A DNA stretch of 36,107 nucleotides from Candidatus Portnoybacteria bacterium RBG_13_40_8. GTDB taxonomy: Bacteria; Patescibacteriota; Minisyncoccia; RBG-13-40-8-A. The notes beneath the pieces were generated by a model, which was given only the letters and a program-made list of their open reading frames with translations, was not told where the DNA came from and searched no databases. The stretch spans positions 1-36,107 of the forward strand of contig MHMT01000030.1 in the NCBI GenBank assembly GCA_001819435.1, given 5' to 3'. Positions within the stretch are counted from its first letter, which is position 1; every line of letters starts with the position of its first letter. Positions 1 through 36,107 of the stretch are shown here, one piece after another. Position numbers and translations under genes: made by a program.

Positions 1-717
1 GTGGGGCATAATGTAGTTAGAGAAATAGTTGAAGAAAGAAAGAAAAACGGCCCCTATAAAACAATGGCTGATTTTCTTTCTAGACTTGCTCCAACCAAAG
101 AAAGAACTGCAGTTATCAATAAAAAATCATTGGAAAGTTTAATTAGAGCCGGGGCTTTTGATAAATTGGCCCCAAGAACAGATTTACTCGAACAATTAGA
201 AAGCTTATTGGAATTTTCCCGACAAGCCCAAAAAACCAGAAATTTTGGTCAAACCAGTTTGTTTGGAGAAGAAACAACAATATGCAACAATCATCTTCTT
301 TTTTCTAATAATCATAATGGCAGAAAATTACATTCTGATGAAATCCAATGGGAAAAAGAACTTTTAGGAATGTATATTTCCGACCATCCGCTGGCCCAGC
401 ACCAAGACTTCTTAAAAGGAAAAATCGTTAAAATAAAAGACCTCTCGAAACAAAGCAGAATTGCTAAAGTAAAAATCGCCGGAGTAATCACCAAAATTAC
501 CAAATTTATCACTAAATCCGGCAAGCCAATGCTTTTTGTGACCCTGGAAGATTTAACCGGCAGAATTGAAACCCTGGTCTTTGCCGGCTTATTGGAAAGA
601 AACCCGATTATCTGGCAGGAGGGCAAAATTATTCTTTTAACCGGCAAATTAACCGACAGAGACGAGGAACAAATAAAAATCCTCTGTGACGAAGCGGAAG
701 AGCTAAAGACACAATAA
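1..717 (+). CDS. dnaE: DNA polymerase III subunit alpha, C-terminal part (5' end outside window)
   Basis: Helix-hairpin-helix-like segment followed by 'ELLGMYISDHPL' and a C-terminal OB-fold; ORF is open at the window edge. Confidence 0.9.
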   Translation: MGHNVVREIVEERKKNGPYKTMADFLSRLAPTKERTAVINKKSLESLIRAGAFDKLAPRTDLLEQLESLLEFSRQAQKTRNFGQTSLFGEETTICNNHLLFSNNHNGRKLHSDEIQWEKELLGMYISDHPLAQHQDFLKGKIVKIKDLSKQSRIAKVKIAGVITKITKFITKSGKPMLFVTLEDLTGRIETLVFAGLLERNPIIWQEGKIILLTGKLTDRDEEQIKILCDEAEELKTQ

Positions 718-722
718 AATAT

Positions 723-2417
723 ATGAAAATTGATACAATACGACATTCAATATCGCATATTATGGCCCAGGCAGTGAAAGACATCTTCCGGGATGTTAAA
801 TTTGCTATTGGACCAACAATTGAAAATGGATTTTATTATGATTTCGGATTATCCCAAACTTTGACCCCAGAAGATCTGCCAAAAATTGAAAAACGGATGC
901 GTGAACTGATTAAACAGAATATCAAATTTGAGAAAAAACTGGTTTCTAAAACTGAAGCTAGTAAGTTATTCAAAAATCAACCCTTTAAACTGGAATTGAT
1001 AAAAGACCTAAAAACAAAAAGAGCCACGATTTATAAATCCGGAGGATTTACTGATTTATGCGCTGGGCCGCATGTCAAATCAAGCAAAGAAATAAATCAC
1101 GAGGCATTTAAATTAATAAAAATCGCTGGTGCCTACTGGCAAGGCGATGAAAAAAATCTAATGTTGCAGAGAATTTACGGCGTGGCATTTGAAACCAGGA
1201 ATGAACTTGATACTTATTTAAAACAAATCGAAGAAGCGGAAAAACGCGACCACCGCGTTTTGGGTCAGAGACTGGATTTATTCAGCATTGATGAAGAAGT
1301 TGGGCCGGGCCTGATTTTGTGGCATCCCAAAGGCGCGATGCTCCGTCAAACAATTGAAGATTTCTGGATAAAAGAACATTTAGCAAATGGCTACGAAATT
1401 ATCAGAAGTCCCCATGTGGGAAGAATAAAACTCTGGCAAACTTCCGGTCATACAAATTTCTACAAAGAAAATATGTTCGGTCCAATGGAAGTTGAGGGCG
1501 ATAAATATCTGATTAAACCAATGAATTGCCCATTCCATATGAAAATCTACAAAACCCAAACCAGAAGCTACAGGGACTTACCATTAAGATGGGCAGAGCT
1601 GGGAACCGTATACAGATATGAACGTTCCGGTGTTCTTCACGGCCTAGTCAGAGTTCGCGGCTTTACCCAAGATGATGCCCATATAATTTGTACTCCGGAA
1701 CAACTATCCGACGAGGTAATGCGAGCAGTAAAATTCGGAATTAAACTGCTCAAAGATTTCGGGTTTAAAGAATATGGTATTTATCTGGCCACCCGACCAA
1801 AAGATTTTGTTGGAACAGCAAAAAACTGGGATAAGGCAATCGAGACTCTGAAATTCGTCCTTAATAAATTAAAGCTTAAATATCAAATTGACGAAGGTGG
1901 TGGGGTTTTCTACGGACCGAAAATTGATATTAAAATCAAAGATTCTTTGGGCAGAGAATGGCAATGTACTACTGTCCAGTTTGACTTCAATTTGCCGGAA
2001 AGATTTGACTTGGTTTATATTGATGACAAAGGCAAGAAACAAAGACCATATATGGTCCATCGTGCGTTACTGGGCTCGCTAGAACGCTTTGTGGGCGTTT
2101 TATTAGAGCATCATGCTGGTGCACTACCATTATGGCTTTCTCCTGTCCAGATTTATGTTATTCCGGTTGGCTCGCGCCATGAAAAATATGCCCACCAAAT
2201 TGGTAATGATCTAATAGAAAAAGGATTTAGAATAAAAATAAAAGACGAGAATGAAACTGTTTCCAAAAAAATCCGCGAAGGAGAAATGCAAAAAATTCCC
2301 TATATGCTGGTAGTTGGTGATGCTGAGCAAAAAGCAAAATCCGTCCGCGTCAGAACCAGAGAAAAAGGAGATATTGGAATGAAAAAAATGGATAAATTTA
2401 TTAAAGAATTGAAATGA
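723..2417 (+). CDS. thrS: Threonyl-tRNA synthetase lacking the N-terminal TGS domain
   Basis: Class II motifs ('MNCPFHMKIYKTQTRSYRDLPLRWAELGTVYRYERSGVLHGLVRVRGFTQDDAHI'); starts directly at the second N-terminal domain ('IRHSISHIMAQAVKDIF'). Confidence 0.97.
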   Translation: MKIDTIRHSISHIMAQAVKDIFRDVKFAIGPTIENGFYYDFGLSQTLTPEDLPKIEKRMRELIKQNIKFEKKLVSKTEASKLFKNQPFKLELIKDLKTKRATIYKSGGFTDLCAGPHVKSSKEINHEAFKLIKIAGAYWQGDEKNLMLQRIYGVAFETRNELDTYLKQIEEAEKRDHRVLGQRLDLFSIDEEVGPGLILWHPKGAMLRQTIEDFWIKEHLANGYEIIRSPHVGRIKLWQTSGHTNFYKENMFGPMEVEGDKYLIKPMNCPFHMKIYKTQTRSYRDLPLRWAELGTVYRYERSGVLHGLVRVRGFTQDDAHIICTPEQLSDEVMRAVKFGIKLLKDFGFKEYGIYLATRPKDFVGTAKNWDKAIETLKFVLNKLKLKYQIDEGGGVFYGPKIDIKIKDSLGREWQCTTVQFDFNLPERFDLVYIDDKGKKQRPYMVHRALLGSLERFVGVLLEHHAGALPLWLSPVQIYVIPVGSRHEKYAHQIGNDLIEKGFRIKIKDENETVSKKIREGEMQKIPYMLVVGDAEQKAKSVRVRTREKGDIGMKKMDKFIKELK

Positions 2418-4315
2418 AATACTTTATCAAAACCTTTGGCTGTCAGATGAACGAGAGCGATTCCGAAAGAATCGCTGCTTTTTTAGAAATGCAGGAATAT
2501 AGGGGCACCTCGAAAATGGAAAATGCTGATTTAATCGTGGTTAACGCTTGTTCTGTGCGCCAAACTGCGATTGACAGAATATTTGGGTTAAAGCAAAAAT
2601 TTGCTCGCCTAAAGTTTAAAAAACCAAATCTTAAGTTGGTTCTCACTGGCTGTTTTTTGAAATCTGATGAAAGAAAATTTAAAGAATTCTTTGACGAAAT
2701 ACTCACCATAAATCAACTTCTGGGGAAAAATTATTTGGCAATCCAACCAAAATATCTTTTTCCTCAATCGGCTTTTGTGCCGATTATGACTGGCTGCAAT
2801 AATTTTTGTTCCTACTGTGTGGTTCCATACACCCGAGGGAGAGAAATTTCTCGCCCAGTGAAAGAAATTATTGAAGAAGTGAAAGATTTATTGAAAGATG
2901 GCTATAAAGAAATAACCTTATTGGGCCAGAATGTTAATTCGTATAAATATGGCTTCGCCAAACTTCTTCAAAAAATAAATAATATTCCTGGTGATTTTCA
3001 AATAAAATTTCTCACCTCTCACCCCAAAGATATGTCTGATGAACTAATTGATGCCATTGCTAAATATAAAAAAGTATTCAAAGAAATCCACTTACCAATA
3101 CAAAGCGGGGACGACAAAATTTTAAGAAAAATGAATCGAGGATATACCGCTAAACAATATTTGGATTTAATTGAAAAAATTAAGCGCAAAATTCCCAATG
3201 CAAAAATTACTACCGATGTGATTGTTGGTTTTCCCGGAGAAACCAAAAAACAATTCGAAAATACGGTTAAACTTTTTAAAAAAGTCGGATTCAGTCTAGC
3301 TTACGTGAATAAATATTCTACCAGAAGAGAAGCTCCTGCCAGTCATTTCGAAAATGATGTTCCGCTTGAAGAAAAAAAGCGTCGCTGGAAAATTTTAAAT
3401 GACTTGGTAAACTCGCCTCAAAAGCCGAAAATTATCGTTGTCTTGGGGCCAACAGCTTCTGGTAAATCCGATTTGGCAGTTAAGATTGCCAAAAACTTCA
3501 ACGGCGAAATTTTATCTGCTGATTCGAGGCAAATTTATAAAGATATAAATATCGGCACAGGAAAAATCACTAAACAGGAAATGCAAGGAATCTCCCATTA
3601 TTGTCTGGATATCGCAAGTCCCAAAAAACAAATCAGCGTTGCCGAATATCGCGAAAAAGCCCTTAAGGCAATTGAGAAAATTTATAAAAAAGGAAAAATC
3701 CCGATTATCTGCGGAGGAACAGGCTTTTATATTCAGACTGTTGTCGAAGGGTTAAATATTCCAAAGGTTAAACCGGACCGGGAATTAAGAAAAGAATTGG
3801 AGAAGAAAACAACCGAAGAATTATTTAAGGAATTAAAAAAACTCGACCCAAAACGAGCTAGAAATATTGATGCCAAAAATCCCAGAAGATTAATCAGGGC
3901 TTTAGAGATAATTAAAAAAACAGGGAAGCCAGTACCCCCTCTTCAATTCTCCGCCCAAGGCGGACCAGCCTCGGGCTGGGAAGTTCTTTATCTCGGCATC
4001 AAAAAATCCCCCATTAAACTCAAAAGATTAATCAATCAAAGAATTGATAAAATGATTAAAATGGGACTAGAAAAAGAGGTTAAAAAATTGGTCAAAAAAT
4101 ACGGCTGGACAATGGTATTAAAAAATGCAATTGGTTATCAGGAATGGGAAAAATCTAGAGATAAAAAAATGATCGCCAATGCGATCAAAAACAATACCTA
4201 TCATTACGCCAAGCGACAATTAACTTGGTTTAAAAAATATCCCGGCGATAAAATTCTTTGGATATCCAATTTTAAACAAGCGGGAAAATTAGTTAAAACC
4301 TTTATTCAAACTTGA
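2414..4315 (+). CDS. miaB-miaA: MiaB-MiaA fusion: methylthiotransferase (radical SAM) fused to tRNA dimethylallyltransferase
   Basis: Single 633-aa ORF. N-terminal half has 'TFGCQMNESDS', 'NACSVR', 'TGCF' and radical-SAM 'CNNFCSYC'. C-terminal half has P-loop 'GPTASGKSDLA', 'DSRQIYKDINIGTGK', 'GGTGFYIQ', 'NPRRLIRALEI'. ATGA overlap with thrS. Confidence 0.93.
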   Translation: MKYFIKTFGCQMNESDSERIAAFLEMQEYRGTSKMENADLIVVNACSVRQTAIDRIFGLKQKFARLKFKKPNLKLVLTGCFLKSDERKFKEFFDEILTINQLLGKNYLAIQPKYLFPQSAFVPIMTGCNNFCSYCVVPYTRGREISRPVKEIIEEVKDLLKDGYKEITLLGQNVNSYKYGFAKLLQKINNIPGDFQIKFLTSHPKDMSDELIDAIAKYKKVFKEIHLPIQSGDDKILRKMNRGYTAKQYLDLIEKIKRKIPNAKITTDVIVGFPGETKKQFENTVKLFKKVGFSLAYVNKYSTRREAPASHFENDVPLEEKKRRWKILNDLVNSPQKPKIIVVLGPTASGKSDLAVKIAKNFNGEILSADSRQIYKDINIGTGKITKQEMQGISHYCLDIASPKKQISVAEYREKALKAIEKIYKKGKIPIICGGTGFYIQTVVEGLNIPKVKPDRELRKELEKKTTEELFKELKKLDPKRARNIDAKNPRRLIRALEIIKKTGKPVPPLQFSAQGGPASGWEVLYLGIKKSPIKLKRLINQRIDKMIKMGLEKEVKKLVKKYGWTMVLKNAIGYQEWEKSRDKKMIANAIKNNTYHYAKRQLTWFKKYPGDKILWISNFKQAGKLVKTFIQT

Positions 4316-4339
4316 CAGGTTCTATAGCTATGCTATAAT
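4312..4339 (+). promoter_or_regulatory. Sigma70-type promoter (TTGACA-16-TATAAT, extended TGC)
   Basis: TTGACA 4312-4317 overlaps the miaB-miaA TGA stop; TATAAT 4334-4339 preceded by TGC. Confidence 0.75.
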
Positions 4340-4371
4340 ATAGATATCTCGCAAAAAGGAGGTAAAATGCG

Positions 4372-5136
4372 ATGAAAAACAAAAGTTTGAAGGTTTTCGT
4401 GGCTTGCGCTTTGGGCGCGGGCATCGGCTCTTTGACAGCTTTACAACTCGGCATTTTCTGGTGGCTCGGTCTCTTGGTCGGCGGATTCGTAGGGTATGTT
4501 TCTTACGAATTCAAAGCCGTGCTCAGGGCAATGGCTTCGGCCTGGAAAACCGCAGTGAAGTTACGCCCTCATTGGAAAAATTTCTGGATGTTATTTGCTA
4601 GTTTTCTTTCAGTGTCTTTGTGGATACTTCTGCCTTTTGCTATGGTTTCCTTGGTAGTCAGTGACAAAGTACTACATTGGGGGTTGTTAGGAATGACGAC
4701 GGGGGCCATTGTCTTCGGCTTTGTGTTTGGATTGGCGTTCGCACTTGACCAATCATCATCTGCACAAACTAACGCAAAAGAAACATTTGATATGTTGGTC
4801 AAAAAGGGCAGTCCCATTTCAGTATTCTTTTACTGGCTTCCGAAAGGTATTATCTGGGTGATAATCAGAATCCCCAAAGCAGTTCTGGCAATGATTATCG
4901 GTCTGGTTAAACTCGCCAAGCTTATGACGAAATTCATCAAGACGATTTTCATCACCATCCATTCCGAGATTCGCCTGCTTTGCGGAGTAGATGCTGCTAT
5001 CGGAACTGCCATCGGTTACTTTGCCGGAAACGCCATTATCGGCGCAATTGCTGGCGGGCTGTTCGGGCTGCTTAATTATGAAGTCGTTTCCAGACGGATA
5101 CTTCGCCTCGTACCCGTAAAAGCAACGCCGAAATAA
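4372..5136 (+). CDS. Hypothetical multi-pass membrane protein
   Basis: Several hydrophobic segments; preceded by promoter and AGGAGG, followed by a hairpin/T-run terminator. Confidence 0.75.
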   Translation: MKNKSLKVFVACALGAGIGSLTALQLGIFWWLGLLVGGFVGYVSYEFKAVLRAMASAWKTAVKLRPHWKNFWMLFASFLSVSLWILLPFAMVSLVVSDKVLHWGLLGMTTGAIVFGFVFGLAFALDQSSSAQTNAKETFDMLVKKGSPISVFFYWLPKGIIWVIIRIPKAVLAMIIGLVKLAKLMTKFIKTIFITIHSEIRLLCGVDAAIGTAIGYFAGNAIIGAIAGGLFGLLNYEVVSRRILRLVPVKATPK

Positions 5137-5150
5137 CCTTCGGAACAAAA

Positions 5151-5183
5151 AGAGGGATTCTCCCGAGAGAGTTCCTCGTTTTT
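5151..5183 (+). terminator. Rho-independent terminator
   Basis: GAGGGATTCTC-CCGA-GAGAGTTCCTC followed by GTTTTT. Confidence 0.75.
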
Positions 5184-5234
5184 ATTTTCGCCAAATGAAA
5201 AACAAGCAGAAAAATGGATTAAACAATTTCTGGA

Positions 5235-5453
5235 TTAATCTTTTTTCGGTTCCCTGGATTTCTCCGGGTTCTTCAAAAATCCCTCTGCGCGGTCTTCGGG
5301 AATGCCAAGTTCTTCCAATGTTTTTTTCTTTTCCTTTTCAAATTCTTCATCCGGTAATTCAAATAGCCTCTCCATCTCTTCATTCGCCTTTTTTTGTATT
5401 TCCTCTTTTTCGATCGCCTTCTTTATTTCTTCCTGAGAAAATTCTTTTGACAT
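5235..5453 (-). CDS. Small highly charged hypothetical protein
   Basis: 72-aa Glu/Lys-rich ORF immediately downstream of gatB on the same strand. Confidence 0.5.
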   Translation of the reverse strand: MSKEFSQEEIKKAIEKEEIQKKANEEMERLFELPDEEFEKEKKKTLEELGIPEDRAEGFLKNPEKSREPKKD

Positions 5454-5455
5454 AA

Positions 5456-6883
5456 TTATTTGATTAATTTTTTAATTAATTTTGCGAGAATTTGGGGATT
5501 CGCCTTACTTTTGCTCTCCCGCATTGCCTGACCAACTAAGAATTGTAAGGCGGTTTCCTTGCCTTTTTTATAATCCTCTATTGCCTGAGGATTATTTTTT
5601 ATTATTGTTTCTACCGCGATTTCCAGCTCTTCTTCGTTGCTCACTTGCTTTAAATTTTTACTCTCAATAATTTGAGAAGGGTCTTTCCCGCTTAAAAACA
5701 TTTCCCTCAAGACCTCCTGGGCTCCGCTCGAAGAAATTTCACCAATAAAAGTTAAATAAATCAGTTCAGCGAAATTCTCAGGAGTTATCTTGGTCTCTCC
5801 CTCATAAATGTATTTAGGAAACTCTGTAAGAATGTAATTAGCGCTCAATTTTATTAGTTTATCTAGGTCGGTTTTGATTTTTCCACTTTTTAACCAAGCC
5901 TTCAATTCGCTAACGGTTCTCTCGAAAAAATCGCCTAAATTTTTAAATATAACCAAGTTTTCAATGGTCAAGTCAGGAATTTTATATTCTCTCTTAAACC
6001 TTTCCTTACGAGCATTTGGTAATTCAGAGATCGCGTTTCCCAATTTTTCGATTTCTTCAGCTGAAAAAGTTAATGGCGGCAAATCTGGTTCCGGAAAGTA
6101 GCGATAATCTTCGGCTTCTTCTTTTACCCTCTGAGAAAATGTTTGTTGTTTATTGTCGTTCCAGCCTCTTGTTTCGTGAGCAATTTGTCCCTTGCTTTCT
6201 AAAATTTCTTTTTGTCTATCTATTTCATAATCGATTGCTCGCTCAACTGAACGAAAAGAATTCAAATTCTTAATCTCGACCTTGGTTCCCATATCCAAAG
6301 ATATATTTGCTTCAACCCGCATCTGTCCTTTCTCCATATCCGCATCAGAGATTCCTAAATATTTAAAAATAAGCTGTAATTCCTGAGAAAATTTTCTCGC
6401 CTCAACTGCCGAGGTTACATCTGGCTCTGTTACTAATTCCATTAAAGGCACGCCAGCTCGATTAAAGTCGACCAAAGAATATTTATCGTCCTGATCGTGT
6501 AATAATTTGCCCGTATCCTCTTCCAAATGAACTCTGCGAATTCTTATTTTCTTACCATCGATTTCAAGATAACCATCCCTGCATAATGGCGCCTCGTATT
6601 GGCTTATCTGATAACCTTTGGGCAAATCGGGGTAAAAATAATTTTTTCTTTCAAACCAGCTTTTTTCTGCGATTCGGCAATTAACGGCCAGTCCAACTTT
6701 TATTACGCTTTCAATTGCTTCCTTGTTTATAACCGGCAAAGAACCCGGTTGAGCCGTGCAAACCGGACAGATATTAATATTTGGCTCTTTTTTTAAGGGC
6801 TCGCTCAGACAATCACAAAACATTTTTGTTCTGGTTTTTAATTCCACGTGAATCTCTAATCCGATTGTCGATTGTCTTTTCAT
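5456..6883 (-). CDS. gatB: Asp-tRNA(Asn)/Glu-tRNA(Gln) amidotransferase subunit B
   Basis: 'IGLEIHVELKT', 'CPVCTAQPGSLPVIN', 'EEDTGKLLHD', 'DFNRAGVPLMELVTEPD'; YqeY-like C-terminus. Confidence 0.98.
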   Translation of the reverse strand: MKRQSTIGLEIHVELKTRTKMFCDCLSEPLKKEPNINICPVCTAQPGSLPVINKEAIESVIKVGLAVNCRIAEKSWFERKNYFYPDLPKGYQISQYEAPLCRDGYLEIDGKKIRIRRVHLEEDTGKLLHDQDDKYSLVDFNRAGVPLMELVTEPDVTSAVEARKFSQELQLIFKYLGISDADMEKGQMRVEANISLDMGTKVEIKNLNSFRSVERAIDYEIDRQKEILESKGQIAHETRGWNDNKQQTFSQRVKEEAEDYRYFPEPDLPPLTFSAEEIEKLGNAISELPNARKERFKREYKIPDLTIENLVIFKNLGDFFERTVSELKAWLKSGKIKTDLDKLIKLSANYILTEFPKYIYEGETKITPENFAELIYLTFIGEISSSGAQEVLREMFLSGKDPSQIIESKNLKQVSNEEELEIAVETIIKNNPQAIEDYKKGKETALQFLVGQAMRESKSKANPQILAKLIKKLIK

Positions 6884-6910
6884 ATTTTTATCCTATCATT
6901 TTTCTCTAAA

Positions 6911-6939
6911 TAAAAAAAGTCCCGACTCTGGTCGGGACT
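6911..6939 (-). terminator. Rho-independent terminator downstream of dCMP deaminase
   Basis: Minus strand AGTCCCGAC-CAGA-GTCGGGACT followed by TTTTTTT. Confidence 0.8.
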
Positions 6940-6944
6940 GTTCT

Positions 6945-7502
6945 TCATCTCAAGTAGCCTCTGTCTTGCCTTTGCTTTTTTGCCTCCTTAAATCTTGCGC
7001 CATACTGATGAGTATCATCAATAATGTCTTTTTTCTGCCATTCTCTTATCCAATCGACAATCTTGAAAGCTTTTATCTTACCATATCTAGTAGAGCAAAT
7101 AACCTGATCCAGACCAGCGTTGATAATCATCTTTTTACAAATAAAACAGGGAAAAGCATCAATAAGCTTACCCTCTCTCGGATCTTCTCCGTAAATATAC
7201 ATGTGACCATTCAATAAGCTTACTCCGGCCCGAGCTGCGTTTATAATCGCATTTTGTTCTGCGTGAACGCTCCGACACAACTCGTAACGCTGACCATGAG
7301 GAATATTCTGTTTGTCTCTTAAACAAAATCCGTGTTCAAAACTATCCTTTGTTTTCCTCGGTGCGCCAACATAACCGGTGGCAATAATCTGGTCATCTCG
7401 AATAATAATTGCTCCAATTCTTCTCCTGAAACAAGTGCTTCTTCGGGCTACCTCCTTAGCAATGTTCAAATAATATTCTTCTTTAGATGGTCTTTTTTTC
7501 AA
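6945..7502 (-). CDS. dCMP deaminase-family cytidine/deoxycytidylate deaminase
   Basis: 'HAEQNAI' and 'PCFICKKMI' zinc-binding deaminase motifs. Confidence 0.9.
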   Translation of the reverse strand: MKKRPSKEEYYLNIAKEVARRSTCFRRRIGAIIIRDDQIIATGYVGAPRKTKDSFEHGFCLRDKQNIPHGQRYELCRSVHAEQNAIINAARAGVSLLNGHMYIYGEDPREGKLIDAFPCFICKKMIINAGLDQVICSTRYGKIKAFKIVDWIREWQKKDIIDDTHQYGARFKEAKKQRQDRGYLR

Positions 7503-7519
7503 AGTACACCTCCTTATTT

Positions 7520-7942
7520 TTATGTAATTTCAATTCCCATATTTTTTGCGGTTCCTTCAATCATTTTCATGGCTGCTTCTATGTCATCGGCATTTAAGTC
7601 TGCCATTTTTTTCTCGGCAATTTCTCTGATTTGCTGTTTTGTGACCTTACCAACCTTATCTTTCTGCGGAACGCCGGATCCTTTTTCAATCCCAGCTGCT
7701 TTTTTCAATAAATCGGCAGCAGGAGGAGTTTTGAGTACAAATTCAAAGCTTCGGTCTTCGAAAATAGTAATCACCGCTGGAACAATATTTCCGGTCATAT
7801 CTTTTGTGGCATCGTTAAACTGCTGACAAAACTGCATCAGATTAATGCCATGAGGCCCCAGGGCCGTACCCACCGGAGGGGCTGGATTTGCCTTTCCGGC
7901 CTCAAGTTGTAGTTTTACAATTGCCTTTATTCTTTTGGGCAT
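7520..7942 (-). CDS. rplK: 50S ribosomal protein L11
   Basis: '[34 protein letters not shown]' and typical length (140 aa). Confidence 0.98.
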
Positions 7943-7945
7943 AAA

Positions 7946-8491
7946 TTAAATTTTTTTTACTTGCAGAAAATCCAATTCGACAGGGGTTTCTCGACCAAAC
8001 ATATTCACCAGAACCTTTACTTTTCCCCTGGCTTGATCAACTTCGCTAATTTTACCATCGAAATCTTTGAATGGACCATCGGTAATTTTAACCGCGTCAC
8101 CGGCCTCTACTTCAATTTTATAAGTCGGCTCTTCCTGGATTGATCTCTTTAATAATTTATTTATCTCTTCATCGGCAATCGGGATCGGCGTAATCCCCGC
8201 ACCAATAAAACCGGTAACTCGCGGAGTATTTCTTACTGCGTACCAAGAATCATCATCAACAATCATTTCTACAAAAACATAATTAGGGTAAATCTTCTCT
8301 TCAACCACGTATCTTTTGCCGCTTTTTATTTTTATCTTTTTTTCTTTGGGCACCAAAACATTAAAAATTTTATTACCCATATCCAAGGATTCAATCCTTT
8401 GCTTAAGATTTTGAGCGACGGTGTCTTCCGATGCTGGATAAGTATGAATGGCATACCAATGTTTTTCTCCGCTTATTTGCTGTTTAGGCAT
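7946..8491 (-). CDS. nusG: Transcription termination/antitermination factor NusG
   Basis: 'WYAIHTYPASEDTVAQNLKQRI', 'YPNYVFVEM', KOW 'GDAVKITDGPFKDFDGKI'. Confidence 0.97.
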   Translation of the reverse strand: MPKQQISGEKHWYAIHTYPASEDTVAQNLKQRIESLDMGNKIFNVLVPKEKKIKIKSGKRYVVEEKIYPNYVFVEMIVDDDSWYAVRNTPRVTGFIGAGITPIPIADEEINKLLKRSIQEEPTYKIEVEAGDAVKITDGPFKDFDGKISEVDQARGKVKVLVNMFGRETPVELDFLQVKKI

Positions 8492-8492
8492 G

Positions 8493-8684
8493 TTACAATA
8501 AAAATTTACTGATTAAAAATGTAAAAAGAAAATCTAAGCCACCTAAAAATATTGCCACAACAAAACTTAACCCAACAACAATCAGGGTATATTTTATAAC
8601 TTCTTTTCTGGTCAACCAGTTAACTTTTTTCATCTCAACTCTTGCTTCTTTGAAATAGTCTATAATTCGGTTGAAGATTTTCAT
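8493..8684 (-). CDS. secE: Preprotein translocase subunit SecE
   Basis: 63-aa single-TM protein with 'EMKKVNWLTRKEVIKYT'; adjacent to nusG. Confidence 0.92.
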   Translation of the reverse strand: MKIFNRIIDYFKEARVEMKKVNWLTRKEVIKYTLIVVGLSFVVAIFLGGLDFLFTFLISKFLL

Positions 8685-8708
8685 ACTTTTTAAATAAAAT
8701 ATAAATTA

Positions 8709-10778
<2,070 letters not shown>

Positions 10779-12821
10779 TTATTTTCTCACTTCCCAATTT
10801 TTATTCTTCTCTAATTCCCGAATGATTCTTCTGTGAATCTTGTCTACTTCCTCGTCTTTTAATGTTTTTTCGTAAGATTGATAAATAATGTGAAAAGCTA
10901 AATTCTTTTTCCCGTCAGGAATTTCTTCTCCTTCATACATATCGAATAAATCGACATCAAAAACCAATTCTCCGCCAATTTGTTCAATTATATTCTGAAT
11001 ATCGGCTACTCTATCCTCTAAATTAACCAAAACCGCTAAATCGCGAACTGCTGCCGGATAAAGAGATGGTGGTTTATAAATTAATTCTTCTTCGGCTAAT
11101 TTTAAAAGTTTTTCGAAGTTGAGATTAAAAGCCGCTACCTCTGCTTTTATATTCAGTTTATTTAAAATAGTCGTATTTATCTCTCCGATAAATCCAATTT
11201 CTTCATCCCCTACTTTAATCTCGGCAGTTTCGGTTCTTTGCCAAAAAATATTATCGGTCCACTCTGGTGTTGCCTGAAAATCATCATACCAAACATCGGA
11301 AATACCTAATTTATTAAGTAAACTATCAATCAATCCCTTTGTTTCATAAAAACTCTCTCCCTTCATCTTTCCTGAACGTCTGACAATAAGACCGGTCAAC
11401 ATTCTTTCTTCTTCAATCTTTTTATTCTCTTGTCTATATGTCTTGCCGAGTTCAAAAATTTTTATTGCTTTATCTTCTCTTAAAAATGTTTTCGAATTAT
11501 CTTTTATATCCTTAATTAGGTTAATTAATAAATCTTTGCGGAGATATTTTAAATCAATGCTTAATGGATTTTCTAATTCTATATATCCTTCGCGATTTAC
11601 GTCAAATTTTTTGATATCTGCTTCACCGACAAACGATATGTTATAAACTTCGTTAAAACCAGCGCTCTCAAAAATTGTCTTAACTTTATTGGTAACGATT
11701 AATTCATCATTTAATCTCGCCATTCCCAGCAGACCAAATGGATGACTTGTGACTATATTGTTATAGCCAATTAAACGGGCGATCTCCTCGATTAAATCTT
11801 CCTCGATTTCAATATCTCTTCTAATTGTTGGAACAGTGACTCTCAAAGAATCGTTTATAATAAAACCTAGAGACTTCAAATATTTTATTACCTGCTGTTT
11901 AGAAACCCTTATGCCTAGGATGTTTTCTATCTTGCTCAGGTTTAATCTCATTCTCACGGACAAAGTCTTCTTAGAATAGATATCGACTATTCCTTTAGTT
12001 ATTTTACCCTTAATTAATTGAGTGACTCTGTTAATCGCTTCTTCGGTTAAATTCGGGTCTAAACCATATTCAAATCTAATCGAAGATTCGGTTTTAATGC
12101 CTGTTTCTCGACAAGTTGCACGAACTACTTTTATATCAAAGTTAGCTGATTCCAAAACAATTGTTTTTGTTTTAACGGTAATCTCGGCTTTTTTTCCGCC
12201 CTTAACTCCAGCTAAGGCTAACGGATTTTTGGCATCGGCAATAATTAATGTGCCTTCATTTAATTCGCATATTTCATTATCTAATGTGATAATTTTCTCT
12301 CCTTTTCTGGCTCCCCTTATAATAATTTTTTTACCTTCTAATTTCTCGTAATCAAAAGCATGTAATGGCTGTCCCGTTTCAAACATTACATAATTTGTGG
12401 CATCAACTACATTATTTATTGGCTTCTGACCAATGGCTGCTAATCTTTTTTGCATCCAGGTCGGAGAGGGCTCTATTTTTATATCGGTAATCACCCGAGC
12501 CGTATATCTGGGACAAGCATCTCTGTCTTGAACCTCAACCGTAATAAAGTCCCTTGTCTTTAAATTTTTACTCTCGGTGAATTTTGGATTTTGAATTTTG
12601 AATTTTGAATTTGCTACGGCTACACACTCCCTGGCTATCCCAATATGACTCAAGCAATCATGAGCCCGATTGGGTAAAATATCAATATCTAATATATAAT
12701 CTTCATTTGATTTTTCAACGCTCTTCACCTCGAAAGAATGCACACTCAATAACTCGGCCAGTTTCTCTGGTTTTGGCAATTTTTCGACATATTCTTCTAA
12801 CCAATTATAAGATACCTTCAT
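10779..12821 (-). CDS. pheT: Phenylalanyl-tRNA synthetase beta subunit lacking the N-terminal EMAP-II/tRNA-binding (B2) domain
   Basis: B1 start 'MKVSYNWLEEYV' runs directly into 'LDIDILPNRAHDCLSHIGIARE'; C-terminal FDX-ACB domain present. Confidence 0.95.
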   Translation of the reverse strand: MKVSYNWLEEYVEKLPKPEKLAELLSVHSFEVKSVEKSNEDYILDIDILPNRAHDCLSHIGIARECVAVANSKFKIQNPKFTESKNLKTRDFITVEVQDRDACPRYTARVITDIKIEPSPTWMQKRLAAIGQKPINNVVDATNYVMFETGQPLHAFDYEKLEGKKIIIRGARKGEKIITLDNEICELNEGTLIIADAKNPLALAGVKGGKKAEITVKTKTIVLESANFDIKVVRATCRETGIKTESSIRFEYGLDPNLTEEAINRVTQLIKGKITKGIVDIYSKKTLSVRMRLNLSKIENILGIRVSKQQVIKYLKSLGFIINDSLRVTVPTIRRDIEIEEDLIEEIARLIGYNNIVTSHPFGLLGMARLNDELIVTNKVKTIFESAGFNEVYNISFVGEADIKKFDVNREGYIELENPLSIDLKYLRKDLLINLIKDIKDNSKTFLREDKAIKIFELGKTYRQENKKIEEERMLTGLIVRRSGKMKGESFYETKGLIDSLLNKLGISDVWYDDFQATPEWTDNIFWQRTETAEIKVGDEEIGFIGEINTTILNKLNIKAEVAAFNLNFEKLLKLAEEELIYKPPSLYPAAVRDLAVLVNLEDRVADIQNIIEQIGGELVFDVDLFDMYEGEEIPDGKKNLAFHIIYQSYEKTLKDEEVDKIHRRIIRELEKNKNWEVRK

Positions 12822-12827
12822 GAATTA

Positions 12828-13196
12828 TTAATTATCTTTTTCTCTTTCTTCTGCTGATTCTTCTCTGCCAAATTTAATCTGAGCCTTCTCGGCTATCCAG
12901 TCCCTAAAATTATCTCGAGAATTATTATCTTTTTCTCTAAGTTCCCTTGAAACTTTATCGGTATATTCCGTAAACTCGGCCAATAACCAGCTGTCGTCCT
13001 GGAATTTTCCAAAAATTTCTAAATCATCCCGAGTCAAATCCTTCGGATTAACAACAACCAATCGAGGGTCATAGGTTTCTTTTTTCTCTTTCAGCTCTTC
13101 TTCTTTTTCTATTAGTCCACCTACTTCCTTAAGAATTTTTTCTAACTTTTCCTTTGCCTCCTTCTTGGATAAAGCTTTTTCTATTGATTCTTTCAT
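12828..13196 (-). CDS. Hypothetical highly charged protein between pheS and pheT
   Basis: 122-aa intact ORF co-directional with short gaps on both sides. Confidence 0.65.
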   Translation of the reverse strand: MKESIEKALSKKEAKEKLEKILKEVGGLIEKEEELKEKKETYDPRLVVVNPKDLTRDDLEIFGKFQDDSWLLAEFTEYTDKVSRELREKDNNSRDNFRDWIAEKAQIKFGREESAEEREKDN

Positions 13197-13227
13197 AAAT
13201 TTTTATCCGCTTCCTAAGTAGCGATGA

Positions 13228-14217
13228 TTAAAACTGATTAAGAAAATGTAAATCGCTCGAATAGAGCAATCTGATATCATTTATTTTGTACTTAAGCATA
13301 GCAATTCTGTCTATGCCGATACCAAAAGCAAACCCCTGCCAATTACCTGGTACATAACCGACCGATTTAAAAACATTTGGGTGAACCATGCCTGCACCCA
13401 TAATTTCCAACCAATCACTTGAAAGATATTTCATCTCTATATCAAAGCCCGGTTCAACAAAAGGATAATAACTTGGCCTCATTCTTGTTTCTATTTCCTC
13501 GCCAAATAGTTTTTTAAGAAATTCCTCGACGACTGCTTTAAAATTGGCAATGCTAATGTGGGTATCAACCATTAGACCCTCTAATTGATAGAAGTTATAA
13601 AAATGAGAAGCGTCAGTAGACTCATAACGAAAAACTCTGCCTGGAACAATAATTCTAAAAGGCGGGTTATTTTTTTCCATAAATCTAACCTGCATCGGAC
13701 TGGTATGGGTTCTTAATAATAATCTTTGTGGTTTAGTTTTCAGCCAAAAAGTATCCCAAGCATCACGAGCAGGATGATCTTGAGGAATATTTAGAGCATC
13801 AAAATTATAATATTCGGTCTCGATATCTGGTCCCTCGATAATTCTGAACCCCATTGATTGAAAAATGTCCTCTATTTTTCTCATTATATGAGTTAAAGGA
13901 TGGAGATGGCCATGGACAATTCTTATTCCAGGAGCAGTGATATCTATTTTTTTTTCTCTTTCTTTCGTTTTTGTCTCTTGTTTAATAAGCTGACTTTTTA
14001 AGTTCTCTATTTTTGATTCTATTTCTTTTTTAAATTGATTAGCCTCTGTTCCCAGTTTTTTTCTTTTCGCTATGGATAAATCTTTCAATGATTTCAGGAC
14101 AAAGGTTATCTCCCCCTTTCTGCCCAAATATTTAATTCTGAATTGCTCTAATTCGGCCAAATCTTTTACTTTGGTTAAATCGATAAATATTCTCTTTTTT
14201 AAATCTCCGATGTCCAT
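13228..14217 (-). CDS. pheS: Phenylalanyl-tRNA synthetase alpha subunit
   Basis: 'HPLTHIMRKIEDIFQSMGFRI', 'HPARDAWDTFWL', 'RTHTSPMQVRFM', 'GIGIDRIAMLKY'. Confidence 0.97.
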   Translation of the reverse strand: MDIGDLKKRIFIDLTKVKDLAELEQFRIKYLGRKGEITFVLKSLKDLSIAKRKKLGTEANQFKKEIESKIENLKSQLIKQETKTKEREKKIDITAPGIRIVHGHLHPLTHIMRKIEDIFQSMGFRIIEGPDIETEYYNFDALNIPQDHPARDAWDTFWLKTKPQRLLLRTHTSPMQVRFMEKNNPPFRIIVPGRVFRYESTDASHFYNFYQLEGLMVDTHISIANFKAVVEEFLKKLFGEEIETRMRPSYYPFVEPGFDIEMKYLSSDWLEIMGAGMVHPNVFKSVGYVPGNWQGFAFGIGIDRIAMLKYKINDIRLLYSSDLHFLNQF

Positions 14218-14354
14218 GCCCCGTATTAGATTTTCGACATTTTTAATGTCGAAATTATTAAATTAACAGTTATCTTAATATTTTTATCCCTGATTATGCC
14301 CCGCGCTTTTTTGTCCCGCAGCTGCGGGACAGTCGAAAATTCAGTACGGGGCAT
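14216..14354 (-). repeat. Structured element copy 1 (139 bp, 23-bp terminal inverted repeats, two internal hairpins), ends on the pheS start codon
   Basis: Terminal arms ATGCCCCGTATTAGATTTTCGAC / GTCGAAAATTCAGTACGGGGCAT (20/23 complementary); inner perfect palindrome TGTCCCGCAGCTGCGGGACA (14312-14331); hairpin TTCGACAT-TTTTA-ATGTCGAA (14233-14253). Second copy at 24642-24782. Confidence 0.9.
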
Positions 14355-14357
14355 AAT

Positions 14358-14624
14358 TTATAATCCTTGTCGCCTTAAAATTAAAAGTATAACTATGGTC
14401 AAAGAAACTAAAATTCTTACCCAGGATTGCATTTTTCCTATCAAATTTAATATTGATAGAACTAGACCGAAAAGAACTAAATAAAAAATAATTTTTAGAA
14501 AACCATTAGCTTGAAAAGGATTAACTGAATATAAAATAATAACAAAAATTATCAAAAAAACAAGAGCTAAAAATAGATTTAATCTAATAAAAAATTTTGG
14601 CTTCATAAGCTTTATTCCTATCAC
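14358..14624 (-). CDS. Small hypothetical membrane protein
   Basis: 88-aa ORF with about three hydrophobic segments. Confidence 0.5.
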   Translation of the reverse strand: MIGIKLMKPKFFIRLNLFLALVFLIIFVIILYSVNPFQANGFLKIIFYLVLFGLVLSILNLIGKMQSWVRILVSLTIVILLILRRQGL

Positions 14625-14670
14625 GCCTATATTCTGATTTTACCTCAAAATTAATCCAAAAGCAAATGTA

Positions 14671-14700
14671 AAAAGGCGCCTGATAACGCCCTCTTTTTTA
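14671..14700. terminator. Possible bidirectional terminator
   Basis: AAAAAGGCG-CCTGATAA-CGCCCTCTTTTTT; U-tracts available on both strands. Confidence 0.5.
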
Positions 14701-14717
14701 TATCGATTTCTCAGATT

Positions 14718-15422
14718 TTAAAATTCAAACTCCTTTTTCATAACCTCCATTTGCTTCAGTCGCATTGACATTTTGTATTTATTTTTCAATTCTCTTCCCA
14801 TGGCAAATGCTTCACTGAATAGTTCTTCGGATTTCCGAGAATCTTCTTTTTTAATTGCTAAAGCTAACCAAGAAATTACACCGGATTCTAAAATCAATCT
14901 GTGAAAATGGCGGAGATTTTTGTCTTTTCGAATGAGATTTAAAGATTTTAGGAGAACATTTTTTGCTTTTTTCTCTTTATTCGCTAAAACTAATCCTTTT
15001 CCATAATGGCCCAAATATTCACCATAGCCAGCATTTTTTGGAGTTCCCTTTAACGATCTCACTGCCCAAAGATACCATTTAACCGATTCTTTAAAATTTT
15101 TCTCCTCAGTCAAAACGTCACCCATTCTCAATTGAAAAACCGCCAAATAGCGAGGAGGTAGTTTTTTTAGCTTGGAAATCCCTAATCCCAATTCTACATC
15201 AGCTCGCATTAATTCTAAAAATCCTTTGTCTTTGGTCTCCCACCAAAAATGCTTGTCAATAACAATCTTGTGCCCCAATGCTTCTATAAAATTCGCCCAG
15301 AGATTATGTTTACCACTAACCAACATTGCTTCATCAAAACAGGCCAAAGCTGTCTTATAATCTTTCTTTTCTCTGGCAATTTCTCCTTTTGTTATTAAGT
15401 TTTTAAATTCGCTTTTTTGCAT
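14718..15422 (-). CDS. Hypothetical helical-repeat (TPR-like) protein
   Basis: Repeated amphipathic helices such as 'IAREKKDYKTALACFDEAMLV'. Confidence 0.6.
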   Translation of the reverse strand: MQKSEFKNLITKGEIAREKKDYKTALACFDEAMLVSGKHNLWANFIEALGHKIVIDKHFWWETKDKGFLELMRADVELGLGISKLKKLPPRYLAVFQLRMGDVLTEEKNFKESVKWYLWAVRSLKGTPKNAGYGEYLGHYGKGLVLANKEKKAKNVLLKSLNLIRKDKNLRHFHRLILESGVISWLALAIKKEDSRKSEELFSEAFAMGRELKNKYKMSMRLKQMEVMKKEFEF

Positions 15423-15684
15423 CTTCTCCTCTTTTTAGATATTTATTTAACATTTTTCTAATGGTTCTAATTCCCCAACCACTTTTTAAATATTCTTCTC
15501 TATGTTTTGCATCTATTCTATTTAAAAAGGCTTCATAAAAAATAAGCTTATAGGGTCTAAATGGTTTTGTTGCTAAACTTTCTCCGGAATTATGCTGTTT
15601 AAATCTTTTTCTTAAATCCGTGGTATAACCAATATACAAGTTATTGTCTTTTTGACTGCCAAGAATATAAACGTAATAAAACAT
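15403..15684 (-). CDS. GIY-YIG nuclease family protein (small YhbQ/UvrC-N type)
   Basis: 'YYVYILGSQKDNNLYIGYTTDLRKRFKQHNSG' GIY-YIG signature; 93 aa. Confidence 0.92.
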   Translation of the reverse strand: MFYYVYILGSQKDNNLYIGYTTDLRKRFKQHNSGESLATKPFRPYKLIFYEAFLNRIDAKHREEYLKSGWGIRTIRKMLNKYLKRGEDAKKRI

Positions 15685-15696
15685 ACCATGAACTGC

Positions 15697-15732
15697 GAGA
15701 CGTAATAATTTCTGAAGGAAATTAAACGTCTC
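15697..15732. repeat. 36-nt hairpin A
   Basis: GAGACGT-AAT-AATTTC-TGAAG-GAAATT-AA-ACGTCTC. Confidence 0.85.
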
Positions 15733-15733
15733 A

Positions 15734-15769
15734 GCAGCGTTTAAATTGCTCTACAATTTATTACGCTGC
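15734..15769. repeat. 36-nt hairpin B, inverted relative of hairpin A, abutting the 3' end of tRNA-Asp
   Basis: Minus strand GCAGCGT-AAT-AAATTG-TAGAG-CAATTT-AA-ACGCTGC; same architecture and length as hairpin A. Confidence 0.85.
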
Positions 15770-15844
15770 GGACTCGACCGGATTTGAACCGGCGATCTTC
15801 TGCTTGACAAGCAGACGTGTTAAGCCAGGCTACACCACGAGTCC
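15769..15844 (-). tRNA. tRNA-Asp (GUC)
   Basis: Cloverleaf GGACTCG...TCTGC-TTGTCAA-GCAGA...GCCGG-TTCAAAT-CCGGT...CGAGTCC-G; G73 discriminator; CCA not encoded. Confidence 0.95.
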
Positions 15845-15872
15845 AAAATTTACACTGAATAAGACCGAAGTG

Positions 15873-15945
15873 TACCAGGGGTGGGGATTGAACCCACGAC
15901 CTCGGGCTTATGAGTCCCACGCTCTACCAACTGAGCTACCCTGGC
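15873..15945 (-). tRNA. tRNA-Met (CAU), elongator-type (Ile2-CAU not excluded)
   Basis: Cloverleaf GCCAGGG...CTCATAA...GTGGG-TTCAATC-CCCAC...CCCTGGT-A; CCA not encoded. Confidence 0.93.
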
Positions 15946-16056
15946 TTGCTGTAATTTGTGTGAGTAATTTGTAATTTGGAATAAATTTTTCCTTGCCCTA
16001 AATACAAACTACTAAATACTAATTACTGAAATTTTGAATGAAATGAAAAATTTATA

Positions 16057-16128
16057 TTGCGGGGGACCGAATTGCACGGTCGATCTTCTGGTTATGAGCC
16101 AGACGAGATACTACTTCTCCACCCCGCG
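16057..16128 (-). tRNA. Initiator tRNA-fMet (CAU) with atypical D- and T-loops
   Basis: C1xA72 mismatch (CGCGGGG...CCCCGCA-A), anticodon arm TCTGG-CTCATAA-CCAGA, T-arm GACCG-TGCAATT-CGGTC. Confidence 0.9.
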
Positions 16129-16168
16129 ATAATTTTAAATAATAATACAAAATTTATAAATTTGCAAG

Positions 16169-16735
16169 CTAAACAACCCCCAAATCCTCCAAGCCCTTCC
16201 GGTATGCTCTCACCACGGATCTGGCATCATTCTCATTAATAGAAAATTGCGAATCTTCAATAATATTATTTTTCACTTTCCCAGCTTTTTTAATCTCACC
16301 CATATTGGTAATTCTTATTTGGGCTTCGTAACCAATGATTTTTAAAATATCATTAAATATTTTATCGGCTTCTAAAATCGCGAGTTTATAATTTGCCTCT
16401 ACTCCACTGCCTAATTTATTTTCAATCTTCAACCACTTTCTTTCTATTCTTCTTTTGTTAAATGAAACTGTTTTTTTAACCTGAGAAATCGATTTTTTCA
16501 TCCTGGCCTTTATATTTATCTTTATCAAAAGCAAAACTATCAAGGCCCCCAGAATTAAAGAAATTATAATAGAGGCGGTTTTTAAAGCGAAAATAAGTTC
16601 TTTCCATTGATAAGAGGTAAAAAAATCCGCGATTTTATTCCAAATATCGGTAAAAAATGTTCCCACTTGGGCTAATGCTACCGCTTCTCTTTCTGCTAAT
16701 GGATTACTGATTGCTTTGTTCATAAATTTGGGCAA
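16169..16735 (-). CDS. Hypothetical single-TM protein with cytoplasmic basic/helical domain
   Basis: TM 'TASIIISLILGALIVLLLIKI'; ORF overlaps the end of gatA. Confidence 0.65.
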   Translation of the reverse strand: MPKFMNKAISNPLAEREAVALAQVGTFFTDIWNKIADFFTSYQWKELIFALKTASIIISLILGALIVLLLIKINIKARMKKSISQVKKTVSFNKRRIERKWLKIENKLGSGVEANYKLAILEADKIFNDILKIIGYEAQIRITNMGEIKKAGKVKNNIIEDSQFSINENDARSVVRAYRKGLEDLGVV

Positions 16736-18122
16736 TTTCTAAAACCAAATGATCATTAAATTGAGGACCGATTATTTGAAGACCTATTGGCAAGCCATTC
16801 ACCCTGCCACAAGGTATCGATATTGCCGGCAGACCGGCTAAGTTGGCTGGAACCGTATAAATATCCGATAGATACATAGACAAGGGATCCTTTTTCTCGC
16901 CAATCTTAAAGGCAGGCGTTGGAGTGGTAGGAGCTAAAATAAAATCAACTCCATCAGCCGAAGGACTAAAAACTTTCTCAAAATCTTGCTTTATTAACGT
17001 TCTAACTTTTTGAGCTTTATTATAATAAGCATCACGATATCCAGCTGACAAGGCATAAGTTCCGAGCATTATCCTTCTTCTTGCTTCATCGCCAAATCCT
17101 TTGGTTCTACTTTCTAAATAATTATCAAGTAAATTTCTGTCTTTGGCAGAAAAACCGTATTTTATACCATCATATCTGGCTAAATTAGCGCTTACTTCGG
17201 CTGACATAATAATATAGTAAACAGCCAAAGCATATTCACTATGGGGTAAATTAATTTCTTTTAATTCGAATCCTAAATCTGTAAATTTATTAATCTCTCT
17301 TTCTGTCCTTTCCTTTAATGTTTTATCAATCCCTTCGCCAAAAAATTCTTTGGGAACTCCGATTTTAAGGTTGTGTTCATTTGTTTTTGTTTTTTTAGAT
17401 TCTATGTTTGTTGAATCAAAAATATCCTTACCTTTTATAATATTAAAAATTAATTGAGCATCTTCGACATTATTGGCCAAAGGACCAATTTGGTCTAACG
17501 AAGAAGCCATGGCAATTAATCCATATCTTGAAATCATTCCATAGCTTGGCTTAAAGCCAACCACACCGCAAAATGCTGCTGGCTGACGAATTGAGCCGCC
17601 AGTATCAGACCCCAGAGCAACAAGACAATGGTCAGCGGCCACGGCCACTGCCGAGCCACCCGAAGAACCTCCGGGCACACGACTGGTATCTGCTGGATTT
17701 TTAACTACCCCGAAAGCTGAATTTTCAGTTGAAGAACCCATGGCAAATTCATCAAGATTGGTTTTGCCAATAATCACTGCCCCCGCCTTTTTAAGTTTTT
17801 CTATTACTGTCGCATCATAGGGGGCCACGTAATCTTCTAAAATTTTTGAGCCAGCGGTTGTTTTATATCCTTCAACCAAAATATTGTCTTTAATGGCCAC
17901 GGAGACTCCTTCCAATGGTCCGATTTTTTCTCTTCGAGAAATCTTGCCGTCTATTTTTTCTGCTTGTTCCAAGGCTAAGTCCTCGGTCAAATTTAAAAAA
18001 TCATTGAGATTTTTATTCTCTTTTTTGATTTTGGCCAAACAAGACTTCGTCAGTTCAATACAAGAAAAACTCCCCTTTATCAATCCGTTATGGACATCTG
18101 AAATTGTTTTGGGTAAATCCAT
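16704..18122 (-). CDS. gatA: Asp/Glu-tRNA amidotransferase subunit A
   Basis: Amidase signature 'VPGGSSGGSAVAVAADHCLVALGSDTGGSIRQPAAFCG'; start placed at MDLPKTISD, not at the ORF-track start 18242. Confidence 0.97.
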   Translation of the reverse strand: MDLPKTISDVHNGLIKGSFSCIELTKSCLAKIKKENKNLNDFLNLTEDLALEQAEKIDGKISRREKIGPLEGVSVAIKDNILVEGYKTTAGSKILEDYVAPYDATVIEKLKKAGAVIIGKTNLDEFAMGSSTENSAFGVVKNPADTSRVPGGSSGGSAVAVAADHCLVALGSDTGGSIRQPAAFCGVVGFKPSYGMISRYGLIAMASSLDQIGPLANNVEDAQLIFNIIKGKDIFDSTNIESKKTKTNEHNLKIGVPKEFFGEGIDKTLKERTEREINKFTDLGFELKEINLPHSEYALAVYYIIMSAEVSANLARYDGIKYGFSAKDRNLLDNYLESRTKGFGDEARRRIMLGTYALSAGYRDAYYNKAQKVRTLIKQDFEKVFSPSADGVDFILAPTTPTPAFKIGEKKDPLSMYLSDIYTVPANLAGLPAISIPCGRVNGLPIGLQIIGPQFNDHLVLEIAQIYEQSNQ

Positions 18123-18123
18123 T

Positions 18124-18420
18124 TTATTCCAAAATTTTCGGCACCTTAAAATAGTTATCTTTCTTGGCCGGGGCCGCCTTGATGAACTTATCGCGAATAT
18201 TTGATCTCGTATCTTCTTTTCTCGGGGCATCTTCGCGAACAATATTTTCCAAACCGGTTATCTGACTAATCGGTTCGATAGCTTTTGTTTCGACCTGATT
18301 TAATTTATCAATATAATCCAAAATCGAAGAAAGCTCTGTTGAGAATTTTTCCTTTTCTTTCTCAGTCAATTCCATTCTCGCCAATTTGGCGATATGTTCA
18401 ATTTGTTCTCTGGAAATCAT
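18124..18420 (-). CDS. gatC: Asp/Glu-tRNA amidotransferase subunit C
   Basis: 'ISREQIEHIAKLARMELTEKEKEKFSTELSSILDYIDKLNQVET'. Confidence 0.95.
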   Translation of the reverse strand: MISREQIEHIAKLARMELTEKEKEKFSTELSSILDYIDKLNQVETKAIEPISQITGLENIVREDAPRKEDTRSNIRDKFIKAAPAKKDNYFKVPKILE

Positions 18421-18424
18421 TTTT

Positions 18425-20425
<2,001 letters not shown>

Positions 20426-21100
20426 TCATTTTAGTTTATTTTCAATTATCTCTATAAACTTAATATATGGTTGAGTGCCGAGCAAGGGTTCGCCATTTAT
20501 AAAAAAAACCGGCGTTCCTCTTTTATCTTGAGGAATTTCTGCCTTTGCCATATCACTCATACCCTGACTATACCAATCTTCTGTGTTTTTCTTGTATTTT
20601 TCGGAATTATAACACTCGCTGAATTTGCCTTCATCAAGTCCGGCTTCTCTGGCAAACGCCCCCAAATCTTCGGCTTTTTCTAAGTTCTCGATATTATCAA
20701 AAAGATAAGTATGGTACTCTAAAAATTTATCCTGTTCATTGGCACAAGAAACGGCCTGACCGAGTTCATATGGTGGAAAGGGACGAAAAACAAACCTTAC
20801 CTTACCCTTGGTAACATAATCTTCTATAATTAACGGATAAACATCTTCGTGAAATGAACGGCAAAAATCGCAAGCATAACTATAATATTCTATAATAGTT
20901 ACTTCGGCATCTTTATTCCCTATTTGAATATCCCCCTCCGTTACTTTATAATTTATCTTTGAAAACTTATCACCTGAACTACCTTTAAATTCTGGTAAAA
21001 ATCTTTTTCCCCATTGATTATAGGCGAAGGCAAAAATAATCAATATCAGGATTACGACAACTACAACATAATGATTCGATTTTTTCTTTTGTCCTTCCAT
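20426..21100 (-). CDS. Membrane-anchored DsbA/thioredoxin-fold oxidoreductase
   Basis: N-terminal TM; 'VTIIEYYSYACDFCRSFHEDVYP' CxxC; 'RGTPVFFINGEPLLG' cis-Pro region. Confidence 0.88.
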   Translation of the reverse strand: MEGQKKKSNHYVVVVVILILIIFAFAYNQWGKRFLPEFKGSSGDKFSKINYKVTEGDIQIGNKDAEVTIIEYYSYACDFCRSFHEDVYPLIIEDYVTKGKVRFVFRPFPPYELGQAVSCANEQDKFLEYHTYLFDNIENLEKAEDLGAFAREAGLDEGKFSECYNSEKYKKNTEDWYSQGMSDMAKAEIPQDKRGTPVFFINGEPLLGTQPYIKFIEIIENKLK

Positions 21101-21102
21101 GT

Positions 21103-21981
21103 TTAAAGCAGGGCCGCGCCAATGGCTCCGGAAAATTTACCGAGCTTAGCACGAACTACCTTAGTATTCTTAGCTAAAGAAGAAAGTATATTTTTTTTCA
21201 TCGCTTCTCGAGCCGGTTTCAGTAAAAGCTCGCCAGCCCAAGCAAGGCCACCACCAATTACAATAATTTCGGGATTTAAAGTATCGACTATATTGGCCAA
21301 CCCGATTCCGAGATTATCGCCGATTACGTTCCAGGCTTTAAGCGCTTTTTTATTTCCTTTTTCAGCTAACCTTTGGAGAGTAATCGAGCTCATTTTCCTT
21401 CCCAAAATTTCTTCCGCTGTTTTCTCCTGTCCCTTTTCGCAAACATACGCCTCTAAACAGCCCCGACTACCACATCTGCACTTCCGACCATCTCCTCTTA
21501 TTGTAATATGACCCATCTCGCCGGCTGTGCCGCCTCTTCCGTGCATTATTTTACCATCTATGACAATTCCTCCGCCCACTCCTGTGCCCAGGGCCAGGCC
21601 GACAACCGATTTCTTTCCTCTCGCCGCCCCCATAATTGCTTCGGCCAAAACCAAGCAATGGACATCGTTATCAATTACGGTTTTTATTTTGAATTTTTTC
21701 TCAATAATCTTGCCCAAGTAAATGTTCTTTAAACCGGGAAGATTTGGCGGATTTAATATTCTCTGATTTTTGAAATCAACCGGACCGGCAATTCCTATTC
21801 CAATCTTTTTTATTCCTTTTTTGCTTTGTCTTAAATACTCTATACATTCAAAAATCCGGGCAGTTAATAAATTTTTATTGCTTTTGGATTTTGTTTTAAT
21901 CCTTATTTTTTTAATGATTTTATTATTTTTCAGCAGAACTCCTTTTATATTTGTCCCGCCAACATCAATTCCTATTGTCAT
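21103..21981 (-). CDS. ROK-family sugar kinase
   Basis: 'IGIDVGGTNIKGVLL', 'GLALGTGVGGGIVIDGKIMHGRGGTAGEMGHITI', 'CRCGSRGCLEAYV'; start placed at MTIGIDVGG because the longer ORF overlaps the upstream gene. Confidence 0.9.
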   Translation of the reverse strand: MTIGIDVGGTNIKGVLLKNNKIIKKIRIKTKSKSNKNLLTARIFECIEYLRQSKKGIKKIGIGIAGPVDFKNQRILNPPNLPGLKNIYLGKIIEKKFKIKTVIDNDVHCLVLAEAIMGAARGKKSVVGLALGTGVGGGIVIDGKIMHGRGGTAGEMGHITIRGDGRKCRCGSRGCLEAYVCEKGQEKTAEEILGRKMSSITLQRLAEKGNKKALKAWNVIGDNLGIGLANIVDTLNPEIIVIGGGLAWAGELLLKPAREAMKKNILSSLAKNTKVVRAKLGKFSGAIGAALL

Positions 21982-21985
21982 ATTT

Positions 21986-22978
21986 TTATTTAAATAATTC
22001 TTTGGCTCTTTCCCAAAATCTATCATCGCCCTTTTCTTTTCTCCAATACCACCATTCCACGCCCCATAAGTATCCTTTATCAAAACCGGCCTCGCGAGTA
22101 AAATCAATCGTTTCATTAAATCTTTCTAAGCTCATGGTAATATTTTGTTCCTCGTTCGTTAACTCTTGGGTTGATTTATACCCCCATGGCTCTGCTTGAA
22201 CCTCGATAGCAATAATTTCGTCTATGTCGAAAAGTAATTTTATTAAATTACTTTTTCTTTGATAGAAAACTGCCGGAATTGGATATTCGACATAGCCCAA
22301 TTTACCGTGAATTTTATGATAAATTGAAGTACCGATAATATCCGCTCTCCTGGCTCCACCAATCCAGGTGCTGAATTCTCCGCTTTCGGTTATCATTATT
22401 GGTCTGCTTGAATCGAGATGCCTTACAAGGGCGATTTCTTTATCCAGGAATTCAGCGTCTATCCAGCGACACTCACCAAAAGTTTTTAAAAACGGCTCAT
22501 TCTCTATCTGCCAAATTTTTATACTCTCTCTGTTTTTGTAGCGATTTATTGTTTCGGCAATAAATCTTAAAATTTTTTCCTGTTTTTCCTTCTCGTTTAA
22601 TGTCTTTGCCCATTCCGGCTCAAAACACTCTGGCCACCGAGGCATTCTTCTGCCTAGGGCTAAGATTATTTCCCCGTTTCGCTTTTCAATTTCATTAATT
22701 TGCCAATCCAAATCATCGAAATTGTATTTACCCTGCTCTGGTTCTGTTTCGTCCCAATAAACCGCGATTCTTATTCTTTTTACTTTCAAATCATCTAATA
22801 TATCAAAAAATAAATTTTTCCAATCTAATTTCAAATCGTTTGCATGCCTTTTACTAAAAGTCACTCCCCATTCTGTTCTATCGGCTGGTTTTGATTTGCC
22901 AACAAAAAAATATACCAAAATTATCAAAACAACAACTATTAAAATTAACAAGGTTATTCTTAATATTTTTTTAATCAT
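21986..22978 (-). CDS. Membrane-anchored clan GH-A-like glycoside hydrolase
   Basis: N-terminal TM; 'IKIWQIENEPF' (acid/base) and 'IAIEVQAEPWG' (candidate nucleophile). Confidence 0.72.
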   Translation of the reverse strand: MIKKILRITLLILIVVVLIILVYFFVGKSKPADRTEWGVTFSKRHANDLKLDWKNLFFDILDDLKVKRIRIAVYWDETEPEQGKYNFDDLDWQINEIEKRNGEIILALGRRMPRWPECFEPEWAKTLNEKEKQEKILRFIAETINRYKNRESIKIWQIENEPFLKTFGECRWIDAEFLDKEIALVRHLDSSRPIMITESGEFSTWIGGARRADIIGTSIYHKIHGKLGYVEYPIPAVFYQRKSNLIKLLFDIDEIIAIEVQAEPWGYKSTQELTNEEQNITMSLERFNETIDFTREAGFDKGYLWGVEWWYWRKEKGDDRFWERAKELFK

Positions 22979-23429
22979 TTAATTTAGGATGAGCATAAAT
23001 AGACACAATCTTTCTCTTTCCATTATAGTCCCAGCTATGAATAACTGGCATTTTCTTTTTACTGTCGTTGCTAATCGCTTTTTTATTGCCGATATAAAAA
23101 CCGTTATGAAAATGTCTTTTGCCGTTAACAAATAATTTTTTCTCCCAAACAATCACATCTCCCGGTCTTATTTTTTCTTTTGGGATTTTTTCCCAGCCGC
23201 TCTTTTCCATATCCTTGGTGGTTGCCTCGACCGTGGCGTGACCCCCAGAAATCAAATCCCAAATCAATAGAATGTTAGAAACAAAAAAAGCACAAGAAAG
23301 ATCTCCGTTTTTCGTCGCATCAATCTTTTTACCATTGTTCATCAAATAAAGATTACGGAATATTCTTGTCCCAACTGAGTTTTTAATCATTTGAAGATAT
23401 GAACCATAAACAACAATTTTACTTGCCAT
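22971..23429 (-). CDS. NlpC/P60-like or related cysteine peptidase-fold protein
   Basis: 'DLSCAFFVSNIL' candidate Cys, 'RPGDVIVWEKK', 'HFHNGFYIGNKKAIS', late 'IHSWDY'. Confidence 0.6.
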   Translation of the reverse strand: MASKIVVYGSYLQMIKNSVGTRIFRNLYLMNNGKKIDATKNGDLSCAFFVSNILLIWDLISGGHATVEATTKDMEKSGWEKIPKEKIRPGDVIVWEKKLFVNGKRHFHNGFYIGNKKAISNDSKKKMPVIHSWDYNGKRKIVSIYAHPKLND

Positions 23430-23455
23430 AATTTAAGTATAACCGATTTCAAGAT

Positions 23456-23487
23456 AAAAAAACACCCCACTGTCCGTACAGTGGGGG
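23456..23487 (-). terminator. Rho-independent terminator
   Basis: Minus strand CCCCACTGT-ACGG-ACAGTGGGG followed by TGTTTTTTT. Confidence 0.8.
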
Positions 23488-23498
23488 TTCAAAAGAGG

Positions 23499-23693
23499 TT
23501 ATCGATGGACTTCACCGTCCCTGCTTCTGCTGACGCGGATTCCGTCGTCCCTTAGGGCAGCGCCCTTCCTGGGCACCTCCCTTACACCATGGGGCGTGAC
23601 AATAGCGATTGTCTTCCGGTGTCTTTGGATCCGATCGCCCCTAAAAAGCTCAGAAGAACCATCCTTGTAGTGTTGCTCGACTATAAAGGTCAT
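23499..23693 (-). CDS. Small Arg-rich hypothetical protein with its own promoter and terminator
   Basis: 64-aa ORF preceded by AAAAAAGGAGGG; higher GC than surroundings. Confidence 0.65.
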   Translation of the reverse strand: MTFIVEQHYKDGSSELFRGDRIQRHRKTIAIVTPHGVREVPRKGAALRDDGIRVSRSRDGEVHR

Positions 23694-23738
23694 AATCCCT
23701 CCTTTTTTATTAAAATGTACGCTTAATGTACTGTTATA

Positions 23739-23767
23739 ATAGTATCAGGTTTATTTAAAATTGTCAA
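23739..23767 (-). promoter_or_regulatory. Sigma70-type promoter (TTGACA-17-TACTAT with TGA extension)
   Basis: Minus strand TTGACA-ATTTTAAATAAACCTGA-TACTAT. Confidence 0.75.
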
Positions 23768-23877
23768 CCCTTGCACCAATTCCACCATTCTAAGGCGTAA
23801 ATAACAATAAATCTAGAATAGATGAATAATTCGTTTGCACTCAATAAATTGATAGTAAAATTGGTGCAGGGTCAATA
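23762..23877 (-). repeat. Long imperfect inverted repeat
   Basis: Minus strand arms UUGACCCUGCACCAAUUUUACUAU and AUGGUGGAAUUGGUGCAAGGGUUGA pair along about 24 positions with one bulged A and several G.U pairs. Confidence 0.7.
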
Positions 23878-23884
23878 GTTGATC

Positions 23885-24643
23885 TCAATATTTGAATGTT
23901 GCATCTGATATTATTTCCTTATCAAATTCTTCGCAGCCAAGAGCAAAAAAACGAATATGGGTCTGAATATCGGCTCCATTTATAAAATCTAAAGGCTTAT
24001 CTTCGTTATTGAAACATTCGTTATTCTTTATATTTCTACACTTCAACTCTAAGGTAATTTCGTATTCCAAAGCTGCGGCTTTGGTATATGGATATAAATC
24101 TCCGAGAGGATAATCAAGTTCAATCAACATGTATTCATCTCCGCCCAAATTAATCTCTTTCTCGTAACCATTAACCGTTAAAAACATTTTTGAAACATAA
24201 GAAGCTTCTAATGGATAAATTAAATCGTCTCTCCTTTCGCTTAATTTGTCGCTTAAAAAATAAAGCCATAATTTTTTTATATCAAAAACAAGACGCTCCG
24301 GGGCATCGATTCTATATTTTCCCAGGCTGATTTTGGTCGAACTACCGTCTTTTTTAATCTCCCAAACCGAATCAGCTGGTTTTAATTCCTTGCCCTCAAG
24401 ATGCTGAGGCCCGGCACAGCCATAGCCCAGATTGACATCAAGCTCCTTTTCCCGGCTTGGATTTTCTGAAGGAAGAACCGGTTGGGGCTCGTATTCTGAA
24501 ATCTGTTCTTCTTCACTTGGCCCTGGTTCTATTTTTGGTTTATTTTTATAATCTAAATAAATAAAAATACCGGCAACAATAATTGCCAGAAAAATCGGAA
24601 TAAGAAGCTGCCATTTTGACTTATTTCTAATATGCTCTTCCAT
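23885..24643 (-). CDS. Hypothetical membrane-anchored extracytoplasmic protein
   Basis: TM 'WQLLIPIFLAIIVAGIFIYLDY' after MEEHIRNKSK; ATG at 24643 is used rather than the GTG at 24652. Confidence 0.7.
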   Translation of the reverse strand: MEEHIRNKSKWQLLIPIFLAIIVAGIFIYLDYKNKPKIEPGPSEEEQISEYEPQPVLPSENPSREKELDVNLGYGCAGPQHLEGKELKPADSVWEIKKDGSSTKISLGKYRIDAPERLVFDIKKLWLYFLSDKLSERRDDLIYPLEASYVSKMFLTVNGYEKEINLGGDEYMLIELDYPLGDLYPYTKAAALEYEITLELKCRNIKNNECFNNEDKPLDFINGADIQTHIRFFALGCEEFDKEIISDATFKY

Positions 24644-24782
24644 ACCCCACACTAGATTTTCGACATTTAAATATCGAAATTATACAAATAAATAATTATT
24701 ATAATGGTTTATTTCTCGATTGTACCCCGCGCTTTTTTGATCCGACCGCAGTCGGATCAGTCGAAAATTCAGTACGGGGCAT
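24642..24782 (-). repeat. Structured element copy 2 (141 bp), ends on the start codon of the 23885-24643 gene
   Basis: Arms ATACCCCACACTAGATTTTCGAC / GTCGAAAATTCAGTACGGGGCAT; right arm identical to copy 1; inner hairpin TGATCCGAC-CGCA-GTCGGATCA. Confidence 0.9.
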
Positions 24783-24876
24783 ATCTAAAAATTTTATCCT
24801 ATTTTTATTGTTCTGTCTATAATCTAATTTTTCTGTTTATTTTATTTTGTTTTTATTTTGTCCTATAATTAAAAAT

Positions 24877-26226
24877 ATGTTTAAATTTATTTCCAAGAAA
24901 AACAAAAAAAGGAAAACAGGACAAAATAAAAAATATCTAATTATAATAGCTATCTTGGTTGCTATTTTGGTCATCGCTGGGGCTACGGCCGGCTATTTTG
25001 TTTTCAGGCGTGATCAAAAGCCAGAAGAAGTTCAAATAGAAAAAAATATTTACGAAGAATTTCTGTCAGAGATATATGACAAAATCCAAGAAAATTACTG
25101 GAATAAAATAAGCGACGAAGAATTGGCTACCCTCTTTAGATTGGGGCTTGAAAAACTAACCAACGCCCCCCAGTCCCTTAAATCAAATGATAAAAGCGGG
25201 ATGATAGAAACAACCAACAAAATTATTGATAAATTGGAAGAAAATAAGAAAAAAGATTTTACGGCTCAACTTGCCCACCTTGTTCTTTGGAATCTTAAAC
25301 CCTTTGGGCGAAGCGCTCTTTATGTTAAAAAAGATGAAGAAAATTTAAAAAACAGAGTTATGAATATTAATCCCCAAGAAAATTTATATTCGGTCTTGGG
25401 AGTCGAAGACAATGCTAATCAAGAAAAATTAAATGAAGCCTACAGAAACAAAGTTAATGAATTGGATAATCAGGAAACCGAGGAGGCCAAACAAGAATTG
25501 GAAAAAGTTAAATATGCCTATGAAGTATTATCGAATGCCGAAAACAAAAAAAGATATGACGAAACCAAGACCGAACCCACTGTATTCGGGAAATTAATCA
25601 GACCAACAATTCTCCATTTATATATATCAAAAATATCGCCCACCATTCTCGAAGACCTAAAAAGAGAGACCGAAAAATTCGACAACACAGGAGGACTTAA
25701 TACTTTAATTTTAGATTTAAGGGCAAACGTTGGCGGTTCGCTGGATATCTTGCCCTACTTATTGGGACCGTTTATTGGACCAAATAACTATGCTTTTGAA
25801 CTCTTCCAACAAGCAAACTACGAACCATTTAAAACAAAACTTGGCTGGTTGCCAAGCCTGGTTAGATATAAAAAAGTAGTAATTCTGGCTGACGAAAAAA
25901 CCCAGTCCTCTGCCGAAGTAATGGTTGCCAGCCTCAAAAAATATAATGTGGGAGTATTTGTTGGCACAAAAACAAAGGGCTGGGGAACCATAGAAAAAGT
26001 ATACGAGATTGATCATCAAATTGATGAAAGTGAAAAATATTCAATTTTTCTGGTTAATCACCTTACCCTAAGAGACGATAATCAACCCATAGAAGAAGCT
26101 GGGGTTGAACCGGTAATCGATATAAATGACCCAGAATGGGAAAATAAACTTTTTGAATACTTCAATTCTAATGAATTGGTTAAAGCCGTAAAAGAAGCCT
26201 GGAATAGTTCGCCCGGAAAAATTTAG
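24877..26226 (+). CDS. Membrane-anchored S41-like (C-terminal processing) peptidase with an internal J-domain-like segment
   Basis: TM, then 'NLYSVLGVEDNANQEKLNEAYRNKV...KYAYEVLSNAENKKRYDE', then S41-like 'LILDLRANVGGSLD', 'KTQSSAEVMVASLKKY', 'VGTKTKGWGTIEK'. Confidence 0.8.
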   Translation: MFKFISKKNKKRKTGQNKKYLIIIAILVAILVIAGATAGYFVFRRDQKPEEVQIEKNIYEEFLSEIYDKIQENYWNKISDEELATLFRLGLEKLTNAPQSLKSNDKSGMIETTNKIIDKLEENKKKDFTAQLAHLVLWNLKPFGRSALYVKKDEENLKNRVMNINPQENLYSVLGVEDNANQEKLNEAYRNKVNELDNQETEEAKQELEKVKYAYEVLSNAENKKRYDETKTEPTVFGKLIRPTILHLYISKISPTILEDLKRETEKFDNTGGLNTLILDLRANVGGSLDILPYLLGPFIGPNNYAFELFQQANYEPFKTKLGWLPSLVRYKKVVILADEKTQSSAEVMVASLKKYNVGVFVGTKTKGWGTIEKVYEIDHQIDESEKYSIFLVNHLTLRDDNQPIEEAGVEPVIDINDPEWENKLFEYFNSNELVKAVKEAWNSSPGKI

Positions 26227-26244
26227 TATCGTTTTCAAATAAAA

Positions 26245-26274
26245 CAAAAAACGGCCTCCGGAGGCCGTTTTTTG
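26245..26274. terminator. Bidirectional terminator between convergent genes
   Basis: 30-bp perfect palindrome CAAAAAACGGCCTCCGGAGGCCGTTTTTTG. Confidence 0.9.
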
Positions 26275-26292
26275 TTTTTAATCAAGAAAGTT

Positions 26293-26601
26293 TTAGCTTT
26301 CTCTTCTGCTTCGATAACACTCTCGACAAAATATTTCCTGGCCTTCCTTCGGTTCGAATGGGAGCTCGGTTATATCGGCTCCGCAACCCGCGCATTTCCA
26401 GTTACCTTGATACATCTTTCTTTGAAAACCGCCCCTTCTCTGATTAACTCTTTCCCGATGACAGTTCAAACAATATAACGGTAAATCTCCGGAAGGCTCA
26501 AATGGTAATTCTGTTATCTCGGCTCCGCATTGACTGCATTTCCAGTCCCCTTTATACATTTTACGCGGAGAGCGTTCATCGTCTCGATTCTTAAAAACCA
26601 C
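26293..26601 (-). CDS. Tandem-duplicated CxxC...CxxC zinc-ribbon protein
   Basis: Two copies of 'MY(K/Q)G(D/N)WKC..CGA(E/D)ITELPFEP...C..C'. Confidence 0.85.
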   Translation of the reverse strand: MVFKNRDDERSPRKMYKGDWKCSQCGAEITELPFEPSGDLPLYCLNCHRERVNQRRGGFQRKMYQGNWKCAGCGADITELPFEPKEGQEIFCRECYRSRRES

Positions 26602-26742
26602 GATAATAAAATTTCAACAAACAATTTATAATAAAATAAACGACTAACGAATATTTTAACTAATAAATTTGATTGGAAATTCGAAAATTTTTATTAACGA
26701 CCTTTTAATCCCCCACACCAAACTTTGATATGGGGGTAAATT

Positions 26743-27231
26743 TTACGGCTGAAGAATATCTTCAGTCCGACCATCAATTGAAACTATTACTTCTTGGACC
26801 GCAGGAAATTGTTTTAATGTTTCTCTGATTTGGGCGCTAATCGCCGCTACCCGACAAGAGCCCCCGACCTGAAATTCCAGTTGTTCGTCGAAATCAACCT
26901 TCGCTATATTGTTTTCGATTACCAGACTCTGGATTTTTACTCCGGGATTAATACTGGTAAAAAATCCTTCCCGTTTTTCACTATCGGCTGGCCCTTTTAA
27001 TAATTCTTCTAAAGCGGCCCTGCCAACGGCTTCAGTTTTTAAAATCTGTCTTTCTACTGGAAAAACTTTATTACAGGAAAATTCTGGATCAAGATTACCA
27101 TTATTAAAAAATACTTTTACGGTTATAAATTCCGGCTGTGCTTCTGGTTTGCCCCTAAAAAATATTAGGCCACTTATAATTAAGGCTATACACACGACCA
27201 ATACAAGAATTAAAATAAGGCTGCTTTTCAT
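26743..27231 (-). CDS. GerMN-domain-containing lipoprotein/membrane protein
   Basis: 'VKVFFNN', 'AALEELLKGPADSEKREGFFTSINPGVKIQSLVIENNIAKVDFDEQL'. Confidence 0.8.
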   Translation of the reverse strand: MKSSLILILVLVVCIALIISGLIFFRGKPEAQPEFITVKVFFNNGNLDPEFSCNKVFPVERQILKTEAVGRAALEELLKGPADSEKREGFFTSINPGVKIQSLVIENNIAKVDFDEQLEFQVGGSCRVAAISAQIRETLKQFPAVQEVIVSIDGRTEDILQP

Positions 27232-27836
27232 AATTTTTCAAAATGTAATTTTCCCGCACCCTCTCTGAGAATTAAAATTTGTTTATTTTTAATCTGAATC
27301 AACGTAGAGGGCATCGCCTTTATTTTACCCTGATTAACGTAAAAGTCAATTCTCTTACCAAAATATTTCTTGGCATCTCTGATATTATCGACTGGCGGCA
27401 ATCCTTCGGGATTGGCGCTCGGCGCAACCAGTGGTCCTGTTTTTTTTAATAGATTTATTAATCCTTTATTCTTCGGTAATCTGAAGGCCAGGCTGCTGGT
27501 TCCTCGATGTAGATATTCAAAATTTTTATAGGGACATGGTAAAATCACGCTAACCATTCCCGGCCAAACCCTGCTTAAAAGTTTTTTTGAATAAGAATCA
27601 ATTTTAATCCTGAATAAATTCAAATCTTCAACTATGGCAATTAAAATAATAAATGGTTTCTCGGGATTTCTTCTTCTTACTTTATAGACTTTTTCTACGG
27701 TTTTTTTAGATAGAGCTGACCCGACTAATCCATAAATCGTATCCGTTGGCATAACTCCGATTCCGCCATCTTTTAATATTTTAATTATTCTATTGTTCGC
27801 TTGAGAATTTTTAACCACATCATTGATTTGCCTCAA
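27228..27836 (-). CDS. tsaC: L-threonylcarbamoyladenylate synthase (Sua5/YciO/YrdC family)
   Basis: 'GGIGVMPTDTIYGLVGSALSKKTVEKVYKVRRRNPEKPFIILI', 'PLVAPSANPEGLPP'. Confidence 0.9.
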   Translation of the reverse strand: MRQINDVVKNSQANNRIIKILKDGGIGVMPTDTIYGLVGSALSKKTVEKVYKVRRRNPEKPFIILIAIVEDLNLFRIKIDSYSKKLLSRVWPGMVSVILPCPYKNFEYLHRGTSSLAFRLPKNKGLINLLKKTGPLVAPSANPEGLPPVDNIRDAKKYFGKRIDFYVNQGKIKAMPSTLIQIKNKQILILREGAGKLHFEKL

Positions 27837-28701
27837 GGCAAATGTTATAAGATTTAACTTGATTATTGTATTTATCGATTAGGCTTTTAATTTGTCCCAC
27901 TGTCTCGTTGTATTCGGAAACCAGATTATTGTATTCCTGAATTTTTTGATTATACTCTGGATCTCGTTTTCTCATATCTTCAAGTTCATTTAAAAGATTG
28001 CCTAATTCATCTTCTGTATCTTTTAATTGGACTTTATTGGTTTCTATTTCTGTTTTTATGGCTTCATTGGGTTCAGGACAAATAGATAATGGCAAGCCGA
28101 AATGCTGAACCGCCATCCAGGTGGTTTTACCTTCAAATGTTCCTTTGGCTACGGCTACTCCGATTTCTTTGTATTTGGGATTTAAAATATTTTCTCTGTG
28201 TCCGGGACTTTCCATCCAAGCCTCAACCAAATCAATATCATCCTCAAAGTTACCCAGTGCTAAATTTTCTCCAATCGATATAAATTCATAACCAACACTG
28301 GCTACCAAATCACCGATTGTTATGCCCAACGGAGAATCATGACCGAAATACTGATTATTAAACATGTCCTCAACTTTTAATTTTGCGCTTGCGCCCAATT
28401 TTACATTCACCACAAGTGGCTGCAAGCCGGATTTCGTACGTTCGGCGTTTGTATATTTAACCACTTCGTCGGCAATTAAAAATGATTCCGGCGCTTCCTT
28501 ATCTGATTTGAGGGGCGGTGGTATTGAAATCTTCTTTTCGATTTCCTGCATTAAAAAATCGCCAACCCCTTTCTCGAGTTTTGGCAATTCAAGATAAAGT
28601 TTTGTATATAAACTTACTATCTGGGTCCAAAAAAAGAAAAAACCGCCCCCAAAAATAATTAATACTAAAAAGATTAAGAGGATTAATTTTATCTTTTTCA
28701 T
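27820..28701 (-). CDS. CAP/SCP-domain (YkwD-like) secreted protein with C-terminal coiled coil
   Basis: 'TNAERTKSGLQPLVVNVKLGASAKLKVEDMFNNQYFGHDSP', 'WMESPGHRENILNPKYKEIGVAV'. Confidence 0.88.
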   Translation of the reverse strand: MKKIKLILLIFLVLIIFGGGFFFFWTQIVSLYTKLYLELPKLEKGVGDFLMQEIEKKISIPPPLKSDKEAPESFLIADEVVKYTNAERTKSGLQPLVVNVKLGASAKLKVEDMFNNQYFGHDSPLGITIGDLVASVGYEFISIGENLALGNFEDDIDLVEAWMESPGHRENILNPKYKEIGVAVAKGTFEGKTTWMAVQHFGLPLSICPEPNEAIKTEIETNKVQLKDTEDELGNLLNELEDMRKRDPEYNQKIQEYNNLVSEYNETVGQIKSLIDKYNNQVKSYNICLEANQ

Positions 28702-28716
28702 ATGGTCAAATTCCGG

Positions 28717-28968
28717 TTAACACCAAGTAAAAAGAGTGATTAAACCCAAAATAAAGAAAATTATCCCCAAAATTAAGCCAATAAGAGCTAATTTTTCTCC
28801 TTTTTCATTTATAACTTTTATCTGACGGAGAGCTTTAACGGAAAAAATTACAGCCAAGGGACCGGTAATTATGGCCAAAGAAAAATATACTGAAATCAAA
28901 CCAAAAATAAATCCGATTATGGCATTTTTATTGAATTTTTGTATTGTTTTTTGAATTGTTTGTTCCAT
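28717..28968 (-). CDS. DUF4190-like small membrane protein
   Basis: Two TMs, 'IGFIFGLISVYFSLAIITGPLAVIFSVKALRQI'. Confidence 0.65.
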   Translation of the reverse strand: MEQTIQKTIQKFNKNAIIGFIFGLISVYFSLAIITGPLAVIFSVKALRQIKVINEKGEKLALIGLILGIIFFILGLITLFTWC

Positions 28969-29194
28969 GACTTATGGATTTTTTCAGAATTATTGCGCTT
29001 AGAATAAAAGATATGGTGAAAAATATGGCGCCGAAAAAGCAGGGGGTTAAAAATGGATTCTTTATATTGCCAACACAGCCGAGAGTACAATTTTTCTTGT
29101 TTACCCAGTCAATCAATTCGTAAATAAAATTACCCCAAGCAAATAAGGTGCCACATAATAAAATTACGAATTGAGCCTTAATTATTTTCCTCAT
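28928..29194 (-). CDS. Hypothetical small membrane protein
   Basis: Two hydrophobic segments; overlaps the next gene. Confidence 0.5.
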   Translation of the reverse strand: MRKIIKAQFVILLCGTLFAWGNFIYELIDWVNKKNCTLGCVGNIKNPFLTPCFFGAIFFTISFILSAIILKKSISHGTNNSKNNTKIQ

Positions 29195-29203
29195 ATTTTT
29201 ATT

Positions 29204-29491
29204 TTATTTGTTCCATCTTTGCTCATCATATTCTCGCCAAATTTTAGCCACCAATGGAGCAACTTCGTCTAGCTTAACTAGAATAATCTCTCTAATTTCC
29301 GCAGAGGTTATTTTATTATTATTTTTTATCTGTTGAACAACCGACCCGGAAACAGAATCTACTAAATTATTTATTTTGCTTTCGGTTTCCCTGAGAACGG
29401 CATCAATGGCATTCACTCTGATTGATTGTTTGAGTTTTTCAATATCAAAGCTCTCTTTTCGACCATCTCTTTTTATAACGGTTTTAATCAT
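29204..29491 (-). CDS. Stand-alone ATP-cone domain protein
   Basis: 'VIKRDGRKESFDIEKLKQSIRVNAIDA' and 'ITSAEIREIILVKL...VAKIWREYDEQRW'; 95 aa, nothing else attached. Confidence 0.8.
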   Translation of the reverse strand: MIKTVIKRDGRKESFDIEKLKQSIRVNAIDAVLRETESKINNLVDSVSGSVVQQIKNNNKITSAEIREIILVKLDEVAPLVAKIWREYDEQRWNK

Positions 29492-29512
29492 ATTTTAATT
29501 ATATAAATTTTG

Positions 29513-30496
29513 TTATTGCCATTGGCATTTATTATTGATGCATTTACACCTAACACCGTAGGTGCTGGCATTATAACAATCTCTGTATTCACAAGTGGTT
29601 ATGGCCGGTTCTTCATTTTCGGACTGACAAACCTGACCCGAGCATCCACCAGACATGCATTCTGCATCCGCATCACAGCTTCCCTGGGTTGATGTCCCGC
29701 AAAAATCCCCCTTAGACTTAGTTCCCGTTGAACTAACAAATTTAAAAGTGGAAATTATCTGATTAAATAATTCTTCCTGCCTGGCAGAAGAAAGATAATC
29801 GGATTGGTTTGGAAGTTCGGTTGACCAGGCCTCGGAAAGAAAAAATCTTTCTATAAAGAAAATATTTTTGTTCTGACTATTTTTCACGCAGTAAAAAACC
29901 ACTCCCTCGCCCTCAGCGCCCATCTCATATTTTATTCCTTCTAAACCGCCAATTTGAAATGGGGTACCAATATCTTTTATAGTAGTCTCTGAATTATCGC
30001 ACTCCGTAATGTCTTTGTGAAAAACAATTTTTATATCATCAGCCAGGCCCAAATCAGAACCGTCGGCTAAGCTGTATTTATGAAAATTCTTCAATGTATG
30101 CTTCAGGGTGGCATTGGCTGAATCTAATTGAAAGAATTCGGTTGGATATTTAACCTCGAAACCAAAATTTATATCTTTGTAGGTTTTTATCTTTGCTTGA
30201 GGACCCATCTCTTTGATTTGCTGAGTCATAGAAGCGACCTCGGCAGAGGTTTTCTGAATATCGTTTATAGCAAAAATAGCCGCATAAACAATCCCTCCGA
30301 TAACAAAGGAAACTACTACCAAAGCAACAATCGATACCCACTTCGGTAATTTTTTTGGACCCATAGAGCTTAACAACCCTTCTAAAACATCTTTTTCGTT
30401 CCACCCTTTCTCTATAAGGGCATTCCTTATGTCTAAATCGGAAAATCCTTTTTTCCGGCATTCTTTTACATATTTAATTAAATCTTTTGAGATCAT
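29513..30496 (-). CDS. Membrane-anchored protein with Cys-rich C-terminal cluster
   Basis: N-terminal helical segment, TM, extracytoplasmic region, then 'CGTSTQGSCDADAECMSGGCSGQVCQSENEEPAITTCEYRDCYNASTYGVRCKCINNKCQW'. Confidence 0.75.
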   Translation of the reverse strand: MISKDLIKYVKECRKKGFSDLDIRNALIEKGWNEKDVLEGLLSSMGPKKLPKWVSIVALVVVSFVIGGIVYAAIFAINDIQKTSAEVASMTQQIKEMGPQAKIKTYKDINFGFEVKYPTEFFQLDSANATLKHTLKNFHKYSLADGSDLGLADDIKIVFHKDITECDNSETTIKDIGTPFQIGGLEGIKYEMGAEGEGVVFYCVKNSQNKNIFFIERFFLSEAWSTELPNQSDYLSSARQEELFNQIISTFKFVSSTGTKSKGDFCGTSTQGSCDADAECMSGGCSGQVCQSENEEPAITTCEYRDCYNASTYGVRCKCINNKCQWQ

Positions 30497-30512
30497 ATAT
30501 TTTAATATTAAC

Positions 30513-31163
30513 TCATTTTTTTAATTCCCTCAAGGCATCGCCGGCAATCCATCTGGCAGACATGCTGTCTATCTTTAAAATTTCTTCGGCAGCTTTAATG
30601 GCATGTTTCTTCAAATTATTATTTCTCTTGCCGATTTGCCTTAATGCCCAATTAACTGCCTTTTTAACAAAGTTCCTTTTATCAAAGGAATATTTTTTAA
30701 TCACGGGAAAAAATTTCAGAAAATCCTCGTCCTTTGCTTTTTTGTCGTGCCAAGCCAGGCAAGCCATCATACTGAATCCCGCTCTCCTGACGAATTCTTC
30801 TTTTCTCTTCGGCCATTGCATTGCTTTTTTCCAGGCGAATTTTGTTTTGTCAAACAAGTTCATGCAGACCTGGTCACACAAATCCCAGGAATTGAAACAT
30901 TTTACCCATTGCTGCATTTGTTTTTCGCTCACTTTGTCAATTTCATCAATCATAGACGCCAAAATTCTCACTTCGTGAATTTTGGTTTTCCACAAATCCA
31001 GTGCCAATTGATGATTTTTGCCGAGTTTTTTCGCCAAGTTCCTTAAAACCGGGATCTTCACGCCCAAGGCATATTTCACGTCAATCCCGAATCGTGCCAT
31101 CCCCTCTCTGTCTTTGGGGCTGGAATTCTTTTTCAGATAATTAATGATTTCGCTTACAGTCAT
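30513..31163 (-). CDS. DNA alkylation repair (AlkD-like HEAT-repeat) family protein
   Basis: 'KYALGVKIPVLRNLAKKLGKNHQLALDLWKTKIHEVRILASMIDE'. Confidence 0.88.
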   Translation of the reverse strand: MTVSEIINYLKKNSSPKDREGMARFGIDVKYALGVKIPVLRNLAKKLGKNHQLALDLWKTKIHEVRILASMIDEIDKVSEKQMQQWVKCFNSWDLCDQVCMNLFDKTKFAWKKAMQWPKRKEEFVRRAGFSMMACLAWHDKKAKDEDFLKFFPVIKKYSFDKRNFVKKAVNWALRQIGKRNNNLKKHAIKAAEEILKIDSMSARWIAGDALRELKK

Positions 31164-31381
31164 TTATTGATTTCTATTATTTTTTCTCTTGATTTATGGC
31201 CGCGGATGATTTCTATGTCGGAATTGCCGACGTGAAAATATTCGGCCAGAGATTCGATAATCGCCTCGTTCGCTTTTCCCTTAATCGGTGCTGCTTTTAC
31301 CGAGACAATAAAATTACTCTCGTCGATTTTTTCTATTTTATTCTCTCTCGCTTTCGGCTTCGCTTTCACAAAAATTTTCAT
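31160..31381 (-). CDS. DUF167/YggU family protein
   Basis: 'VKAKPKARENKIEKI', 'VSVKAAPIKGKANEAIIESLAEYF', 'IEIIRGHKSREKIIEI'. Confidence 0.92.
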   Translation of the reverse strand: MKIFVKAKPKARENKIEKIDESNFIVSVKAAPIKGKANEAIIESLAEYFHVGNSDIEIIRGHKSREKIIEINK

Positions 31382-31385
31382 ATAT

Positions 31386-32168
31386 TTAAAACAAAACCGC
31401 TATAAGTGAACGTTCGTGGCCATATTTTTCAGGATCCCTTAGGTTTGCTTCTTTAGAAAATTCTACAATATGTTTTTTGAGGTTCTCGTCCCACTCTTTA
31501 AATAGTTCTAAAAAATTTGAGTTTTCCATGTAATATTCAAAACCGTCCGTAAATACGAATACACGATCACCCTTTTCAAGATTAAAAACCCCGCTTTCCA
31601 GATGATTAACCATTCGTTCCTCGCCATTAATAACTGCATAAGGCCTGCATAATCCGGAAGTCATAAATTTCAAATTCATTTCTCTGTCAAAATGCGCAAC
31701 AAATGAATCGCAAATAGAAGCCCAGTACGCCTTATTATTTTTAATAATCGCAAACGAGCCAGTAGCAGAATAATAACCAGTAAGGTTGCCGGAAATATCG
31801 CTTTTTCCAGTTCCCTCATTATATTTACGAACCTCGCCATTGGCATATTTAAAGACATCGGCCACATCTCTTTCACTAAATATTTCGTACTTTTCTTTAG
31901 CGTATTTAATAACCGCCTCACAGAATATTCTGGAAACATCGCCGGCAGGAGAGGGGTTCGGATATTTTGCATTATTCTCAATCAACTTCGCAATGTTCAA
32001 AGTAACGCCATCAGAAACAACAAAAACAGGGGGGTCATCCGAGACAATTAAAAAATCTTCTTGCGGATGACAGTAATCTTGCGCCAAATATTCGGCAATC
32101 TTCTCTTTTTTCGCAAATGCTTGAATTGCTTCTTTAGATGGTAGTTCGGAAATACTAAAATGTTTCAT
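31386..32168 (-). CDS. PP2C-like phosphatase-fold protein
   Basis: 'VFVVSDGVT', 'GSFAIIKNNKAYWASICDS', 'GDRVFVFTDGFEYYM', 'GHERSLIAVLF'. Confidence 0.65.
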   Translation of the reverse strand: MKHFSISELPSKEAIQAFAKKEKIAEYLAQDYCHPQEDFLIVSDDPPVFVVSDGVTLNIAKLIENNAKYPNPSPAGDVSRIFCEAVIKYAKEKYEIFSERDVADVFKYANGEVRKYNEGTGKSDISGNLTGYYSATGSFAIIKNNKAYWASICDSFVAHFDREMNLKFMTSGLCRPYAVINGEERMVNHLESGVFNLEKGDRVFVFTDGFEYYMENSNFLELFKEWDENLKKHIVEFSKEANLRDPEKYGHERSLIAVLF

Positions 32169-32262
32169 AAATTTGCTTTATCATTTTTATTCTACCCCCT
32201 CAATTTCTTCGGGGCAAGCAAAAAACCGGTCCGATGGCTATTAAGACCGATTTTAAAAATTG

Positions 32263-32290
32263 TTGACAATTTCTGTGATTTTATTATTAT
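32263..32290 (+). promoter_or_regulatory. Sigma70-type promoter (TTGACA-16-TATTAT)
   Basis: TTGACA 32263-32268, TATTAT 32285-32290. Confidence 0.65.
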
Positions 32291-32296
32291 TAAATT

Positions 32297-32446
32297 AAGG
32301 AGGTAGCCATACAGCTAAAATTCGGCTAAACCGGCTATTCCAATGATGCCGCCGCATCAAACCAAACAGGGACCAAAAGGTCCCGAGGCGTAAAAACGCC
32401 AAACCAAAAAGGCCTGGGGGTGCCGGGGAGACCAAAACCCCCTTTT
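32297..32446 (+). ncRNA. Candidate small structured RNA (promoter, hairpin array, terminator; no convincing ORF)
   Basis: Hairpins GATGC-CGCC-GCATC, GGGACC-AAAA-GGTCCC, GGCG-TAAAAA-CGCC, terminal GGGGG...CCCCC-TTTTTT; 5' stem GGTAGCC/GGCTATT. Confidence 0.5.
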
Positions 32447-32472
32447 TTATTTCTTCGGTTCTTATCATCAAG

Positions 32473-32500
32473 CAAAAAAACCGCCCAAAAGGCGATTTTT
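32473..32500 (-). terminator. Probable terminator for the minus-strand gene 32578-33051
   Basis: Minus strand TCGCC-TTTT-GGGCGGTTTTTTT. Confidence 0.55.
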
Positions 32501-32577
32501 TAAAATTTATATTCGAATGGCTTGGGGAATGGTGGAGGTGGTTTCCAACCCATCTCGGTCGGAGTTTTTATAAGATG

Positions 32578-33051
32578 CTAAGCATTATGCAGACGATCCA
32601 TTTGCTCTTTTATTTTATGATAAAGGTGGTTTGGGTTATCGGAAGCCCAGCTTGTTTCTTTGGATTCGGCATGGCATTTTGGACAATGCCCTAACCCTGC
32701 CCAAGGCAAATGCCAATCGTAGGTGTCAACTGTTCGACACTTGTCACAATAAACAGCTCTACAACGATAAGGTTTACCACCTATTTCGTTATAAACGCTA
32801 CCCCATGCTTCTTGCCAAAATCCGCAGAATTTACATGCCCTATACTTTCGCCCAGCAGAAGAACTTCCTCTGGGCCCGTAAAAGCCAATAGTTCCGCATC
32901 GAGGACAAGGTATTGTACAACTTCCAGCCGGCCAGTGATTACCACCACAAGAAGACGACAACGATATCTTCATTTCTTCTTCCCATTGTTTTTCGGTATA
33001 TTTTTTCCAAAACCAGGGCCAATGTAAAATTTTCTTAATCTTTTCTTTCAT
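32578..33051 (-). CDS. Hypothetical Cys-rich multi-zinc-ribbon protein
   Basis: Repeated CxxC pairs: 'CPRCGTIGFYG', 'CKFCGFW', 'CDKCRTVD', 'CPKCHAES'. Confidence 0.7.
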   Translation of the reverse strand: MKEKIKKILHWPWFWKKYTEKQWEEEMKISLSSSCGGNHWPAGSCTIPCPRCGTIGFYGPRGSSSAGRKYRACKFCGFWQEAWGSVYNEIGGKPYRCRAVYCDKCRTVDTYDWHLPWAGLGHCPKCHAESKETSWASDNPNHLYHKIKEQMDRLHNA

Positions 33052-33065
33052 GATTTATTTTAAAA

Positions 33066-33089
33066 ATTTTACGAGGCTCAGCCTCGTAA
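33066..33089 (-). terminator. Terminator of the SIR2-like gene
   Basis: Minus strand TTACGAGGCTGAGCCTCGTAA followed by AATTTTT. Confidence 0.75.
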
Positions 33090-33101
33090 GAACATTGTAA
33101 T

Positions 33102-34202
33102 TTAGATTGTACTCGGATCAATTGATAAAAATTTTTCGTGTTCGCCCTTTTGTATAAAATCCGAGAATCCATTCTGATTTGTATTGAAGAATGAAATCTT
33201 GTCTATGCGACTAAGCTTTTTTTTGATTTCGTCAATGTCATTTTCCCCTTTTGAAACTATAGTAATCATAACCGGTTTTTTTATGGTATTTTCCATGATA
33301 TTAATAAGGCGTTGATCTCCCGCCTTCCATCCGATTATCAAGATTTTATCTGTTTCACCAAGAGCGGTTTCTAATTCTTTTATGTGAGATTCAGGACAGA
33401 TGAAATCTTTTTGTGGTAGCGGTATCGCTACGGCTGGGAAAAGATACAATCTTCTATCCTTTGTTTCATTTTCAATATAATAATTCTTACTCCTATATAT
33501 AGGAATTTTTCCTCCCCTGCCTATGCTTAATGAAATTTTATGATTGGTCAAAAAATTCCAATCTTTCATTAAAATTTTGTACAATTCTTCTTTGTTAGCA
33601 GCTGGCTCTAACTCAAAGCTATTGGGAAGGGGATAGCCCCAATCACATGAACCATGCAATTTTATAAGTTTTATCGGATTCTTGACATAAGCAGGAAGCT
33701 CACTATTTGTGTCTGATCGTTTATCATTTAATTCTTCTTCGAGGCATTCGTCAAGCAAAAGATCATAATTAAAAGTAGCAAAACAAACTTTATTATTTCG
33801 ATCGGTAAAATCGTGTACAGATTTTATTAATGTCGCATAATTATTTAAAGGTCGTTTGTAGTTTTCGGAAATCTTTATAAATAAATTCTGTAAATAAAAC
33901 TCAAATGATAGAAGTTCTTTTTGAATTCTTTCTTTGCTCACGGCATTTTCCACTAATTCACTTAAACGATCCTCCAACTCTTTATTTGAAGAATAAATAC
34001 TAGAGGCGAGAAGCCGAACTTGTGGGAAACCCCTGATTGTCTTTTCAAATCGAGTATCAAACAGATCATTTCCTAATGGTGGTTGCCAATTTAAATCGAT
34101 CCTAATATCTTCAAGGTGTCTTTGCCTTGGGAGATATCTCTTGTCCAAATCAATGTAGTCGTTCGAAGCGCCAGCCCCTAAAATTATTACCGGATATGCC
34201 AT
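33102..34202 (-). CDS. SIR2-like (SIR2_2-type) NAD-binding protein
   Basis: 'VIILGAGASNDY', 'VCFATFNYDLLLDE', 'IKLHGSCDWGYP', 'ILIIGWKAGDQRLINIM'. Confidence 0.82.
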   Translation of the reverse strand: MAYPVIILGAGASNDYIDLDKRYLPRQRHLEDIRIDLNWQPPLGNDLFDTRFEKTIRGFPQVRLLASSIYSSNKELEDRLSELVENAVSKERIQKELLSFEFYLQNLFIKISENYKRPLNNYATLIKSVHDFTDRNNKVCFATFNYDLLLDECLEEELNDKRSDTNSELPAYVKNPIKLIKLHGSCDWGYPLPNSFELEPAANKEELYKILMKDWNFLTNHKISLSIGRGGKIPIYRSKNYYIENETKDRRLYLFPAVAIPLPQKDFICPESHIKELETALGETDKILIIGWKAGDQRLINIMENTIKKPVMITIVSKGENDIDEIKKKLSRIDKISFFNTNQNGFSDFIQKGEHEKFLSIDPSTI

Positions 34203-34230
34203 AAATTTATTTTTTAGTTTTTACCCTTTC

Positions 34231-34259
34231 ATCGTATATCTTTAGACTAATGAGGTCAA
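34231..34259 (-). promoter_or_regulatory. Promoter of the SIR2-like gene (TTGACC-17-TACGAT)
   Basis: Minus strand TTGACC-TCATTAGTCTAAAGATA-TACGAT. Confidence 0.6.
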
Positions 34260-34263
34260 TTTA

Positions 34264-34288
34264 AAAAGCCCCGCGCGTCGGGGCTTTT
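34264..34288. terminator. Terminator between the SIR2-like gene and the upstream operon
   Basis: AAAAGCCCCG-CGCGT-CGGGGCTTTT. Confidence 0.8.
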
Positions 34289-34371
34289 GGATTATTTTTA
34301 GTAGCTGGGGTGGAACTTTCTTACTATGATTTACAATTTTCTCTTTTCCAATCCAATTTAACGCAGGTACA

Positions 34372-35031
34372 TTATATAAATTTTGCTATTCTTTTCAGCT
34401 TCAAGGTGATAGTTGAATTATAAATAGGCTCCAACTTGAAACTAATGGCATCCAATCGCACCTTCCAAACTGGCCCAATTCCCATAACAACGACATTAGA
34501 CGGTTGACTAATTTGGGCAACAGGATAAGTTGAGCCATCTAGCGTAACTTGTGGTTGATTTTTGATTTGCACTTCGAGAAGTTTTTTATTCCTTTCTATT
34601 TCGTCATCTAGGGTAATCTTTGATATTTCTTTTATTAAACCATCTAAATATTCACCCGTTGAATATAAATCACTAATTTTATCCAGTTCATCATTGTCTA
34701 GATCTCCGACAAAAAGATGAATATTTTTGTTCCAACTATTCGTGGCGATTATCTTTTTAGCGAATTGATAACCACCACTTTGCTTATAATCGGAAATGAT
34801 ATCTTCCGCTCGTCTAATTTCTTGTAAAATTATCTTGGCCGCATCTCTTTTGGTGTCTATTTTCTGTCGAATATATAAATAAACAACCAAAACTCCCACC
34901 AAAAAAGTAATGAAAGCCATTAAAACGCTAGACTTGGTTTCTGCCGGAAAAAGAAAATAAGAAACCGCAATACCAAGAAGAAATATAAAAATTATAATAA
35001 TTAAAGGATAATAATTTTTAATTGTTTTCAT
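34372..35031 (-). CDS. Hypothetical two-TM protein with cytoplasmic domain
   Basis: 'YYPLIIIIFIFLLGIAVSYFLF' and 'SVLMAFITFLVGVLVVYLYI', then a soluble domain. Confidence 0.7.
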   Translation of the reverse strand: MKTIKNYYPLIIIIFIFLLGIAVSYFLFPAETKSSVLMAFITFLVGVLVVYLYIRQKIDTKRDAAKIILQEIRRAEDIISDYKQSGGYQFAKKIIATNSWNKNIHLFVGDLDNDELDKISDLYSTGEYLDGLIKEISKITLDDEIERNKKLLEVQIKNQPQVTLDGSTYPVAQISQPSNVVVMGIGPVWKVRLDAISFKLEPIYNSTITLKLKRIAKFI

Positions 35032-35040
35032 GGTATTGTT

Positions 35041-36066
35041 TTACTTCCACCCCTGGCTTATAATTCTAAATACCACCTGCTCTTGTGGCACTTGGATCGG
35101 ACCCTGGGGGGTTTGTTGAACAATGTTAGTTTGTTGTTTCTTATAATCAATCGTCAATTCAAAGCGATTTGACATATCGCGGCTTTCGATAAAAGCGATT
35201 TTGTAGTCCTTTTTATTTTGAACAGCATTCTGTCCTAATTCATTCTCCGGGTTCCACAAAATGCCAAGTTCCATTTCTTTTACGTATTCCTCATATAAAT
35301 CAGTCATTGCCTTGGCTAAATTTTCATCGGCGAAAATAACGGTTTTAACGCCCAGATCTTCTTTTGCTTCTTTTCTGCCAATAAAATATTGGTGAGAATA
35401 AAGTTTTTCTGTGAAATAATCAACTATTTTTTCGATTTCTTCATCCTTCATCGGCGATTTATGACTTTTTAAAAGTCGTTTGGCTAAAATCCTAATCAAA
35501 TTATGAGTTCGATTAACGTTTCCAAGCGCTAAAGGATGAATTTGAGGATTTGCTTCCACAAATTTCATAAAAATCTTTGCCAGCTCTGCATCGTCTTTAA
35601 TGCCAAACTTATCTTTCGCCAAATCGCGATAAGCCATTAAATCTTCGGTTGAAATAGGAATTCTATTTTGGGGATTTTTAGGGTCTTGTGGGTTAAAAAT
35701 ATTGGCAGTAGAGGGGTCAATCGGTGAAAGTTCCGATAAATCGCTCATTACGATTTCGTCTGCGCCTAAGGCAATCATTGTTGCCGCACTGTGCGACTTA
35801 TACGGAATTAAAACCGAAAACTTGTCGCAATATTCGCGAATCATTGAAACCAAGCGCCACGGTACCATGGTGTCGCCACCGCTACTATATAAAAACAAAT
35901 CGATATTCTCCGTTTTGCCGATGCTTCGCAATTGTTTACTTATAATAGGGATTATATCCATAGCAATTCGCGCATTTACCGGTCCTTGCCTGTCGCTGGT
36001 TAAATACGTAATAACCCGTGATTTTCTCAGGTCTTCTATTTGTTTTATAAGTTGTTTTGTATCCAT
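35041..36066 (-). CDS. SDH_sah/ClpP-crotonase-fold serine protease-like protein
   Basis: 'IDLFLYSSGGDTMVPWRLVSMIREYCDKFSVLIPYKSHSAATMIALGADEIVMSDLSELSPIDPS'; start placed at MDTKQLIKQ. Confidence 0.82.
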   Translation of the reverse strand: MDTKQLIKQIEDLRKSRVITYLTSDRQGPVNARIAMDIIPIISKQLRSIGKTENIDLFLYSSGGDTMVPWRLVSMIREYCDKFSVLIPYKSHSAATMIALGADEIVMSDLSELSPIDPSTANIFNPQDPKNPQNRIPISTEDLMAYRDLAKDKFGIKDDAELAKIFMKFVEANPQIHPLALGNVNRTHNLIRILAKRLLKSHKSPMKDEEIEKIVDYFTEKLYSHQYFIGRKEAKEDLGVKTVIFADENLAKAMTDLYEEYVKEMELGILWNPENELGQNAVQNKKDYKIAFIESRDMSNRFELTIDYKKQQTNIVQQTPQGPIQVPQEQVVFRIISQGWK

Positions 36067-36107
36067 ATTTGTTATTATTGCTGAATTATTGAAAATAATC
36101 AAGCTTC

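Follow-up and report, generated by a model that had tools for sequence, protein, structure and literature searches.

Upstream of pheS in Candidatus Portnoybacteria bacterium RBG_13_40_8 lies a structured element of about 140 bp whose 3' end forms the start codon of the gene, which raises the question whether this element is a regulatory leader or a mobile element. The original prediction, made from the 36,107-nucleotide stretch analysed here (the window; contig MHMT01000030.1), allowed for a switch-like 5' leader or a co-opted MITE-type insertion, in either case controlling the gene run pheS, pheT, gyrB, secE, nusG, and rplK; the identity of these six genes was confirmed by Pfam. All sequences quoted in its favour were retrieved on the minus strand at 14216-14354, namely a 23-nt 5' block, the palindrome TGTCCCGCAGCTGCGGGACA, an internal GCGCGGGGCATAAT, the hairpin TTCGACAT..ATGTCGAA, and an end at the pheS ATG (Table 1), and both alternative pairings of the 5' block exist on paper. 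The evidence given below indicates that the pheS feature is probably MITE-like, a non-autonomous member of a family of GIY-YIG-encoded mobile elements whose insertion sites are translation start codons.

Table 1. Coordinates of the elements, their parts, and their target genes in the window, and loci of the second family. TIR, terminal inverted repeat; TSD, target-site duplication.
Feature	Position	Strand
Mobile element copy 1 (CCCCGTAC...TACGGGG), 133 bp, at the pheS start codon	14219..14351	-
TATG, 5' TSD copy of copy 1, former pheS start-codon site	14352..14355	-
CATG (one base off TATG), 3' TSD copy of copy 1, holding the present pheS ATG (14217-14215)	14215..14218	-
TIR of copy 1, 5' arm CCCCGTACTGAATTTTCGAC	14332..14351	-
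TIR of copy 1, 3' arm GTCGAAAATCTAATACGGGG	14219..14238	-
Internal palindrome TGTCCCGCAGCTGCGGGACA, perfect; sequence varies among copies with paired changes	14312..14331	-
Second hairpin TTCGACAT..ATGTCGAA, overlapping the 3' arm	14233..14253	-
pheS, target gene of copy 1, 329 aa	13228..14217	-
Mobile element copy 2, 135 bp, at the start codon of ORF 23885-24643	24645..24779	-
TATG, 5' TSD copy of copy 2	24780..24783	-
TATG, 3' TSD copy of copy 2, holding the ATG (24643-24641)	24641..24644	-
Target gene of copy 2, 252 aa, without Pfam match	23885..24643	-
GIY-YIG nuclease gene, 51% identical to the nuclease of full-length elements elsewhere	15403..15684	-
Second-family loci listed, own genome	L204, L210, L213, L215, L218, L219	

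Two copies had been counted originally. The second one is indeed present in the window, although the number is too low, as the genome (646 kb of 690 kb covered) contains eight copies of this first family, six of them strong (DNA search) and two diverged (repeat-end pattern), besides seven copies of a second family. The right end of all eight first-family copies forms a start codon, that of pheS, rpoD (sigma-70), rpsL, a gene for a jag/R3H protein, a glycosyltransferase gene, rsmI (MAKLYIIATPIGNL), an ORF without Pfam match, and one more ORF; for rpsL and pheS, the start after the element agrees with what the protein family predicts. Similarly, 27 out of 28 copies in the sister genus (G001, 312 kb; contig-end fragments and nested copies left out) are located at start codons. 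These copies fall into size classes of about 70-100 bp and about 131-143 bp, plus a single copy of 295 bp, and their target genes, judged by their N-termini, presumably include ligA, rpmA, rpsT, trpS, alaS, nusG, yebC, and hrcA. An inverted-repeat scan that was blind to sequence and position retrieved 33 pairs in 958 kb, most of them being these elements, and revealed the second family in the own genome (about 136 bp, ends CCCGGTGCTACAACTTTGAT and ATCGAAGTTGTAGCACCGGG), with all seven copies at start codons. Hence, copies are not scattered at random positions and orientations, as had been envisaged for a passive MITE; their placement is strikingly non-random, nearly always at start codons. The hrcA gene and a phosphatase-like gene are recurrent targets, hit in both genera by different element families. 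Elsewhere (G004:C31 and C83; L116 and L117), the same GTG start codon is occupied by an element in two related genes that resemble glycosyltransferase genes (TSD TGGA).

Several lines of evidence point to insertion. The flanks are duplicated, with TATG on both sides in most copies and a TSD of 4, sometimes 5 bp. Variants are TGAA or TGGA where the present start codon is GTG, the terminal G of the element replacing the A of ATG, as well as ATGA at alaS and TATGA at rpoD. In the latter case, the left TATGA provides the upstream ORF with its TGA stop codon and the right TATGA provides the rpoD ATG. Orthologues in the other genus, including pheS and nusG, start at the same codon without an element. 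Empty sites were also found at the DNA level, the joined flanks of filled sites corresponding to the site of the other genus for thpR, rpmA, ligA, holB, and others, with all alignments scoring above 200 shuffles. In addition, G001 contains a nested case, in which a copy is interrupted by a second copy with duplication of CGGGG, while an intact sibling shows the unoccupied site. The mobility of the element is thus well supported by empty sites, a nested insertion, and target duplication. With its TIRs, its shortness, and its lack of coding capacity, together with a 4-bp TSD, empty orthologous sites, and many copies, the element is a MITE-type insertion, as one branch of the original prediction held. 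An IS200/IS605 or REP/RAYT element was ruled out, as the flanks are true co-varying duplications and TIRs are present.

Regarding secondary structure, a folding energy of -49 kcal/mol was obtained for 14216-14354 on the minus strand (z = -7.1), a value that none of 200 shuffles reached. In this fold, the terminal repeats pair with each other and the pheS ATG is buried in the stem; copy 2 folds alike (z = -5.6). This terminal pairing is predicted to hide the pheS start codon if the transcript begins upstream. The first-family TIRs are 20 bp long, the consensus layout with TSD being TATG-CCCCG...CGGGG-TATG. Their left and right arms co-vary among copies (e.g., TTTCCGAC with GTCGGAAA and TTTTTGAC with GTCAAAAA), almost every copy retains a G.T / A.C mismatch at positions 10-11 of the arms, and paired changes also occur in the internal hairpin. 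The co-varying arms are evidence that the two ends act together; as a sequence pattern, their co-variation would fit end recognition by a single enzyme and RNA folding equally, and it provides no evidence for a switch. A cis-regulatory RNA switch, be it a riboswitch or a translational leader, for pheS and the other genes could account for the very stable fold hiding the start codon, the paired changes in the hairpin, and the constant position at start codons. It is nonetheless extremely improbable, given the TSDs and the empty orthologous sites, among which that of pheS in the sister genus, the unrelated nature of the downstream genes, and the absence of the internal partner for the alternative pairing from copies of about 70 bp in equivalent positions. 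An Rfam search of the window retrieved tRNAs only, the element being without covariance-model match; a riboswitch, T-box, or other conserved cis-regulator was rejected on this ground, as well as on the lack of conservation before orthologues and on the TSDs and empty sites. The window further contains a perfect 38-bp palindrome (AAAACAAAAAACGGCCTCC/GGAGGCCGTTTTTTGTTTT) at 26241-26278, just past an ORF ending at 26226, which looks like a two-way terminator.

The preference for start codons may reflect either targeting or selection. By a generous count across both genomes, about 46% of the noncoding TATG sites could serve as start codons, whereas 35 of 36 first-family copies are located at starts (hand-calculated binomial probability of about 3e-11). 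A -10-like box occurs 5-9 nt upstream of the old start in 18 of 35 genes with an element, compared with 24-30% of all genes, and Shine-Dalgarno-like motifs before the old starts are at background level, without enrichment. Because of this close -10-like box and the background level of Shine-Dalgarno motifs, many targets look like leaderless genes, whose start codon would coincide with the transcription start. The rpoD site, in what looks like an operon, suggests a role for the start codon independent of a promoter. Genome-wide, in both the own genome and G001, the -10-like box is most frequent 6-8 nt upstream of start codons and Shine-Dalgarno motifs are at background; the lineage seems to use many leaderless mRNAs. 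Placement at start codons is well supported, and its best explanation is target choice (or site selection) rather than regulation; part of the bias could arise because, in a very compact genome, insertions elsewhere are selected against.

Alternatively, the mobile element may have been co-opted as a promoter or leader, its insertion at position +1 of leaderless genes altering transcription or making translation dependent on reinitiation. Besides the -10-like boxes before the old ATG, it speaks for this idea that in each of the 36 listed copies a short ORF beginning at the old ATG terminates within the element and that other prokaryotic MITEs carry promoters (PMC10969869). At pheS, the ORF from the old ATG comprises 42 codons, with its stop codon starting 11 nt ahead of the pheS ATG; judging from this reading frame, the old ATG may serve as a translation start and the corresponding peptide be made. 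However, a promoter scan of element copy 1 revealed nothing above chance, Shine-Dalgarno motifs are not enriched, in ORF-less copies the stop codon of the upstream ORF lies anywhere between 11 and 142 nt from the new start, and the insertions are not conserved between genera, making such co-option very unlikely. Translational coupling as a general rule was rejected too, since the upstream ORFs all end within the element but at scattered distances. An effect of the element on pheS expression is possible, whereas regulation is not claimed.

A scan of the GTDB genome collection for an exact pattern retrieved related copies in other Patescibacteria. Copies with TSD CTTG, TCAA, or TTTA are mostly located away from start codons, so that specificity varies. 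Relatives of 63-79 bp with these TSDs (L102, L107, L096, L103, L104, and L095), not at starts, occur in Nealson-, Wolfe-, Wildermuth-, and other Parcubacteria.

Larger relatives carry a gene. A relative of 316 bp (L101) contains a complete GIY-YIG ORF of about 90 aa and the 295-bp copy of G001 contains a decayed one. The domain assignment is already clear from sequence evidence, as the full-length relatives match PF01541 (E 1e-16), with conserved Y, G, R, H, and E and almost invariant family residues. A search of the Patescibacteria with the L101 protein yielded 85 GIY-YIG loci, 47 of which have the gene enclosed by inverted repeats (score of at least 11), compared with 1.2% of shuffled flanks. 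These repeat-bounded spans are mostly 265-330 bp long and harbour one gene of about 90 aa and nothing else. Their right ends lie at a start codon, i.e., within a few bases of an ATG or GTG that opens an ORF of 80 aa or more, in 27 of 47 cases, compared with 8.9% at random positions and one of 47 left ends (other strand), and GIY-YIG copies with different ends share this placement. Furthermore, the repeat type clusters on the nuclease tree, which rests on 84 columns: 16 changes are required, whereas shuffled labels require 32, and none of 200 shuffles came as low. In G110, G161, G163, and G082, GIY-YIG copies are accompanied by ORF-less copies of about 100-145 bp with matching ends, and G001 likewise holds both kinds of copy with matching ends; pheS is targeted again in G161. 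The search pattern for the first three genomes contained ATG, so that their numbers are no evidence for placement; in G082, retrieved with an end pattern without ATG, five of six copies are located at starts and two of six carry GIY-YIG. Two GIY-YIG elements with GCCCCTCAC ends (L171:2049 and L190:2117) adjoin tRNA 5' ends. Repeats were not detectable at 38 of the 85 loci, including both of the own genome, and a GIY-YIG copy with the exact ends of the first family was not found in the 646 kb of 690 kb covered. The two GIY-YIG genes of the own genome (Table 1 and G000:C27:4737) share one repeat-less clade, and the one in the window was rejected as a full-length element on account of this clade and its lack of terminal repeats. 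The latter gene lies directly downstream of three tRNAs and overlaps, with its 3' end, the beginning of a gene for a TPR protein (14718-15422).

A mechanism of transfer may be proposed as follows. Most likely, the GIY-YIG nuclease acts in cis or in trans by recognising the paired ends and cutting the target in a staggered manner. Insertion duplicates four, sometimes five, bases holding the start codon, usually TATG but also TGAA, TGGA, ATGA, or TATGA. The old start codon remains on the left side of the element and its right end creates a new one, leaving the protein unchanged and, where the target is a stop/start overlap, the upstream gene as well. That GIY-YIG is the mobilising enzyme is suggested by its being the only gene found between matching ends (in many lineages, and non-exhaustively as to transposases), by the association of nuclease clade and repeat type, and by the invariant residues; the transfer steps are likewise putative. 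GIY-YIG enzymes cut DNA and are not known to perform strand transfer or end joining, which is why the joining step may be left to host repair.

On balance, we lean towards the wider reading that these elements form a phylum-wide class of minimal transposon-like elements of about 300 bp, consisting of one GIY-YIG nuclease, TIRs, and a 4-bp TSD, which use the start codon (in some clades the tRNA 5' end) as a safe site and spawn shorter, non-autonomous copies at the starts of essential genes. It is rather unlikely that the element is an ordinary MITE, moved in trans by a DDE transposase, with GIY-YIG as a passenger and the start-codon sites as survivors of selection. TIRs with a 4-bp TSD are a classic DDE signature, these genomes are about 90% coding, and copies elsewhere are found away from starts, all of which would agree with such a MITE. 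Yet the nuclease is the sole gene found inside the ends in many lineages and the repeat type tracks its clade, starts make up about half of the noncoding TATG sites but the other half is almost never occupied, and GIY-YIG copies with other ends show the same placement.

A GIY-YIG element inserting at start codons differs from the known systems that it resembles. Rickettsia palindromic elements are small and palindromic, occur in compact genomes, and sit inside reading frames while sparing function; here, insertion takes place at the start codon and not within the frame. GIY-YIG homing endonucleases (I-TevI type and the free-standing T4 Seg proteins) spread by homing, i.e., copying into one cognate allele via recombination, without terminal repeats or TSD. 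The present elements would be alike in being a small selfish, self-spreading nuclease gene, but have TIRs, a 4-bp TSD, and dozens of target genes instead of one cognate site. Penelope-like retroelements share the GIY-YIG domain, used there for integration, whereas the elements described here measure only about 300 bp and lack a reverse transcriptase. Closest in form are the prokaryotic MITEs of the Correia/NEMIS type (PMC10969869), which share a length of about 100-150 bp, TIRs, a TSD, copies immediately upstream of genes, and a strong RNA fold. Here, in contrast, the duplicated target holds the start codon and the full-length relative is a GIY-YIG element of about 300 bp rather than a DDE-transposase insertion sequence; the text of that MITE review mentions neither 'GIY-YIG' nor 'start codon' (PMC10969869). 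In rRNA genes of the same phylum (CPR), GIY-YIG ORFs were reported only in non-intron (not group I/II) insertions, judged to be outside the spread by homing (PMC11270868); the sites reported are in rRNA, and these findings fit the GIY-YIG element reading. A literature search of open-access papers retrieved no bacterial GIY-YIG element with terminal repeats and TSD, and an earlier description of a start-codon-inserting one was not found there.

If true, this would add another GIY-YIG way of life to homing and restriction, bearing on the question raised in a 2006 survey of the superfamily whether further members are molecular parasites (PMC1564403), and the elements would be among the smallest self-encoded mobile elements. 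Their target rule, a start codon that is duplicated, would allow a parasite to live in genomes almost without spare DNA. An explanation would also follow for those GIY-YIG insertions in CPR rRNA genes that are not introns. Some structured 5' leaders of Patescibacteria would then be recent insertions, not to be read as riboswitches.

Follow-up and report, generated by a model that had tools for sequence, protein, structure and literature searches.

A short repeat at start codons in Candidatus Portnoybacteria is probably a transposable element that duplicates its target

The repeat at positions 24645–24779 (minus strand) of the window, i.e. the whole stretch of 36 107 nucleotides of the Candidatus Portnoybacteria bacterium RBG_13_40_8 genome that was analysed, is in all likelihood (probability about 0.8) a transposable element that inserts into translation start codons, present here in a short and non-autonomous form. 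The element is widespread in the ultra-small Patescibacteria. Its short copies look like MITE-type derivatives of full-length elements, in which a single GIY-YIG nuclease ORF lies between the repeats. The repeat had been described in a first-pass annotation mainly as a selected RNA leader of the gene that follows it; this was not supported in view of target-site duplications (TSDs), empty sites, a near-identical pair of copies at unrelated genes and nested insertions.

Two copies in the window and their empty sites

The copy under study (copy 2; 135 bp, CCCCGTACTG...TAGTGTGGGG in mRNA sense) ends exactly on the start codon of the next gene. All features described in this section are on the minus strand. 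The element ends in terminal inverted repeats of about 20 bp (CCCCGTACTGAATTTTCGAC / CCCCGTACTAGATTTTCGAC), located in copy 2 at 24645–24664 (gene-proximal 3′ arm) and 24760–24779 (promoter-side 5′ arm), and the inner hairpin TGATCCGAC-TGCG-GTCGGATCA is at 24738–24759. The insertion is flanked by a 4-bp TSD (TATG-element-TATG), so that copy 2 reads, in gene sense, TATG, the element (CCCCGTACTGAATTTTCGACTG...inner hairpin...AATGTCGAAAATCTAGTGTGGGG) and TATGGAAGAG. The gene-side duplication (24641–24644, CATA on the plus strand) includes the start codon (24643–24641) of the host gene, and the promoter-side duplication (24780–24783) is a second, upstream copy of this start codon. A −10-like TAAAAT (24791–24796) is found 8 nt upstream of the upstream ATG, the spacing of a leaderless transcript, and is the putative host promoter.

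The host gene (23885–24643) encodes a 252-aa protein with no Pfam match and has orthologues in all five family relatives (G001–G005). The element was absent from each of these orthologues, and those of G002, G003, G004 and G005 begin with a single (T)ATGGAA, as expected of empty sites. Copy 1 (133 bp, 14219–14351) has the same layout on the start codon of pheS (13228–14217; PF01409, PF02912). Its promoter-side duplication is TATG (14352–14355); the gene-side one (14215–14218), which contains the pheS start codon, is CATG, one base off. The G002 pheS orthologue has no element upstream and is also an empty site.

The observation that the element is present twice was confirmed: the distal 26-mer CAGTCGAAAATTCAGTACGGGGCATA occurs unchanged at 14330–14355 and 24758–24783 (by chance, 0 would be expected), and CCCCGCGCTTTTTTG is likewise common to both. 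Each copy has the orientation of the gene that follows, with an equal ATG offset, and the inner hairpins differ on both sides. The bounds first given to the repeat had to be narrowed: the CATA at either outer edge, which reads TATG in gene sense, is a copy of the TSD and lies outside the element. Among the differences reported in the start-proximal arm, the C-to-T of GGGGCAT/GGGGTAT consequently belongs to flanking DNA, and for the first one it is copy 1, not copy 2, that deviates from the family consensus (CTAGTACGGGG followed by TATG).

Copies in other genes and the choice of insertion site

When the genome was searched with the copies, the two already noted proved to belong to a set of eight, with dozens more in relatives. 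Six are long, the five others being 77–80% identical to copy 2; they precede a glycosyltransferase gene, jag, rpsL, rpoD, pheS and the copy 2 gene, and each shares the orientation of the gene that follows and ends on the start codon of that gene. This single orientation relative to the gene led us to reject an invertible promoter. Two further copies with related arms were L112, before rsmI, and L154, found with shorter queries. All eight copies are on start codons. The copies at jag and rpsL (L003 and L004) are identical at 133 of 136 positions despite their unrelated hosts, which indicates recent movement. In G002, an element was found inside the hairpin of another element, with CGGGG duplicated around the insert. 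Nested, nearly identical copies (L052–L055) were observed at contig ends of G002 and are the probable cause of breaks in the assembly.

TATG is the most frequent TSD. Others are ATGA, before alaS (L102), TGAA (L056, L057, L061, L106, L108), TGGA (L063, L064, L152) and TGGG (L223); TCAA, CCAG and TTTA were found away from start codons (L106, L107, L113). Since the tetramers vary between insertions, they do not belong to the repeat itself. The duplication has 4 bp in most cases, CGGGG and TATGA being read as 5, and it is absent from the empty site. With each register found at start sites (TATG, ATGA, TGAA, TGGA, TGGG), the insertion has a start codon on either side; where the TSD starts with TG, the element contributes its last base, G, to form GTG.

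Among the 47 copies that could be placed in the six genomes of the family, 44 have the start codon overlapped by the duplication. Random insertion into non-coding DNA would put 3.7% of them there (p~1e-59), with three permitted registers per gene and 8.9% of the window non-coding. If TATG tetramers alone were targetable, half would be expected at starts (p~1e-10), the window containing 16 TATG at starts and 16 elsewhere in non-coding DNA; both expectations are rough, as they were derived from one window. These counts bear on the possibility that an unrelated transposase moves the short copies in trans, as it would ordinary MITEs, the GIY-YIG gene being a passenger and start codons merely tolerated sites for a TATG-preferring enzyme. 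Terminal repeats and a short TSD of fixed length are typical of MITEs and TATG is indeed the most frequent TSD, but TATG is as frequent in non-coding DNA away from starts, yet nearly all copies are on starts, and ATGA, TGAA, TGGA and TGGG duplications also fall on start codons. We consider this explanation unlikely, also in view of the coding content of the longer elements described below.

The same arms recur at start codons in other families of the class. Some hosts were hit repeatedly in different families or genera, i.e. rpsL (L004, L131), glyS (L045, L166) and rodA (L016, L095), and many hosts are translation genes (pheS, glyS, proS, tyrS, trpS, alaS, aspS, hisS, efp, pth, gatC and the genes of L10, L27, S12 and S20). 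With dozens of unrelated host genes, the spread exceeds homologous alleles of one site, and homing restricted to such alleles was ruled out. L056 and L061 are the same insertion (TGAA, GTG start) before the same nucleotidyltransferase gene in two genera, and the arms of L061 are partly decayed.

Some other arrangements were recorded. At L115 (1400–1516) and L141 (1392–1516), related arms CCCCGTACTAAAAATTT / AAATTTTAGTACGGGG surround an intact tRNA gene and are themselves embedded in the remains of another tRNA (D-loop, anticodon loop). In family f26 (L121–L125, L162, L164, L171), a second hairpin CTATAATTTTGTAGC...ACAAAATTATG is located between the element end and the next ATG, possibly forming a composite element. 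Viral carriers were not retained: three IMG/VR matches had no matching second arm nearby and were, by inspection, in apparently coding sequence. An IS200/IS605 or REP element was rejected because a TSD is present and Y1 transposase is absent from the genome, and an integron attC because no matching core sites were seen by eye.

Arm pairing, strand and promoters

Both strands of both copies fold far better than shuffled sequences, with z of −6.0 and −4.7 for copy 2 and −5.8 and −7.1 for copy 1. In an alignment of 15 short copies, pairing holds in 93.3% of cells and is abolished when the partners are shifted against each other. Arms and hairpin contain 24 double-changed cells against 7.0 ± 2.0 in shuffles, none of 500 reaching 24. 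Judged from these alignments, arm pairing is conserved through compensatory changes.

This part of the earlier proposal of a selected structure was upheld; the claim that substitutions keep pairing only in mRNA sense was not. Over 58 copies, excluding the fixed G.U/A.C step and end positions, 25 G.U and 16 A.C exceptions were counted (p=0.21), i.e. there is no significant strand bias, and the ratio is 3 to 2 in the six long copies of the genome. RNA and single-stranded or cruciform DNA are therefore not distinguished as the selected form. In nearly all copies, TGAA is opposite TAGA at arm positions 10–11, which gives the fixed step of one G.U and one A.C, a conserved asymmetry.

A host regulatory RNA leader of riboswitch or attenuator type, dispersed to several genes and retained for regulation, would account for the compensatory changes, for the fixed orientation of most copies, for the many translation-gene hosts and for the site common to two genera (L056, L061). 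It is made improbable by hosts that have no single common function, by a presence that varies among related genomes, by the lack of strand bias and by the nuclease gene of the full-length versions. No Rfam family was matched, which also led us to reject a described riboswitch or cis-regulatory RNA.

Action at the RNA level, in which the element would be cut from the transcript by RNase III or splicing, or the ribosome would skip from AUG to AUG, was judged rather unlikely. The ends do form a stem of about 20 bp joining both start codons, a GIY-YIG inverted-repeat element (L192) lies within a 23S rRNA gene, and RNase III-processed intervening sequences are suspected in these bacteria (PMC11270868). 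Removal alone would allow insertion anywhere in genes, which was not observed, and no group I or II intron was matched with the Rfam covariance models in L001, L005, L058, L095, L133, L144, L220 or L192, so that an intron of these groups was rejected. Action of this kind would in any case supplement a mobile element rather than displace it.

The motif TANNNT was found 6–10 nt upstream of the upstream ATG in 40 of 74 insertions; at 4–8 nt it occurred 33 times against 17.7 in shuffles (maximum 28). This spacing is that of leaderless transcripts, so the promoter is usually outside the element. Such a −10 motif is missing in about half of the 74 insertions, some of which are apparently inside operons, and no good −10 at leaderless spacing was seen by eye in the 3′ end of the element. 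The nearby −10-like sequences could be taken to indicate promoter or operator DNA, i.e. a double-stranded control site repeated where transcription starts, but they lie upstream of an element bounded by terminal repeats and TSDs, and empty sites have the start codon without the element. This reading is extremely unlikely.

Full-length elements, proposed mechanism and meaning

Full-length relatives of the transposable element have about 280–330 bp and contain, between the repeats, one ORF of about 90 aa encoding a GIY-YIG nuclease, which the short copies lack. The same arms enclose such an ORF in L133 (316 bp, host dnaE; PF01541, E 5.9e-19), L144 (313 bp; PF01541, E 1.5e-18) and L105 (295 bp, host hrcA; PF01541, E 3.8e-19), the ORF of L105 having lost its ATG. 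The nearest solved relatives of the encoded protein are UPF0213 proteins (PDB 1zg2, 1ywl). In a search with the protein only, blind to arms and sites, matches were obtained in 145 of 293 genomes of the class, and among the best 30 loci 23 proved to be elements at a start codon. Hosts identified by inspecting the sequence include groES, ileS, proS and the L32 gene, and the arm families of these loci are CCCCGTAG, CCAGGTAG, CCCAGTA and ATCCCGTTAGAGAT. The start-codon pattern recurs elsewhere in the phylum. Several GIY-YIG loci are without arms (L219, L222, L240).

The Portnoybacteria genome itself yielded no GIY-YIG ORF between arms of this kind, so its copies either moved in trans or are relics. 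A stand-alone GIY-YIG ORF (P0001, window 15403–15684, minus strand) adjoins a tRNA cluster; flanking arms were not found around it. A known transposase with the same ends was not found either: the ORFs between these arms all encode GIY-YIG proteins, and Y1, the one transposase searched for, is absent from the genome. These two results make an unrelated transposase acting in trans less likely. GIY-YIG enzymes are not known to make 4-bp target duplications with terminal repeats, and UPF0213-type proteins are not known as parts of mobile elements.

Known systems share some of these features. Insertions in CPR rRNA genes, either encoding GIY-YIG or short (<200 bp) and ORF-less, and unlike group I/II introns, have the same hosts, ORF and short versions (PMC11270868); in the text consulted, they are described from rRNA genes only and left uncharacterised, and terminal repeats, TSDs and start-codon insertion are unreported. 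MITEs and non-autonomous IS derivatives (MITEAba12, PMC6382973) are likewise short, with terminal inverted repeats, a short TSD and many, also nested, copies, but the present element targets start codons and leaves one on each side, and no transposase of a known family was identified for it. Penelope-like elements (PMC3846280) are transposable elements with a GIY-YIG nuclease, but they are retroelements, whereas this one has about 0.3 kb and no reverse transcriptase. Intervening sequences of 23S rRNA cut by RNase III also have a stem with joined ends and are dispersed by insertion; unlike them, the element occupies the start codons of protein genes. In the literature searched, subscription journals and bioRxiv lying outside it, no start-codon elements or GIY-YIG elements with TSDs were described in bacteria.

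Repeats, duplications, empty sites, start-codon placement and the GIY-YIG ORF were read directly from the sequences, and the following mechanism is proposed. The GIY-YIG nuclease would cut target and element and so drive transposition, short copies would be mobilized in trans, and targeting may rely on an open promoter or on the start codon itself. The upstream copy of the start codon stays by the host promoter and the downstream copy would start the host gene. The nuclease would then be expressed from this promoter and the upstream codon. In three elements, L242, L243 and L245, the frame of the GIY-YIG protein begins at the upstream host start codon (MPSKTKSN, MPGRTNSN and MPSNTTSS). Host genes are presumably translated from the downstream codon, their expression being assumed from their essential nature, and insertion may be tolerated because the gene retains a start codon and a promoter. 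The paired arms would form a stem in DNA or RNA, probably required for mobility, which may bring the downstream AUG near the mRNA 5′ end or be an RNase III target. We give even odds to the stronger proposal that the lone GIY-YIG nuclease is the transposase of a new superfamily, among the smallest autonomous ones (about 0.3 kb), spreading phylum-wide by insertion at the start codons of essential genes, where it would capture the host promoter together with the first start codon and provide the gene with a second.

Selfish DNA normally avoids essential genes; this element seems to seek out their start codons, and the duplication of these codons seems to be what lets it survive. This would mean a new class of transposable element and a possible transposase role for GIY-YIG nucleases. 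In the annotation of Patescibacteria, the element would give rise to misplaced start sites and short leader ORFs, and its inserts of 70–320 nt at the start codon would show, as a natural test, how they are tolerated by leaderless genes. The GIY-YIG insertions of CPR rRNA genes, left uncharacterised so far, could also be explained in this way.
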